Assembly (NCBI RefSeq): GCF_030549525.1
Contig: NZ_CP130831.1
Span: 1,451,501 to 1,515,500 of the forward strand
Direction of reading: 5' to 3'
Length of the DNA: 64,000 nucleotides
From: Stenotrophomonas sp. 704A1
Lineage (GTDB): Bacteria > Pseudomonadota > Gammaproteobacteria > Xanthomonadales > Xanthomonadaceae
Below, one piece after another: positions 1 to 64,000 of this stretch (the first letter of the stretch is position 1; every line of letters begins with the position of its first letter). The notes under the pieces were generated by a model that made no database searches, had not been told where the DNA came from, and saw only the letters and a program-made list of their open reading frames with translations. The position numbers and the translations under genes were made by a program.

Positions 1-437
1 AGGTGGCCCTGGTGGCCTGGCGGATCACCGCCGGCATGGATCAGCACCAGCGCGGCCCATGCGGGCACGATCGCCAGGGTGCCGGCGAGCAGCTTGAGGA
101 TGCGTGCCGGGCTGCCCGGCTGTGCGCCGAAATTGAAGAAGCGCAGCCAGACCAGCGCGCCCAGCCACCAGGCCACGCCGACCAGGGTCGCGATCTGGAA
201 CAGCACCAGGGTGCCGGCGTCGGCCCATACCAGCAGCACCATCAGCACCAGGTTCAGCACCAGCAGCACGGTGCGCGCCAGGGTGTCTTCGACGTCGGCC
301 AGCTTCAGCCATTCCCACAGGCCGATGAGCAGCACGGCGGCGGCCGCTGCGGCCAGCCATTGCGTGGGCAGCAGCAGGATCGCGGCGATGGCGACCGGCG
401 CCATGATCAGCGCGGCGAGGACTCGGGTCTTGGTCAT
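1..437 (-). CDS. cdsA: Phosphatidate cytidylyltransferase, N-terminal part (runs off the window)
   Basis: About 145 N-terminal codons of CdsA, the inner-membrane enzyme that makes CDP-diacylglycerol from phosphatidate and CTP for phospholipid synthesis. The start reads MTKTRVLAALIMAPVAIAAI and is followed by several hydrophobic segments typical of the family's N-terminal membrane region. The ATG overlaps the uppS stop as ATGA, which fixes the start and implies translational coupling. The C-terminal catalytic signature lies outside the window, so the call rests on the membrane pattern and the classic uppS-cdsA neighbourhood. Confidence 0.85.
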   Translation of the reverse strand, partial: MTKTRVLAALIMAPVAIAAILLLPTQWLAAAAAAVLLIGLWEWLKLADVEDTLARTVLLVLNLVLMVLLVWADAGTLVLFQIATLVGVAWWLGALVWLRFFNFGAQPGSPARILKLLAGTLAIVPAWAALVLIHAGGDPPGHQGH

Positions 438-1201
438 GGGCTGGAGGTCTCGGTGGCCAGGGCGGCGATCTGGGCGCTGGTCAGGCCGAAGCGGCGCTCA
501 CGGCTGGCATAGGCATCCAGCGCCAGCTGCAGCTGCGCAGCATCGAAGTCCGGCCACAGCGTTTCGGTGAACCACAGCTCGGTATAGGCCAGTTGCCACA
601 GCAGGAAGTTGCTGATGCGGGTATCGCCGCCGGTGCGGATGAACAGGTCCGGCGGCGGCAGGTCGGCCAGGGCCACCTGTCGTCCCAGCAGCGATTCGTC
701 GATCTGCTCGGGCAGCAGGCGGCCGGCGGCCACTTCGGCGGCCAGCGCACGCGCGGCGCGCGCGATGTCCTGGCGGCCACCGTAACTGGCGGCGATCGAC
801 AGCGTCAGGGTGGTGTTGTCGGCGGTGCGCTGCTCGGCCAGCTGCATGCGGCTGACCAGCGAGGCACCAAAGCGTTCGCGCTCGCCGATGAAACGCACGC
901 GCACGCCACGTCGATGCAGCTCGTCCACCTCGCGGTCGAGCGCACCGAGGAACAGCTTCATCAGGGCATCGACTTCTTCCTGCGGGCGGCCCCAGTTCTC
1001 GCTGGAGAACGCGAACAGGGTCAGCGCCGGAATGCCCAGTTCCAGGCAGCGCTCGATGGTGCGGTTGACCGCACGCGCGCCGGCGCGATGGCCGATCACG
1101 CGCGGGCGACGGCGCTGCTGCGCCCACCGGCCGTTGCCATCCATGATGATCGCAACGTGGTGGGGCAGGGCGGCCGGCAGGGGAGGCGGGACTGAAGGCA
1201 T
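434..1201 (-). CDS. uppS: Isoprenyl transferase (undecaprenyl diphosphate synthase)
   Basis: A 255-residue cis-prenyltransferase that extends farnesyl-PP with isopentenyl-PP to undecaprenyl-PP, the lipid carrier for peptidoglycan and O-antigen. The N-terminal signature IIMDGNGRWA (about residues 18-27) carries the catalytic Asp and the phosphate-binding residues. The C-terminal DLFIRTGGDTRISNFLLWQ block and the later ELWF are also typical. It starts 5 bp after frr and overlaps cdsA by 4 bp, so it belongs to the pyrH-frr-uppS-cdsA unit. Confidence 0.96.
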   Translation of the reverse strand: MPSVPPPLPAALPHHVAIIMDGNGRWAQQRRRPRVIGHRAGARAVNRTIERCLELGIPALTLFAFSSENWGRPQEEVDALMKLFLGALDREVDELHRRGVRVRFIGERERFGASLVSRMQLAEQRTADNTTLTLSIAASYGGRQDIARAARALAAEVAAGRLLPEQIDESLLGRQVALADLPPPDLFIRTGGDTRISNFLLWQLAYTELWFTETLWPDFDAAQLQLALDAYASRERRFGLTSAQIAALATETSSP

Positions 1202-1206
1202 CGACT

Positions 1207-1761
1207 TCAGACCGACATCAGTTCCTTTTCCTTGTCGGCAACGACTTTGTCGACGTCCTTGATGTTGGCATCGGTCAACTTCTGGATGTCGTCTTCGCCG
1301 CGCTTCTTGTCGTCCTCGCTGATCGCCTTGTCCTTCAGCAGCTTGGCGATTTCCTTGTTCGCGTCCTGGCGGATGTTGCGGATCGCGATCTTGGCGCCTT
1401 CGCCTTCCTTCTGCACCTGCTTGGTCAGTTCCTTGCGGCGCTCTTCGGTCGGCGGCGGCAGGTTGACGCGGATCGAGGTGCCGATGGTGTTCGGGGTCAG
1501 CTCGATGTTGTACAGGCCCTTCTCGATCTCCTTGATCATGCTCTTGTCGAAGGGCGTGACCAGCAGCGAGTGGGCGTCGGCGTTGGAGATCGACGCGACC
1601 TGGTTCAGCGGGGTGCTGGCGTTGCCGTAAGCATTGACCGTGACGCGGTCCAGCAGGGCCGGCGTGGCGCGGCCGGTGCGGATCGAGGTGAGGGTGTGCT
1701 TAAGAGCATCGATGCTCTTGGCCATGCGCGTCTGCGCGTTGTTCTTGATGTCGTTGAGCAT
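1207..1761 (-). CDS. frr: Ribosome recycling factor
   Basis: A 184-residue RRF, the usual length, which splits post-termination 70S ribosomes together with EF-G. Family features include the N-terminal helix MLNDIKNNAQTRMAKSIDAL, the segment IRTGRATPALLDRV, and the C-terminal Lys/Asp-rich helix ending in DKVVADKEKELMSV. It follows pyrH after a 97-bp gap that holds a perfect -10 hexamer and a GC-rich hairpin, so it can be transcribed with pyrH and also on its own. Confidence 0.97.
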   Translation of the reverse strand: MLNDIKNNAQTRMAKSIDALKHTLTSIRTGRATPALLDRVTVNAYGNASTPLNQVASISNADAHSLLVTPFDKSMIKEIEKGLYNIELTPNTIGTSIRVNLPPPTEERRKELTKQVQKEGEGAKIAIRNIRQDANKEIAKLLKDKAISEDDKKRGEDDIQKLTDANIKDVDKVVADKEKELMSV

Positions 1762-1794
1762 CGCCCGGGTCCTGGATGTAACTGGAATCGGGCG

Positions 1795-1837
1795 ATTATA
1801 GGCGAATACGGGACGCTGCCGGGCCTGAATCGGCCCG
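1795..1837 (-). promoter_or_regulatory. Candidate frr promoter (-10) and intercistronic hairpin
   Basis: On the minus strand a perfect TATAAT lies at 1800-1795, in the gap between pyrH and frr. No good -35 is visible 16-18 bp upstream. Just upstream, 1819-1837 forms a stem CCGGGCC / GGCCCGG with a short loop and no T-run. It may act as an attenuator or mRNA-stabilising hairpin after pyrH. The -10 is seen directly; promoter activity is inferred. Confidence 0.45.
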
Positions 1838-1858
1838 GAGGTCGCCCTGCGCTCAGGC

Positions 1859-2587
1859 TCAGGCCGGGTCGCGGCCCTGGACCAGGGTGCCGATGTTCTC
1901 GCCGTGCAGGATCTTCAGCAGTTCGCCGGGCTGGCCCATGTCGAACACGCGCATCGGCAGGTCGCTGTCGCGCGCAAGGGCGAAGGCGGCGGTATCCATC
2001 ACTTCCAGGCCACGGCGGATCACTTCGTCGTAGCTCAGGCTGTCAAAGCGCACCGCGTCGCTGAACTTGTTCGGATCCTTGTCGTACACGCCATCGACCT
2101 TGGTGGCCTTGAGCAGCAGGTCGGCGCCGATTTCGATGGCGCGCAGGGCGGCACCGGAATCGGTGGTGAAGAACGGGCTGCCGACGCCGGCGGCGAAGAT
2201 CACCAGGCGGCCCTTTTCCAGGTGGCGGATGGCGCGGCGGCGGATGTAGTCCTCGCACACGTCGTTGATCTTGATCGCGCTCATCACGCGGGCCTTGGCG
2301 CCGACCTTCTCCAGCGCGTCCTGCATGGCCAGGGCGTTGATGACCGTGGCCAGCATGCCCATCTGGTCGCCGGTGACCCGGTCCATGCCGCCGGCGGCCA
2401 GGCCAGCACCGCGGAAGATGTTGCCGCCGCCGATGACCAGTGCCACTTCGGCGCCGGCCTGCTGGGCCTCGACGACTTCACGGGCCAGGCGGTTGATGAT
2501 CTTGGGGTCGATGCCGTAGTCCTCATCTCCCATCAGCGCCTCCCCGGAAAGTTTCAACAGGATGCGGCGATAGGCGAGCTTGGACAT
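1859..2587 (-). CDS. pyrH: UMP kinase
   Basis: A 242-residue hexameric bacterial UMP kinase of the amino-acid-kinase fold, making UDP from UMP and ATP. The start [18 protein letters not shown] was chosen because the glycine-rich ATP site [10 protein letters not shown] must lie at the N terminus; an open extension of about 88 codons upstream has no family similarity. Other marks are GGGNIFRG and the [13 protein letters not shown] loop. It is preceded by its own promoter-like sequence and followed by frr. Confidence 0.96.
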
Positions 2588-2618
2588 GGGGACCTCGGGT
2601 GCGTGGAAATCGCGGGCG

Positions 2619-2646
2619 ATTCTACGCGCAAGCGGCGCGCGGCCAA
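2619..2646 (-). promoter_or_regulatory. Candidate pyrH promoter
   Basis: Minus strand TTGGCC (2646-2641), 16-bp spacer, TAGAAT (2624-2619), then about 31 bp to the pyrH ATG. It lies between the HDOD-GGDEF gene and pyrH, allowing pyrH to be expressed independently of the upstream signalling gene. Sequence match only. Confidence 0.45.
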
Positions 2647-2705
2647 AGTCTTTTGTGCGCTGCGGCGCAGTACGGCGGTCGCCCCGTTCATCCGGGGCGA
2701 CGGGT

Positions 2706-4244
2706 TCAGCCCAGCTCGGCCCCCGCAGTGGCCGACAGCTCATCATGCCCCAGTTCGCCGGGGGAGCGTGCGATGACCCGGTTGCGCCCCAGGTTCTTGG
2801 AGCGGTACAGCACGTCATCGGCCGCCCGCAGCAGGTCCTGCACGCCGGCAAAGCGTTCGTAGCCGCCCTGGGTGGCGACGCCGGCCGAGAAGGTGACGAA
2901 CAGCGGGCCGCTTTCCAGCTCCGCCATCGGGGTGGCCACGATGTTGGCCAGCACCCGGCGGATCACGTCCAATGCCACCGATTCGCTGGTATTGGGCAGC
3001 AGCGCGACGAACTCCTCGCCACCGAAGCGGGCCACGGTGTCGCTGTTGCGCAGCTGGCCCTGCAGCTTGCCGGCGAAGGCGCGCAGCACTTCATCGCCGG
3101 TCAGGTGGCCGTGCGCATCGTTGATCTTCTTGAAATCGTCCAGGTCGATGAAGACCACCGACAACGGCCAGCCGTGGCGGCCGGCGCGCAGGAACTCCTG
3201 CTCGAGCACGGCCTCCAGCTGGCGACGGTTGAGCACGCCGGTCAGGGCGTCGCGGTGGGCCTGGTCGGCCAGGCGCTTGGCCCGGGCCTCGAATTCGTCG
3301 GCGCGGCGGCGGGCCTGGTCGGCGTCCTGCAGCTCGCGCAGGTTGCGCAGCGTAGCCAGTTCCTGGGCGTGGTCGATCAGCTCACGCACGCGCGCGGGCG
3401 AGTTCAGCCCGTTCTCGAACAGGCTGGCGATGTCCGGCAGCGCCGCGCTGATACGGGCCAGGACCTGGTCGAAGCGCGCGCTGTCCATCTCCAGCCGGTC
3501 GTGGACCTGCTGCAGGGCGCGCTCGCGGGCGGCGTCGGCATCCTCGTCCAGCCAGATGTCGGCGACCGCGCCGGACAGCTGCACGCAGGTCTGGAACGGG
3601 GTTTCGGCGGCGTCCTGGTCTTCGCTGTGGCGGATGCTGTCCACCAGGTAGCGGGGCAGGCCCCATTCTTCGGCCACCCAGGCGCCGACCTCGGCGTGGC
3701 TGCATCCCAGCGCCTCGCGTTCGCGGGCGACCAGGTCGGGGTTGTCGCGCGCTTCGCGCAGCAGCGGCAGGTAGCGTTCGGACTCGGCCTGGGCCAGGCA
3801 CAGCACGCCCATGTCCTGCAGCAGGCCGGCCAGCATCAGTTCCTCCAGCCGGCGCAGGTTGCGTGCCTGGCCGAGCTGGCTGGCGGCCAGCGCGCTGAGG
3901 ATGCTGCGCTTCCAGGCCCGCTGGCGCAGGTCGTGGTCGGCACCGCCGCTGCCGGTCAGGCCCTGGGTGACGGTGAAGCCCAATGCCAGGCTGATCGTCG
4001 CATTGAGGCCGAGCATGGTCAGTGCCTGGCCGAGATTCTCGATCCGGCGCCGGCTGGCATACAGCGGCGAGTTGGCGATGCGCAGCATGCGGGCGCTCAA
4101 CGCCATGTCGATGGCGATGATGTCGGCAGCAGTTGCGATGTCCGCTTCCGGATCCTGGGCCAGTTCGATGATGCGCAGGGCAATACCGGGCGGCGAGGGA
4201 AGGTTGCGGCAGAGCGCCAGGGCAGCTGTCAGCTCGGGAGGCAT
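2706..4244 (-). CDS. HDOD-GGDEF protein, probable diguanylate cyclase
   Basis: A 512-residue cytoplasmic protein. Residues about 10-210 form an HDOD domain (start [20 protein letters not shown]; later [12 protein letters not shown]), a degenerate HD fold used as a signalling scaffold. Residues about 330-495 form a GGDEF domain with the active-site GGEEF at about 408-412 and an RNSD inhibitory-site motif (RxxD) five residues before it. So c-di-GMP synthesis with product inhibition is expected; activity is not proven. It sits between tsf and pyrH, separated from tsf by a terminator, so it is probably expressed alone. No transmembrane segment is seen. Confidence 0.88.
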
Positions 4245-4441
4245 GTCGGGTCGTTCAATTCCATTAGGACAAGAATACCTAGGAATGCATCACAGTCTGC
4301 GACTTTCGTTCCTGTTATGTGACTGCAGCTTCCCTGCGCCGAGTATCGGCCTGATTCGCGCACAACGCAAAGACCGGCCGCGTCGGGCCGCGCCCGGCGC
4401 CGGTGTGCGCACCCTCCTGCGACGCAGGTGCCGGTGACGCG

Positions 4442-4476
4442 GACAAAAAAAGAGCCGCGGTTTCCCGCGGCTCCTT
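4442..4476 (-). terminator. Rho-independent terminator after tsf
   Basis: On the minus strand GAGCCGCGG-GAAA-CCGCGGCTC is followed by seven T residues. It lies 30-60 bp past the tsf stop codon and ends the rpsB-tsf transcript before the HDOD-GGDEF gene. Confidence 0.9.
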
Positions 4477-4505
4477 CTGGTCGCTTCACGGCCGCAAGGC
4501 TGCGA

Positions 4506-5384
4506 TCAGACCTGCATCGCCTTGGCGACTTCGGCGGCGTAGTCTTCCACCACCTTCTCGATGCCTTCGCCGACGATCAGCAGCTGGAAGCCCGCCACAT
4601 CGGCGCCGGCGGCCTTGACCACCTGCTCGACGGTCTTGTCGCCGTCCAGCACGTAGCTCTGGCCGTACAGGGTCACTTCGCTGACGATCTTGTTGATCTT
4701 GCCAGCCATGATCTTTTCCAGGATTTCAGCCGGCTTGGCCTTGTCCTTGTCGGACATCTTGGCCAGCTCGATTTCCTTTTCCTTGGCGATGTACTCGGCC
4801 GGCACGTCGGCCGCCTTGTTGTGCGGCGGCTTCAGCGCAGCCACGTGCATCGCCAGGCCGCGGGCCAGTTCGACGTCGCCGCCGATCAGGTCGACCAGCA
4901 CGCCAACCTTGCCGTTGGTGTGGACGTAGGAGCCGATGTTGCCGGTGGTGTCCAGCTTGACCAGGCGACGGATCTGGATGTTTTCACCCAGCTTCTGGAT
5001 CGAGGTGGCGCGGGCTTCTTCGACGGTTTCGCCGCTGGCCAGCTTGGCCGCCTTCAGCGTTTCGACGTCGGCGGCGCCCGATGCCAGGGCGGCAGCGGCG
5101 ACCGAATCAACGAAGTTCTTGAAGTTGATGTCGTTGGCGACGAAGTCGGTTTCCGAGTTGATCTCGACCAGCACGGCCTTGCCGCCGTCCTGGGCCAGGC
5201 CCAGGCGGCCTTCGGCGGCCACGCGGTCAGCCTTCTTGTCGGCCTTGGCGGCACCGGACTTGCGCAGGGCTTCAGCGGCGGCGTCGATGTTGCCGCCGGC
5301 CTCGGTGAGTGCCTTCTTGCATTCCATCATGCCGGCGCCAGTGCGCTCGCGCAGTTCCTTGACCAGGGAAGCAGTGATTTCCAC
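4506..5384 (-). CDS. tsf: Elongation factor Ts
   Basis: A 292-residue nucleotide-exchange factor for EF-Tu. The N-terminal UBA-like region holds the hallmark [13 protein letters not shown] (about residues 14-26), and the core domain holds [15 protein letters not shown]. It lies 125 bp downstream of rpsB on the same strand, the standard rpsB-tsf operon, with a terminator directly after it. The intergenic space contains two GC-rich stem-loops (around 5413-5434 and 5484-5502) that could tune readthrough, as in other rpsB-tsf operons. Confidence 0.97.
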
Positions 5385-5509
5385 GGGATTACCTCACGAA
5401 AGAAAGGGGTTGGGCCGGCATGGTGGCCGGCCCGTGTGACAGTCTCCTGTCGTCGCGCCATCGGCAGCGGACAGGAAAGGTGGGCGCCAGGCGCCCACCG
5501 GGGCCTGGA

Positions 5510-6313
5510 TCAGGCCTGGGCTTCGCCCTTGTCGGCAGCAGCCTTCTTGGCCGGAGCGCGGCGGGCCGGCTTGGCGTCTTCGGCCGGAGCGTCGGCGAAC
5601 TCTTCCTCACGGACGGTGGCGGCGTGCGGAGCAGCAGCCTTGCCTTCCAGCACGGCGTCGGCGGCAGCGCGCGAGTACAGCTGCACGGCGCGGATGGCGT
5701 CGTCGTTGCCCGGGATCGCGTAATCCACCAGCTCCGGGTTGTAGTTGGTGTCGACCACGGCGATCACCGGGATGCCGAGCTTCTTGGCTTCCTTGATGGC
5801 GATGTCTTCATGGCCGATGTCGATCACGAAGATCGCGTCCGGCAGGCGGTTCATGTCCTTGATGCCGCCCAGCGAGGCTTCCAGCTTGTCGCGCTCGCGA
5901 CGCAGGCCCAGCACTTCGTGCTTGACCAGCTTCTCGAAGGTGCCGTCGGTCTCACCGGCTTCCAGTTCCTTCAGGCGGGCAACCGACTGCTTGACGGTAC
6001 GGAAGTTGGTCAGGGTGCCGCCCAGCCAACGCTGGTTCATGAACGGCATGCCGCAACGCTCGGCTTCTTCGCGGATGGTTTCGCGGGCGCTGCGCTTGGT
6101 GCCCAGGAACAGGACGGTGCCGCGCTTCTGGGCAATCGACGAGATGAAGTTCATCGCATCGTTGAACAGCGGGACGGTCTTTTCCAGGTTGATGATGTGG
6201 ATCTTGCCGCGGGCGCCGAAGATGTACGGCGCCATCTTCGGGTTCCAGTAGCGGGTCTGGTGGCCGAAGTGGACGCCGGCTTCCAGCATCTGACGCATGG
6301 TGACCTGGGGCAT
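5510..6313 (-). CDS. rpsB: 30S ribosomal protein S2
   Basis: A 267-residue S2. The start [20 protein letters not shown] matches the family, and an AGGAG element sits 6-7 bp before the ATG. Typical blocks include [28 protein letters not shown] and the C-terminal [20 protein letters not shown]. After residue about 225 there is a low-complexity Ala/Lys/Glu tail, longer than in E. coli. The 5' leader is about 220 nt long, room for the S2 autoregulation known in other bacteria. The usual divergent partner map is 6 kb away because a pilus operon lies between. Confidence 0.97.
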
Positions 6314-6532
6314 TGCAATACTCCTGATGGGGAACCGGCGATTCCGCCCGCGGGATAGGTATGCGGGACGCGTGGAAGCGCGGAAGGTTCCGGGGTTGGG
6401 CTTCCCTGTTGCCTCCGTGGCCGAACTCCTTGCGGAGCACCCCGGCACGGATGGGGGCAGCAGGTGTGGATTCACCGGTGACGTCCGGTGTGGACGGTAT
6501 CCCGCGCACTGGGGCGGCAGGACATCCGGCGG

Positions 6533-6562
6533 ATTATAGCCCGCCGGGCGCGCTCGCCGCAA
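6533..6562 (-). promoter_or_regulatory. rpsB promoter
   Basis: Minus strand TTGCGG (6562-6557), 18-bp spacer, perfect TATAAT (6538-6533), about 220 bp before the rpsB ATG. The -35 lies inside the last codons of the upstream chaperone gene, and that gene's TAA stop (6536-6534) is part of the -10 hexamer. Confidence 0.7.
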
Positions 6563-7250
6563 TGGCCGGGTCCAGCGGGGGCAGCGCGGTCTCGGCGCTG
6601 CCCTGCAGCCGGGCCCGGAAGCGGCCACCGGCGTAACCGCCGGCGCGCGCCGGCAAGGGCCACAGGCGCTGCCGGCCCGGCAGCACGTAACCGGCCAGGC
6701 CGGCAATCACCGGGTGGCGCTGCCCCCCGGCATCGATGAACACCAGATCGGCCAGCTGCGCATGGCCATTGCCGGCATTGTAGAGCCACAACCGGGGCGG
6801 CTGCCCGGCCTGCGCCTGCAGCTGCACCTGCAGGGCGGCGGCCAGCGGCGCAGGCGGATCAAGGAACACCGGCAGCGAGTAGCGGATGGCGGATGCGGCC
6901 TGCGCGCCGGGCGTCGGGCTGATCACCAGCCGGTAGGCCTGCTGCGTGGCGACGGGCGCCGGGCGCAACCGCACCACCCGCAGCCGTTGCCGCTGCCCGG
7001 CGCCGATCTGCAGCCGGCCCGGGCTGAGCGCGACCCCGTCTGCGGGCAGCAAGCGTTCCTCCGCGCCCTGCTGCTCCCAACGGTACAGCCGCGCCTCACC
7101 GCTCCAGGCCGTGGCCTCCGGATTGCGCAGCCACAGCTCGCCATCGGCCCGGGTGGCCGGCAGCCGCAGCTGGGTACTGGACAGTTCCAGCGCCGCTACG
7201 GTGTGCGCCGGCAGCGCCAGCGCAAGCGCGAGAAAGAGCCGGCGCAGCAT
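6534..7250 (-). CDS. Second periplasmic pilus chaperone (PapD-like)
   Basis: A 238-residue secreted protein with signal peptide ([16 protein letters not shown]) and the two-domain immunoglobulin-like layout of pilus chaperones. The opening strand [20 protein letters not shown], the RLYRWEQ stretch and the subunit-groove strand RLRVVRLRP are recognisable; the final domain ends RFRARLQGS. It is a diverged paralogue of the chaperone at 10988-11728. The ATG overlaps the stop of the 81-codon gene before it (TGATG), so it is translationally coupled. A second chaperone at the end of the operon could serve the tip subunit; this is inference. Confidence 0.8.
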
Positions 7251-7495
7251 CAGTAGGTCACCGTCACCGTGCGCTGTGCGGCCTCGTCCGCGGACAGTGC
7301 CGGCGACAACGCCTGGACCTGCGGCGGCACCGTTTCAGCGGCATCGCTGCGCTGCTGGGGCGGTGGCCCGGCGCGCGCGTCGGTGATCTGCAGGGTGATG
7401 GCCAGGCCGGCCTGCGCGGGCGCATCGGCCGCCTGCGCGGAGGCGATGCACGATGACGCGGCGCAGGCCAGCGCGAGGAAGGAACGCAGGTGCAT
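7250..7495 (-). CDS. Small secreted protein of the pilus operon, unknown function
   Basis: 81 residues with a clear signal peptide (FLALACAASSCIASAQA). The mature part of about 58 residues starts with a beta-strand-like GLAITLQITDAR and ends in RTVTVTY. That ending matches the C-terminal strand of the two spore-coat-U subunits in this operon (TATITY, TVTITY). All three genes end in CTACTGA. It may be a reduced or decayed subunit, or a short strand-donating peptide. Overlap with the next start supports translation. Confidence 0.6.
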   Translation of the reverse strand: MHLRSFLALACAASSCIASAQAADAPAQAGLAITLQITDARAGPPPQQRSDAAETVPPQVQALSPALSADEAAQRTVTVTY

Positions 7496-7588
7496 CGTAG
7501 GCCGGTGGAAGGAGACGCTGGCGGTATCGGCCGCTGCGGTCCGATCTGAAGAGCGCCCGGGCGCAGGCCGGCCGCTCAGTAGGCGCGC

Positions 7589-8608
7589 TCAGTAGGTGAT
7601 GGTGACCGTGACGGTGTCGGTGTAGGCGCCGGGTGGCGTGAGCGTTGCGCTGGTGGGGGCGACCCGTCCGTAGATGGTCAGGGTCTGCGCCGATCCGGTG
7701 CCGGTGCCGGGCACGGTGCTGGTGTTGAGCACGTTGCCCCAGCGCACGGTGCGCGCGGCGTTCTGGTACAGCTCGTACGGGACGGTGGCGCCGGTGCTGC
7801 CGATGCGCATGCGCCGGTTGCCGCTGCCATCGGCATTGCTGCCGTTGTTCAGTCCTATCTGGAAGGGGCTGCGGTTGACGCAGGTCAGGCTGAACACGGC
7901 GGTGCGGTCGATGTTGGCGGTCACCGCGCCGGTACTGATGCCGAAATCCATCGGTGCAGTCACATAGGTGCCGCAGGCGGGGTTGACCGTGGCGTTGGCA
8001 ACCACCGACATCGTCGCCGTGACCAGGCCCGAATTGCCGGTCACGGCGGGCGGTGTGGTCGTGCAGCTGGCCGGGTAGGCCGGGGTGCCCAGCACCGGCT
8101 CGTTGTAGGCGTACTGGAAGGTGGCGGGCAGGGTGCTGGTGAACGTGCCCGCCGACAGCACCTGGTTGGCGGGGTAGCGGCCATACAGGGTGACCGTGCC
8201 GGCGCCGGAGCCGCCCAGTGCGGGAACCGAGTACTGCATCTGGTACATGGCCCACGCCGGGCTGCTGGCGCTGCTGCTGCCGATCACGGTGGTACGGGTG
8301 GAATTGCTGTAGATCTGATAGTTGAGGCGGTCGCCGAAGGTATTGGCGAACGTGCGCGAGGGGGTGATGGTGGTGCCGCCGGTACCGGCCGGCAGGCCCA
8401 CGCAGAAGGTCACCCGGACATTGGCCAGCAGCGCGACCGCACCGGTGGTGCAGTTGATGGTGAAGGTGGTGGTGGTATCGACCTGGCCGTTGGACACCGG
8501 GCCGAACGACAGCGTGGGGCTGGTCAGCGAGCAGCTGGTGGCAGCGTGGGCCGGCAGTGCGAGGCTGCCCAGCCACAGCGCCAGCAGCAGGCCGAGCACG
8601 CGGGTCAT
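7589..8608 (-). CDS. Two-domain spore-coat-U pilus subunit, probable tip adhesin
   Basis: 339 residues: signal peptide (GLLLALWLGSLALPAHA), a first SCPU domain beginning ATSCSLTSPTLSFGPV (about residues 22-165) and a second from about residue 185 to the end at TVTVTITY. Cysteine pairs occur in both domains. Two-domain members of archaic chaperone-usher operons (such as CsuE) sit at the pilus tip. The start overlaps the usher stop as ATGA. An open frame of about 125 codons upstream is a shadow of the usher gene. Confidence 0.82.
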   Translation of the reverse strand: MTRVLGLLLALWLGSLALPAHAATSCSLTSPTLSFGPVSNGQVDTTTTFTINCTTGAVALLANVRVTFCVGLPAGTGGTTITPSRTFANTFGDRLNYQIYSNSTRTTVIGSSSASSPAWAMYQMQYSVPALGGSGAGTVTLYGRYPANQVLSAGTFTSTLPATFQYAYNEPVLGTPAYPASCTTTPPAVTGNSGLVTATMSVVANATVNPACGTYVTAPMDFGISTGAVTANIDRTAVFSLTCVNRSPFQIGLNNGSNADGSGNRRMRIGSTGATVPYELYQNAARTVRWGNVLNTSTVPGTGTGSAQTLTIYGRVAPTSATLTPPGAYTDTVTVTITY

Positions 8609-11037
8609 GGCTGCGGCTCCGGCAGGCAGCGCACCGGTGCAAGCCGTCGCACGCCCGCCTCCGGCCGTTGTACCTGCACCCGGCAGCGGCCCTGTTCGCT
8701 GTCGATCAGCAGCGTGGCCGCATCGGCGCTGAACTCCAGCCATGCCTGGCCATCGTGGCCCACCACGGTCGGCGTCACCCCGTCGCCCTGCACCCGGGCA
8801 CCCAGCGGCAGCGGTTGGCCCTGGGCGTCGAGCAGGGTGGCCAACGCGCCGCGCGACTGGCGCAGGGCGAAGTCCACGCGCATGCCTGCGCCCTGGCGCG
8901 GCGTGGCCAGGGTCTCGACCTGGTCGGCGCGCAGGTCGGCCGGCAGGCCCAGGGTGTCGATGGTCAGGCGGTTGCGCTGCCACGACAGCAGCGGGGTGAC
9001 CAGCAGCAGGCCCTTGGCATCGGTCACGCCGATCGGCCGGTTCTCAAGCAGGACCGGCACGCCGGGGCGTCCGGTGGACACCACCGCGAACGCATCCGGG
9101 ACCTCGCGGGCGGCGAACACGCTGCCGGCCATCCAGACCAGGCTGCCGCTGGCATTGGCATAGGCGAAGGTCTGGCCACTGTCGCGCGAGACGCCGGCCG
9201 AGTAGCGGCCATGGGTGCCCAGCGCGCCGATTTCGGCCAGTCCGCCACCATCATCGCGGGCCTGCAGCCGCCAGCCCGGGCCGCCGCGGCCACCGTCGCC
9301 GGGCACCGGCCGCATCACCTCGGCGCTGGCGTAGTGGCGGTCGCCATTGCGCTGGGCCGACACGCTGGCCTGGCGGTCTTCGCCCAGGCGGGTCCCCAGC
9401 GACAGGTAGACACTGCGATTGCGGCGCTGGTCGATGTCCTGGGTGGCAGACAGGTAGGCGTTCCAGCGGCCGAAGGCGCGCGACCAGAACAGGCTGAGGT
9501 AGCGGCTGCGGCTGAACGGCAGTGCCTGCGGCGGCGCCGGTTGTGGGGCGTCGAGCAGCGGCTGCGGCTGGTCCAGGCGCAGGTAGCTGATGCTGAACGA
9601 CCCCAGCTGCTGCAGGTCGACGCCGAACGAGGCCTGCTCGCTGACCCGTGGCGGCACGCTGTCCTGCAGGCTGCCGAGGTCGCGGTAGTCGCCGTGGGTG
9701 CGGCGGCTGGCGAGATTGACGTTGAAGCGGCGGTTGTTCCAGTTGTAGCCCAGCCCGTACTGGCGCCCGCTGCGCGGACCGTCGCGGCTTTCGCTCCAGT
9801 TGGCACTGAGCACGCCGGCCTGGCCAAGCAGCCAGGCGCCACCGAGGCCGGCGTTGACGATGCCGCCGCCACCTTCGGCGTGGGCTTCGGCGGTGAAGCG
9901 GTTGCTCACGCCGCGGCGCAGGGTGGCGCTGGCCACGGTATCGGCGTCGTAGCGGAACGAGCGGATGCCATAGTCACGGCGCAGGCGGCCAATGCCGGCC
10001 GACCAGTCCGACAGGCCGGCGGCGAGCAGCTGCTGGGTGCCGTAGAAGGCGAAATCCAGGGTCTGCATGCGGCCGAAGGCATCGGTGACCACGACCTGGG
10101 CGCTGCCGGTGCCGCTGATGCCGGGTTGCGCCGCCAGCTGGAACGGCCCCACCGGGACCTGCCCGCTGTACTGGCGCAGGCCGTCGATGTACAGCTCCAC
10201 GCTGGACGGCACCACCGCTTCGCCAAGGAACGCCGGCGTCGGTGTCAGGACGCGATACGGCTGCAGGCCATAGTTGCGGCCGATCTGCACGCCGGCCATG
10301 CGCGCCGGGCGCGTCCACTCCAGGAAGCCACTGTAGAAATCGCCCACGGTCAGGCTCAGGGCCTGATCGGGCAGGTCCAGCCGCCAGCTGGTGTCCAGCC
10401 GTACCGACTCCTGCCGCCAGCCTTCGCCGGGCAGCTGGTAGCTGCGCATCAGCGCCGTGTTGCGCAGGCTGCCGTTGCCGAAGCCGAACACGCGCAGGTC
10501 ACTGTTGAGGCTGACATTGCCCAGGCCGTCGCTGTGGCTGGCGTAGAGGTCGTAGTTGAGCGCCATGCCGGGCGATGCCTGGGCGACGGCGTCGGCTTCC
10601 GCGGTCCTGCCCAGCTGCGTGACCGGCAGCTGCAGCTGCTGCAGCGGCACCTGCAGGTCCAGTACCTGCAGGCTGGCGTCGTAGTGCACCACCAGCTGTG
10701 CGATCTGGTCCAGGTAGACCGGCGCGTCGCCCTGCACCGGGAAGCCGAGCTGGCGCAGGGTCGCCGCCGGCGCCTGCAGACGCCCGCCCAGTTCATGGAA
10801 CAGCAGCAGGCCACGCCGCGCCTGGTTCAGCGTGGTCTCCAGGTACAGTGCCTGCGGTGCGGTCAGCGGGGTCGGCGCCGGCAGCGATGCCTCGGCGGCG
10901 ATATCGGCGCCCGGCGCGCTCAGCGCACGGCCGGCCGCGTGCGCGGAGACGGAAGCCAGACCGGTGCAGCAGGCCAGCACGCAGGCCTCAGCGAGCCGGC
11001 GGCGTTGCAGGCAGGGGCGTAAGCTGCGACCCACCAT
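8605..11037 (-). CDS. Outer-membrane usher protein
   Basis: About 810 residues. The predicted start MVGRSLRPCLQRR leads into a signal-like segment (ACVLACCTGLASVSAHA), then the N-terminal periplasmic domain, a beta-barrel with Tyr/Trp/Arg-rich strands (such as YGLGYNWNNRRFNVNLASRR) and C-terminal plug-like domains ending with a Cys pair (GRCRVQ, VRCLPE). Ushers fold subunits into pili and secrete them across the outer membrane. The chosen start overlaps the chaperone gene by 50 bp; a somewhat later start is possible. The CsuD/FimD-like family call is secure. Confidence 0.88.
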   Translation of the reverse strand: MVGRSLRPCLQRRRLAEACVLACCTGLASVSAHAAGRALSAPGADIAAEASLPAPTPLTAPQALYLETTLNQARRGLLLFHELGGRLQAPAATLRQLGFPVQGDAPVYLDQIAQLVVHYDASLQVLDLQVPLQQLQLPVTQLGRTAEADAVAQASPGMALNYDLYASHSDGLGNVSLNSDLRVFGFGNGSLRNTALMRSYQLPGEGWRQESVRLDTSWRLDLPDQALSLTVGDFYSGFLEWTRPARMAGVQIGRNYGLQPYRVLTPTPAFLGEAVVPSSVELYIDGLRQYSGQVPVGPFQLAAQPGISGTGSAQVVVTDAFGRMQTLDFAFYGTQQLLAAGLSDWSAGIGRLRRDYGIRSFRYDADTVASATLRRGVSNRFTAEAHAEGGGGIVNAGLGGAWLLGQAGVLSANWSESRDGPRSGRQYGLGYNWNNRRFNVNLASRRTHGDYRDLGSLQDSVPPRVSEQASFGVDLQQLGSFSISYLRLDQPQPLLDAPQPAPPQALPFSRSRYLSLFWSRAFGRWNAYLSATQDIDQRRNRSVYLSLGTRLGEDRQASVSAQRNGDRHYASAEVMRPVPGDGGRGGPGWRLQARDDGGGLAEIGALGTHGRYSAGVSRDSGQTFAYANASGSLVWMAGSVFAAREVPDAFAVVSTGRPGVPVLLENRPIGVTDAKGLLLVTPLLSWQRNRLTIDTLGLPADLRADQVETLATPRQGAGMRVDFALRQSRGALATLLDAQGQPLPLGARVQGDGVTPTVVGHDGQAWLEFSADAATLLIDSEQGRCRVQVQRPEAGVRRLAPVRCLPEPQP

Positions 11038-11728
11038 TGATCCTCGCGCTGAAGGTGCCGCTGGCCAGACCTGCCGGCGCCTGCGGCAGGGCCCAGCGCA
11101 TGGTCTGGCCGGGCAGCACATAGCCGACCAGGCCCGGCAGCAGGGGGGTGCTGCGCCCGCCGATGGCAACGGCGAGGTCGGCGATCTGGGCCTGGCCGTT
11201 GCCACGGTTGTGCACTTCCAGCGTGGCCGGGCCGGCATCTGCCGCGAGCAGCCGCGCCTGCAGCTGCGGCGCCGGTGCCTCGCCGTCGGGCTGCACGAAC
11301 AGGGGAATCGAGTAGCGCAGCACGAACTGCATGCCCTGCCGTGCCGGGTCGTAGGCCGGTATCTCATCGACGATCACCCGGAACGCCTGCTGCCCGGCCG
11401 CTGCGCCCGGGTCGGTACGGACCAGCCGTATCAGCTGGCGCTGGCCGGCGGCCAGCGACTGCATCGGCGGGCTGGGCAGCAGCGCATCGCTGGGTTCCAG
11501 CTGGTCGCGGCCGTCGACCTGTTGCCAGCGGTAGATGCGGACCTGCACCTGCACCGGCTCGGTACCGCTGTTGCTGATCCACAGCGCCTCGGCGTTCTGC
11601 CCGGGGCGCAGCTCGAACTGGGTCGGCGAAACCTGCAGGCTGGCCGCCAGGCAGACGGCCGGCAGCAGCGCGAACGCGCTCAACGCCAGCCGCAGCAACC
11701 GGCGCACAGGGGGCAGTGGCATCGGCAC
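10988..11728 (-). CDS. Periplasmic pilus chaperone (PapD-like)
   Basis: 246 residues with a signal peptide (LSAFALLPAVCLAASLQVSP). The family pattern is clear: LQVSPTQFELRPGQNAEALW strand A1, QVRIYRWQQVDG, RQLIRLVRTDP (the subunit-binding G1 region) and RYSIPLFVQP. It stabilises pilus subunits in the periplasm by donating a strand and delivers them to the usher encoded just downstream. It starts 4 bp after the major-subunit gene. Confidence 0.9.
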   Translation of the reverse strand: MPMPLPPVRRLLRLALSAFALLPAVCLAASLQVSPTQFELRPGQNAEALWISNSGTEPVQVQVRIYRWQQVDGRDQLEPSDALLPSPPMQSLAAGQRQLIRLVRTDPGAAAGQQAFRVIVDEIPAYDPARQGMQFVLRYSIPLFVQPDGEAPAPQLQARLLAADAGPATLEVHNRGNGQAQIADLAVAIGGRSTPLLPGLVGYVLPGQTMRWALPQAPAGLASGTFSARINGGSQLTPLPATPPAR

Positions 11729-11732
11729 GCCC

Positions 11733-12260
11733 TCAGTAGGTGATGGTGGCGGTGATGGTGTCCTGGTAGGAACCGGGTGCGGCGTTGTTGACGCTGGGGT
11801 TGGCCACCTGCCCGTAGACCTGGTAGACCTGGTTGGCGCCGGTGCCGGTGCCGGCCACCGTGTTGGTGCCGGTGGTCGCGCCCCAGACCGTGTTGTGTCC
11901 GGAGTCCTGGTAGAGCTGGTAGCCGACGAAGTTGTTGGCGGTCACCGCCGAATCGGTATTGCGCATGCGCCGGGTGGTGACGTCGCCGGCCGTGGTCGGG
12001 TTGAGGCCGGCATTGAGCGCGATGGTGTAGGGCGTGGTGACGCTGCACTGGGCGGTGACCGTGCCCTGCGCGTTCAGCGGCGTGGTCGAGCTGGAATCGG
12101 CATTGCCGAAGTTGACGTTGGTGGCCGACGCCGCGGTGATCGTGCAGGCCTTGTTGATGGTCAGCAGCACATTGAAGGTGACGGTGTCGGCGGCGGCGGC
12201 GGGGCCTGCCACCAGCAGGGCCAGGGCCCAGGCCAGCGGGGAACGAACGGCGGATCGCAT
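11733..12260 (-). CDS. Spore-coat-U (SCPU) domain major pilus subunit
   Basis: 175 residues: signal peptide (ALALLVAGPAAAADTV), then a single SCPU domain with Cys in TINKACTITAA and VTAQCSVTT and the C-terminal strand DTITATITY. This is the layout of CsuA/B-type subunits of archaic chaperone-usher pili used in biofilm attachment. ATG at 12260 was chosen because an AGGGAGG Shine-Dalgarno sits 6 bp upstream; an in-frame ATG 17 codons earlier lacks one. It is the first gene of the operon, back-to-back with map. Confidence 0.88.
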   Translation of the reverse strand: MRSAVRSPLAWALALLVAGPAAAADTVTFNVLLTINKACTITAASATNVNFGNADSSSTTPLNAQGTVTAQCSVTTPYTIALNAGLNPTTAGDVTTRRMRNTDSAVTANNFVGYQLYQDSGHNTVWGATTGTNTVAGTGTGANQVYQVYGQVANPSVNNAAPGSYQDTITATITY

Positions 12261-12486
12261 GGACAACCTCCCTGACCCGAAGGTCCGTTGAACAGAGCGA
12301 AGACAGCGCATTCAGCGCCGCTTTTGCGTCGGTGACCCCAGCTTAGGCAGCGCAAGTGTCTGTATTTCGTGAGAAAGAGGGAATCGAAAGGGTGCGGGCC
12401 ATCACGCTTTCACCTTCCTTGCCGGAACCGTGCATGGGCGCGATCGCGAGTTGGCTGGCGTTCGTTCAGATTGCGGCCGGATCGGC

Positions 12487-12492
12487 GATAAT
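12487..12492 (+). promoter_or_regulatory. Candidate map -10 element
   Basis: GATAAT ends 7 bp before the ATG at 12500. If used, the transcript would begin at or next to that ATG, giving a nearly leaderless mRNA. No strong -35 is visible 16-18 bp upstream, so the call is tentative. Confidence 0.35.
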
Positions 12493-12499
12493 GGCCGCC

Positions 12500-13276
12500 A
12501 TGAGCGTGAATCTGAAAACCCCGCAGGAAATCGAGATGATGCGCGTCGCCGGCCGGCTGGCCAGCGAAGTGCTCGACATCGTCACCCCCCACGTCAAGCC
12601 CGGTGTCACCACCGAGGAACTGGACCGCATCTGCCACGACCACATCGTGAACGTGCAGGGCGCCATTCCGGCCAACGTCGGCTACCGCGGCTTCCCGAAG
12701 ACCGTGTGCACGTCGGTCAACAATGTCATCTGCCACGGCATTCCCAGCGAAGGGAAGGTGCTCAAGGATGGCGACATCGTCAATATCGACGTCACCGTCA
12801 TCAAGGACGGCTGGCACGGCGACACCAGCCGCATGTTCTTCGTCGGCACGCCGTCGGTGATGGCGCGCCGCCTGGTGGAAACCACCTACGAAGCCATGTG
12901 GCGCGGCATCCGCGCCGTGCGGCCGGGCGCCACCCTGGGCGACATCGGCCATGCCATCCAGAGCTACGCCGAAGGCGAGCGTTTCAGCGTGGTGCGCGAG
13001 TACTGCGGCCACGGTATCGGCAAGGTCTACCACGACGAACCGCAGGTGGTGCATTACGGCCGCCCGGGCCAGGGGCTGGTGCTGCAGCCGGGCATGACCT
13101 TCACCATCGAGCCGATGATCAACGAGGGTACCCGCTACAACAAGGTGCTGCCGGACGGCTGGACCGTGGTGACCAAGGACCGCAAGCTGTCGGCGCAGTG
13201 GGAGCACATGGTCGCGGTCACCGAGACCGGCGTCGATGTGCTGACCCTGTCACCCGGCGAGTCGCAGGTCGCCTGA
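12500..13276 (+). CDS. map: Methionine aminopeptidase type I
   Basis: 258 residues; removes the initiator Met from nascent proteins. The metal ligands of the pita-bread fold are present: the Asp pair in VNIDVTVIKDGWHGDTSRMF, His in YCGHGIG, and Glu in TIEPMI and WEHMVAVTE. MSVNLKTPQEIEMMR is the likely N terminus; an ATG three codons upstream (12491) is an alternative. It ends 2 bp before glnD, so it heads the glnD-dap operon here. In many relatives it lies directly opposite rpsB. Confidence 0.95.
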   Translation: MSVNLKTPQEIEMMRVAGRLASEVLDIVTPHVKPGVTTEELDRICHDHIVNVQGAIPANVGYRGFPKTVCTSVNNVICHGIPSEGKVLKDGDIVNIDVTVIKDGWHGDTSRMFFVGTPSVMARRLVETTYEAMWRGIRAVRPGATLGDIGHAIQSYAEGERFSVVREYCGHGIGKVYHDEPQVVHYGRPGQGLVLQPGMTFTIEPMINEGTRYNKVLPDGWTVVTKDRKLSAQWEHMVAVTETGVDVLTLSPGESQVA

Positions 13277-13278
13277 AG

Positions 13279-15906
13279 ATGCTGCCGGCGGGTTCGCTGC
13301 TGGACGCGCCGGCGGCATCGCTCAACGATCCGGACTGGGCCGCTGCCGCACGCCAGGCGCTGCAGCAGGCCGACGCGCGGCTGTACCGCCGCTTCGACCA
13401 GGGCGACAACATCGAGCGCCTGCTGGCGCTGCGCGCGCGTGCCGCCGATCACCTGATCCGGCTGGCGTGGCAGCGCTGCCTGCCGGCCGACAGCGGCCTG
13501 TCGCTGTTCGCGGTGGGCGGCTACGGCCGGGGCGAACTGTTCCCGCGTTCGGACATCGATCTGCTGGTGTTCGGCGAACCGGCGGCACAACTGGCCCACG
13601 AAGCCGCGCTTGCACGCCTGTTCGCGCTGCTGTGGGACTGCGGGCTGGCGGTCAGCCACGCGGTGCGCTCGGCGCCGCAGTGCCGCGAGGCGGCTGCCGA
13701 CCAGACCGTGCTGACCGCGCTGATCGAAGCGCGCCCGCTGCTGGCCGACGAGGTGGCGCGGCGCGCGCTGCGCGACGCGGTGGACGACCGCGCGCTGTGG
13801 CCGCCGCGTGCGTTCTTCCTGGCCAAGCTGGAAGAGCTGCGCAACCGCCACCAGCGCTTCGGCGATACCGCCGACAACCTGGAGCCGGACCTGAAGGATG
13901 GCCCCGGCGGCCTGCGCGATCTGAACACGCTGGGCTGGATGGCGCTGCGTGCGTTCGGCGTGCGCGACCTGGAGGCACTGGTCGGGCTGGGCCACCTGGG
14001 CGCCGACGAGGCTGCCGCGCTGAAGCGCGAACGCGCGGTGCTGGCACGGCTGCGCTTCGGCCTGCACCTGGTGGCGCGGCGCCCGGAAGAGCGCCTGCGT
14101 TTCGATTACCAGAAGACCCTGGCCGCGCGCCTGGGCTTCGAAGACGACGCCGAGAGCCTGGGCGTCGAGAAGATGATGCAGGGGTTCTACCGTGCCGCCT
14201 CGGTGGTACGGCGGATCAGCGACCGCCTGCTGCAGCGCTTCGAAGAACAGTTCGACGGCGAAGCGCAGCCGGAGCCGCTGACCGTCGGCTTTGCCACGCG
14301 GCGGGGCTACCTGGCGGCCAACGACGCGGACTGGCCGCGTGCGGATATCGGCCGGGTGTTCGCGCTGTTCGCCAGCTGGGCCAACAACCCGCAGATCCGC
14401 GGCCTGCATTCGTTGACCGCACGCGCGCTGGCCGAGTCGCTGCCGCTGCTTCCCGCCTATGACCAGGCCGACCCCGATGCGCGCGAGCAGTTCCTGGCAC
14501 TGCTGCGCGGCCAGCGCCCGGTCGACACGCTTTCGCGCATGGCGCGGCTGGGCGTGCTCGGGCAATGGATTCCCGCGTTCGCCCAGGTCAGCGGGCGCAT
14601 GCAGTTCGACCTGTTCCATGTCTACACCGTCGACCAGCACACGCTGATGGTCCTGCGCAACATCGGCCTGTTCGCCAGCAGCCGCGCCGACGAGCGTTTT
14701 TCAATCGCCCACGAAGTATGGCCGCGCCTGCGCAAGCCCGAACTGCTGCTGCTGGCGGGCCTGTTCCATGACATCGCCAAGGGCCGCGGCGGCGATCATT
14801 CGGAACTGGGCGCCGTCGATGCACGCGCGTTCTGCCAGGCGCATGCGTTGAGCGGGTCGGATACCGAGCTGGTGGCCTGGCTGGTCGAGCAGCACCTGCG
14901 GATGTCAGTGACCGCACAGAAGCAGGACATTGCCGATCCGGAGGTGATCCATCGCTTCGCCAGCCTGGTTGGCAGCCGCGACCGCCTGGACTATCTGTAC
15001 CTGCTGACCTGCGCCGACATCGCCGGCACCAGCCCCAAGCTGTGGAATGCCTGGAAGGACCGGTTGCTGGCCGATCTGTATTTCGCCACCCGGCGTGCGC
15101 TGCGCGAAGGCCTGGAGCATCCGGTGCCGGCCGCCGAACGGGTGGCTGAAGCGCGCGACAGCGTGCGTGCGCTGGTCCGCGAGCAGGGCTACGACGATGC
15201 CACCATCGATCGCCAGTTCGCGGTGATGCCCGATGAGAGCTTCATCCGCCTGCGTCCGGAACAGCTGGCCTGGCAGGCCGCGGCGCTGGTGCCGGTCAAG
15301 CAGGGGCAGACCCTGGTGAAGGTGCGCCGCATCAGCGTGGACGACCCGGCGCTGGAGGTGTTCGTGCATTCGCCCGACCGCGACGGCCTGTTCGCCGCGA
15401 TCGTGATGACGCTGGACCGCAAGGGCTACGCCATCCATCGCGCGCGGGTGCTGGATGGTCCTGCCGACACCATTTTCGATACCTTCGAAGTGAACCCGGC
15501 CGACAGCTTCGCCGATGGCAGCAGCGCCAACCTGGAGGCGGCGCTGCGCGAGGCGCTCAGTGGTGATCTGTCGCGCCTGCGCCCGTCACGGCGGGTGGTG
15601 CCACGGCAGCTGCGCCATTTCCGCTTCGCCCCACGCATCGAGTTCCGCGACGAACCCGGTGCGACCCGTTTCGCCCTGGTCGCTCCCGACCGTCCCGGCC
15701 TGCTGGCCGACGTGGCGTTCGTGCTGCGCAACCAGGGCCTGCGCGTGCATGATGCGCGCATTGCCACCTTCGGCGAACGCGCCGAAGACACCTTCGTGAT
15801 CAGTGACGAACACGACCTCCCCCTGACTGAACCTGCCCGGCAGCAGCTGCATGACGCGATGCTGGCCTGCCTGGACCCTGATCGAAACGCCGGAGACCCC
15901 GCCTGA
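13279..15906 (+). CDS. glnD: Bifunctional PII uridylyltransferase/uridylyl-removing enzyme
   Basis: 875 residues, the usual length of the nitrogen sensor that uridylylates PII when glutamine is low and removes UMP when it is high. The nucleotidyltransferase motif [17 protein letters not shown] lies at about residues 78-94, the HD hydrolase motif [18 protein letters not shown] at about 494-511. Two ACT domains form the C terminus ([34 protein letters not shown]). The start is 2 bp after the map stop. An in-frame extension back through map is a shadow. Confidence 0.96.
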
Positions 15907-16994
15907 TGGCCACCAAGCCCGCCAAGAAGACCGCCGCGACCACCAAGAGCGCAGCGGCCAAGAAACCTGTCGCCGCACCGGCTGCGAAGAAGGCTTCACC
16001 ACAGCCGAAGGCGGGTCAAGCCGCTGCGCCGAAGAAAGCCGCGGCGGTGAAGGCGCCGGCGAAGAAGGGGGGTGCGCCGAAGAAGGCACCGGCCAAGAGC
16101 GCTGAAACCGCGCGCGCCGAGAACATTGCGCGCAAGTCGCTGCGCAAGCCGGCCGCTCCGGGCGTTGCCGAGCTCAAGTTCGGCATCGAAAGCGCCTTCG
16201 AACGCCGCGCCACGCTGACCCTGCACGAACTGGAAGGCTCGACCCGGCCGCTGGTCAACCGGGTGATCGATGGCCTGGAAAGCGGCGAATTCCGCGTTGC
16301 CGAACCGGACGGTCACGGTGGCTGGAAGGTCAACGAGTGGCTGAAGAAGGCCGTGCTGCTGTACTTCCGCGTCAACGACATGGCGGTGGTCGATGCGCGT
16401 CCGGCGCCGTTCTGGGACAAGGTCGAATCGCGTTTTGCCGGCTACGACGAAGCGAAGTTCCGCCGTGGCGGCGTGCGCGTGGTGCCGGGTGCGATCGCCC
16501 GTCGCGGCACCTATTTCGGCAAGGATGTGGTGCTGATGCCGAGCTTCACCAACATCGGCGCCTACGTCGGCGAAGGCACCATGGTCGATACCTGGGCCAC
16601 CGTGGGTTCCTGCGCGCAGATCGGCCAGCACTGCCATCTGTCCGGCGGTGCCGGCATCGGCGGCGTGCTGGAGCCGCTGCAGGCCAGCCCGACGATCATT
16701 GAAGACCACTGCTTCATCGGTGCGCGTTCGGAAGTGGTGGAAGGCGTGGTGGTCGGCCACCACAGCGTGATCGGCATGGGTGTGTTCCTCAGCCAGAGCA
16801 CCCGCATCTACAACCGCGCCACCGGCGAGATCAGCTACGGCTACATCCCGCCGTACAGCGTGGTGGTGTCCGGCTCGCTGCCGAGCAAGGACGGCACCCA
16901 CTCGCTGTACTGCGCGGTGATCGTCAAGCAGGTTGATGCCAAAACCCGCAGCAAGACCAGCGTCAACGACCTGCTGCGCGGCCTGGCCGACTGA
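15906..16994 (+). CDS. dapD: Tetrahydrodipicolinate N-succinyltransferase with Lys/Ala-rich N-terminal extension
   Basis: 362 residues. From about residue 85 it is a normal DapD, the left-handed beta-helix enzyme that succinylates tetrahydrodipicolinate in the lysine/diaminopimelate pathway ([36 protein letters not shown]). The first 75-80 residues are an unusual basic low-complexity tail of Lys, Ala and Pro (for example [19 protein letters not shown]), resembling histone H1-type tails. The ATG overlaps the glnD stop (TGATG), so translation from this start, including the tail, is likely. Confidence 0.92.
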
Positions 16995-16996
16995 AG

Positions 16997-17863
16997 GTGG
17001 CGGCGCCGGAGGACCTGGCGCAGTCCGCGATCTACCGGCATCCGTCCGACACCCCGTTCGGACGGATGCTGCCGCGCCTGCTGCACGCACCGCGCTGGAG
17101 CCGGCTGCGCCGTGCATTGTCGCGGCGTTGGCCGATGCCCGCGCTGGTCAGCGATGTGCGCGACGTGGTCTACGCGAGCTGGTGGGTGGACGTGCAGCAT
17201 GCGCCGCCACCGCCGCCGGGGCATCACTACGTCGTCCATGCCGGGCGCACGCCTTACACCATCCTCAGCTACCGGCACGGCCACTTCGGGCCGGCGCTGG
17301 CGGGTCAGCTGCGTTCCTTGATGCCGTCGCCACGGCAGAGCAACTGGCGCTGGTACCTGCGTCGTGACGACGAACCGGACGGGACACCGGTGGTGCTGTT
17401 CGACCGCAACGTGATGGACCAGCTGGCCTTCGTGGCCGGCGCGCGCGCCTTCAGCGATGCCATGCAGCCGCACCTGTCCGCGCACTTCGAGCACGGGGTG
17501 CGCGCCGATGGCGATGGGTACACCCTGATCGAAGGCGGGCAGGGCAGTGCGCCTGCGCTGCACCTGCAGTGGCAGGCCGCTGCGGGCTGGGAGGACGCGG
17601 CGTGGACGGCGGCCTTCGGTGGCCACCAGGCCCTGCTGCGTCTGCTCACCTGCCAGGACGAGGCCATTGCCCGCACCTGTGACCGCCGCTGGGCCAGCAC
17701 CCGCATCGCGTTGCCGGTGGACGTGGACACCCTGCAGCCCCTGCGGCTGGCCGGTGAACTGCATTGCCCGCGCCTGCAGTCGATGGGCGTGGCGCTGCGC
17801 GAGGGGCTGGCCTTCCGGCTGCCACGCGTACCGTTCCGGGTCGTGTCCGAGCGCCTGTTGTGA
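16997..17863 (+). CDS. Conserved-looking protein of unknown function
   Basis: 288 residues starting at GTG 2 bp after dapD; the family is not recognised. It has no signal peptide or membrane segment. The sequence is rich in Trp, His and Arg (SWWVDVQHAPPPPPGHHYVV, NWRWYLRRDDEP) with a central IEGGQGSAP loop. Codon use and GC at third positions match its neighbours, and the tight spacing in the dapD-yffB-dapE row supports a real gene. Its position suggests a link to amino-acid or cell-wall precursor metabolism, but nothing in the sequence shows it. Confidence 0.75.
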   Translation: MAAPEDLAQSAIYRHPSDTPFGRMLPRLLHAPRWSRLRRALSRRWPMPALVSDVRDVVYASWWVDVQHAPPPPPGHHYVVHAGRTPYTILSYRHGHFGPALAGQLRSLMPSPRQSNWRWYLRRDDEPDGTPVVLFDRNVMDQLAFVAGARAFSDAMQPHLSAHFEHGVRADGDGYTLIEGGQGSAPALHLQWQAAAGWEDAAWTAAFGGHQALLRLLTCQDEAIARTCDRRWASTRIALPVDVDTLQPLRLAGELHCPRLQSMGVALREGLAFRLPRVPFRVVSERLL

Positions 17864-17900
17864 GATTCTGGCCCTCTGTTTTCCAGCATCACAGATGGCC

Positions 17901-18266
17901 ATGAGCACCACTGTCTACGGTTTGAAGAACTGCGATACCTGCAAGAAGGCGACCAAGTGGCTGGACCGCTTCGGCGTGCCCTACACCTTCGTCGACTACC
18001 GCGACAACAAACCCACTCCGGAAACCCTGCTGGAATGGGCCGCGCAGCTGGGCGGCCTGGGCGCGATGGTCAACAGGTCGTCCACCACCTGGCGGCAGCT
18101 GCCCGACAACCGCAAGGCCGCCGATTCCGAGGCCGAATGGAAGCTGCTGCTGCGCGAGTACCCGCAGCTGATCAAGCGCCCGCTGGTGGTCACCGCCGAC
18201 GGCACGGTCAGCCAGGGCTTCAGTGACAACGGCTTCAAGGCCCGCTTCGGCGTGGGCGACGCATGA
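17901..18266 (+). CDS. yffB: ArsC/Spx-family reductase-like protein
   Basis: About 121 residues of thioredoxin fold with the N-terminal [11 protein letters not shown] site (CxxC; start [17 protein letters not shown]) and the later RPLVVTADG block. The E. coli homologue YffB also lies directly upstream of dapE; it binds glutathione and its role is unclear, so arsenate reduction should not be assumed. An ATG two codons upstream (17895) is an alternative start. Its stop overlaps the dapE start as ATGA. Confidence 0.88.
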
Positions 18267-19390
18267 GCGCGGTCCTTGACCTGGCGTGCGAGCTGATCGC
18301 GCGGCCCTCGGTGACGCCGGACGACGCCGGCTGCCAGGCGCTGCTGGCCGCGCGGCTGCAGCAGGCGGGGTTCCAGTGCGAACACCTGCGGCTGGGCCAG
18401 GTCGACAATCTGTGGGCCACCCATGGCAGCGGTGCGCCGGTGCTGGTCCTGCTTGGCCATACCGATGTCGTGCCGCCGGGCCCGCGCGAGGCCTGGCAGA
18501 GCGATCCGTTTGACGCGCAGGTCCGCGATGGCGTGCTGTATGGCCGCGGCAGCGCCGACATGAAGGGCAGCGTGGCCGCATTCGTGATCGCAGCCGAGCA
18601 GTTCGTGGCTGCACATCCGCACCATGCCGGTACGCTGGCGGTGCTGCTGACCAGCGATGAAGAGGGCGATGCCATCGATGGCGTGCGCCACGTGGCGCGG
18701 CTGTTCGCCGAGCGCGGCCAGCGCATCGACTGGTGCATCACCGGCGAGCCGTCGTCGACCGCGACGCTGGGTGACCTGCTGCGCGTCGGCCGTCGCGGCA
18801 GCCTCTCTGCGAAGCTGCGGGTGCAGGGTGTGCAGGGCCATGTGGCCTACCCGGACAAGGCGCGCAACCCGATCCACCAGGCGGCGCCGGCGCTGGCCGA
18901 GCTGAGCGCACGGCGCTGGGACGAGGGCTACGAGAGCTTCCCCGCGACCAGCCTGCAGATCTCCAACATCCATGCCGGCACCGGGGCCAACAACGTGATC
19001 CCCGGCGAGCTGGAGGTGGACTTCAACCTGCGCTACAACCCGCACTGGGATGCGGCGGCGCTGGAGGCGGAGATCACCGCGCTGCTCGACCGGCACGGCC
19101 TGCAGTACACGTTGAAGTGGCATCGCAGCGGCGAGCCGTTCTACACCCCGGAAGGCGTGCTGCGCGCCGCAGCACGCGCCGTGCTGGCCGAGCACGTCGG
19201 CCATGCACCGGAGGAAAGCACCGGTGGCGGTACCTCCGATGCGCGCTTCATCGCACCGCTGGGTGCCCAGTGCATCGAAGTCGGGCCGGTCAACGCCAGC
19301 ATCCACCAGGTGGACGAGAACGTGCGCGTGGATGAGCTGGAAGCACTGCCGGGGCTGTACCAGCGGCTGCTGGAACGCCTGCTGGCGTGA
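18263..19390 (+). CDS. dapE: Succinyl-diaminopimelate desuccinylase
   Basis: 375 residues; the dinuclear zinc peptidase that releases LL-diaminopimelate and succinate, three steps after DapD in the same pathway. Metal and catalytic motifs are intact: [32 protein letters not shown] (catalytic Glu), [13 protein letters not shown] and a C-terminal His in NASIHQVDE. It overlaps yffB by 4 bp. Confidence 0.97.
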
Positions 19391-19397
19391 GGCATGA

Positions 19398-19454
19398 CGC
19401 CGGGCATGGCCTGGCGTTCCCCCCGACCGGTAGCGCCGGGCCATGCCGGGCGGC
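19398..19454. repeat. SMAG (GTAG-type) palindrome pair
   Basis: A palindrome CGCCGGGCATGGCCTGGCG (19398-19416) is followed by a GTAG-headed palindrome beginning GTAGCGCCGGGCCATGCC at 19430. This is the Stenotrophomonas SMAG type of REP element. It lies just after the dapE stop and before the asnB leader promoter. Confidence 0.8.
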
Positions 19455-19473
19455 ACGGCACCTGTGGTTGCCA

Positions 19474-19511
19474 ACGCAACTGTTGCGTGGCACCGGAAAC
19501 CGCGTTACGGT
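19474..19511 (+). promoter_or_regulatory. Candidate asnB leader promoter with palindromic operator
   Basis: TTGCGT (19483-19488), 17-bp spacer, TACGGT (19506-19511), then 7 bp to the leader-peptide ATG. A perfect inverted repeat ACGCAAC-T-GTTGCGT (19474-19488) overlaps the -35 and would suit a dimeric regulator. The regulator is unknown. Confidence 0.5.
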
Positions 19512-19518
19512 CGGTGCC

Positions 19519-19620
19519 ATGTCGATCCGCCTGGCCACCGCCGTCAACACGTCCAACCGCAATAATCTGCGTGCGAATAATCGTGCGCGGCCGATGCGGG
19601 ACTGCGCCCTGGGTAGATAG
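19519..19620 (+). CDS. Asparagine-rich leader peptide of asnB
   Basis: 33 codons, MSIRLATAV followed by NTSNRNNLRANN and a short Arg-rich end. Six of twelve consecutive codons (10-21) are Asn, including two AAT-AAT pairs. The gene lies directly upstream of a strong terminator and of asparagine synthetase. Its distal part (19589-19600, GGCCGATGCGGG) is an exact copy of the terminator's 3' half and can pair with the 5' half at 19650-19661. This is the design of a ribosome-mediated attenuator sensing charged tRNA-Asn. No clear Shine-Dalgarno is present; a start close to the predicted +1 suggests leaderless translation. Confidence 0.75.
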   Translation: MSIRLATAVNTSNRNNLRANNRARPMRDCALGR

Positions 19621-19649
19621 ACAGCACCACACGCCCGGACACCAGAAAA

Positions 19650-19676
19650 CCCGCATCGGCCGATGCGGGTTTTTTT
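19650..19676 (+). terminator. Attenuator terminator upstream of asnB
   Basis: A perfect 20-bp palindrome CCCGCATCGGCCGATGCGGG is followed by seven T residues. It begins 29 bp after the leader-peptide stop codon and 111 bp before the asnB ATG. The 5' arm can alternatively form 12 bp with 19589-19600 in the leader peptide gene (antiterminator). Confidence 0.85.
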
Positions 19677-19760
19677 GTGCCCGGGCGCTGCCCTCCCGGG
19701 CCTGGATGGCCGGTCGAACACCTTCCCCCCGTGTAATCCCCCACTACAGGAGCGCCACCC

Positions 19761-21452
19761 ATGTGTTCGATCTTCGGAATCTTCGGCCTGCAGGCCGGCG
19801 ACGACCTTCCCTCCCTGCGCCGCCATGCGCTGGAACTGTCGCAGCGCCAGCGCCACCGCGGCCCCGACTGGAGCGGGGTATACCTGGACGAGGGCGCGCT
19901 GCTGGTGCACGAGCGGCTGGCGATCGTCGACCCGGCCGGCGGCTCGCAGCCGTTGCTGTCCGAGGACGGCGGGCTGGCGCTGGCGGTCAACGGCGAGATC
20001 TACAACCACCAGCAGCTCAAGGCCGGCCTCGGCCAGGCCTACGCGTTCCAGACCGGCTCGGACTGCGAAGTGATCAACGCGTTGTACCGCCAGGGCGGTG
20101 CGCCCGCGCAGTGGCTGGAACAGCTCAACGGCATCTTCGCCTTCGCGCTGTGGGACCGTGACGCCGGCCGCGTGCTGGTGGCGCGCGATCCGATCGGGGT
20201 GGTGCCGCTGTACTGGGGCCACGATGCGCAGGGGCGCCTGCGGGTTGCGTCGGAAATGAAGGCGCTGGTCGATTCGTGCGCCGACGTCGCCCAGTTCCCG
20301 CCGGGCCACTACTACGACAGCGCCACCGGCGAACTGGTGCGCTACTACCGGCAACCCTGGCGCGACTACGCCGATGTGCAGGGCCGCCAGGCCGATCTGG
20401 CCGAACTGCGGCAGGCCTTCGAACAGGCGGTCGAGCGCCAGCTGATGAGCGATGTGCCGTATGGCGTGCTGCTGTCCGGCGGCCTCGATTCGTCGCTGGT
20501 GGCCGCGGTGGCTGCCCGTTACGCACGCCGTCGCATCGAGGACGGTGGCCAGAGCGAAGCCTGGTGGCCGCGCCTGCACTCGTTCGCGATCGGTCTGAAG
20601 GGGTCGCCGGACCTGGCCGCCGCTGCGGTCGCCGCCGAAGCGCTGGGCACCGTCCACCACGGCTTCGAATACACCTTCGAGGAAGGCCTGGACGTGCTGC
20701 CGGAAGTGATCCGCCACATCGAGACCTATGACGTCACCACCATCCGCGCATCCACGCCGATGTTCCTGCTGGCGCGGCGGATCAAGGCAATGGGGGTGAA
20801 GATGGTGCTGTCCGGCGAGGGCAGCGACGAGATCTTCGGCGGCTACCTGTACTTCCACAAGGCCCCGGATGCGCGCGAATTCCACCAGGAACTGGTGCGC
20901 AAGCTCGATGCGCTGCACAACTATGACTGCCTGCGCGCCAACAAGTCGATGATGGCCTGGGGCGTGGAGCCCCGTGTGCCGTTCCTGGATCGCGAGTTCC
21001 TGGACGTGGCGATGCGTTTCGATGCTGCCCACAAGATGGTCGGCGCCGGCTTTGGTGGCCGGCGCATCGAGAAGGCGGTGCTGCGCGAGGCCTTCGAGGG
21101 CTACCTGCCCGACAGCATCCTGTGGCGGCAGAAGGAGCAGTTCAGCGATGGCGTCGGCTATGGCTGGATCGATGGACTGAAGGCACACGCCGAAGCACAG
21201 GTGAGTGACCGCGTGCTGGCAGCGGCCGACAAGCGCTTCCCGCACAACCCGCCGCAGACCAAGGAGGCGTACTACTACCGCCACCTGTTCGAGCAGTTCT
21301 TCCCCAGCCACGCGGCGGCGGAAACCGTGCCGGGCGGCAAGTCGATCGCCTGTTCCTCGCCGGCGGCGATCGCCTGGGATGCCAGCTTCGCCGCGGCCGC
21401 CGATCCTTCCGGCCGGGCCATTGCCGGGGTGCACGAGCAGGCGCTGGCCTGA
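19761..21452 (+). CDS. asnB: Asparagine synthetase B (glutamine-hydrolysing)
   Basis: 563 residues. Residue 2 is the nucleophilic Cys of the class II glutaminase domain (MCSIFGIFG), with RGPDWSGVY and VNGEIYNHQQL following. The synthetase domain has the PP-loop LLSGGLDSSLVAA (about residues 240-252) and SGEGSDEIFGGYLYFH. It makes asparagine from aspartate, ATP and glutamine. AGGAG sits 8 bp before the ATG. Regulation by transcription attenuation is indicated by the leader region upstream. Confidence 0.97.
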   Translation: MCSIFGIFGLQAGDDLPSLRRHALELSQRQRHRGPDWSGVYLDEGALLVHERLAIVDPAGGSQPLLSEDGGLALAVNGEIYNHQQLKAGLGQAYAFQTGSDCEVINALYRQGGAPAQWLEQLNGIFAFALWDRDAGRVLVARDPIGVVPLYWGHDAQGRLRVASEMKALVDSCADVAQFPPGHYYDSATGELVRYYRQPWRDYADVQGRQADLAELRQAFEQAVERQLMSDVPYGVLLSGGLDSSLVAAVAARYARRRIEDGGQSEAWWPRLHSFAIGLKGSPDLAAAAVAAEALGTVHHGFEYTFEEGLDVLPEVIRHIETYDVTTIRASTPMFLLARRIKAMGVKMVLSGEGSDEIFGGYLYFHKAPDAREFHQELVRKLDALHNYDCLRANKSMMAWGVEPRVPFLDREFLDVAMRFDAAHKMVGAGFGGRRIEKAVLREAFEGYLPDSILWRQKEQFSDGVGYGWIDGLKAHAEAQVSDRVLAAADKRFPHNPPQTKEAYYYRHLFEQFFPSHAAAETVPGGKSIACSSPAAIAWDASFAAAADPSGRAIAGVHEQALA

Positions 21453-21479
21453 TCCGCAGTCCCTGGCCGCCCGACACCG

Positions 21480-21503
21480 GTAGCGCCGGGCCATGCCCGG
21501 CGG
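21480..21503 (+). repeat. SMAG (GTAG-type) palindrome
   Basis: Starts GTAGCGCCGGGCCATGCC and closes with CGGCGG. A single element between asnB and the antiporter gene. Confidence 0.75.
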
Positions 21504-21564
21504 ACGCGCAACCGCCGCGCCGGCAAGGACGTATCATTTCCCCCCTGTGCATTGGGGAATGTTC

Positions 21565-22947
21565 ATGGACGTACGCAGCGGAGGCACCGGGTCGCCGATG
21601 AAGTGGGGATGGCGCTACCTGGCCTGGGCCGGCGTGCCGTTGCTGGCCGGGTTGCTGCTGGCGCGCTATGCCGGGCCGGGCATGCCGGCGGCAGCGCGCA
21701 GGGCCGAAGCCGTGGTCGGCAGCGATTGGGCGCACCACCTGGCCTCGCCGCTGGGCCTGTTCCTGCTGCAGCTGCTGGTGCTGCTGCTGGTCGCCAAGGG
21801 CGCGGGGGCACTGCTCCGGCGCTTCGGCCAGCCGGCGGTGATCGGCGAAATGGCCGCGGGCCTGATGATGGGCCCGCTGGTGCTTGGCAGCCTGCTGCCC
21901 CCGCTGCACGGGGCGCTGTTCCCGGCCAGCTCGCTCGGGCCGCTGGGCATGCTCAGCCAGCTCGGGGTCCTGATGTTCCTGCTGGTGGCGGGCGCCGAAC
22001 TCGATCTTGCGGCCCTGCGCGGTCGCCGCAGACTGGCCTTCACGGTCAGCCATGCCGGTATCGCCGTGCCGTTCGTGATGGGCGTGGCGCTGGCGATCTG
22101 GCTGTTCCCCGAACACGGGCCGCAGGGCGTCGGCTTCATGGCCTTCGCGTTGTTCGTCGGCATTTCCATGAGCATCACCGCCTTCCCGGTGTTGCTGCGG
22201 ATCCTGGCGGACCGCGGCATCACCCAGACGCCGCTGGGACAGACCGCCATTGCCTGTGCGGCGCTGGGCGACGCCACCGCGTGGTGCATGCTGGCCCTGA
22301 TCGTGGCCGCTGCGCAGGCCAGCGGCTGGCTGTCGGCCAGCATCAACCTGGCCTGCGTGGTGCTGTTCATCGCGGTGATGCTGGGCGTGGTGAAGCCATG
22401 GTTCGCGCGCCAGCAGTGTGCTCCGGGGCGCGAGGGCCGCTGGCTGCTGGGCATCCTGCTGCTGTCGCTGGCCAGCGCGCTGGTGACCGAAGTGCTGGGC
22501 ATCCATGCACTGTTCGGCGCGTTCGCTGCCGGCGTTGCGGTGTCCGCCAACCCACAACTGCGCGACCTGGTGGTGGCCAGGGTCGAACCCCTTGCCGTGA
22601 CCCTGCTGCTGCCGCTGTTCTTTGCCATGACCGGCCTGCGCCTGCGTGCCGATGCGCTGCAGGTGGGCGACATCATGCTGTGCGGGGTGGTGATCGCGGT
22701 GGCGACCGCCGGCAAGCTGCTGGGTACCTTCAGTGCCGCGCGCAGCACCGGCATGCCGCGTCGCGACGCCTGGCGTCTGGGCGCGTTGATGAACACCCGC
22801 GGCCTGATGGAGCTGATCGTGCTCAACCTGGGCTATGAACTGGGCCTGCTCGGTGACCGCCTGTTCGCCGTGCTGGTGATCATGGCGCTGGTCACCACGG
22901 CCATGACCGGCCCGCTGCTGAACCTGATCGAGCGGCGCAAGGCCTGA
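21565..22947 (+). CDS. CPA2-type cation/proton antiporter
   Basis: About 460 residues of Na+/H+ exchanger family membrane protein with roughly a dozen hydrophobic segments (for example FLLQLLVLLLVAKGAGALL, GVLMFLLVAGAELDL) and the conserved AALGDATAWCML stretch that carries the ion-binding Asp region. It has no C-terminal TrkA-N domain, unlike KefB/KefC. The ion (K+ or Na+) cannot be told. ATG 21565 has GGGGA at a good distance; 21559 is an alternative. It is convergent with the acylase gene, 25 bp apart. Confidence 0.85.
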   Translation: MDVRSGGTGSPMKWGWRYLAWAGVPLLAGLLLARYAGPGMPAAARRAEAVVGSDWAHHLASPLGLFLLQLLVLLLVAKGAGALLRRFGQPAVIGEMAAGLMMGPLVLGSLLPPLHGALFPASSLGPLGMLSQLGVLMFLLVAGAELDLAALRGRRRLAFTVSHAGIAVPFVMGVALAIWLFPEHGPQGVGFMAFALFVGISMSITAFPVLLRILADRGITQTPLGQTAIACAALGDATAWCMLALIVAAAQASGWLSASINLACVVLFIAVMLGVVKPWFARQQCAPGREGRWLLGILLLSLASALVTEVLGIHALFGAFAAGVAVSANPQLRDLVVARVEPLAVTLLLPLFFAMTGLRLRADALQVGDIMLCGVVIAVATAGKLLGTFSAARSTGMPRRDAWRLGALMNTRGLMELIVLNLGYELGLLGDRLFAVLVIMALVTTAMTGPLLNLIERRKA

Positions 22948-22972
22948 CCCGGCGCTACCGTTGAACAGGGCG

Positions 22973-25306
22973 TCAGCGCGCTGGGACCAGCGTCATCACA
23001 TGCTGCGCCTTGCCCGGCAGGAACGGGGTGGGGCGGCCGTACACCCAGTCTTCGTGGCCGGCGCCCCAGTACGGCGACAGCGGATGGCCGCTCTGCCCGC
23101 CGGGCATGTGCACGATGCCGTCGGCTTCGTGGCCCGGTGATACCACCATGCGTTGTGACGCACCGAAATTCGGAGTCTGTACCCGCGGCATGTCGCGGTC
23201 ACCGGGCAGCGGGTCGGCGGGCATGCACAACCAGCGGCGGGCGAAGGCGGGCAGGGCGCGCGCGAGCGGATGGCAGATCGCTGCCGTGTTGCGCTCGCCC
23301 CAGTTGCGCTGCGCGAGCGGACCCTGCACCGACAGTTCGGCCTCGGCGTGGCGCGCAGCATCGACCAGCAACGCATCCCAGCTGTGGTATGCCGGCGGCA
23401 GCAGGTGTGCCGGCCGTTGCTGCAGCAGCGGCCAGACCACCCCTTCCAGCTGCGCCAGGCGCGGCTCCAGGTAGTCATTGCCCAGTGCGGCGCGGGCCGG
23501 TGCGAGCAGGGCGCCGGACAGCACATCGAGGACCTGGCCGCGGAACGCGCGCACCACGCGGTAGCTCACCGAATCGGTCGACGCGCGCGCCTCCCAGTGC
23601 CGGCTGGCCGCCGCCAGCCGCTTCAGCGCCGGGTCGTCGCTGTGTTCGCTGACCTGCTGCAGCAGCACCCACCAGCGCTGCAGGAACAGCGCGCGGTCAT
23701 CCAGCTGGATGGCCAGCAGATCGTGTTCATCGAAGCGCTCCTGCGCGCCCAGCAGATCGCGGATCTGCCTGCCGCGCGCGCCCAGGTCATACCCCCCGTT
23801 GCCGACCGTGGCCAGCCCGGCATCGTCGAGTACGCGGCTGTTGGCCGTCCACAGCCGATGCTGTGGTGGATCGAGCAGGCTGGGCGCAGCATCGCTCCGG
23901 ATCGGCCACGGTGCGCAGTCCGGGCTGCTGCGGTTGCTGTTGAACCCCAGCGGTGCGCAGCCCGGACCACGGTCCGGGCGCGCGCCGACCAGGCGCCAGG
24001 CGATGCGCCCGCTGCGATCGCCGATGACCAGGTTCTGCGCCGGAATGCCGGCATGGTCGGCGATCTGCAGGGCCTGGTCGAGGTCGGCGGCGCGTGCCAT
24101 GTCGGCGAAGTCCATGCGCACCGCGCCGGGCAGCTGCGCGACCCAGCGCAGCGCATCACCGCTGCCGTCTGCGTGCACATGCAGGATCGGCCCCCAGGCG
24201 GTTTCGCGCACCGGGAACAGCACGTCGGGCTGGCCGGCCACGGCGATGCGTTCCTGGTACACGGTGACCGCGGCGTTGGCCGCTTCGGTGCGGAAATCGG
24301 CGGTGTCGATGTAGCTGTTGGTGAAGCCCCAGGCCACGTGCCCGTTGCTGCCGACGATCACCGCAGGCACGCCGGGCAGCGAGAAGCCGGTGATGTCGAC
24401 CTGGCCATCGGCCGCCTGCGGATCGGGATAGCGCAGGCGGACGCGGAACCACAGGCCCGGCGCGCGCAGGCCCAGGTGCATGTCGTCGGCGATGATCGCG
24501 CGGCCATCGGCGGTCAGCGGCCCGGCCACGGCGAAGTTGTTGCTGCCCACCGCATCACGGTCCTGCACGCCGGCACCGGCCGCTGCAGGGGTCAGCGTGC
24601 GCAGATCGAGCTGGCTGGCGTCCGGGAGCAGCGCATCGCCACGCGGTGGGCCCAGCAATGGCGCATCCCACTGGCTGCCGTCGTGGACCAGCAGCGCATG
24701 CAGCGCGGGAGGGACCACGGCGCGGATGCGCGCCAGCGCCAGTTCGGAGCGGTTGTCCGGGTCCTGCAGGTCGGCATACATGGCCAGTCCGGCCAGGACA
24801 CTGTCGCTGGGCTGCCAGGGCTGCGGTGCCTGGCGCAGCAGCAGGTAGGGCCAGGGCCGTACCGGCAGGCGGGCCAGGCCCTGGTTGATCCCCTCGACGT
24901 AGGCACGGACGGCGGCCGGGTCGCTGCCCAGGGCCTCCTGCAGGTGCGCCTCGGTGCGCGCGCGCAGGCGATGCACGCGCATCCGCTTGTCGGCGTCGAT
25001 CGCCTTCGGGCCGAACAGTGCCGACAGTTCGCCGGCCGCGCTGCGCCGCATCAGGTCCATTTCGAAGTAGCGTTCCTGCGCATGCACATGGCCCAGCGCG
25101 CGCAGCGCATCGGCCTTGCTGGCGGCGGTGATGGTCACCACGCCCACGCCATCGCGCTCGACGGTGACCGCCGCCGCCAGGCCGGGCAGGGCCTGTTCGC
25201 CGTCCAGGTCCGCCAGGCTGCCGCGCAGCAGCAGCCACACCGACAGCCCCGCCAGCGCCAGCAGCGCCAGCACGCACCACAGCAACCGCAACAGCCAGCG
25301 ACGCAT
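22973..25306 (-). CDS. Penicillin-acylase-family N-terminal nucleophile hydrolase
   Basis: 777 residues, anchored or secreted by one N-terminal hydrophobic segment (LWCVLALLALAGLSVWLLLRG). The autoproteolytic site GSNNFAVAG puts the catalytic Ser at residue 255, which becomes the N terminus of the beta subunit, as in penicillin G and acyl-homoserine-lactone acylases. A periplasmic amidase acting on an acyl amide is expected; the substrate (beta-lactam, AHL or other) cannot be read from sequence. It is divergent from bfr. Confidence 0.88.
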   Translation of the reverse strand: MRRWLLRLLWCVLALLALAGLSVWLLLRGSLADLDGEQALPGLAAAVTVERDGVGVVTITAASKADALRALGHVHAQERYFEMDLMRRSAAGELSALFGPKAIDADKRMRVHRLRARTEAHLQEALGSDPAAVRAYVEGINQGLARLPVRPWPYLLLRQAPQPWQPSDSVLAGLAMYADLQDPDNRSELALARIRAVVPPALHALLVHDGSQWDAPLLGPPRGDALLPDASQLDLRTLTPAAAGAGVQDRDAVGSNNFAVAGPLTADGRAIIADDMHLGLRAPGLWFRVRLRYPDPQAADGQVDITGFSLPGVPAVIVGSNGHVAWGFTNSYIDTADFRTEAANAAVTVYQERIAVAGQPDVLFPVRETAWGPILHVHADGSGDALRWVAQLPGAVRMDFADMARAADLDQALQIADHAGIPAQNLVIGDRSGRIAWRLVGARPDRGPGCAPLGFNSNRSSPDCAPWPIRSDAAPSLLDPPQHRLWTANSRVLDDAGLATVGNGGYDLGARGRQIRDLLGAQERFDEHDLLAIQLDDRALFLQRWWVLLQQVSEHSDDPALKRLAAASRHWEARASTDSVSYRVVRAFRGQVLDVLSGALLAPARAALGNDYLEPRLAQLEGVVWPLLQQRPAHLLPPAYHSWDALLVDAARHAEAELSVQGPLAQRNWGERNTAAICHPLARALPAFARRWLCMPADPLPGDRDMPRVQTPNFGASQRMVVSPGHEADGIVHMPGGQSGHPLSPYWGAGHEDWVYGRPTPFLPGKAQHVMTLVPAR

Positions 25307-25457
25307 CGTCCGGATCCTTGCCAGCAGGGGAAGTGCCCGATTCTAGCCACTGCCGGTGGCACCCGTGCTGCGGGTGCAACTGCGACTGATTCCGATTAGA
25401 TCACCGCATTTCCGGATCGGGCACCATGGGCACCATCGATTCACAGGAGCCCCCCCC

Positions 25458-25946
25458 ATGAAAGGCAACCCGGACGTCATCGCCTGCCTGAAGGAACTGC
25501 TGCGTGGCGAACTCGCCGCCCGCGACCAGTACTTCATCCATTCCCGTCGCTACGAGGACCAGGGCCTGTTCGCGCTGTACGAACGCCTGAACCATGAAAT
25601 GGAAGAGGAAACCCAGCACGCCGATGCGCTGCTGCGCCGGATCCTGTTCCTCGGCGGCGACCCGGACATGCGCCCGCATGCGACCGAGCCGGGCAGGACC
25701 GTGGAGGAGATGCTGCAGAAGGACCTGGACACCGAATACGCGGTGCGCAACAACCTCGCCGCCGGCATGAAGCTGTGCGAGGAGAACGGCGACTACGTGA
25801 GCCGCGACATCCTGCTGGCGCAGTTGAAGGACACCGAGGAAGACCACGCCTGGTGGCTGGAACAGCAGCTGGGCCTGATCAAGCGCATCGGCCTGGAGCT
25901 GTACCAGCTGAGCAAGATCGACGGCAACGGCGCCCCGGCGCACTGA
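25458..25946 (+). CDS. bfr: Bacterioferritin, haem-ligand Met replaced
   Basis: 162-residue ferritin-like iron store. Ferroxidase residues align with E. coli Bfr: Glu18, Glu51, His54, Glu93 (E. coli 94), Glu127 and His130. Residue 52, the haem-coordinating Met in E. coli Bfr, is Thr here (EETQHAD), so haem binding between subunits is doubtful. The start [20 protein letters not shown] has CAGGAG 8 bp upstream. The comparison is from memory of the E. coli sequence. Confidence 0.93.
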
Positions 25947-25958
25947 GCCGGTGGCGGT

Positions 25959-26012
25959 GCCGGGCGATGCCCGGCTGCTGTTGGACCCGGGTCGAGCAGG
26001 GCTCGACCCTAC
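25959..26012. repeat. Two SMAG-like palindromes after bfr
   Basis: GCCGGGCGATGCCCGGC (25959-25975), then GGGTCGAGCAGGGCTCGACC ending in CTAC at 26012 (a GTAG element on the minus strand). They lie between the convergent bfr and parC genes. Confidence 0.75.
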
Positions 26013-26096
26013 AACGTTCTGTCGCCCGCCAGCATCGGAGCATCGCCAGCCAGCCTTCGCCAGCCAGCCGCTCCAGCGCCCGCCAGCCGACAAACG

Positions 26097-26125
26097 AAAA
26101 AGCCGGGGAATGCCCCGGCTTTTTT
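26097..26125. terminator. Bidirectional terminator between bfr and parC
   Basis: AGCCGGGG-AATG-CCCCGGCT with an A-run before it and a T-run after it, so it works in both directions for the convergent bfr and parC. Confidence 0.9.
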
Positions 26126-26129
26126 GTGC

Positions 26130-26152
26130 CGCCGGGCATGGCCCGGCGCTAC
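26130..26152 (-). repeat. SMAG (GTAG-type) palindrome
   Basis: CGCCGGGCATGGCCCGGCG followed by CTAC (GTAG on the minus strand), 15 bp past the end of parC. Confidence 0.75.
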
Positions 26153-26166
26153 CGTGAGGCGCTGCC

Positions 26167-28410
26167 TCATTCCACCGACAGCCCTTCCACCTTCTGCCAG
26201 CCGCGCGGCAGCAGGTGGCCGCGGGTGGCGCGGGCGCCGAGGTAGGCGTCCAGCTCGTTGAACTTCAGGCCCATGGTGCGCTGGCCACTGCGGACCTGCA
26301 GGGTCTGGCCCGGGCTGATCGCCACGATCGCGACCACCCGTTCGGTGGCCAGCTTGGCCTTGGGGATCTCGATGATCTTGTTGCCCTTGCCCTTGTCCAG
26401 TTCCGGCAGGTCGTTGGCGGCGATCGCCAGCAGGTTGCCCGAGCTGGTCACCGCCACGATGCGGTCGCTGGCCACGTTGGCCACCACCGACGGGGTCAGC
26501 ACCGACGACCCGCTCGACAGGTTCAGCATCGCCTTGCCCGCCTTGTTGCGGCCGATCAGGTTCTCGAAGCGGGTGACGAAGCCGTAGCCGTGGCTGGAGG
26601 CCAGCACGAAGCGCGTATCGGGCTCGGCGCTGGCCAGGGTGACGAAGCGGGTGCCGGCGGCCGGCGAGAAGCGGCCGGTCAGCGGCTCACCATTGCCACG
26701 TGCCGAGGGCAGCGTATGCACCGGCGTCGAGTAGGCGCGGCCTTCGCTGTCCAGGAAGGCGACCTGCTGGGTGCTGCGCGCGCGCACCGAACCCTGCAGG
26801 GCATCGCCCTCACGGTAGGACAGGGTGGACGCATCGATGTCGTGGCCCTTGGCCGCGCGGATCCAGCCCTTCTCCGACAGCACGACGGTCATCGGCTCGC
26901 TCGGCACCAGCTCGGTCTCGTCGATGGCCTGCGCGGCCCGGCGCTGCACCAGCGGCGAACGGCGCGCGTCGCCGAACTTCTTTGCATCGGCCTGCAGTTC
27001 GTCGCGGATCAGCTTCTTCAGCTTGGCCTTGCTGTCGAGGATGCCGAGGATCTTCTCGCGCTCCTTGGCCAGCTCGTCCTCCTCGCCGCGGATCTTCATT
27101 TCTTCCAGGCGGGCCAGCTGCTTCAGCTTGGTCTCCAGGATGTACTCGGCCTGCTCTTCGGACAGGCCGAAGCGCGCGATCAGCGCCGCCTTCGGCTCGT
27201 CCTCGGTACGGATGATGTGGATCACCTCGTCCAGGTTGAGGAACGCCACCAGCAGGCCTTCCAACAGATGCAGGCGGCGCTCGACCTTCTGCAGGCGGTG
27301 CTGCAGGCGGCGGGTGACGGTGCTGCTGCGGAACGCCAGCCATTCGCTGAGCAGCATCTTCAGGTTCTTCACCTGCGGACGGCCGTCCAGCCCGATCACG
27401 TTGAGGTTGACGCGGTAGCTGCGCTCCATGTCCGTGGTCGCGAACAGGTGGCCCATCAGCTGGTCGGCGTCGACACGGTTGGAACGCGGCACCAGCACCA
27501 CGCGCACCGGGTTGGCGTGGTCGGATTCATCGCGGATGTCCTCCAGCCACGGCAGCTTCTTGGCGCGCATCTGCGCGGCGATCTGCTCGATCACCTTCGA
27601 CGGCGACACCTGGAACGGCAGCGCGGTGACCACCACGTTGTGCGCTTCCCGGGTGAAGGTGGCACGCGCACGCACGCTGCCGTTGCCGGTTTCGTACAGG
27701 GTGCGCAGGTCGGCGGCGGGGGTGATGATCTCGGCGTTGGACGGATAGTCCGGGCCCTTCACGTGCTCGCACAGGTCGCGCACGCTGGCGTCCGGATCGT
27801 CCAGCAGGTGCAGCAGCGCGCTGACGATCTCGTTGAGGTTGTGCGGCGGCACGTCGGTGGCCATGCCCACGGCGATGCCGGTGGTGCCGTTCAGCAGCAG
27901 GTGCGGCAGCCGTGCCGGCATCCAGGTCGGTTCCTGCAGGGTGCCGTCGAAGTTCGGCGCCCAGTCGGTGGTGCCCTGGCCCAGTTCGCCCAGCAGCACT
28001 TCGGCGATCGGGGTCAGCTTGGATTCGGTGTAACGCATCGCCGCGAACGACTTCGGATCGTCGCTGGAACCGAAGTTGCCCTGGCCTTCGATCAGCGGAT
28101 AGCGGTACGAGAACGGCTGCGCCATCAGCACCAGCGCCTCGTAGCACGCGCTGTCGCCGTGCGGATGGTATTTACCGATGACGTCACCGACGGTGCGCGC
28201 GGACTTCTTCGGCTTGGACGCCGCGTTCAGGCCCAGCTCGCTCATCGAGTAGATGATGCGGCGCTGCACCGGCTTCAGCCCGTCACCGATGAACGGCAGG
28301 GCACGATCCAGGACCACGTACATCGAGTAGTCGAGGTAGGCGCGTTCGGCGTATTCGCGCAGCGGCAGTTGTTCGAAACCGTGGAACACGGGGCGGGCAA
28401 GATCGGTCAT
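26167..28410 (-). CDS. parC: DNA topoisomerase IV subunit A
   Basis: 747 residues; the DNA-cleaving subunit that unlinks daughter chromosomes with ParE. The catalytic Tyr is Tyr127 in [10 protein letters not shown]. The quinolone-resistance region reads [15 protein letters not shown] with wild-type Ser87 and Glu91 (E. coli Ser80 and Glu84), so no target-site resistance change is visible there. The C-terminal beta-pinwheel region follows from about residue 500. parC stands alone without parE. Confidence 0.97.
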
Positions 28411-28468
28411 GCGGCGTTGTTACCTATGTCGGGAGGCGGTGACGGCGGTCGCCGCTCTCAATCCTGTG

Positions 28469-28496
28469 ATTATCCGGATGCGGCGGGGGATGCCAA
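28469..28496 (-). promoter_or_regulatory. Candidate parC promoter
   Basis: Minus strand TTGGCA (28496-28491), 16-bp spacer, GATAAT (28474-28469), about 58 bp before the parC ATG. The TAA stop of the AraC-type gene (28472-28470) lies within the -10 hexamer. Confidence 0.55.
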
Positions 28497-29378
28497 GCCG
28501 CGCGCCGGATCCAGCCCCGGTTCGAGGCCGTGCCCGGCCCGCGCCAGGTAGCGCCCGGGCGGCAATCCGAAGTGGCGGCGGAACACGGTGACGAAGGCAC
28601 TGGCGCTGCTGAAGCCCAGTGCGTGGGCGATATCGGCCACGCTGCGGCCCTCGCTGAGCTGGCGCAGCGCCTCGGCCAGCCGCGCCTGCTGCCGCCATTG
28701 CGCGAAACTCAGGGTGGTCTCATCGCGGAAGTGGCGGGTCAGGCTGCGCGGCGACAACCCCGCCCAGTGCGCCCACTGCGCCAGGCTGCGTTCGTCGGCG
28801 GGGTCGGCCAGCAGCTGCGAGGCGATCTTCAGCAGCCGGCGGTCGCGTGGCATCGGCAGGTGCATGCGCTGGCGCGGCGCCGTGCGGATCTCGTCCAGCA
28901 GCACCTCGATGATGTGCTGGCGTTCGGGCGTGGTGTCATAGCCCAGAGGCCATTCGCAGATGCGCTCGGCCAGCGCCTGCGCCAGCCGGGACAGGCCCAG
29001 CACCGAAGGGTCGGCGGGCAGGGTGGCACAGGCGGGCGCGGCCAGTGCCATGCCCCAGCCGCGCAGCGGACCGTCGAGGGCGACGGTATGCGGCTCCAGC
29101 GGCGGCATCCAGCCGGCCGAACCCGGCGCCAGTGACCAGGTGCCATGTGAGGTGCGGGTGGTCAGCAGGCCGCGTTCGACATAGATCAGCTGCGCGCGCT
29201 GGTGGTGATGCCAGTCCACTTCGCGGACCAGGCCCAACGGGCTGTCGAAGCGGAAAGCGACCACGGGCGGGCCGTCATTGCGCTCGAACCAGTCCAGTGC
29301 GTCGTCCCTGAGCAAGCGCTGGGGGGCGGGAATTTCTGCCGTGTTCATCGTGTCCGCTGGCTGAAATGTGTCATCCAT
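28470..29378 (-). CDS. AraC-family transcriptional regulator
   Basis: 302 residues: an N-terminal cupin-like sensing domain (HHHQRAQLIYVERGLLTT, about residues 55-75) and two C-terminal helix-turn-helix motifs (SLAQWAHWAGLSPRSLTRHF; VADIAHALGFSSASAFVTVF). The ligand is unknown. It is divergent from emrR, with a 145-bp shared control region, but an effect on emr is only a possibility. A second ATG at codon 11 (MNTAEI) is an alternative start. Confidence 0.88.
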   Translation of the reverse strand: MDDTFQPADTMNTAEIPAPQRLLRDDALDWFERNDGPPVVAFRFDSPLGLVREVDWHHHQRAQLIYVERGLLTTRTSHGTWSLAPGSAGWMPPLEPHTVALDGPLRGWGMALAAPACATLPADPSVLGLSRLAQALAERICEWPLGYDTTPERQHIIEVLLDEIRTAPRQRMHLPMPRDRRLLKIASQLLADPADERSLAQWAHWAGLSPRSLTRHFRDETTLSFAQWRQQARLAEALRQLSEGRSVADIAHALGFSSASAFVTVFRRHFGLPPGRYLARAGHGLEPGLDPARGLASPAASG

Positions 29379-29461
29379 TGGCTTAATTGTACTATCGGGC
29401 CAGCTGAGCGGGCCATTAAGGTGAGCGCCTTCACTGATTCAGCCCGCTGCTGCAACACAGC

Positions 29462-29499
29462 ATTCGATGCCAGATCGAATATTTCCATTGAGAAATATT
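29462..29499 (+). promoter_or_regulatory. Candidate EmrR operator: two overlapping palindromes
   Basis: ATTCGAT-N5-ATCGAAT (29462-29480) overlaps AATATTTC-N6-GAAATATT (29478-29499), both perfect. The AT-rich stretch is striking in this GC-rich chromosome and has the form of a MarR-family operator. A possible promoter, TTGAGA (29488-29493) with 17-bp spacer and AGAATG (29511-29516), overlaps the second palindrome. Confidence 0.6.
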
Positions 29500-29523
29500 T
29501 TTTTTGGAAGAGAATGCTCCCCC

Positions 29524-29967
29524 ATGATCTGTCCCGCAACCACTCCCCCCAGCTTCGGCCTGCTGCTGCGCCAGGTGCGCGACGGCCTGGTCCGCCAGCT
29601 CGATGCGTCCATGGCCGAGGAAGACCTCGGCATCGGCTTCACCCACTACATCGGGCTGAAGGTGTTGTCGAACATGGCCCCCTGCACGGCCAACGAGCTG
29701 GCCCAGGCCATCGACCAGGTGCCCAGCGCGGTCACCCGGCTGCTGGACAAGCTGGAGGCGCTCGGCTGCGTGCGCCGCGAGGCGCATGCCCAGGACCGGC
29801 GTGCGCTGCAGATCGTATTGACCGATGACGGCCGCGCGCTGTGGGCGCGGCTGAAACTGCGCGGCGACGCGGTGATGGATTACGCCCTGCGTGACCTCAG
29901 TGCCGACGAACGCACGCTGCTGCTGTCCCTCCTGACCCGAATCCGCGATTCCCTGACGACCCCATGA
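29524..29967 (+). CDS. emrR: MarR-family repressor EmrR
   Basis: 147 residues with the winged-helix fold (ANELAQAIDQVPSAVTRLLD recognition region, wing with CVRREAHAQDRRALQIVLTD). It is the first gene of the emrR-emrC-emrA-emrB operon known in S. maltophilia, and probably represses it until an efflux substrate binds. MICPATTPP is the likely start; a longer frame from 29467 would run through the palindromic operator. Its stop overlaps the emrC start (ATGA). Confidence 0.88.
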   Translation: MICPATTPPSFGLLLRQVRDGLVRQLDASMAEEDLGIGFTHYIGLKVLSNMAPCTANELAQAIDQVPSAVTRLLDKLEALGCVRREAHAQDRRALQIVLTDDGRALWARLKLRGDAVMDYALRDLSADERTLLLSLLTRIRDSLTTP

Positions 29968-31454
29968 ACCCGATCCCGTATCCCACTCTCCGCCGGTCCG
30001 GGCGCGCGCTGCTGCTGTCGGCGCTGGCCCTGGCGCTGGCCGCCTGCGCCAGCAGCCGCGGCCTGAACCCGCAGGGCCACGTGCTCGACGTGGACAGCCT
30101 GCACAGTGAACGCACCCTGGCCGACAGCGACCTGAGCGCGGCCGGCTTCCCCGCGCAGGACTGGTGGAAGGCGCTGGGCGATCCGCAGCTGGACGCGCTG
30201 ATCGCCGAAGGCCTGGCCGGCCATCCCAGCCTGGATGCCGCCGACGCCCGCCTGCGCCAGGCGCAGGCACAGGTCGGTACCGCGCGTGCCGACCGCCTGC
30301 CCAGCCTGTCGGTGTCCGGTGGCTACACCGGCCTGCGCCTGCCCGAATCGATGCTGGGTGAAGAGGGCGGTCACTACGCCGGCAGCAGCCAGGTCGCATT
30401 TGATTTCAGCTACGGCGTGGATCTGTGGGGTGGCAAGCGCGCGGCCTGGGAAGCGGCCGTCGACGGCGCCCATGCCGCCACCGTGGATGCCCAGGCCGCA
30501 CGCCTGAACCTGTCCACCGGCATCGCCCAGGCCTATGCCGACCTGGCCTATGCCTGGCAGCTCAACGATGTCGCCGAGGAGGAACTGGCGCGGTCGCAGA
30601 AGTCGCTGCAGCTGACCCGCCAGCGCCGCAGTGCCGGCATCGACAGCGAGCTGCAGGTGCGCCAGGCCGAAGCCCGGGTGCCGGCCGCGCAGCAGCAGCT
30701 GCTGGCCGCGCAGCAGCGTATCGATGCCGCCCGCACCGCGCTGGCAGCGCTGGTCGGCAAGGGGCCGGACCGGGGCCTGTCGATCGAGCGCCCGCAACCG
30801 TTGAACCCGATGGCCCTGCAGCTGCCCGGCGTGGTTCCCAGCGAGCTGCTCGGCCGTCGTCCCGACATCGTTGCCGCGCGCTGGCGGGTGGAAGCGGCCG
30901 ACAAGCAGATCAAGGTCGCCAGAACGAAGTTCTATCCCAGCCTCAACCTGACCGCGCTGGCCGGCGTGGTCGCGCCGAATGTGGGCGACCTGCTGCAGAG
31001 CAGCTCCACCTTCGCCTACATCGGCCCGGCGCTGAGCCTGCCGATCTTCGAAGGCGGCAAGCTGCGCGCCAACCTGGCCAGCACCGATGCGCAGTACGAC
31101 CTGGCCGTGGCCAACTACAACCAGGCCGTGCTCGATGCGCTGCGCGACGTGGCCGACCAGGTCAACGCGGTGCGTTCGCTGGCCCAGCAGGCGCAGTCGC
31201 AGCAGCAGGCGGTGGACACCGCCCGCGCGGCATTCGACATCGCCGAGCAGCGCTACCGCGCCGGCATCGGCAGTTACCTGGACGTGCTCAGCGCACAGTC
31301 CACCCTGCTGCAGTCGCAGCAGCAGCTGGCCGGCCTGCAGTCGCAGCAGGTGCAGACCTCGGTGCGCCTGAGCAAGGCGCTGGGCGGAGGCTTCCAGCCC
31401 GCCGACGCTGACCGCGCACCGCTTGCCTCCCATTCCGATTCCTCGCATTCCTGA
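29964..31454 (+). CDS. emrC: Outer-membrane efflux lipoprotein EmrC (TolC/NodT family)
   Basis: 496 residues with a lipoprotein signal (ALALALAAC, lipidated Cys near residue 22) and two outer-membrane efflux repeats rich in long helices (LGRRPDIVAARWRVEAADKQ; YRAGIGSYLDVLSAQSTLL). It supplies the outer-membrane channel of the tripartite MFS pump, which E. coli emrAB lacks in its own operon. It is preceded by emrR with ATGA overlap. Confidence 0.93.
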   Translation: MNPIPYPTLRRSGRALLLSALALALAACASSRGLNPQGHVLDVDSLHSERTLADSDLSAAGFPAQDWWKALGDPQLDALIAEGLAGHPSLDAADARLRQAQAQVGTARADRLPSLSVSGGYTGLRLPESMLGEEGGHYAGSSQVAFDFSYGVDLWGGKRAAWEAAVDGAHAATVDAQAARLNLSTGIAQAYADLAYAWQLNDVAEEELARSQKSLQLTRQRRSAGIDSELQVRQAEARVPAAQQQLLAAQQRIDAARTALAALVGKGPDRGLSIERPQPLNPMALQLPGVVPSELLGRRPDIVAARWRVEAADKQIKVARTKFYPSLNLTALAGVVAPNVGDLLQSSSTFAYIGPALSLPIFEGGKLRANLASTDAQYDLAVANYNQAVLDALRDVADQVNAVRSLAQQAQSQQQAVDTARAAFDIAEQRYRAGIGSYLDVLSAQSTLLQSQQQLAGLQSQQVQTSVRLSKALGGGFQPADADRAPLASHSDSSHS

Positions 31455-31465
31455 AGATTCCTGCC

Positions 31466-32644
31466 ATGAGCCAGACCCAAGACACCGCGGCCCCGGCCGC
31501 CCCCAACCGTCGCGGCACGCTGCTGCGCGGACTGATCGTGATCGTCGTGCTGCTGCTGGCGGCACTGGCGCTGTGGTACTTCATGTTCGGCCGTTGGTTC
31601 GAAGAGACCGACGATGCCTACGTGCAGGGCAACCTGGTGCAGATCACTCCGCTGGTGGCCGGCACCGTGGTCGCCATCAACGCCGATGACGGCATGCGCG
31701 TGGAGCGCGGCCAGCTGCTGGTGCAGCTGGACCCGGCCGATACCTCGGTGGCGCTGCAGCAGGCCGAAGCCAACCTGGCCAGGACCGTGCGCCAGACCCG
31801 GGGCCTGTACCGCAGCGTGGAAGGCGCGCAGGCCGAGCTGAACGCCCGTCAGGTGACCCTCAAGCGCGTGCGCGAAGACTTCGCCCGCCGCCGGGACCTG
31901 GCCACCACCGGTGCCATTTCCAACGAAGAACTGGCCCATGCGCGCGATGAGCTGGCGGCGGCCGAAGCGGCCGTGGCCGGTTCGCGCGAGACCGTCGAGC
32001 GCAACCGCGCGCTGGTCGATGACACCGTGATCGCCACCCAGCCGGACGTGCAGGCCGCCGCCGCGCAGCTGCGCCAGGCGTTCCTCAACAACGCCCGCGC
32101 CGGCATCGTTGCGCCGGTCACCGGCTATGTTGCCCGTCGCTCGGTGCAGGTCGGCCAGCGCGTGCAGCCGGGCAATGCCCTGATGGCGGTGGTGCCGACC
32201 GAACAGATGTGGGTGGAAGCCAACTTCAAGGAAACCCAGCTGCGGCACATGCGCCTGGGCCAGGAAGTGGAGCTGAAGTCGGACCTGTATGCCGGCGACG
32301 TGAAGTACAAGGGCCGCATCGACAGCCTGGGCCTGGGTACCGGTTCGGCGTTCTCGCTGCTGCCGGCGCAGAACGCCAGCGGCAACTGGATCAAGATCGT
32401 GCAGCGCGTGCCGGTGCGCATCGCCATCGATGCCAAGCAGCTGGCCGAACATCCGCTGCGCATCGGCCTGTCGATGAAGGCCGAAGTCAGCCTGCGTGAC
32501 CAGAAGGGCGAAGTGCTGCCGAGCGCGGCGGCCAAGGGCACGGTGTTCGACACCGACGTCTACGCCAAGCAGCTGCATGATGCCGATGACGTGATCCATA
32601 CGATCATCCAGGGCAACCTGCCGCAGCAGACCAAGGCGGGCTGA
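31466..32644 (+). CDS. emrA: Membrane fusion protein EmrA
   Basis: 392 residues: one N-terminal membrane segment (LLRGLIVIVVLLLAALALWY), a biotinyl-lipoyl-like split domain (ETDDAYVQGNLVQITPLVAG; IVAPVTGYVARRSVQVGQRV) and a coiled-coil hairpin between. It bridges the inner-membrane EmrB and the outer-membrane EmrC in the periplasm. Confidence 0.94.
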   Translation: MSQTQDTAAPAAPNRRGTLLRGLIVIVVLLLAALALWYFMFGRWFEETDDAYVQGNLVQITPLVAGTVVAINADDGMRVERGQLLVQLDPADTSVALQQAEANLARTVRQTRGLYRSVEGAQAELNARQVTLKRVREDFARRRDLATTGAISNEELAHARDELAAAEAAVAGSRETVERNRALVDDTVIATQPDVQAAAAQLRQAFLNNARAGIVAPVTGYVARRSVQVGQRVQPGNALMAVVPTEQMWVEANFKETQLRHMRLGQEVELKSDLYAGDVKYKGRIDSLGLGTGSAFSLLPAQNASGNWIKIVQRVPVRIAIDAKQLAEHPLRIGLSMKAEVSLRDQKGEVLPSAAAKGTVFDTDVYAKQLHDADDVIHTIIQGNLPQQTKAG

Positions 32645-32651
32645 GGTCGCC

Positions 32652-34238
32652 ATGTCCGCACAAGCTCCAGCCGTGCCCGGAGGCCCGGGCGCACCGGCGG
32701 CGCCGGGTGCGGCCACCGGGTTCCTGCCGCCCAGCGTGGCCCTGTGCACCGTGGGTCTGGCGATGGCCTCGTTCATGCAGGTGCTCGACACCACCATCGC
32801 CAACGTTTCGCTGCCCACCATCGCCGGCAATCTCGGCGCCAGTTCGCAGCAGGCGACCTGGGTCATCACCTCGTTCGCGGTCAGCACCGCCATCGCACTG
32901 CCGCTGACCGGCTGGCTCAGCCGCCGCTTCGGTGAGCGCAAGCTGTTCATCTGGGCCACGCTGGCCTTCGTGATCACCTCGCTGCTGTGTGGCCTGGCCC
33001 AGAGCATGGGCATGCTGGTGGTGTCGCGTGCGCTGCAGGGGTTCGTGGCCGGTCCGATGTACCCGATCACGCAGTCGCTGCTGGTCTCGATCTATCCCCG
33101 CGAGAAACGCGGGCAGGCACTGGCGCTGCTGGCGATGATCACCGTGGTGGCACCGATCTGCGGGCCGATCCTCGGTGGCTGGATCACCGACAACTACAGC
33201 TGGGAGTGGATCTTCCTGATCAACGTGCCGCTGGGCGTGTTCGCCGCGCTGGTGGTGGGCAACCAGTTGAAGGGGCGTCCCGAGCACATCGAGAAGCCGA
33301 AGATGGATTACGTCGGCCTGGTCACCCTGGTGATCGGTGTCGGCGCGCTGCAGCTGGTGCTCGACCTGGGCAACGACGAAGACTGGTTCTCGTCGATGAA
33401 GATCGTGGTGCTGGCCTGCGTGGCGGTGGTGGCACTGACGGTGTTCCTGATCTGGGAACTGACCGACAAGGATCCGATCGTCGACCTGAAGCTGTTCCGG
33501 CACCGCAACTTCCGCGCCGGCACGCTGGCGATGGTGGTGGCCTATGCGGCGTTCTTCAGCGTGTCGCTGCTGATTCCACAGTGGCTGCAGCGTGACATGG
33601 GGTACACCGCGATCTGGGCGGGCCTGGCCACGGCGCCGATCGGCATCCTGCCGGTGATCATGACGCCGTTCGTGGGCAAGTACGCCTCGCGGTTCGACAT
33701 GCGCCTGATTGCTTCCTTCGCGTTCGTGTTCCTGTCCTTCACCAGCTTCCTGCGTTCAGGCTTCAACCTGCAGGTGGACTTTGCCCATGTGGCCGGCGTG
33801 CAGCTGATCATGGGCATCGGCGTGGCGCTGTTCTTCATGCCGGTGCTGCAGATCCTGCTGTCGGACCTGGATGGGCGCGAGATTGCCGCAGGGTCGGGCC
33901 TGGCCACCTTCCTGCGCACGTTGGGCGGCAGCTTCGCTGCGTCGCTGACGACCTGGCTGTGGGCGCGCCGCACCCAGGTCCACCATGCCGACCTGACCGA
34001 ACACATTTCGGCCTACCAGCCGGGCATGCAGGACCAGGTGGCGGCGATGGGGCAGGGCAACCTGCAGCAGGGCGCGGCCGTGCTCAACACCATGATCAAC
34101 CACCAGGCATCGCAGATGGGCTTCAACGACATCTTCTTCCTGCTGGGCTGGGTGTTCCTGGCGATCATCACGTTCCTGTGGCTGGCCAAGCCGCCGTTCG
34201 GCGCAGGTGCGGGCGCGGCATCGGCGGGTGGACATTGA
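32652..34238 (+). CDS. emrB: MFS multidrug transporter EmrB (DHA2, 14 TM)
   Basis: 528 residues with about 14 hydrophobic segments. The MFS motif LSRRFGERKLFIWATL lies after TM2 and the DHA2 signature LDTTIANVSLPTIAG is in TM1. It is a proton-driven exporter of hydrophobic compounds. It is the last gene of the operon, with a terminator about 25 bp after the stop. Confidence 0.95.
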   Translation: MSAQAPAVPGGPGAPAAPGAATGFLPPSVALCTVGLAMASFMQVLDTTIANVSLPTIAGNLGASSQQATWVITSFAVSTAIALPLTGWLSRRFGERKLFIWATLAFVITSLLCGLAQSMGMLVVSRALQGFVAGPMYPITQSLLVSIYPREKRGQALALLAMITVVAPICGPILGGWITDNYSWEWIFLINVPLGVFAALVVGNQLKGRPEHIEKPKMDYVGLVTLVIGVGALQLVLDLGNDEDWFSSMKIVVLACVAVVALTVFLIWELTDKDPIVDLKLFRHRNFRAGTLAMVVAYAAFFSVSLLIPQWLQRDMGYTAIWAGLATAPIGILPVIMTPFVGKYASRFDMRLIASFAFVFLSFTSFLRSGFNLQVDFAHVAGVQLIMGIGVALFFMPVLQILLSDLDGREIAAGSGLATFLRTLGGSFAASLTTWLWARRTQVHHADLTEHISAYQPGMQDQVAAMGQGNLQQGAAVLNTMINHQASQMGFNDIFFLLGWVFLAIITFLWLAKPPFGAGAGAASAGGH

Positions 34239-34263
34239 TCGGTCGTTGCCGTTGAAACGCAGA

Positions 34264-34291
34264 AACCCCGCCGGAAGGCGGGGTTTTTTTG
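34264..34291 (+). terminator. Terminator of the emr operon
   Basis: AACCCCGCC-GGAA-GGCGGGGTT followed by a T-run, 25 bp past the emrB stop. Confidence 0.9.
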
Positions 34292-34340
34292 TGCCGCGCT
34301 GCGCGCGCGTCAGGCGTGGTGCCGGCGATCGCCGGGCATG

Positions 34341-34363
34341 AAAAAACCCGCTTGCGCGGGTTT
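34341..34363 (-). terminator. Terminator of tRNA-Leu copy 1
   Basis: On the minus strand AAACCCGC-GCAA-GCGGGTTT continuing into T residues, 18 bp past the tRNA 3' end. Confidence 0.85.
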
Positions 34364-34380
34364 GATCATTTGCTGAGTCA

Positions 34381-34467
34381 TGGTGCCCAGGAGAGGACTC
34401 GAACCTCCACGAAGTTGCCCCCGCTAGCACCTGAAGCTAGTGCGTCTACCAATTCCGCCACCTGGGC
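34381..34467 (-). tRNA. tRNA-Leu(CAG), copy 1
   Basis: 87 nt, class II tRNA with long variable arm. Acceptor arm GCCCAGG/CCTGGGC, anticodon loop TTCAGGT in stem CTAGC/GCTAG giving anticodon CAG, T-loop TTCGAGT, encoded CCA end. Identical to the copy at 36400-36486. Confidence 0.95.
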
Positions 34468-34481
34468 GACTCAGGAGGAGA

Positions 34482-34510
34482 ATTTTGCAGCAAGGCTTTT
34501 CATGTGTCAA
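34482..34510 (-). promoter_or_regulatory. Promoter of tRNA-Leu copy 1
   Basis: Minus strand TTGACA (34510-34505), 17-bp spacer, CAAAAT (34487-34482), 14 bp before the tRNA 5' end. Confidence 0.75.
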
Positions 34511-34517
34511 CAACCTT

Positions 34518-35417
34518 TCACACTTTTTTCTGCGGCTGCACGCCCAGGTGCTGAAGCAGGCTGCGCATCGCCGGTGACAGCTGCATCCAGCTGGAAAAAC
34601 ACACGCACAGCCGGCGCTGTGCCCACGCGTCGGCCAGCGGCACCGCCACCGTATGCGTGCTGCGCCGATGCTGGCGCGCGATGGTGCGTGGCACGACGCC
34701 GACGCCGATGCCATGGCCCACCATGGTGCTCAGGCCGTCGAAGGTTTTCATGCGGATGCGGACGTCCAGCCGGCGGCCGGCCTCGTCGGCGCGCTCGTGC
34801 ACATAGGTCTGCAGCGCATTGCCGTCGGCCAGTGCGACGAAGGCTTCGCCCAGCACCTCGACGAACGCGAGCGAACGCCGTGCGGCCAGGCGATGGCCAG
34901 CAGGCAGCAGCATCACCAATGGATCTTCGGCCACTACATGCCGCTGCAGGCCTTCGGCCGGCACCGCATCGCTGATGATGCCGGCTTCGGCCTGGCCTGC
35001 GCCGAGGGCGCGCACGATATCGTCACTGGTGCGCTCATGCAGTTCCACATGCAGGCGTGGGCGCAGTGCCAGCCAGGGCGCAAGCCGGGCCGGCAGGTAG
35101 TTGGTGAGTGCGGCCGTGTTGGCATACAGGTGCAGGGTGCCGCGCGCGCCCTGGGCGAAGGCTTCCAGCTCGCCGCGCAGCTGCGCCTGCTGCTGCAGGA
35201 TCAGCCGCGCATGGTGGGCGAGGGCCGCGCCGGCTTCGGTCAGGCTGACCCCGCGCGGGTGCCGGTTCAACAATGCGCTGCCGGCGTCGGCTTCGATCGC
35301 GCGCAGCCGTTCACTGGCCGAACCCAGGGCCAGGTTCGCCCGCGCGGCACCGGCGGTGATGCTGCCTGCTTCGGCGACCGCCAGGAACAGGCGCAGATCG
35401 GCGATGTCCATCCGCAT
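34518..35417 (-). CDS. LysR-family transcriptional regulator
   Basis: 299 residues with the N-terminal helix-turn-helix typical of the family (DLRLFLAVAEAGSITAGAAR; ALGSASERLRAIEADAGSAL; NRHPRGVSLTEAG) and a periplasmic-binding-like effector domain. It is divergent from the TauE/SafE-type permease gene, with 97 bp between, so it probably controls that transporter. Start at 35417 (MRMDIAD) or 35411 (MDIAD). Confidence 0.88.
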   Translation of the reverse strand: MRMDIADLRLFLAVAEAGSITAGAARANLALGSASERLRAIEADAGSALLNRHPRGVSLTEAGAALAHHARLILQQQAQLRGELEAFAQGARGTLHLYANTAALTNYLPARLAPWLALRPRLHVELHERTSDDIVRALGAGQAEAGIISDAVPAEGLQRHVVAEDPLVMLLPAGHRLAARRSLAFVEVLGEAFVALADGNALQTYVHERADEAGRRLDVRIRMKTFDGLSTMVGHGIGVGVVPRTIARQHRRSTHTVAVPLADAWAQRRLCVCFSSWMQLSPAMRSLLQHLGVQPQKKV

Positions 35418-35514
35418 GTCAGTGCTCCGCGTGGCACCCCGCCTTCGGCGGGTCCGAAGGCTCGGCCGGGAAGACCGCATTGTGCGCCGTGCGACGGCCC
35501 GATCCAATGGCGGC

Positions 35515-36261
35515 ATGAACGAGACGATGTACTTCCATGCGCTGCTGGTGGCGGTGTTCCTGCTGGCCGGAGTGGTCAAGGGCGTGACCGGCATGGGCCT
35601 GCCGACCGTGGCCATGGGCCTGCTGGGCGGGGCGCTGTCGCCGGTGGCGGCCGCCTCGATGCTGTTCATCCCCACCTTCGTGACCAATGCCTGGCAACTG
35701 CTGTGCGGGCCGTCGCTGGGACGGATCCTGCGCCGCTTGTGGCCGATGATGCTGGCGGTGGTGGTGGTGACGCTGGGCGCGGCTGCACTGCTGGTACGGG
35801 TGGACCGTGATGCCTCGCGCACGGCGCTGGGCGTCGCGCTGGTGGTCTATGCGGCGTATGCGCTGGTGGCGCCGGTGTTTCATGTGCCGGCGCGCCGCGA
35901 GCGCTGGCTGGGCCCGCTGGTCGGGGCGGTATCCGGGGTGGTCACCGGCGCCACCGGCGTGTTCGTGATGCCGGCGGTGCCGTACCTGCAGTCGCTGGGC
36001 CTGCAGCGCGACGAGCTGGTGCAGGCACTGGGCCTGGCATTCACCGTGTCGACGATCTCATTGACCGCCGGGCTGGCGTTGCAGGGGGCGTTCGGCGTAC
36101 AGCAGCTTGGCCTGAGTGCTCTGGCGGTGGTGCCAGCGCTGGCCGGCATGTGGCTGGGGCAGGTGATCCGCCAGCGCATCAGTGCCCGGGTGTTCCGCGC
36201 GTGCTTCCTCGGTTTCCTGCTGCTGCTCGGGCTGGAGCTGGCGCTGCGCCCGCTGTTCTGA
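35515..36261 (+). CDS. TauE/SafE-family membrane permease
   Basis: 248 residues with about 8 hydrophobic segments (FHALLVAVFLLAGVVKGVTG; GPLVGAVSGVVTGATGVFVM). The two GVxxGxTG-like repeats are the hallmark of the sulfite/organosulfonate exporter family. The substrate is unknown. ATG 35515 was chosen because the upstream open frame overlaps lysR on the other strand. Confidence 0.85.
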   Translation: MNETMYFHALLVAVFLLAGVVKGVTGMGLPTVAMGLLGGALSPVAAASMLFIPTFVTNAWQLLCGPSLGRILRRLWPMMLAVVVVTLGAAALLVRVDRDASRTALGVALVVYAAYALVAPVFHVPARRERWLGPLVGAVSGVVTGATGVFVMPAVPYLQSLGLQRDELVQALGLAFTVSTISLTAGLALQGAFGVQQLGLSALAVVPALAGMWLGQVIRQRISARVFRACFLGFLLLLGLELALRPLF

Positions 36262-36282
36262 TTACGTTCGCGGCCGGCTCTT

Positions 36283-36340
36283 GTAGAGTCGAGCCATGCT
36301 CTACTGCTGTGAGGATCAGTCGAGCATGGCTCGACTCTGC
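36283..36340. repeat. SMAG-type inverted pair, GTAGAGTCGAGC subtype
   Basis: GTAGAGTCGAGCCATGCT (36283) and, inverted, AGTCGAGCATGGCTCGACTC (from 36319). It lies between the convergent permease and tRNA-Leu copy 2. Confidence 0.75.
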
Positions 36341-36361
36341 AAAGGCCAAATCGCAGGCAAG

Positions 36362-36383
36362 AAAAAACCCGCTTTCGCGGGTG
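36362..36383 (-). terminator. Terminator of tRNA-Leu copy 2
   Basis: Minus strand ACCCGC-GAAA-GCGGGT followed by TTTTT, 17 bp past the tRNA 3' end. Confidence 0.85.
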
Positions 36384-36399
36384 TTTTTCTTTCTCGACA

Positions 36400-36486
36400 T
36401 GGTGCCCAGGAGAGGACTCGAACCTCCACGAAGTTGCCCCCGCTAGCACCTGAAGCTAGTGCGTCTACCAATTCCGCCACCTGGGC
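36400..36486 (-). tRNA. tRNA-Leu(CAG), copy 2
   Basis: 87 nt, identical to the copy at 34381-34467, with its own promoter and terminator. The two copies flank the LysR/TauE gene pair as a direct repeat. Confidence 0.95.
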
Positions 36487-36499
36487 GTCGAGGAGGAGA

Positions 36500-36528
36500 A
36501 TTATGCGGTGCAGTGAAGGATGTGTCAA
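36500..36528 (-). promoter_or_regulatory. Promoter of tRNA-Leu copy 2
   Basis: Minus strand TTGACA (36528-36523), 17-bp spacer, CATAAT (36505-36500), 13 bp before the tRNA. Confidence 0.8.
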
Positions 36529-36596
36529 CACCCGCGCACCACGTCGGTGACGACCCGCGCGACGACGGGCGGTGCCTGCCTGCCGCCGGCGAACAG

Positions 36597-36630
36597 GCAA
36601 AAAAAATCCCCGCCGGAGCGAGGAGTTTTT
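36597..36630 (-). terminator. Terminator of tRNA-Leu copy 3
   Basis: Minus strand CTCCTCGC-TCCG-GCGGGGA with one G-U pair, followed by eight T residues. Weaker stem than the other two. Confidence 0.65.
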
Positions 36631-36634
36631 TCGT

Positions 36635-36719
<85 letters not shown>

Positions 36720-36733
36720 GTTCCAGAGGCGCA

Positions 36734-36762
36734 ATTGTGAAGATGAATTGGCAGGCTGTCAA
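36734..36762 (-). promoter_or_regulatory. Promoter of tRNA-Leu copy 3
   Basis: Minus strand TTGACA (36762-36757), 17-bp spacer, CACAAT (36739-36734), 14 bp before the tRNA. Confidence 0.75.
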
Positions 36763-36847
36763 CGACTTTCCGAAGATTTCCAATGCGATGCCTCCAACCG
36801 TGTTCCTGACCCGTTCTGCACGCGCGCAGCGGCTACCATGGAGGGCG

Positions 36848-39307
36848 ATGACTACCAAAAAACCAAGCAAGGGCGGGAGCAAGTCCCGCAGTCCAGCCCC
36901 GAAGAAGGGCGCAGCGCCGGGCACCGCCCGCACCACCAAGCCGGGCAAGCCATTGCCGGGCTGGCTCCCCGAACTGGCCGACGGCGGTGCGCCGCCACGC
37001 GGCCGCGGCCGCCGCAGCGCCGATGCGCCCGGTCCTGCGCCCGGCCGCAAGCTGCCGCCGGCCGGCAAGGTGATCGACGACCCCTATGCGTCGCGCGAGG
37101 CCGAGAAGTACGAACAACCCATTGCCAGCCGCGAGGCGATCCTGGCCCTGCTGGAGCGTTGCGAAGGCCCGCAGACCGCTGAGGAACTGGGCGCGCGCCT
37201 GGGCCTGACCGCACCGGACCGCGCCGAGGCCTTGTCACGCCGGCTCGGCGCGATGGTCCGCGACGGCCAGCTGGTGCAGAACCGTCGCGGCGGCTTCGCG
37301 CCGATCCAGACCCTGAACCTGGTCACCGGCGTGGTGATCGCCAACCCGGAAGGGTTCGGCTTCCTGCGCCCGGTCGAGGGCGGCGACGATCTGTTCCTGC
37401 CGCCCTACGAAATGCGCAAGGTCATGCACGGTGACAAGGTGCTGGCGCGCGTGACCGGCATCGACCACCGCGGTCGCCGCGAAGGCAGCATCGCGCGCGT
37501 GCTCGAGCGTGGCATGACCCGCCTGATCGGTCGCTTCAGCGTCGAGATGGGCATCAATTACGTGGTGCCTGATGACAAGCGCATCCAGCGCAACGTGCAG
37601 GTGCCGCCCGACCAGACCGGTGGTGCCCGCGATGGCCAGCTGGTGGTCTGCGAACTGACCCAGGCGCCGGACAGCCGGCGCCCGCCGATCGGCCGCATCA
37701 TCGCCGTGCTGGGCGACAAGCTGACCGCCTCGCTGGTGGTGGAGACCGCCATCCACGGTCACGAGCTGCCGTTCGAGTTCCCGCAGGCGGTGCTGGACGA
37801 AGCCGCCGCGGTACCGCTGGTGGTGGAGCCGGCGATGATCGGTGGCCGCGTCGATCTGCGCAGTACGCCGCTGGTCACCATCGATGGCGAAGACGCCAAG
37901 GATTTCGACGACGCGGTGTACTGCGAGCCGAATGCCGATGGCTTCCGCCTGGTGGTCGCCATCGCCGATGTCTCCAACTATGTGCGGCCGGGCACCCCGC
38001 TGGACGAGGAAGCGCAGAAGCGCGCGACGTCGGTCTATTTCCCCGGCTTCGTGGTGCCGATGCTGCCGGAGACGCTGTCCAACGGCATCTGCTCGTTGAT
38101 GCCGAAGGTCGACCGCATGTGCTTCGTCTGCGACATGCAGATCGACCGCGACGGCGTGGTGACCCACTCGCGCTTCTACGAAGCGGTGATGAACTCGCAC
38201 GCACGCCTGACCTACACCCAGGTGTGGCAGGCGGTGGGCGAGGACGATGCCGGCGCCAAGGCCTTCATCGGCGACCTGCTGCCGCAGGTGCAGCGCCTGC
38301 ACCAGCTGTACAAGGTGCTGGCCAAGGCGCGGGCCAAGCGTGGCGCCATTGAATTCGAGAGCAGCGAAGTGCGCTTCGTGCTCGACAACCGCGGTGAGGT
38401 CACCCAGGCCGGCATGCTGGTGCGCAACGATGCGCACAAGCTGATCGAGGAGTGCATGATCGCCGCCAACGTGGAAGCCGCGAAGTACCTGTTGTCGCGC
38501 CGCGTGCCGGCACCGTACCGGGTGCATGAAAAGCCGCCGGAGACCAAGTTCGCGGACCTGCTGGAGTTCCTCAAGGAGTTCAAGCTGAGCCTGCCGCCGT
38601 GGTCGAAGGTGCGCCCGGGTGATTACACCAAGCTGCTGAAGAAGATCCGCGATCGTCCCGACGCGACGCTGCTGGAATCGGTGCTGCTGCGCAGCCAGAG
38701 CCTGGCGGTGTACAGCCCGGACAACAACGGTCATTTCGGCCTGGCGCTGGAGGCGTACGCGCACTTCACCTCGCCGATCCGCCGCTATCCCGACCTGCTG
38801 GTGCATCGGGCGATCAAGCACGCGCTGTCGGGCAAGCCGCTGGATGCGTTCACCTACAACGCCCGCGAGATGGCCGCGCTGGCACTGCAGTGCTCCGAGC
38901 GGGAGCGTCGCGCCGACGAAGCCGAACGCGAGGTCGATGAGCGCTACCGTGCCGCGTGGATGGAAAAGCACGTGGGCGGCCAGTTCGACGGCGTGATCAG
39001 TGGCGTGACCAGTTTCGGCCTGTTCGTCGAGCTGGACGAGTCGAAGGTGCAGGGCCTGGTGCACGTCACCCAGTTGCCGCAGGACTATTACTCGTTCGAT
39101 GCCACCCGCAAGACGCTGACCGGCGAACGCCGTGGCGGCAGCTACCGGCTGGGCGATCGCGTGCGCATCCTGGTATTGAAGGCCAGCATGGAGGAGCGCA
39201 AGATCGATTTCCGCCTGGTCGAGCACAAGGGCGAAGAGGAGGTCGAGAGCCCGGCCCCACTGCCCGCGCGCGGCAAGCCCGCCAAGCGCAGCAAGAAGCC
39301 GTATTGA
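36848..39307 (+). CDS. rnr: Ribonuclease R
   Basis: 819-residue 3'-5' exoribonuclease that degrades structured RNA. After a Lys/Pro-rich N-terminal tail comes a winged-helix region (AILALLERCEGPQTAEELG), cold-shock domains, the RNB catalytic domain (TIDGEDAKDFDDAVYCEP, with the Mg-binding Asp residues) and a C-terminal S1 domain (FDGVISGVTSFGLFVELDES) followed by a basic tail. GGAGG lies 3-4 bp before the ATG. A longer frame beginning inside tRNA-Leu copy 3 is not real. Confidence 0.96.
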   Translation: MTTKKPSKGGSKSRSPAPKKGAAPGTARTTKPGKPLPGWLPELADGGAPPRGRGRRSADAPGPAPGRKLPPAGKVIDDPYASREAEKYEQPIASREAILALLERCEGPQTAEELGARLGLTAPDRAEALSRRLGAMVRDGQLVQNRRGGFAPIQTLNLVTGVVIANPEGFGFLRPVEGGDDLFLPPYEMRKVMHGDKVLARVTGIDHRGRREGSIARVLERGMTRLIGRFSVEMGINYVVPDDKRIQRNVQVPPDQTGGARDGQLVVCELTQAPDSRRPPIGRIIAVLGDKLTASLVVETAIHGHELPFEFPQAVLDEAAAVPLVVEPAMIGGRVDLRSTPLVTIDGEDAKDFDDAVYCEPNADGFRLVVAIADVSNYVRPGTPLDEEAQKRATSVYFPGFVVPMLPETLSNGICSLMPKVDRMCFVCDMQIDRDGVVTHSRFYEAVMNSHARLTYTQVWQAVGEDDAGAKAFIGDLLPQVQRLHQLYKVLAKARAKRGAIEFESSEVRFVLDNRGEVTQAGMLVRNDAHKLIEECMIAANVEAAKYLLSRRVPAPYRVHEKPPETKFADLLEFLKEFKLSLPPWSKVRPGDYTKLLKKIRDRPDATLLESVLLRSQSLAVYSPDNNGHFGLALEAYAHFTSPIRRYPDLLVHRAIKHALSGKPLDAFTYNAREMAALALQCSERERRADEAEREVDERYRAAWMEKHVGGQFDGVISGVTSFGLFVELDESKVQGLVHVTQLPQDYYSFDATRKTLTGERRGGSYRLGDRVRILVLKASMEERKIDFRLVEHKGEEEVESPAPLPARGKPAKRSKKPY

Positions 39308-39322
39308 GCGACGGCCGTGGTG

Positions 39323-39376
39323 GTGCCGGCCACTGGCCGGCATCCCCGGCCCGGCAGTGCCAACCCCGGTTGGCAC
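39323..39376. repeat. Two short palindromes between rnr and the GFA-family gene
   Basis: TGCCGGCCACTGGCCGGCA (39323-39341) and GTGCCAACCCCGGTTGGCAC (39357-39376). Both can form hairpins in the mRNA; the second lies just before the next gene's ribosome-binding site. Confidence 0.65.
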
Positions 39377-39397
39377 GACACTTCGGAGGAACGCACC

Positions 39398-39883
39398 ATG
39401 CAGGGCCAACCCGAATACAGCGGTGGCTGCCAGTGCGGCGCGATCCGCTTCCAGGCGCGCGGCGAGCTGACCGACAGCTCGATCTGCCACTGCCGGATGT
39501 GCCAGAAGGCCTTCGGTGCGTATTACGCACCGCTGGTGTCGGTGCGCGGCGTGCAGTTCAGCTGGACCCGCGGCCAGCCGCGCTACTTCCAGTCATCCAA
39601 CGCGGTACGACGGGGTTTCTGCGCCGACTGCGGCACGCCGCTGACCTATGAGGCCCCCGATGGCACGGCCGTGGCGGCCGGCGCGTTCGATCAGCCCGAG
39701 CGCCTGCCGCCCACGCTCCAGTATGGCGTCGAGCGCAAGCTGCCCTTCGTCGACGCGCTGGCGCGACTGCCGGCACGGCGCACGGAAGATGACGTGGATG
39801 CGCTGGAGTTCCTGGCCACGATCGTCTCCCACCAGCATCCCGACCACGACACCCCGCACTGGCCGCCACGCACGCGAGGCTAG
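39398..39883 (+). CDS. GFA-family (glutathione-dependent formaldehyde-activating-like) zinc protein
   Basis: 161 residues with the zinc-binding cysteine pattern of the family: GGCQCGAIRF, ICHCRMCQKAFG and RGFCADCGTPL. Members bind zinc; only a few act on S-hydroxymethylglutathione, so the substrate is unknown. CGGAGG lies 8 bp before the ATG. It probably follows rnr as a separate small gene. Confidence 0.88.
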   Translation: MQGQPEYSGGCQCGAIRFQARGELTDSSICHCRMCQKAFGAYYAPLVSVRGVQFSWTRGQPRYFQSSNAVRRGFCADCGTPLTYEAPDGTAVAAGAFDQPERLPPTLQYGVERKLPFVDALARLPARRTEDDVDALEFLATIVSHQHPDHDTPHWPPRTRG

Positions 39884-40219
39884 CGCCGGGCCACGCCCGG
39901 CGCGCGCGCAGCGCGGCAGGGGAGCGGGTGGATCAACCGCCGCCGGGCATGGCCCGGCGCTACCGGAAGGTTGGGTGGTGGTAGCGCCGGGCCATGCCCG
40001 GCGAGCGCGCAGCGCGGCAGGAAAACGGTAGATCAACCGCCGCCGGGCATGCCCCGGCGCTACCGGAAGGTTGGGCGGTGGTAGCGCCGGGCCATGCCCG
40101 GCGAGCGCGCAGCGCGGCAGGAAAACGGTAGATCAACCGCCGCCGGGCCACGCCCGGCGAGCGCGCAGCGCGGCAGGGGACGGGTGGATCAACCGCCGCC
40201 GGGCATGGCCCGGCGCTAC
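39880..40219. repeat. Tandem array of SMAG dimers, about 100-bp period
   Basis: Each unit holds a GTAG-headed palindrome (GTAGCGCCGGGCCATGCC), a spacer with GAGCGCGCAGCGCGGCAGG and TGGATCAACCGC or TAGATCAACCGC, then the inverted palindrome ending CTAC and a linker GGAAGGTTGGG. Copies start at 39880, 39981 and 40081, the second two exactly 100 bp apart and nearly identical. The last is lengthened by a partial unit. The 409 bp between the GFA-family gene and rlmB contain nothing else apparent. Confidence 0.9.
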
Positions 40220-40292
40220 CGCAAGGGCCGGGCGCGGAGCGCGGCTGCCCGCGATGCTCTACCATAGCCACCCCCTTTCCGGTCCCGCCCGC

Positions 40293-41036
40293 ATGAGCAA
40301 GAACAGCCAGTGGATCGTCGGCGTCAACGCCGTCGCCTCCTCCATCGAGAACGACGCCGAGAACGTCCGCGAAGTGCTGGTCGAGGCCGGAGCGAAGAAC
40401 CCGCGCCTGGTCGAAATCGAGGAAAACGCCCGCCGTAAGGGCATCGACGTGCGCAAGGTCAACAGCCAGGCGCTGGACGGTGTCGGCGGTTCGGTACGCC
40501 ACCAGGGGGTGGCCGCGCGCTATGCCGCCGCCCGCACCTACAGCGAGAACGAGCTGGAAGGGCTGGTCACCGCGGCCGACGGCAAGGCGCTGCTGCTGGT
40601 GCTGGATGAAGTGCAGGATCCGCACAACCTGGGCGCCTGCCTGCGCTCGGCCGCTGCGGCCGGGGCCACCGCCGTGATCATTCCCAAGGACAAGTCGGCC
40701 ACGGTGAACGCCACCGTGCGCAAGACCTCGGCCGGTGCCGCCGATCTGATCCCGGTGGTGGCGGTGACCAACCTGTCGCGCTGCCTGAAGGACCTGCAGA
40801 AGCAGGGCGTGTGGATCTACGGCCTGGCCGGCGAAGCCACCGCGTCGCTCTACCAGCTGGACCTGAAGGGCAACATCGCCCTGGTGCTGGGCGGCGAAGC
40901 CGACGGCCTGCGCCGGCTGACCCGCGAGAACTGCGATGGCCTGGTCAAGATTCCGATGCCGGGCGAGATCGAGAGCCTGAACGTCTCCGTCGCCGCCGGC
41001 GTCAGCCTGTTCGAGGCCGTGCGCCAGCGCGGCTGA
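40293..41036 (+). CDS. rlmB: 23S rRNA (guanosine-2'-O)-methyltransferase RlmB
   Basis: 247 residues of the SPOUT/TrmH fold, methylating G2251 in the peptidyl-transferase P loop. The three SPOUT motifs are present: DPHNLGACLRSAAAAGATAV, LGGEADGLRRLTRENCD and IPMPGEIESLNVSVAAG. The N-terminal substrate-binding domain starts WIVGVNAV. The ATG was chosen by family match. Confidence 0.93.
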   Translation: MSKNSQWIVGVNAVASSIENDAENVREVLVEAGAKNPRLVEIEENARRKGIDVRKVNSQALDGVGGSVRHQGVAARYAAARTYSENELEGLVTAADGKALLLVLDEVQDPHNLGACLRSAAAAGATAVIIPKDKSATVNATVRKTSAGAADLIPVVAVTNLSRCLKDLQKQGVWIYGLAGEATASLYQLDLKGNIALVLGGEADGLRRLTRENCDGLVKIPMPGEIESLNVSVAAGVSLFEAVRQRG

Positions 41037-41046
41037 TCGGCAGCGG

Positions 41047-41132
41047 GTAGCGCCGGGCCATGCCCGGCGGTTTACCCGTGGCCACGCGTGGCGCGCCGCG
41101 CCCCGCGCTCGCCGGGCATGGCCCGGCGCTAC
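41047..41132. repeat. SMAG inverted dimer between convergent rlmB and macC
   Basis: GTAGCGCCGGGCCATGCC at 41047 and the inverted element ending CTAC at 41132, with 45 bp between. It is the only structure between the two convergent genes and may end both transcripts. Confidence 0.8.
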
Positions 41133-41160
41133 CGAAGATCCACGCATCGCGGGGAGTGCT

Positions 41161-42600
41161 TTACCCCGCGCTGCCGCCCAGCGCCTTGAACAGGGTCACG
41201 TCGTTGTTCAGCTGGCTCTGCCGCACCCGGGCCAGTGACAGTTCCGCGTCGCGACGGGTCTGCTGCGCTTCCAGCCAGGTGCGCAGGTCGGTGGCACCCA
41301 CGCGGTAGCGCACTTCCTGCGCGCGCTCCACTTCCACCGCTTCATCGTACGAGGCCTGCGAGGCGGCGACCTGGCGGGTCAGCTGCTCGCGTGCCGACAG
41401 CGCGTTGTCCACTTCGGAAAGCGCGGTGTACAGCGTCTTGCGGAAGTTGGTCGCGGCGATCTGGTAGGCGGTACCGGCGATGTCCGTGTCCAGCTGCGCG
41501 CGCTGCAGGTTGAGGAACGGCAGCGACAGGCCCGCGCCCAGTGTCGCCACCGGGTTGCGCAGCACATCGCCCAGCGAGGTCGCACTGGAACCGAGGCTGC
41601 CGGTCAGGCTCAACGCAGGGTAGTACTGGGTTGCGGTGACCCGGATTGTCTTCAGGCTGTTGCGCAGGCGCAGCTCGGCGGCGCGCAGGTCGGGGCGGCG
41701 ACCGAGCAGGTCGGCCGGCAGGCCTTCGCTGATGGCCGGGCTGCGCGCGTCCAGCAGGTTTTGCGGTTCGTCCTGCTGCGGCCAGGGGGTGCCGTCCAGC
41801 AGCACGGTCAGTGCGTTGCGCACTTCCACCCGCTGCTGTTCCAGCGCACTCTGCGCCGAGCGCTGCGATTGCAGGTTCTGCAGGGCCTGGCGCACTTCCA
41901 GCCGCGACACCGCGCCGGCATCGAAGCGCGCCTGCACCAGGTCGCGGGTGCGCTCCAGCCGCTCCAGGTTGGCCTGGCCGGTGGCGATCGACTGGTTGAG
42001 GTAGGCCAGCGCCCAGTACTGGCTGACGACGTCGCCGATCACCAGCAGCGCGGTGTTCTGCCGGTCCTCCTCGCTGGCCTCGGCCTCCCAGCGGGCGATG
42101 TCGCGCTGGGTGCGCAGGCGCCCCCACAGGTCGATCTCCCACCCCAGCGACACGCCGGTGGAGTAGCTGCGGCGCCAGTCGTCGGCCTGGTCGGTGGCGC
42201 GGCTGCCGCTGCCGCTCACGCCCGAAGAGGACGGCTGCGGCCACAGCGCGTTGCTGGCCAGCCCGGCCTGCAGGCGGGCGCGCTGCACGGCCAGGCCGGC
42301 GGCGCCGAGGTCGCTGTTGGCGGCCAGTGCGCGTGCGACCAGGCGGTCCAGACGTTCATCGCCGAAACCGGTCCACCAGGTGTCCTGGCGGATGTCGCGG
42401 GCAGGGGTGTCGAGGCTGCTGCGCGGGTCGTCGGCGGGCGTGTTGAGGCGCGCGTCACCGCGGCCATAGGTGGCGGCAACCTCCGGCGCCTGGACCGGGT
42501 AGCGCCCGGTCGAGGCACAGGCGGACAGGGCCAGCAGCACGGCGCCGGCCAGCAGCAGCCGCGAGCGGCGGGGAGAACAGAGGGGCATCATGGTCTTCAT
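41161..42600 (-). CDS. macC: Outer-membrane efflux lipoprotein MacC
   Basis: 479 residues, NodT-type outer-membrane factor with lipobox ALSAC (Cys near residue 28) and two efflux repeats ([38 protein letters not shown]). It overlaps macB by 4 bp (ATGA) and is the outer-membrane partner of the MacAB pump, as in the described S. maltophilia macABC operon. Confidence 0.9.
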
Positions 42601-44555
42601 TCGCGGGCCAGGGCCTCCACCGGGTCGAGCTGGGCAGCGCTCCGCGCCGGCAGGAAACCGAATGCAACGCCGATCAGGGTCGAGCAGGCGAAGGCGGCAA
42701 TGATGGAAGCGGTGGAGAACACCATCTGGAAGTCACTGGCGAAGCGGCCGATCAGCACACCCATCAACAGCGCCAGGCCGATCCCCAGCAGGCCGCCGAG
42801 CAGGCAGACCAGCACGGCTTCGATCAGGAACTGCCGGCGGATGTCGCTCTGCCGGGCGCCCACGGCCATGCGCACGCCGATCTCGCGGGTACGCTCGGTG
42901 ACTGACACCAGCATGATGTTCATCACGCCGATGCCGCCGACCAGCAGCGCGATGGCCGCGATGGCGCCGATCAGCAGGGTCATGGTGCGGGTGGTCTGTT
43001 CGATGGTGTCGCGGATCTCGGCGCTGTTGCTGAGGAAGAAGTCCTCGGTGCCATGGCGCATGGTCAGCAGGCGGGTGACCGCTTCCTGCGCCGCGTCCAT
43101 CGGTGTTTCATCGTTGACCCGCACGGTGATGCTGGAAACGTGGCGCTGCCCGAGCATGCGCGACATCACCGTGGTGTAGGGCACGAACACGCCCAGGCTG
43201 GTGCTGCCGCCGAAACCGAAGCTCTGCTTCTTGGCCACGCCGACCACCCGCACCGGCACGTTGCCGAGCAGGATCACCTGGCCGATCGGGTCGCTGTCGG
43301 GGAAGAACTGGGTGCGCGTGTTCTCGTCGATCACCGCGACCTGGGCCAGGCCCTTCACCGCATCGGTGTCGAAGAAGCTGCCACTGAGCAGGCTGACACC
43401 CTTGACCCGGAAGTACTGCTCGCCGACACCGCTGATCTGCGCGGTGGCCGATTGGTTGCGGTAACGCGCGGTGGCCGAACTGGACACGCTGGGCGTGGCG
43501 CTGTCCACGTAGCTCTGCCGTGACAGGGCGTCGGCGTCGCTGGCCTTGAGGGTCTGCACCCGCGCCGAACGCATGTCGCCAAACCCGCGGCCGGGGTAGA
43601 CATCGATGGTGTTGGTGCCCAGCGCGCTGATGTTCTGCAGGATCTGCTGCTGCGAGCCGTTGCCCAGCGCCACCACCGATACCACCGAGGCGATGCCGAT
43701 GATGATGCCGAGCATGGTCAGGAAGGTGCGCAGGCGATGGGCGTTCATCGCCAGCAGGGCCATGCGGAACGCCTCGGTGAAGCGGTCACGTGCTGCTTGC
43801 CAGCTGCTGCCGTGGGCCACGCCTGCACTGGGTTCGCGCCGGGCACGGTAGCTGGGCGCGTTCGGGTTGGTCCGGTCGGCGATGATCTCGCCGTCGCGGA
43901 TCTCGATGATGCGCTGCGCGTGCTCGGCCACGCTCATGTCATGGGTGACGATGATGATGGTGTGGCCCTCGGCGTGCAGCTCGCCAAGGATGGCCATCAC
44001 TTCCTCGCCGGATTTCGTGTCCAGCGCACCGGTCGGTTCGTCGGCCAGGATCACCTCGCCACCGTTCATCAACGCACGCGCGATCGATACGCGCTGCTGC
44101 TGGCCACCGGACAGCTGGCCGGGCTTGTGGTGCAGGCGGTCGGCCAGGCCCAGCCGCTGCAGCAGCTGCTCGGCACGCGCGGTGCGCACCGCGCCGGGGC
44201 TGCCGGCATAGACCGCCGGCACGGCCACATTGCCGCGCGCGTCCAGGTCGCCCAGCAGGTGGTAGCGCTGGAAGATGAAACCGAAGTGCTCGCGGCGCAG
44301 CTCGGCCAGTTCGTCGGGCGCCATCTTCCCTGTCTCACGGCCGGCCACCTGGTAACTGCCGCGGGTTGGACGGTCCAGGCAGCCGAGGATGTTCATCAGC
44401 GTGGACTTGCCCGACCCGGACTGGCCGACGATGGCCACCATCTCGCCGGCGTGGATATCCAGGTTGACGTCGCGCAGCACGGCGATGACGTCCTCGCCGG
44501 CCGGGAATTCACGGCGCAGGTCGCGCAGGCGCAGCAACGGCACCGTCGTGCTCAT
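42597..44555 (-). CDS. macB: Macrolide/peptide efflux ABC transporter MacB
   Basis: 652 residues. ATPase domain first: Walker [10 protein letters not shown] (about residues 44-52), signature LSGGQQQRV and Walker [13 protein letters not shown]. Four membrane segments and the large periplasmic MacB domain follow, ending in the FtsX-like permease ([20 protein letters not shown]). It works as a mechanotransmission dimer with MacA and MacC. Confidence 0.95.
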
Positions 44556-45790
44556 CGGCGTGGGCCCATGCCCGGGCCGCCGACCCGCATCTGCATGCCG
44601 CCACGGCCGCCACCGCTGGCGGCGGCAGCGCCGCCTTCGCCGACCACCACGCGCTCGCCTTCCGCCAGGCCGGACAGGATCTCGACGTTGGCGCCGTTGT
44701 TGATGCCGACCTTGACCCTGCGCGGCTGCGGCTGGCCCCGGTTATCGACCACGCGCACGATGCGGCCGCCATCGCGGGCCTTCGGCCCCAGCGCCACCGC
44801 CGGCACCATCAGCACGCCCTTGGCCTGTTTCAGCAGCACCGAGACCTGCGCGGTCATGTCGATGCGCAGGGTGCCATCCGGATTCTCCACGTCGAACAGC
44901 GCGTTGTAGTAGACCGCGCTGCTGGAACTGGAACTGGACGAGCTGCTGGAACTGGACGAACTCTCGCTGGCGATCGAGGCCGGCGCCGGATTGATCTGGC
45001 GCAGCGTGGCGTGGTACCTGCGGTCGGGGTCGCCCAGGGTGGTGAAGTACACCGGCATGCCGGCCTTGATCTTGACCACGTCGGCTTCGGACACCTCGGC
45101 GTTGACGGTGACCACGTCCAGCCGCGCCAGCATGACGATGGTCGGCGCGGTCTGGTTGGCATTCACCGTGCGGCCTTCTTCGGCCACCACCGCGACCACG
45201 GTGCCGTCCATCGGCGCCACGATGCGGGTGTAGGCCAGGTTGGCGCGGGCGGTGCCCAGCTCGGTTTCGCGGCCCTTGATCTGCGCTTCGTAGGACTGCA
45301 GCTGGGCGCGGGCGGTCTTCAGCTGCGCTTCGGCGGCGTCGTACTCCTGGCGCGACGTGGCCTCGGCGGCCAGCATCTGCTGCTGGCGGGCGAACTCCAG
45401 CTCGGCCTGGCGCAGCGTGGCCAGCTGCACCGCGCGCTGTGCGGTGACCTGGTCCAGCGAGGCCTGCGCGTTGAGCACCTGGTTCTGCTGGGTGGTGGCA
45501 TCGATCTCGGCGATCAGGTCGCCTTCCTTCACCGTATCACCCAGCTGCACCTTCAGCGATTTGATCTGGCCCGAGGCCTGCGCGCCGACGCTGACCAGCT
45601 TGTAGGCATCGATCACGCCGGTGGCTTCGACCGTCTGTTCGATGTCGCCGCGGCTGACCGGGGTGGTGGCCAGGGCCGGTGCCGCCGGCTTGCGCAGAAG
45701 CCACCAGGCGCCCACGGCGGCGATCAGGACAAGCAGGGCGAGCAGCATCAGGCGGCCCTTGCGGGTCGCGGGCAACAGGCGGGAGATCAC
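44552..45790 (-). CDS. macA: MacA membrane fusion protein with polyserine insert
   Basis: 412 residues: N-terminal membrane anchor ([20 protein letters not shown]), barrel-sandwich hybrid halves ([40 protein letters not shown]), an alpha-hairpin and beta-barrel domains. Residues 277-291 are 15 consecutive serines in the beta-barrel region, absent from typical MacA. It is the first gene of macABC and divergent from a response-regulator gene. Confidence 0.92.
44918..44962 (-). repeat. Polyserine-coding tract in macA
   Basis: 15 Ser codons in a row using TCC, AGT, AGC and TCG. The mix of codons includes repeats of TCCAGT/TCCAGC, so slippage or local duplication may have built it. Confidence 0.9.
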
Positions 45791-45994
45791 GTGGAGGCTT
45801 CACTCTGGGGGCCGCGTCGGCGGCGTTGGCAGGCATTGTGAAGATCGGGCGTCGGCGCACTCAATCCTCGGGGTATGTCCCTGTGTAACACTGTCTGCGA
45901 GACTGCGTGTCGGCAGGTATCCGGCGCAGGCGTGGATACAGTGGTACGTATTGGCCTGGATGCGGTTCAGCTGCCGACACGGGATGATCGCGAA

Positions 45995-46723
45995 ATGGAG
46001 ACTGAAAACCCGATGCATCGCTTGCTGATCGTCGACGACGACAACGATATCCGCACCCTGCTGGCCGAACAGCTCGGCCGCGCCGGCTACCAGGTCAGCA
46101 CCGCGGCCGATGGCGCCAGCATGCGCCAGCTGCTGGAGCGCGAACACGTGGACCTGATCGTGCTGGACCTCAACCTGCCGCGCGAGGATGGCCTGACCCT
46201 GTGCCGCGACCTGCGCGCGCGCTCGAACACGCCGGTGATCATGCTGACCGCGCGCGCCGAGCCGATCGACCGCGTGCTGGGCCTGGAAATGGGCGCCGAC
46301 GATTACCTGGCCAAGCCCTTCGAGCCACGCGAGCTGCTGGCGCGGATCCGCAACGTGCTGCGCCGGACCGAGGCGCTGCCGGCCAACCTGGAGCCGCTGG
46401 CGGTGCGCCGCGCGCGCTTCTCGCGCTGGATCTTCGACCTGGAACACCGCCATCTGGTGGATCCGGACGGCCGCGTGGTGGTGCTGTCCGGCGCCGAGTT
46501 CCGGCTGCTGCGGGTGTTCATCGCCCATGCCAACAAGGTGCTGTCGCGCGAGCAGCTGGTGGCGCTCAGCAGCGGCCGCAACTATGAAGCGCAGGACCGG
46601 GCGATCGACCTGCAGGTCAGCCGGCTGCGCAACAAGCTGGCCGATGACGGCGGTCCCGATGGCCTGATCAAGACCGTGCGCAACGAGGGCTACGTGCTGG
46701 CCTCGGCGGTCAACCTGGAATAA
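45995..46723 (+). CDS. OmpR-family response regulator
   Basis: 242 residues: receiver domain with acidic pair Asp14/Asp15 and phospho-acceptor Asp58 (DLIVLDLN), conserved Lys in YLAKPFEP, then a winged-helix DNA-binding domain (LSGAEFRLLRVFIAHANKVL; AIDLQVSRLRNKL). It is divergent from macA and followed by its kinase 6 bp later; I recall this pair being named macRS in S. maltophilia. A later ATG at 46013 (MHRLLIV) is possible. Confidence 0.9.
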   Translation: METENPMHRLLIVDDDNDIRTLLAEQLGRAGYQVSTAADGASMRQLLEREHVDLIVLDLNLPREDGLTLCRDLRARSNTPVIMLTARAEPIDRVLGLEMGADDYLAKPFEPRELLARIRNVLRRTEALPANLEPLAVRRARFSRWIFDLEHRHLVDPDGRVVVLSGAEFRLLRVFIAHANKVLSREQLVALSSGRNYEAQDRAIDLQVSRLRNKLADDGGPDGLIKTVRNEGYVLASAVNLE

Positions 46724-46729
46724 GCCGCG

Positions 46730-48139
46730 ATGAAGCGCCTGCGCCACTTCCTGTCCTCGATGGTGGGACGGCTGTTCGTGATCCTGCTGCTGGGCATGAG
46801 CGTGGCCGCGATCGGCGCGACCATGCTGGCCAGTTCCAAGCGCCAGCAGGAGTTCGAGCGGCAGAACCTCAACCGCATCGCTGATCGCCTGCAGGGCTAC
46901 ATCAACCTGCTCGACGGCAACCCCGAGCTGCGCGAGCGGCTGCTGGAAGTGGGCGGCCCGAGCGTGCGTGCGTTGCAGCCGGGCGCGCGCATCGGGCGTG
47001 TCGACAAGGCGCTGATGGAAGTGCTGGAGGACCGGCCGGGCCCGGTGTCGCGCGCGCACGTGCATTTCGCCTCGTTCCGTTCGTGCATTCCCAAGCTGCA
47101 GGACCTGCTGCCGCCGCCGCCGCCGGGCCATCGCAAGCCACCACGCGAGCGCGATCCCACCTTCATTCCACCCAAGTGCCGGGCGGTGGACGTGGTGCTC
47201 AACGACGGCACGCTGCTGAAGCTGGCACTGGATTCGCCGGCGATCGCCCACAACGGCATTCTGGCGGTGGACCCGCTGTTCCTGACCCTGCTGGTGCTGG
47301 CCATCGCGGTGCTGGCCTACGTGGTGGCGCGCATGGCCAGCGCACCGCTGCAGGAGCTGGCCGCGGCCGCCGAGGACCTCGGCGATGACCTGCAGCGTGC
47401 GCCGCTGCCGCTGCGCGGGCCGCGTGAAGTGCAGCGTGCGGCGGAGGCCTTCAATGCCATGCAGCAGCGCCTGCAGCGGCACCTGGCGGAACGTACGCAG
47501 ATGCTGGCAGCGATCACCCATGACCTGCAGACGCCGCTGACCCGGCTGCGCCTGCGCCTGGAGAACGTCACCGACGAGGCACTGCGCGAACGCCTGATCG
47601 GCGACCTGGCGGCAATGCAGGCGCTGGTGCGCGAGGGGCTGGAGCTGGCGCGCAGCGCCGAGAGTGCCGAACAACGTGCGGCGCTGGACCTGGATTCGCT
47701 GCTGGAAAGCATTGTCGAGGACTCGGCCGAAGATGGCGCCGACGTCGCCTTCGAAGGCGGCAGCGGCGCGCTGCTGATGCTGCGGCCGCTGGCCATGCAC
47801 CGGTTGTTCTCCAACCTGGTGGACAACGCGGTGATGTACGCGCAGCGCGCCCGGGTACGGGTCGAGCGGGGCGATGGCACGATCACCGTGGTGATCGCCG
47901 ACGACGGCCCGGGCCTGGCCGACGATCAGCTGGAGGCGGTGTTCGATCCGTTTGTGCGGGTGGAGACCTCGCGCTCGCGCGAGACCGGGGGGGCTGGCCT
48001 CGGGTTGACCATCGCGCGTGCCCTGGCCGAGAAGGACGGGGGCCGGCTGTGGCTGCGCAACCGCCCGCAGGGGGGGCTGGAAGCCGTGGTGCAGTGGCCG
48101 GCCAGCGCCGAGGTGGCGGCACCGGGGCGCGCCGGTTGA
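46730..48139 (+). CDS. Sensor histidine kinase
   Basis: 469 residues: TM1 (about 14-33), periplasmic domain (about 34-182), TM2 (183-201), HAMP, HisKA with phospho-His264 in ITHDLQTPLTRL, and the HATPase domain (LVDNAVMYA; DDGPGLADD; GGAGLGLTIARALAEKDGG). The periplasmic domain holds a Pro-rich basic loop between Cys119 and Cys150. It is the partner of the response regulator just upstream. Confidence 0.92.
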   Translation: MKRLRHFLSSMVGRLFVILLLGMSVAAIGATMLASSKRQQEFERQNLNRIADRLQGYINLLDGNPELRERLLEVGGPSVRALQPGARIGRVDKALMEVLEDRPGPVSRAHVHFASFRSCIPKLQDLLPPPPPGHRKPPRERDPTFIPPKCRAVDVVLNDGTLLKLALDSPAIAHNGILAVDPLFLTLLVLAIAVLAYVVARMASAPLQELAAAAEDLGDDLQRAPLPLRGPREVQRAAEAFNAMQQRLQRHLAERTQMLAAITHDLQTPLTRLRLRLENVTDEALRERLIGDLAAMQALVREGLELARSAESAEQRAALDLDSLLESIVEDSAEDGADVAFEGGSGALLMLRPLAMHRLFSNLVDNAVMYAQRARVRVERGDGTITVVIADDGPGLADDQLEAVFDPFVRVETSRSRETGGAGLGLTIARALAEKDGGRLWLRNRPQGGLEAVVQWPASAEVAAPGRAG

Positions 48140-48227
48140 GGGACCGCTGGCAGCGGGCAGCACCGGCGCGGTGACGCCGCTGGTGGGGTTTGCCCTATCA
48201 TCTGCGCACGTCCCCATCCTTCGTCCG

Positions 48228-48335
48228 ATGAGCCTGCCTGTTCCTGCCGGCATGCCGCCCCGCGCGGCCCGGCTGCCCCTGTCCGCGCCTGTTGCCCCCG
48301 CCGGCAACCGCATCTGGTCGCTGCTGCTGCGCTGA
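48228..48335 (+). CDS. Possible 35-codon upstream ORF coupled to the propeller-GGDEF gene
   Basis: MSLPVPAGMPPRAARLPLSA and on to SLLLR, with its TGA overlapping the ATG of the next gene (TGATG). TATCAT at 48197-48202 could be a -10. Pro/Ala/Arg-rich, no family. It may only serve translational coupling, or be chance in GC-rich DNA. Confidence 0.3.
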   Translation: MSLPVPAGMPPRAARLPLSAPVAPAGNRIWSLLLR

Positions 48336-51300
48336 TGGGCGGGCCGGGGGCGGGCAGGTGCCGGGCGGGGCGCCATTTCGGAAGGAACCTCGGCCGGCTG
48401 CTGCGGCTGGGCGTGCTGTGGCTGTTGCTGGCGCTGGCCGCGCCGCTGGCCGCGCAGGGCGGGGCACCGCCGCTGCGCGACTACGCCATTGACGTGTGGA
48501 CCTCGCGCAACGGCCTGCCGCACAACTCGCTGCGCGACATCGCGCAGACCCCGGAAGGCCACCTGTGGTTCGCCACCTGGGAAGGCCTGGTGCGCTACAA
48601 CGGCCTGGATTTCACCGTATTCGACCGCAGCACCCGGCCGGGCCTGCGTGACAACGGCATCGGCGCGCTGCTGGTCGACCACCAGGGCGGCCTGTGGATC
48701 AGCGATTCGCGCGGCAATGTCAGCCATCGCGGCAGTGACGGCCAATGGCAGGTCTGGGAGCACCAGCCCGATACCCCGCAGGTGCTGATCCAGTCGATGC
48801 AGATGGACAGCCAGGGACGCCTGTGGCTGCTGTACGAGGGCAAGGGCATCGGCTACCTGACCGCGGACAAGGGCATCGTCTACCAGCCGCCACCGCCGGC
48901 ACTGCCGATGGCGATGAGCTTCACCAAGATGGTGGTCGATGCCCAGGACCGGGTCTGGATCGGCACGCTCGACGGCCTGGTGCTGCGTGACAACGATGGC
49001 GTGCTCAAGCGCGCACCGGCCGCATGGGGCGTGGACAAGGGGCTGTCATGGCCCTACCGCGCACCCGACGGTGCGTTGTGGATCGTCGCCGGCGAACGCC
49101 TGTACCGGGTCGAGGACGACCGCCTGGTGCTGGTGCACCGCCTTCCGGGCCAGCTGCACCTGACCGCCATGCTGCAGGACCGGCATGGCGATGTCTGGCT
49201 GGGCACCGAAAACCAGGGCCTGCTGCGCATCTCGTCGCACGGCCTGGAACGCCTGCCGGCTGGACTGAACCTGCCCGGCGGCCGCGTGGTCAGCCTGCGC
49301 GAGGATGCCGAAGGCAGCATCTGGGTCGGTGCCAACGGCGGCCTGTACCGCCTGCGCGAAACCCTGTTCAGCAGCTACACCGAGCGCGACGGGCTCAGCG
49401 GCGACTACGTGCGCACGGTGTTCGAAGACCGCGACCGCCAGCTGTGGGTGGGCAGCGCCAGCGGCCTGGACCAGCAGACCGCGGATGGCCGCTTCCGCGC
49501 GATGCCGCTGCACAACCGCGGGGGCAAGGCGCCGTCGGTACTGAGCCTTGCCCAGGACCCGGGCGGCGACCTGTGGGTGGGCACCTTCGGCGACGGCATC
49601 TTCCGGCTATACCCGGACGGCCGCCTGCGCCGCAACTATGCGGCCGCGGAGGGCCTGCCGGGCGGCAACATCCGCGCGATCAGCGTCGATGCTTCCGGCG
49701 TGGTCTGGGCCGGCACGCAGAAGGGCGTGATCCGCATCGAAGGCGATTCGGTACGGGTTTCCACGCTGCCGGGGATGCCGGGAGGGCTGATCACCGCGCT
49801 CGAGCACGACCACCAGGGCAACCTGTGGATCGGCACCATCGAGGGCATACGGGTGCTGCGCGGCGACCACGTGCAGTCGATCGACCTGGCGCCGCTGGGC
49901 GGGGGCCGCAGCGTGTTCGGCTTCCACCAGATCGGCGACGCGATGTGGATCAGCAGCGACCGTGGCCTGTACCGCTGGCAGGACGGGCGCCTGGCCCGTG
50001 TCGGCCTGGAGCAGGGCATGCCGGTGGACGCGGTGTTCCAGCTGGTGCCCGACCGCTTGGGCAACGTCTGGATCAGCAGCAACCGCGGCGTGCTGCGCAC
50101 CGACATGGCCACCCTCAACGCCGTGGCCGATGGCCGCGCGCCACGGGTGACGGTGGAGCGCTACAACGAGATCGATGGCATGGCCAACGCGCAGGCCAAC
50201 GGCAGTTCCGGGCCCTCGGCGATCCTGCGCCAGGACGGCAGCTTCTGGGTGGTCACCGCCGGTGGCCTGAGCACGGTCGATCCACAGCGGCTGCAGCGTT
50301 TCCGCGAACGCCCGGCACCGCCGGCGGCGATCGAGAACGTGCAGGTCGACGGTGCACCGGTGCATTGGGAAGGCCCCGAACGCAACCTGGTCCCGGGCGG
50401 TCGCCGGCTGGCGGTGAGCTATGTCGGCCTGAGCTACCTGATGTCCGACCGCATCCGCTACCGCACCCGGCTCGATGGCCTGGACAGCAGCTGGGTGGAG
50501 CGTGGCCCGCAGCGCAGCGTGGAATTCGTCGGCCTGCCGCCGGGGGACTACACGCTGCATGTGGCGGCCTCGCACCCGGGCGGCAGCTGGGGCCAGCAGG
50601 AAGCGGTGTGGAGCTTCACCGTGGAGCCGTTCTGGTGGCAGCGACGCAGCGTGCAGGCATTGATCGGCCTGCTGCTGCTGGCCGCGCTGGTGGCGCTGTA
50701 CCGCTTCCTGCTGCAGCAGTACAAGGCCAGCAACCTGCGCCTGGCGCGGCGCGTGGACGAAGCCACCTTCGACCTGCAGGCGCAGACCGTGCACCTGCAG
50801 GCGCTGAACCAGGAAAAGACCGAACTGGCCGAACGCCTGGCCCGCCAGGCCGAAGCGTTCGAGCGCCAGGCCCGCGAAGACGCGCTGACCACGCTCGCCA
50901 ACCGCCGCGGCTTCGACGAAGCACTGGCCCGCGACTTCGCCCGCGCCCAGCGCAGCGGGCATCCGCTGTGCCTGGTGGTGCTGGACATCGATCACTTCAA
51001 GGACGTCAACGACACCTACAGCCACAGCATCGGCGATGCGGTGCTGGTGGAAGTGGCGCAGGTGATCGCCGCCGCCTGCCGCGATTCGGACCTGCCGGCG
51101 CGCACCGGCGGCGAAGAGTTCGCGCTGCTGCTCAATGACACCCGCCTGGAAGAGGCCGCACAGCTGTGCGCGCGCCTGCGCGGCCTGTTCCACGACCACC
51201 CGGACTGGGCCGGCGTGCCCGGACTGCGGGTGACCTTCAGTGCCGGCCTGGTGGAGCTGGACGCCGACGACCGCACCCCGGCGCTGCTCTACCAGCGTGC

Positions 51301-51358
51301 CGACCGCGCGCTGTACCGCGCGAAGAGCGACGGCCGGGATCGCACGAGCATCGGTTGA
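48335..51358 (+). CDS. Two-component-propeller sensor diguanylate cyclase
   Basis: 1007 residues: signal peptide (VLWLLLALAAPLAAQG), about a dozen propeller repeats with the GxLWxGT pattern (GHLWFATWEGLVRYNG; GNLWIGTIEGIRVL), a Y_Y_Y domain (YVGLSYLMSDRIRYRTRLDG), one TM near 768-795, a short coiled coil and a C-terminal GGDEF with GGEEF at about 925-929 and inhibitory-site RDSD five residues before it. A periplasmic sensor controlling c-di-GMP synthesis; the ligand is unknown. Confidence 0.9.
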   Translation: MGGPGAGRCRAGRHFGRNLGRLLRLGVLWLLLALAAPLAAQGGAPPLRDYAIDVWTSRNGLPHNSLRDIAQTPEGHLWFATWEGLVRYNGLDFTVFDRSTRPGLRDNGIGALLVDHQGGLWISDSRGNVSHRGSDGQWQVWEHQPDTPQVLIQSMQMDSQGRLWLLYEGKGIGYLTADKGIVYQPPPPALPMAMSFTKMVVDAQDRVWIGTLDGLVLRDNDGVLKRAPAAWGVDKGLSWPYRAPDGALWIVAGERLYRVEDDRLVLVHRLPGQLHLTAMLQDRHGDVWLGTENQGLLRISSHGLERLPAGLNLPGGRVVSLREDAEGSIWVGANGGLYRLRETLFSSYTERDGLSGDYVRTVFEDRDRQLWVGSASGLDQQTADGRFRAMPLHNRGGKAPSVLSLAQDPGGDLWVGTFGDGIFRLYPDGRLRRNYAAAEGLPGGNIRAISVDASGVVWAGTQKGVIRIEGDSVRVSTLPGMPGGLITALEHDHQGNLWIGTIEGIRVLRGDHVQSIDLAPLGGGRSVFGFHQIGDAMWISSDRGLYRWQDGRLARVGLEQGMPVDAVFQLVPDRLGNVWISSNRGVLRTDMATLNAVADGRAPRVTVERYNEIDGMANAQANGSSGPSAILRQDGSFWVVTAGGLSTVDPQRLQRFRERPAPPAAIENVQVDGAPVHWEGPERNLVPGGRRLAVSYVGLSYLMSDRIRYRTRLDGLDSSWVERGPQRSVEFVGLPPGDYTLHVAASHPGGSWGQQEAVWSFTVEPFWWQRRSVQALIGLLLLAALVALYRFLLQQYKASNLRLARRVDEATFDLQAQTVHLQALNQEKTELAERLARQAEAFERQAREDALTTLANRRGFDEALARDFARAQRSGHPLCLVVLDIDHFKDVNDTYSHSIGDAVLVEVAQVIAAACRDSDLPARTGGEEFALLLNDTRLEEAAQLCARLRGLFHDHPDWAGVPGLRVTFSAGLVELDADDRTPALLYQRADRALYRAKSDGRDRTSIG

Positions 51359-51397
51359 TTGCATCCGCGCAGGGCGTGGAGGTGCCGCCGGCAATCG

Positions 51398-51470
51398 GTA
51401 GAGTCGAGCCATGCTCGACCATCGCGCCACAGCGCGGCAGAAGGCGCAGCCGAGCATGGCTCGGCTCTAC
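51398..51470. repeat. SMAG inverted dimer between convergent genes
   Basis: GTAGAGTCGAGCCATGCTCG at 51398 and its inverse CCGAGCATGGCTCGG ending CTAC at 51470. Between the propeller-GGDEF gene and rnt, which converge. Confidence 0.8.
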
Positions 51471-51483
51471 AGAAAGAGCTGCT

Positions 51484-52143
<660 letters not shown>

Positions 52144-52214
52144 CTAGCAGAGCGACCCTGAGCGCCCGGCCAGCCGGATCGACCGCGGCCCGCGCGGGGC
52201 CGCCGCGTTGACCC

Positions 52215-52727
52215 TCATGCGGTGGCGGCGGGCGCGATCCGTCCAGGCCGCGCCAGAAGCGCATCCACGCTCAGCCTGCCGGCCCCGCTGAACATCAGCG
52301 GCAGCAGCATCGCCATGAACAGCAGCGGCAGCTTGAAGTTGCCGAAGCCCTGGTCGCTGATCGCATAGCCCATCGCCAGGTCCGCCAGCGAGTTCCACTC
52401 CATCGGCCAATGCACCGCATAGGTGGCCACCAGCGTCAGCACCAGCAGGCTGGCGGCGGCGAAACGGGTGCCGAAGCCGAGCAGCAGGCAGGCCGCGCCG
52501 ACCAGTTCGAACCAGGTGGCCAGCTGCCAGTTCAGTGTGGCCGGCAACTGGTCGAACGGGAACGGAAACGCGTCCTGCAGGTCGGCGAACCAGTTCTGCC
52601 CGTGCAGTTTCTCGCGGCCGGATTCGAAGTATTCCCAGGCCAGCAGCAGGCGCAGGCCGAGCGGCGCCAACCAGGGGGCGAGACGGTCCAGCTGGCCGCG
52701 CGCGGCGGTCAGGGTCGGAAGGTTCAT
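52215..52727 (-). CDS. DoxX-family membrane protein of the buf operon
   Basis: 170 residues with four hydrophobic segments ([51 protein letters not shown]). DoxX-like genes often close DUF692/DUF2063 operons (HvfD/BufD type); a redox or membrane role in peptide handling is assumed but not shown. It starts 24 bp after bufC. Confidence 0.85.
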
Positions 52728-52751
52728 CAGGGGATCTCCGCGGGTCGGGGG

Positions 52752-54739
<1,988 letters not shown>

Positions 54740-54865
54740 CGGTCGTACTCCTTGGGTGGTGGGCAGGTGCCCGGGGTGAAACGATGGTGCAGCGATCCTA
54801 CTCAAGGAATCCTCGCCAAGAACTCAATTTTTCGTGAGGTTTGCCGCCACCGCGCCACAGGCAGA

Positions 54866-54897
54866 CAAAAAAGGCCCCTGTCGCGTGGACAGGGGCC
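54866..54897 (-). terminator. Terminator after phoU
   Basis: Minus strand GGCCCCTGTC-CACGC-GACAGGGGCC followed by a T-run. It ends the pst-phoU transcript before the buf operon. Confidence 0.9.
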
Positions 54898-54930
54898 CTC
54901 TGCAGCCGGTTTCGATGTTGCAGTGCGGTA

Positions 54931-55644
54931 TCAGACGTGGTCGGTGCTGGAGGTCTCGTCGCGCTTCTCGCGCGGCGGCAGCGGCTGTTCGCCGTGCACG
55001 AGGAACCACACGTTCTCGGCGATGTTGGTGGCGTGGTCGCCCACCCGCTCCAGGTTCTTGGCCATGAACAGCAGGTGCGTGCACGGGGTGATGTTGCGCG
55101 GGTCTTCCATCATGTAGGTCAGCAGCTCGCGGAACAGGGCGGTGTACTGCGCATCCAGGCGGGCGTCATCCTCGCGCAGCGCCAGCGCCGCTTCGGCGTC
55201 GTTGTCGCGGTAGGCCGCGATGGCACGACGGACCTGCTGTGCAGCCAACCGGCCCAGTGCGCGCAGGCCCTGGATCTGCGGCAGCGGCGGCACCTTGCCC
55301 AGCGCGATCGAACGCTTGGCAACGTTGGCCGCGTAGTCGCCGATGCGCTCGATGTCGGCGGGGATGCGCAGGCCGGCCAGGATCTCGCGCAGGTCGCGGG
55401 CCATCGGGCCGCGCAGTGCCAGGCGCATCACATCGTGACTGATCTGCTGTTCCAGCGCGTCGATCGCTTCGTCGTTGGCGATGATGCGATGGGCGGCGTT
55501 CTCGTCGCGCTTCTCGATGACGTCCATCGACGCCTCGAGCTGGGCGACGGCCATCTCGCCCATGCGCACGATCTCGGCCACCAGGCGCTGCTGCTCTTCG
55601 TCGTAGCTCTTGACGATGTGGTCGTTGGGAAGGTTCATGGTCAT
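54931..55644 (-). CDS. phoU: Phosphate signalling protein PhoU
   Basis: 237 residues of two PhoU helical repeats (HRIIANDEAIDALEQQISHD; DIERIGDYAANVAKRSIALG; KNLERVGDHATNIAENVWFL) with the metal-binding ExxxD pattern. It links the Pst transporter to the PhoR kinase and keeps the Pho regulon off when phosphate is plentiful. Start at 55644 (MTMNLPND) or 55638 (MNLPND). Two GTAG palindromes separate it from pstB. Confidence 0.95.
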   Translation of the reverse strand: MTMNLPNDHIVKSYDEEQQRLVAEIVRMGEMAVAQLEASMDVIEKRDENAAHRIIANDEAIDALEQQISHDVMRLALRGPMARDLREILAGLRIPADIERIGDYAANVAKRSIALGKVPPLPQIQGLRALGRLAAQQVRRAIAAYRDNDAEAALALREDDARLDAQYTALFRELLTYMMEDPRNITPCTHLLFMAKNLERVGDHATNIAENVWFLVHGEQPLPPREKRDETSSTDHV

Positions 55645-55652
55645 TCCACTCT

Positions 55653-55710
55653 GTAGAGTCGAGCCCTGCTCGACTGGCGTTGTCTGTAGAGTCGAGCGAT
55701 GCCCGACTGA
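55653..55710 (+). repeat. Two SMAG half-elements in direct orientation between pstB and phoU
   Basis: GTAGAGTCGAGCCCTGCTCG at 55653 and GTAGAGTCGAGCGATGCCCG at 55686, 33 bp apart and both on the plus strand. They form hairpins in the pstB-phoU intercistronic RNA and may lower phoU expression relative to pstB. Confidence 0.75.
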
Positions 55711-55735
55711 CATTGTCTGTCTCTCGACCGGCGTT

Positions 55736-56566
55736 TCAGCCGAAGCGACCGGTGATGTAGTCTTCGGTCTGCTGCTTGGACGGCTGCGAGAAGATCACTT
55801 CGGTGCGGTCATGCTCGATCAGGTCGCCCAGGTACATGAAGGCGGTGTAGTCGGACACGCGCGCGGCCTGCTGCATGTTGTGGGTCACGATCACGATGGT
55901 GTACTCGTGCTTCAGTTCTTCCACCAGCTGCTCGATGCGGCTGGTGGAGATCGGATCCAGCGCCGAGGTCGGCTCGTCCAGCAGCAGCACCGACGGGCGC
56001 AGGGCCACGGCACGGGCGATGCACAGGCGCTGCTGCTGGCCGCCGGACAGGCCCAGCGCGCTCTGGTTGAGCTTGTCCTTCACCTCGTCCCACAGCGCGC
56101 CCTGGCGCAGCGCCTGCTCGACGCGGTCGGCCATGTCGGCCTTGGACAGCTTCTCGTGGTGGCGGATGCCATAGGCCACGTTCTCGAAGATGGTCATCGG
56201 GAACGGCACCGGCTTCTGGAACACCATGCCCACCTTGCTGCGCAGGCGGTTCATCGGGTACTTCGGCGACAGGATGTTCTCGCCGTCCAGCAGCACTTCG
56301 CCGCGTGCTTCCAGCTTCGGGTACAGCGCGTAGATGCGGTTGAAGATGCGCAGCAGGGTCGACTTGCCGCAACCGGAGGGCCCGATCAGCGCGGTCACGC
56401 GCTTTTCCGGAATCTCCAGGTTGATGCCCTTCAGGGCGTGGAACTTGTCGTAGTAGAAGTCCAGACCACGCGCAGCCAGCTTGACCGGCGACGGCGCGTG
56501 CAGGTTCTCGTGCGAGGCCGGCACGGCGATGCGCTGCATCGGCACGGCGTTGGAAAGGTCGTTCAT
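55736..56566 (-). CDS. pstB: Phosphate ABC transporter ATPase PstB
   Basis: 276 residues from ATG 56566 ([12 protein letters not shown]); ATG 56593, overlapping pstA by 8 bp, is an alternative. Walker [11 protein letters not shown]-loop VFQKPVPFP, signature LSGGQQQRL and Walker [13 protein letters not shown] are intact. It powers high-affinity phosphate import through PstC/PstA. Confidence 0.95.
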
Positions 56567-56585
56567 GGCGGTATCCACGGAAAGG

Positions 56586-57449
56586 TCAGTCATGGGAGAT
56601 GCGGTTGCGCAGCAGGATGCCGCGGGCGGCAAGGCTGACCAGCAACACGAAGACAGTCAGCACCAGGGCACCGGCCCAGGCCAGTACCTGCCAGGATTCA
56701 TACGGGCTGCCGGCGAACTGGTTCATCACCACCGGCACCGAAGCCATCGGCTGGAACACGTTGCTGTTCCAGTACTGGTTGCCGAAGGCGGTGAACAGCA
56801 GCGGCGCGGTTTCACCGGAGATGCGGGCCAGCGCCAGCAGGATGCCGGTGATGATGCCGGCCGAGGCACTGCGGTAGAGCACCTGCACGATCACCTTCCA
56901 CTGCGGGATGCCCAGCGACAGCGCGGCCTCGCGCATCTGCGAAGGCACCAGGCGCAGCATCTCGTCGGTGGTGCGCACCACCACCGGCAGCACGATGAAG
57001 GCCAGCGACAGCGCACCGGCGAAGGCGGAGAAGTTGCCACCGGTCTGCATCACGTACAGGGTGTAGACGAACAGGCCCAGCACGATCGACGGTGCCGACA
57101 GCAGGATGTCGTTGACGAAGCGGACCACGGTGCCGGCCTTGCGGGCGTTGCCGTACTCGGCCAGCCAGGTGCCGGCCAGCACGCCCAGCGGGGTGCCGAT
57201 GCCGATCGCCAGCGCGCACATCACCGCGCTGCCGAAGAAGGCGTTGGCCAGGCCGCCTTCCTGCATCGGCGGCGGCGTCATCTTGGTGAACAGATCCAGA
57301 TTGATGCCGGCCAGGCCCTTGGCCGCCAGGGTGAACAGGATCCAGCCCAGGAAGAACAGGCCGAACAGGGCAGTGGCGCAGGACAGCGTGATCGCAACGA
57401 CGTTGCCGATGCGACGGCGCAGGTACAGGGAGTCAGCGGTGCTGGACAT
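56586..57449 (-). CDS. pstA: Phosphate ABC transporter permease PstA
   Basis: 287 residues with six TM segments and the conserved permease loop [20 protein letters not shown] (EAA motif). Its ATG overlaps the pstC stop (TGATG), so translation is coupled. Confidence 0.95.
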
Positions 57450-58417
57450 CAGTTGCCCTCCTTGCGGGACAGGCGCATCAGCATCAGACGGGCGATGGCG
57501 AGCACCACGAAGGTGACGATGAAGAGGACGAAGCCGAGCAGCAGCAGCGCCGAGCGGTAGGTTTCGGTGGCTTCACCGAAGTCGTTGGCGATCAGCGCGG
57601 CGATGGTGGTGCCCGGTTCCAGCAGCGACGGCGACAGCCGCACGCTGTTGCCGATCACGAAGGCCACGGCCATGGTCTCGCCCAGCGCACGGCCGAGGCC
57701 GAGGAACACACCGCCGATCACCGCCGAGCGGGTGTAGGGCAGCACGATGTCCCAGCTGACTTCCCACTTGGTCGAACCGAGCGCGTAGGCCGATTCCTTC
57801 AGCCGGGTCGGCACGGTCAGGAACACTTCGCGCATCACCGAGGAGATGAAGGGGATGACCATGATGGCCAGCACGAAGCCGGCGGTGAGCATGCCGATGC
57901 CCAGCGGCGGGCCCTGGAACAGCGGGCCGATGACCGGCCATTCGCCCAGGGTTTCGTTGAGGAACGGGGTTACGTACTCGGTCATCACCGGCACCAGCAC
58001 GAACAGGCCCCACATGCCGTAGATGATCGAGGGGATGCCCGCCAGCAGTTCGATGGCGGTACCGACCGGGCCGCGCAGCCAGCGCGGGGCGACTTCGGTC
58101 AGGAAGAAGGCGATGCCGAAGCTGACCGGCACGGCGATGACCATCGCGATCAGCGCGGTGACCAGGGTGCCGTAGATCGGAGCGAGCGCGCCGAACTTGT
58201 TCTCGACCGGATTCCAGTCGGACGAGAAGAAGAAGCTGAGGCCTTGCATCTGCAGGGCATGACGGCCGCCCCACAGCATCGACAGCGCGGCACAGGCCAG
58301 CGCGATCAGGACGAAAATGACGGTGCCGACCAGCACCCATCGGAACAGTTTGTCGTTGCGGGCATCACGCGTATCACGCGTGGACGGGGCTGCTACAGGC
58401 TGGGCGATGGCATTCAT
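57449..58417 (-). CDS. pstC: Phosphate ABC transporter permease PstC
   Basis: 322 residues with six TM segments (FVLIALACAALSMLWGG; LVTALIAMVIAVPVSFGIAF) and the EAA-type loop SVMREVFLTVPTRLKESAYA. It lies between pstS1 and pstA in the standard order. Confidence 0.95.
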   Translation of the reverse strand: MNAIAQPVAAPSTRDTRDARNDKLFRWVLVGTVIFVLIALACAALSMLWGGRHALQMQGLSFFFSSDWNPVENKFGALAPIYGTLVTALIAMVIAVPVSFGIAFFLTEVAPRWLRGPVGTAIELLAGIPSIIYGMWGLFVLVPVMTEYVTPFLNETLGEWPVIGPLFQGPPLGIGMLTAGFVLAIMVIPFISSVMREVFLTVPTRLKESAYALGSTKWEVSWDIVLPYTRSAVIGGVFLGLGRALGETMAVAFVIGNSVRLSPSLLEPGTTIAALIANDFGEATETYRSALLLLGFVLFIVTFVVLAIARLMLMRLSRKEGN

Positions 58418-58499
58418 GGGGACGGCAGGGCCAGGAAGGGGCGGGGCGGCACGATGTGCAGGAGACGGTGCCCGCGCAGGGCGGGCACCGTCGGGTCCA

Positions 58500-59588
58500 T
58501 CACTTCAGTTCGGTCGCCCAGTAGGCTTCGATCTGCTTGACCAGCTCGGCCGGCAGCGGCACGTAGTGCAGCTCGTTGGCCTGGGCCTGGCCGCTTTCGA
58601 AGGCCCACTTGAAGAACGCCAGGGCATCCTGGTTGCGCTTGGCATCCTTCGGCTGCTTCTGCATCAGCATGAAGTTGGTGGCGGTGATCGGCCACGCCTG
58701 CTCGCCCGGGGCGTTGGTGATGACCAGGTTGAAGTCCTTGGCGCTGGCCCAGTCGGCGCTGGCGGCCGCGGCGGCGAAGGTTTCCGCGCTCGGCTGCACC
58801 CAGGTGCCGGCGGCGTTCTGCAGCGAGGTGTACGGCATCGCGTTCTGCAGCGCATAGGCCAGCTCGACGTAGCCGATCGAACCCTTGATCTGCTTCACAT
58901 ACGACGCCACGCCTTCATTGCCCTTGCCACCCACGCCGTCCGGCCACTGCACCGAGGTGCCTTCGCCGACCTTGGTCTTCCACTCCGGGCTGACCTTGGA
59001 CAGGTAGTTGGAGAAGTTGAAGGTGGTGCCCGAACCATCCGAACGGTGGACCAGGGTGATCTTGCCGTCCGGCAGGGTCACGCCCGGATTGGCGGCGACG
59101 ATGGCCGGGTCGTTCCAGGTCTTGACCTTGCCCAGGAAGATGTCGGCCAGCAGGGCGCCGCTCAGGCGCAGCTTGCCGGCTTCCAGGCCGTCGATGTTGA
59201 CCACCGGAACCACGCCGCCGATGGCCGACGGGAACTGCGCCAGGCCGGCCTGGGCCAGCTCTTCGCTGCTCAACGGCTTGTCGGACGAACCGAAGTCGAC
59301 GGTGCCGGCCTTGATCTGGGCGATGCCGCCACCCGAACCGATCGACTGGTAGTTGATCTTGGCGCCGGTGGCCGCGTTGTAGTCGGCCGACCACTTGGAC
59401 ACCAGCGGGTAGATGAAGGAAGCGCCGGCGCCGGAAACTTCAGCGCTGACCTTGGCACCGGCGGCGGCCGGGGCGGCGGCGCCGTCGGCGGTGGGCTGCT
59501 GCGCTGCCGGCTTGTCGCCACCGCAGGCCGACAGGCCCAGGGCGATGGCCAGGGAAAGGGCGGCAAGGCCGGCCGAGTGCAGTTTCAT
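58500..59588 (-). CDS. pstS: Phosphate-binding lipoprotein PstS (copy 1)
   Basis: 362 residues with lipobox LSAC (Cys near residue 22), a short Ala/Pro-rich linker, then the phosphate-binding domain (GAGASFIYPLVSKWSADYN; YQSIGSGGGIAQIKAGTVDF; HRSDGSGTTFNFSNYL). Membrane-anchored, unlike copy 2. GGAG lies 6 bp before ATG 59588. The 387 bp upstream up to copy 2 hold a candidate Pho box, a GC-rich stretch with no gene, and the copy 2 terminator. Confidence 0.95.
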   Translation of the reverse strand: MKLHSAGLAALSLAIALGLSACGGDKPAAQQPTADGAAAPAAAGAKVSAEVSGAGASFIYPLVSKWSADYNAATGAKINYQSIGSGGGIAQIKAGTVDFGSSDKPLSSEELAQAGLAQFPSAIGGVVPVVNIDGLEAGKLRLSGALLADIFLGKVKTWNDPAIVAANPGVTLPDGKITLVHRSDGSGTTFNFSNYLSKVSPEWKTKVGEGTSVQWPDGVGGKGNEGVASYVKQIKGSIGYVELAYALQNAMPYTSLQNAAGTWVQPSAETFAAAAASADWASAKDFNLVITNAPGEQAWPITATNFMLMQKQPKDAKRNQDALAFFKWAFESGQAQANELHYVPLPAELVKQIEAYWATELK

Positions 59589-59651
59589 GGTCACTCCATA
59601 GCGGGATAGAGCCGACGGTGTCGGCGGATGCGGCTATGAAATGATGTTTTT

Positions 59652-59678
59652 GTTACAGCCGTATGACGTCCATGACAG
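59652..59678 (-). promoter_or_regulatory. Candidate Pho box of pstS copy 1
   Basis: Minus strand CTGTCAT (59678-59672), a related ACGTCAT 2 bp further on, and CTGTAAC ending at 59652. Spacing is irregular compared with the 11-bp Pho box periodicity, so this is weaker than the box of copy 2. Confidence 0.4.
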
Positions 59679-59886
59679 AGGTGTCCTGGATCACGTTCCG
59701 ACAAGGGTTTCGCCGTGCGGGCGGCCCTCCTGCGGGGCCCGCGGATGCCCGGATCTGCGCACGCACCGGACCGCCGCAGGCCGGGCTTGCCGCGTGCCCC
59801 GGGCCAGACCCTGAGCGGTCCGCCCGGGTTGGGCCGCAGGCGCAACGGCGTTGCACGGGCCCCCAACCGCCCCCGGAAAACAAGAA

Positions 59887-59913
59887 GAGCGCGAGATCTC
59901 GAGGATCTCGCGC
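59887..59913 (-). terminator. Terminator of pstS copy 2
   Basis: Minus strand GCGCGAGATC-CTCGA-GATCTCGCGC followed by TCTTCTTGTTTT. It lies 60 bp past the stop of copy 2, so copy 2 is a separate transcript from pstS1CAB. Confidence 0.8.
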
Positions 59914-59975
59914 CCGGTGGGGCCGGCGGGGGAGAGAGGACCCGCCGGCCCCGTTCCTGCGGGGGAACGCCTTGC

Positions 59976-60995
59976 TCAGTACTTCAGGTTCTGGGTCCAG
60001 TAGGTCTCGATCTGGCGCACCAGCGTGTCCGGCAGCGGCACGTAGTCCAGCTGCTTGGCCTGGGCGTCGCCGTTCTTGTAGATCCAGCGGAAGAATTCCT
60101 GCGTCGCCTTGGCACCGGCCACGTTCTTCGGCTGCTTGCGCACCAGGATGAAGTTGGTGGCGGTGATCGGCCAGGCATCGGCGCCCGGGGCGTTGGTCAT
60201 CACCAGGTAGAAGTCGCGGGCGTTGGCCCAGTCAGCGCTGGCCGCAGCGGCCGAGAACGAGGCGTCCGACGGCTGCACGATCTTGCCGGCCGCATTCTTC
60301 ATCGCCGCGTAGGACATCTTGTTCTGCAGCGCGTAGGACAGTTCGACGTAGCCGATGCCGCCCTTGATCTGCTTCACATAGGCAGCGACGCCTTCGTTGC
60401 CCTTGCCGCCGATGCCGGCCGGCCACTGCACCGAGGTGCCTTCACCGACCTTGCTCTTCCACTCCGGGCTGACCTTGGACAGGTAGTTGACGAAGTTGAA
60501 GGTGGTGCCCGAACCGTCCGAACGGTGGACGATGGTGATCTTGGCGTTGGGCAGGGTCAGGCCGCTGTTCAGGGCAGCGATGGCCGGGTCGTTCCAGGTC
60601 TTGATCTTGCCGAGGAAGATGTTGGCCAGGGTCGGGCCATCCAGCTTCAGCGCGCCCGGGGCGACGCCAGCCACGTTGATGACCGGCACCACGCCGCCGA
60701 TGACCGACGGGAACTGGGCCAGGCCCGCAGCCGCCAGCTCTTCCGGCTTCAGCGGTGCGTCGGACGAACCGAAGTCGACGGTCGCGGCCTTGATCTGCGC
60801 GATGCCACCGCCGGAACCAATCGACTGGTAGTTGACCTTCTTGCCGGTGGCGGTGCTGTAGTCCGCGGACCACTTGGACATGACCGGGTAGATGAACGAG
60901 GCGCCCGCGCCGGTGACATCGGCGGCGTTGGCGGCAAACACGGACGACGCGGCCAGAATGGCGACGGCAGCGCGTGACTTGAAGGCGTGGATCAC
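59976..60995 (-). CDS. pstS: Periplasmic phosphate-binding protein PstS (copy 2)
   Basis: 339 residues, start GTG at 60995 with AGGAG 8 bp upstream. It has a standard signal peptide (SRAAVAILAASSVFAANA) and no lipobox Cys, so it should be soluble. The binding domain is very close to copy 1 (same GAGASFIYP, YQSIGSGGGIAQIKA and HRSDGSGTTFNF blocks). Upstream open codons belong to the decayed gene and are not part of it. Confidence 0.94.
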   Translation of the reverse strand: MIHAFKSRAAVAILAASSVFAANAADVTGAGASFIYPVMSKWSADYSTATGKKVNYQSIGSGGGIAQIKAATVDFGSSDAPLKPEELAAAGLAQFPSVIGGVVPVINVAGVAPGALKLDGPTLANIFLGKIKTWNDPAIAALNSGLTLPNAKITIVHRSDGSGTTFNFVNYLSKVSPEWKSKVGEGTSVQWPAGIGGKGNEGVAAYVKQIKGGIGYVELSYALQNKMSYAAMKNAAGKIVQPSDASFSAAAASADWANARDFYLVMTNAPGADAWPITATNFILVRKQPKNVAGAKATQEFFRWIYKNGDAQAKQLDYVPLPDTLVRQIETYWTQNLKY

Positions 60996-61080
60996 GGAGA
61001 GGCTCCTGGGGTGGTCGAGGGGCGGCTGCCCGACGTTTCGGTGCACATTCCATAACGGTTCCGTGACACGCCCGCGTCTG

Positions 61081-61102
61081 TCATATGACGCAAACATGAC
61101 AG
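61081..61102 (-). promoter_or_regulatory. Pho box of pstS copy 2
   Basis: Minus strand CTGTCATGTTT followed directly by GCGTCATATGA: two direct repeats with exact 11-bp period, matching the PhoB-binding pattern. It lies about 86 bp before the GTG start. A TATGGA about 25 bp after it could be the -10. Confidence 0.65.
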
Positions 61103-61106
61103 GCGT

Positions 61107-61608
61107 CATGGCGGCACCAACGGCGCGGGTCTCGGCATCCAGTTGCCAGCGCGCGGTATCCAGCGCAAGCCCGGAAAAGCGCATGGCATCGCTGCTGACC
61201 GCAGCGGCCACGCGGACCCAGGCCAGCGGGCGGCGGCTGGCGGTGTCCAGCAGCAGGAGGTCGAGGTCACCGCCGCAGACGTCCTCGCCGGCCGGCGCGT
61301 CCCACTGCGCCACGGCCAGCAGGGGGGGGCCGGGCTGCGCGGGCACCGCGCGGCAGCTGCGGGTAGGCGGCCGCACGCACTGCATCGGCATCGTCTCAGG
61401 CGTGCGCCGCCGAGGGCACAGCGGCCAGCAGGCTGCAGCACTGCACGCTGCAGCACAGCACGCTGCAGCACAGCAGGCTGCCGCACAGCAGGCCGTCGCA
61501 CAGCAGCCCGGTGCGGCGCAGGGCAGGGCGTGAAGGCATCGCGGACATCCGTATCAGCGGGGCGCGCATCATCGCCCGCCGCTGCCCGCCCACAACGAAA
61601 GAAGGCAC
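61107..61608 (-). pseudogene. Decayed secreted-protein gene with 15-bp repeats
   Basis: The 5' part encodes a signal-peptide-like stretch (MPSRPALRRTG, then an expanded LLC/CCS region, ending AAVPSAAHA) that stops at once (TGA at 61398-61396). A different frame downstream then reads as convincing protein (LLAVAQWDAPAGEDVCGGDL; SSDAMRFSGLALDTARWQLD) and loses this character near 61110, where the pstS copy 2 Pho box begins. A run of eight G (61322-61329) lies inside. I read it as frameshifted and 3'-truncated; the intact protein's role is unknown. Confidence 0.5.
61426..61515 (-). repeat. 15-bp tandem repeat, six copies
   Basis: Units of CAGCAGGCTGCAGCA and variants in exact 15-bp register from 61426 to 61515. 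It expands the hydrophobic core of the signal-like sequence as a five-residue LLCCS-type repeat on the minus strand. Confidence 0.85.
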
Positions 61609-61624
61609 GGCGTCAGCCGTGCCT
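61597..61624 (-). terminator. Terminator of oprP
   Basis: Minus strand AGGCACGGC-TGAC-GCCGTGCCT followed by TCTTT, 25 bp past the oprP stop. Confidence 0.8.
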
Positions 61625-61648
61625 CCGATCGTGCTGCTGCGGCAGTGC

Positions 61649-62860
61649 TTACCAGAAGAACTGCGCGCGGGCTTCCAGGATGTTCGGATCGTCGTTGACG
61701 AAGCCGCGGGCCGAGGAGCTGTACTTCTTGCTGTCGACCATCACGTAGTTGAGCATCAGCTTGAAGTTCGAGCGCCAGTACCAGTTGGCGCCGACGGTCC
61801 AGATGTCCATCTTGCCGCCCAGCACGCCATCGACGATCGGCGGACGACCGGCCACCGGGTTGGCGGTGAGGTTGCCGTCGTTCAGGTCCATGTGGTCGTA
61901 GCGCACGCCCAGCTGCCACTGGCCGCTGGCCGGGTTGTTCGGCAGGCCGGTGCCCGGGGTGCCGCCCTTGTAGCTCCAGGTTTCGCCGGTGACATTCCAC
62001 ACGCCGCTGACGTAGTAGCCGTCGCTGGTGTAGTTGTCGTGGTCGTAGCGCTTGGCCTTGCTGGAGTAGTACTCGGCCTGGGCCTTGAACGGGCCCTGGA
62101 AGTACATGGCTTCGGCGCCGATGGTGCTGATGCGGTCGGTGTCGGTCAGGTTGCCGCTGTCGACCAGGCGCGCGGTGGCCAGGTCGGCGTTGGGGCGGGC
62201 ACGCACGCGCAGGGTGTCGGCGTCGGCGTCGTAGTCGACGTAGCTCAGGCCGAAGTGCAGGACCTGGCCCTTCTCGTTGATCGGGGCGAAGGTACCGCGC
62301 GCGCCGTAGCCGCTGCCGTGGGCCAGGTTGCGGGTCAGTTCGCGGCCGAAGGCGCTGGCGGTGATCGACCAGTTGTCCTGGCCATAGCTGTAGGCGCCGC
62401 CCAGGCGGCGGGCCACGGCGTAGGTGTTGGTGACCGCGGCCTTGGAGATGAAGTCGTTGTTCTTGGTGCTGGACAGTTCTTCCAGGCTGTTGGGCTGCTT
62501 GAACTGGCCGACCTGGATGAAGTGGTTGGCGTTGCCCAGCAGCTTGTACTTCACGTTGGTGTCGAGGAACTTGTCGGCCTTGGCGTCATAGCCGACCACC
62601 CATTCCACGTTGCCCGGGCCCTTGCCCTTCAGCACCAGCTCGGCGCGGCGCAGTTCGAATTCGCTGTCCTTGCCGTTGCCTGCATCGCCGCCGTTGAGGT
62701 CGGTCAGGTCGTTGTCGAACCAGTTGCCGTCGGCCTGGACCAGGCCTTCGAAGGTGATTTCCGAACCGCCGATCACATCGATGGCGACTTCGGCGTGGGC
62801 GGCCGGCACGTACAGCGCAGCAGCCACGGCGACCGTCAGGAGTTGGTGATGCAGTTTCAT
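61649..62860 (-). CDS. oprP: Phosphate-selective porin (OprP/OprO family)
   Basis: 403 residues: signal peptide (LTVAVAAALYVPAAHA), then an outer-membrane barrel with alternating strands (WVVGYDAKADKFLDTNVKY; YSYGQDNWSITASAFGREL; WQLGVRYDHMDLNDG) and terminal Phe-Trp (AQFFW). OprP porins carry phosphate or polyphosphate across the outer membrane under phosphate starvation. The pst neighbourhood and upstream Pho box support this. Confidence 0.9.
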   Translation of the reverse strand: MKLHHQLLTVAVAAALYVPAAHAEVAIDVIGGSEITFEGLVQADGNWFDNDLTDLNGGDAGNGKDSEFELRRAELVLKGKGPGNVEWVVGYDAKADKFLDTNVKYKLLGNANHFIQVGQFKQPNSLEELSSTKNNDFISKAAVTNTYAVARRLGGAYSYGQDNWSITASAFGRELTRNLAHGSGYGARGTFAPINEKGQVLHFGLSYVDYDADADTLRVRARPNADLATARLVDSGNLTDTDRISTIGAEAMYFQGPFKAQAEYYSSKAKRYDHDNYTSDGYYVSGVWNVTGETWSYKGGTPGTGLPNNPASGQWQLGVRYDHMDLNDGNLTANPVAGRPPIVDGVLGGKMDIWTVGANWYWRSNFKLMLNYVMVDSKKYSSSARGFVNDDPNILEARAQFFW

Positions 62861-62909
62861 GGAGAGGAGCCTTGCAGGCAGGTGGGAAGATGCGCGCAGG
62901 CTAGATCGT

Positions 62910-62931
62910 GAAGATTGCGTAAATGTGACAG
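62910..62931 (-). promoter_or_regulatory. Candidate Pho box of oprP
   Basis: Minus strand CTGTCACATTT followed by ACGCAATCTTC: two repeats of 11-bp period resembling CTGTMAY, 50 bp before the oprP ATG. Confidence 0.5.
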
Positions 62932-63026
62932 TTCGCGCACGAGCGCGATCCGCCGCAGGCCCCGTCACGGCAGGGCCCGCTGATGTAACCGCTTGCATGT
63001 GACGCTGCGATTGCTTGCCGGTTGCA

Positions 63027-63077
63027 GTAGATCCGCGCCGTGCGTGGGGCCCTGTCCGGCTCGCCGGCACGATCTAC
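63027..63077. repeat. Degenerate GTAG-type inverted repeat at the nth end
   Basis: GTAGATC at 63027 and inverted GATCTAC ending at 63077, with CCGCGCCGTGCGTGG between. The TAG stop of nth (63076-63074) is part of the GTAG end. Confidence 0.45.
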
Positions 63078-63760
63078 GCCACGGTCTTTTCCTTGAACCG
63101 GCACAGGTCGGCGATCACGCATCCCGGGCAATCGGGCTTGCGCGCCTTGCACACGTACCGCCCGTGGAGGATCAGCCAGTGGTGCGCATCGAGCAGGAAT
63201 TCGGCCGGGATCACCTTGACCAGCCGGTCCTCGACCTCGCGCACGTTCTTCCCGGGCGCCAGCCCGGTGCGGTTGGCGACGCGGAAGATATGCGTGTCCA
63301 CCGCCATCACCGGCTCGCCGAAGGCGGTGTTGAGCACCACGTTGGCGGTCTTGCGGCCCACCCCGGGCAGTGCCTCGAGCGCCTCGCGGTCGCGTGGCAC
63401 CTCTCCGCCATGTGCCTGCAGCAAGATCGCGCAGGTGGCGATCACGTTCTTCGCCTTGGCGTTGAACAGGCCGATGGTGGCGATGTACTTCTTCAACCCC
63501 TCTTCGCCGAGCGCCAGGATCTTCGCCGGCGTGTTGGCCACCGGAAACAGGCGGCGGGTGGCCTTGTTGACGCCGACGTCGGTGGCCTGCGCCGACAACG
63601 CCACGGCCACCAGCAGCTCGAACGGCGAGCTGTACTCCAGTTCCGTCTTCGGGTGCGGGTTGAGTTCGCGCAGGCGGGTGAACATTTCCACCACGTCGGC
63701 GCGCGGCATCGTGCTGGCACGCCGCGCCGGCGCGCGCGCGGTCTTCTTCGCGGTGGCCAT
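63074..63760 (-). CDS. nth: Endonuclease III
   Basis: 228-residue DNA glycosylase/AP lyase for oxidised pyrimidines. The helix-hairpin-helix with catalytic Lys is LPGVGRKTANVVL and the catalytic Asp is in MAVDTHIFRV. The 4Fe-4S loop C-x6-C-x2-C-x5-C is seen in CKARKPDCPGCVIADLC. An N-terminal Lys/Arg/Ala tail of about 20 residues precedes the core. The ATG overlaps the TAA of the gene before it. Confidence 0.95.
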   Translation of the reverse strand: MATAKKTARAPARRASTMPRADVVEMFTRLRELNPHPKTELEYSSPFELLVAVALSAQATDVGVNKATRRLFPVANTPAKILALGEEGLKKYIATIGLFNAKAKNVIATCAILLQAHGGEVPRDREALEALPGVGRKTANVVLNTAFGEPVMAVDTHIFRVANRTGLAPGKNVREVEDRLVKVIPAEFLLDAHHWLILHGRYVCKARKPDCPGCVIADLCRFKEKTVA

Positions 63761-64000
63761 TACCGCTCCTTGCCGCTGGCGCGGGCCTTGGCCCGGGCAA
63801 GGATGGCGGCTGCGGCAGCGGGCAGGGCGGGCTTCACATCCGGCGCCGGGGCCGGCGTGCGGCGCGCGTCGCGCTCGGCCTCGCGGCGTGCCAGGCGCAC
63901 GGCACGGGCGCGGTAGCGTTCGCGCGCATCCCATGCGCGCTGCAGCTGCTGCTGCAACGCGGTGATGCGCTGGGGCAGCTCCGGATGGCCGGCCAGCAGC
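63760..64000 (-). CDS. C-terminal end of an upstream gene, possibly RnfB/RsxB-like (runs off the window)
   Basis: About 79 codons open to the window edge, ending in a charged, Arg/Ala-rich helix (QQQLQRAWDARERYRARAVR) and a Pro/Ala linker. It overlaps nth by 1 bp, so it is co-expressed. In xanthomonads an electron-transport rnfB/rsxB-like gene with a long C-terminal tail precedes nth; that identity is inferred from position only. Confidence 0.4.
   Translation of the reverse strand, partial: LLAGHPELPQRITALQQQLQRAWDARERYRARAVRLARREAERDARRTPAPAPDVKPALPAAAAAILARAKARASGKER

Follow-up and report, generated by a model that had tools for sequence, protein, structure and literature searches.

An asparagine-codon leader and a probable transcription attenuator in front of asnB in Stenotrophomonas and its relatives

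Introduction

Between dapE and the asparagine synthetase gene asnB of Stenotrophomonas sp. 704A1 lies a short reading frame rich in asparagine codons, followed by a strong terminator. Does this frame serve as a leader peptide gene through which the supply of charged tRNA-Asn sets the transcription of asnB? Leader-peptide attenuators are well known in proteobacteria for trp, his, leu, ilv, thr, and phe, and the asparagine genes of Firmicutes are known to carry T-boxes, in which uncharged tRNA is bound directly and no leader is translated. The locus lies in a stretch of 64,000 nucleotides (contig NZ_CP130831.1, positions 1,451,501 to 1,515,500), here called the window, whose own numbering is used throughout. 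A preliminary description of this DNA had read the locus as ribosome-mediated attenuation that senses asparagine, and this interpretation is supported by the conservation and the covariation reported below. We conclude that the element very probably gauges charged tRNA-Asn and sets asnB transcription by ribosome-mediated attenuation; the switching itself we infer.

Results

Layout of the locus

The gene that would be controlled, asnB (positions 19761 to 21452, plus strand), encodes a glutamine-hydrolyzing asparagine synthetase whose product matches NCBIfam model PRK09431 (asparagine synthase B) with 868.6 bits against a cutoff of 499. Its 5′ neighbor, dapE (18263 to 19390, plus strand), lies outside the switch. 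On the same strand between the two is a leader peptide gene of 33 codons (MSIRLATAVNTSNRNNLRANNRARPMRDCALGR; 19519 to 19620), which begins with an ATG at 19519, ends with the stop codon TAG at 19618 to 19620, and has a matching frame before asnB in the relatives. The six Asn codons (codons 10, 13, 15, 16, 20, and 21) form a control region at 19546 to 19581, supported by conservation and by the controls described below, with AAC at 19546 and 19555 and AAT at 19561, 19564, 19576, and 19579. Read mechanically, the leader frame reaches back to a GTG at 19387; we took ATG 19519 as the start because a conserved promoter box lies 35 to 37 nt before it. The earlier count of 33 codons therefore holds from ATG 19519, a start chosen by means of the promoter box, while the frame itself is longer.

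An intrinsic terminator follows at 19644 to 19676 (plus strand), with arms at 19644 to 19657 and 19662 to 19675, a GGCC loop, and a tract of seven T residues at 19670 to 19676. The palindrome AAAACCCGCATC-GGCC-GATGCGGGTTTT is perfect across 28 bases; the stem has 12 perfect inner pairs, and the hairpin finder lengthens the arms to 14 bases with one G-U pair. All coordinates given in the preliminary description for a leader of 33 codons with six Asn codons, a terminator with seven T residues, and then asnB proved correct. Within the leader gene, positions 19589 to 19600 (segment 2, the 5′ strand of the predicted antiterminator) are the perfect 12-bp complement of positions 19650 to 19661 (segment 3), both on the plus strand, so that the pairing first proposed from inspection of the locus is exact. 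Segment 3 is a shared strand, which either pairs with segment 2 to form the antiterminator or joins the terminator. Across positions 19401 to 19800, GGCCGATGCGGG was found at 19589 and again at 19658 in the hairpin, and CCCGCATCGGCC was found at 19650 only.

Just 3′ of dapE, at 19398 to 19454, is a palindromic repeat with many partial copies in the window's genome; among the matches listed there were 94, nearly all of them to the repeat part. It resembles the short palindromic GTAG repeats of Stenotrophomonas (SMAG).

Loci and controls

We collected asnB upstream regions from 80 contigs and from genomes of the order. The main set consisted of the AsnB clade of the order (approximately 73% identity and above) and comprised 131 loci, the window included, or 124 once exact duplicates had been removed; it covered the Lysobacteraceae (the window's family), the Rhodanobacteraceae, and one further family. 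The two family names rest on identity across the element: L105, from a genome of the window's genus, matches L011 (a Stenotrophomonas contig) exactly, and L148 matches L071 (a Luteibacter) exactly. One locus (L044), whose contig ends 60 nt before asnB, was dropped before any counts were made. As controls we used 39 regions upstream of AsnB copies that came from outside the order or had less than 70% identity, among them three (L034, L041, and L075) that were placed there after the absence of a leader had been seen. All statistics treat the loci as independent, with kinship uncorrected.

Asparagine codons are conserved in the leader

We looked at how strongly Asn codons cluster in the frame before asnB. 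Across the 124 unique loci, the best stretch of 12 codons held 3 to 8 Asn codons (median, 6), with at least 4 in 120 loci and at least 5 in 108. The opposite strand of the same DNA never exceeded 3 Asn per 12 codons (0/124 at 5), dinucleotide shuffles (n = 3,100) reached 4 in 46 cases and 5 in 2, and the 39 control upstream regions gave 4 once (L171) and 5 never. These results indicate that the Asn-rich frame before asnB is not a product of chance. Nearly the whole set thus has a short leader in which codons for the pathway's own product cluster, at 4 or more Asn per 12 codons in 120 of 124 loci, and the retention of these codons in relatives, on which the preliminary description had made its reading depend, is borne out.

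Both codons for asparagine were used in the leaders of the relatives (420 AAC and 378 AAT; 798 in total), so it is the amino acid that selection keeps. AAT made up 378 of the 798 leader codons, whereas 39 long, high-GC3 reading frames of the window had 41 AAT among 427 Asn codons; this excess may mean that selection favors slow decoding or weakly structured RNA. The theory of codon choice in attenuators rests, in the portion of the source available to us, on competition among isoacceptor tRNAs (PMC1183508), and its application to asparagine is not obvious. Leaders ranged from 20 to 45 codons in the relatives, and beyond the Asn run the peptide varied by subtype, with ends such as RARPMRDCD, SLPRAGD, WRARA, and IDGWAGV.

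A conserved promoter box suggests a leaderless transcript

We chose the start of each leader among the in-frame ATG and GTG codons that have a TTGC/T box 26 to 42 nt upstream. Such a start existed in all 124 loci, and the box began 35 to 37 nt before it in 115 of them. When the ATG was held fixed, the box lay at 35 to 37 nt in 114 of 123 loci versus 92 of 2,460 shuffles. In the window, the predicted −35 box TTGCGT (19483 to 19488, plus strand), which corresponds to the conserved TTGC/T box of the relatives, and the predicted −10 box TACGGT (19506 to 19511, plus strand), assigned from the position of the promoter, are 17 nt apart, and TACGGT ends 7 nt before the ATG. A promoter placed in this way predicts that transcription starts at or next to ATG 19519, and the leader mRNA is apparently leaderless. 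A comparable case is the trpL of Sinorhizobium meliloti, whose attenuated RNA is reported to have the leader ATG at its 5′ end and to act in trans as well (PMC7298713).

A terminator and a predicted competing pairing recur across the clade

A terminator-like hairpin was found 3′ of the leader in 131 of 131 loci under a loose rule. This rule also fired in 336 of 620 shuffles, but none of the 620 scored as high as the real hairpin. The T tract is interrupted in some members. An intrinsic terminator thus stands between the leader and the structural gene.

Next, we looked into whether the leader could compete with this terminator. The tail of the leader, from the last Asn codon to the stop, complements the 5′ arm of the terminator, and in the window this is again segment 2, the exact 12-bp complement. 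The duplex was better than 200 shuffles of the same tail at a P value of ≤0.05 in 71 of 124 loci (median z, −2.1), so that a pairing mutually exclusive with the terminator is present, at 12 bp in the window, with 53 of 124 loci not significant when taken singly. For a fixed 9-mer pairing, the mean score was 5.84 versus 3.35 in shuffles (P ≤ 0.05 in 49 of 124 loci, missed in 75); because segment 2 was placed in the register of highest complementarity, pair counts of this kind lean toward pairing. When arms were swapped between loci, the leaders scored 5.84 with their own arm and 4.46 with the arms of others, and the own arm took a mean rank of 4.26 of 18 (9 at random).

The antiterminator arm, whose conservation had been named beforehand as a point on which the reading could fail, is kept in close relatives and covaries over the family, with exceptions among the loci. 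In L017, the loop of the terminator (GACC) and the leader strand (GGTC) have both changed, and all 12 pairs are kept. In L103 and L115, the loop has changed but the leader has not followed; the leader strand of L104 carries a mismatch, and at least seven loci (L019, L059, L060, L061, L121, L152, and L156) have a duplex z at or above 0. In many members of the Rhodanobacteraceae, the leader strand also complements bases of the terminator loop, which are unpaired in the terminator.

The sharpest evidence for the competing pairing is covariation at one position of the arm; of 66 tree rows, 61 have C there and 5, all of the Lysobacter type, have U. The facing leader base is always A opposite U (5 rows), while opposite C it is G in 56 rows, C in 5, and never A. 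Parsimony on the AsnB tree places four C/U changes at this position, a number that would drop if branchings with weak support are false. Independently, the peptide tails fix the register of segment 2 here; they read LPQA or PPQA in the U loci and LPRA in the rest of the subtype. Moreover, the terminator's own partner at this position stays G, a tolerated wobble, so that it is the antiterminator, rather than the terminator, that accounts for the change in the leader.

Geometry and folding

We then evaluated where a ribosome would stand relative to these segments. In 84 of 124 loci, the stop codon follows 6 nt after the end of the 9-mer core of segment 2, and a ribosome waiting at the stop would therefore cover segment 2; in the window, the distance from the end of segment 2 to the stop is 17 nt, and a ribosome there would hardly cover it. 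The RNA 3′ of a ribosome at the stop folded into the terminator in 123 of 124 loci, a near-trivial result, as little else is left to pair. For a ribosome stalled in the middle of the Asn run, the nascent RNA before synthesis of the 3′ arm was more stable than shuffles (median z, −2.7; below all 20 shuffles in 73 of 124 loci), and at least 8 bases of the arm and loop paired with the leader in 106 loci versus 71.9 expected. In full thermodynamic folds with the same stall, the terminator was lost in only 39 of 124 loci. Antitermination must therefore rely on segments 2 and 3 pairing first, that is, on kinetics. In the window, shifting the start of the fold by one nucleotide flips the outcome, the two states being nearly equal. 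A protector pairing between segments 1 and 2 was at control level (109 of 124 loci versus 112.4 expected), which gave no support to it as a general feature. A local hairpin with Asn20 and Asn21 in its loop is predicted in the window, where it may help.

Starting from the observed leader frame, terminator, and complementary strand, conserved and covarying as described above, we infer translation of the leader, stalling, and a transcriptional outcome, as follows. Transcription would start at or next to the leader ATG, and a ribosome would load once the 5′ end has left the RNA polymerase. When charged tRNA-Asn is ample, the ribosome would pass the Asn codons, reach the stop, and, in most relatives, cover segment 2; the terminator would then form, and transcription would end near 19676. 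When charged tRNA-Asn is short, the ribosome would stall within the Asn run and leave segment 2 free to pair with segment 3 as the latter is synthesized, so that no terminator would form and asnB would be transcribed.

Asparagine supply and distribution of the leader

Such a switch depends on how cells of this order charge tRNA-Asn. Of 61 genomes of the order, 58 had asparaginyl-tRNA synthetase (AsnRS, encoded by asnS) above the cutoff, all 8 of the window's family among them; GatB was above the cutoff in 25 of 61 and in none of those 8. In the same 61 genomes, gatB occurred without a full-length AsnB in 25, a full-length AsnB without gatB in 31, neither in full in 5 (one of these with a gatB fragment), and both in none. 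GatB is needed for the synthesis of Asn-tRNA by transamidation. As far as is known, the sampled genomes with this asnB can therefore obtain Asn-tRNA from free asparagine alone, made by AsnB or taken up, and a sole route through free asparagine is what such a switch needs. Among seven sampled genomes of the Rhodanobacteraceae, three have gatB and four have asnB.

In a tree of 80 AsnB proteins, 70 rows fell into one clade with full SH-aLRT support. These rows are 66 of the main set, the locus cut before its leader (L044), and three loci without a leader: L034 (a Holophagales metagenome-assembled genome [MAG]), L041 (Rhodococcus), and L075 (a deltaproteobacterial MAG). The asnB genes of the last three, which come from other phyla, look like transferred or misbinned genes. 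Carriage of the leader along with asnB on transfer was considered and rejected, as these three lack it.

Outside the clade, we read a further 62 asnB upstream regions of the order (L159 to L184, L215 to L235, and L237 to L251; L215 was trimmed to 325 nt) as well as two from the class (L185 and L236). They gave one possible leader, in L171, whose AsnB is 65% identical. There, approximately 30 to 150 nt before asnB, MFAIYNTINTTNNRLLRSAGSF precedes a strong terminator, and a complementary strand is present as well. The frame has 4 Asn per 12 codons, and one such count is expected by chance (shuffle rate, 48/3,100 at 4 or more); the promoter-like sequence, judged by eye, does not look leaderless. 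L171 is possibly an independent Asn leader in another family. No leader was seen before the enterobacterial and other distant asnB copies among the 80 contigs. In a class-wide sample, 4 of 143 genomes passed the AsnB cutoff, the window's own genome included, so that this sample says little about the class. As for a second Asn leader elsewhere in the genome, a pattern of two Asn pairs gave 20 matches versus 27 in a backward control (counts only), and none was indicated.

Discussion

Relation to known systems

The element shares with the Asn T-boxes of Firmicutes that the charging of tRNA-Asn would be sensed at the RNA level; it differs from them in being a translated leader with no T-box match. 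Its parts are otherwise those of the attenuators of trp, his, leu, thr, phe, and ilv: a short leader with codons for the product, an intrinsic terminator, an antiterminator strand between the control codons and the terminator, and a biosynthetic gene downstream (the trp scheme is given in the available part of PMC7298713). It differs from these attenuators in the control amino acid, which is asparagine, in the position of the antiterminator strand inside the leader gene, and in that pairing between segments 1 and 2 showed no excess over the control level. With rnTrpL, the trpL RNA of S. meliloti, it has in common an RNA that begins at the leader ATG, as reported there and as predicted here from promoter spacing, whereas the leader of S. 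meliloti has 14 residues, answers to Trp, and has a reported role in trans (available part of PMC7298713), and the leaders here have 20 to 45 codons and carry Asn. The Cys- and Leu-codon leaders of Actinobacteria were likewise predicted by genome comparison from their control codons; those leaders concern other amino acids, and the cys ones are without obvious terminators, whereas a terminator and a rival pairing are present here (available part of PMC1262725).

That an Asn-codon attenuator was not known, as the preliminary description had remarked, agrees with a search of the open literature by title and by the beginning of the abstract, which gave none. In the parts available of Naville and Gautheret 2010 (PMC2965389) and of the Actinobacteria survey (PMC1262725), and in a survey of RNAs in 26 genomes (PMC8632094), asparagine, asnB, or asn do not appear in the sense of an attenuator; in the available part of the sX13 paper (PMC3771888), asnB2 of Xanthomonas appears only as a tested gene. 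The novelty of an asparagine version is thus likely, not proven. The system belongs to a long-established kind, and its novelty lies in the control amino acid, in how deep it reaches taxonomically, and in an apparently leaderless transcript.

Alternative explanations

The alternative that survives best, which we nevertheless regard as quite improbable, is that these parts form a leader switch that responds to impaired translation of any kind, be it slow ribosomes, antibiotics that target the ribosome, or a lack of arginine, and not to asparagine alone. Any stall 5′ of segment 2 would free segment 2, and the residues of the 124 leaders are Asn to 19.7%, Ala to 18.9%, and Arg to 14.9%, both of which would suit such a switch. 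However, the Asn cluster recurs in every subtype while the peptide tails differ widely, and the controlled gene is one that makes asparagine.

Less probable still is that the short transcript or its peptide acts mainly in trans, as rnTrpL and the peptide peTrpL do in S. meliloti, with the control of asnB secondary. The predicted leaderless start resembles that of rnTrpL in the available part of its description (PMC7298713), and a terminated RNA of approximately 158 nt is predicted from the coordinates. Against a main role of this kind, the peptide is poorly kept outside the Asn run, and the covariation is internal to the switch; an added role in trans would still be compatible with asparagine-sensing attenuation.

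We give almost no credence to a metabolite-binding riboswitch or a T-box for asparagine that would operate here with no translated leader. Asn-responsive T-boxes do exist in Firmicutes, but no Rfam family reached its gathering score at this locus. At gathering scores, Rfam 15 gave only three tRNAs in the window and nothing in six loci that were searched whole, the window's own among them. The best match below threshold was Thr_leader (22.2 bits versus a cutoff of 55), which covers the terminator only. The T-box covariance model gave no match at its gathering score, nor any up to an E value of 5 in positions 19400 to 19800. A riboswitch, a T-box, and a known Rfam leader were accordingly rejected, as none matched. 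Elsewhere in the genome, Thr_leader hit six loci, all below the cutoff, and the five that were read had no Thr-rich leader; His_leader had no match in the genome.

Equally remote is a coincidence in which a dapE terminator, or a hairpin derived from a repeat, happens to lie beside an Asn-rich frame of no significance. The repeat-like palindrome with its many partial genome copies just upstream (19398 to 19454) could speak for it, but we rejected it on the conservation of the terminator in all 131 orthologous loci, the conserved promoter box between dapE and the leader, and the shuffle and strand controls.

What the attenuator would mean

If attenuation by charged tRNA-Asn is true, asparagine becomes one of the few amino acids that are sensed through a translated leader, and the switch occurs in a large group of bacteria associated with plants, soil, and the clinic. 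As free asparagine is apparently the sole route to Asn-tRNA in the window's family, the element would be a clean gauge of Asn-tRNA charging in vivo. More than 100 natural attenuators, apparently leaderless, would show how ribosome and polymerase are kept in step without a ribosome-binding site, and compensatory changes could be used to separate the antiterminator from the terminator.

A more far-reaching version, which we consider speculative and rather unlikely, is that ribosome-mediated attenuation has here gained a new specificity, for asparagine, which is fixed in at least two families and operates on a leaderless leader mRNA. Here, the ribosome would load on the bare 5′ end, neither a Shine-Dalgarno sequence nor a conserved pause hairpin would be needed to set the timing, and the terminated RNA of approximately 158 nt would double as a leaderless mRNA or as a trans-acting small RNA like rnTrpL.

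Elsewhere in the window, three tRNA-Leu(CAG) genes lie within 2.4 kb on the minus strand (34381 to 36719).
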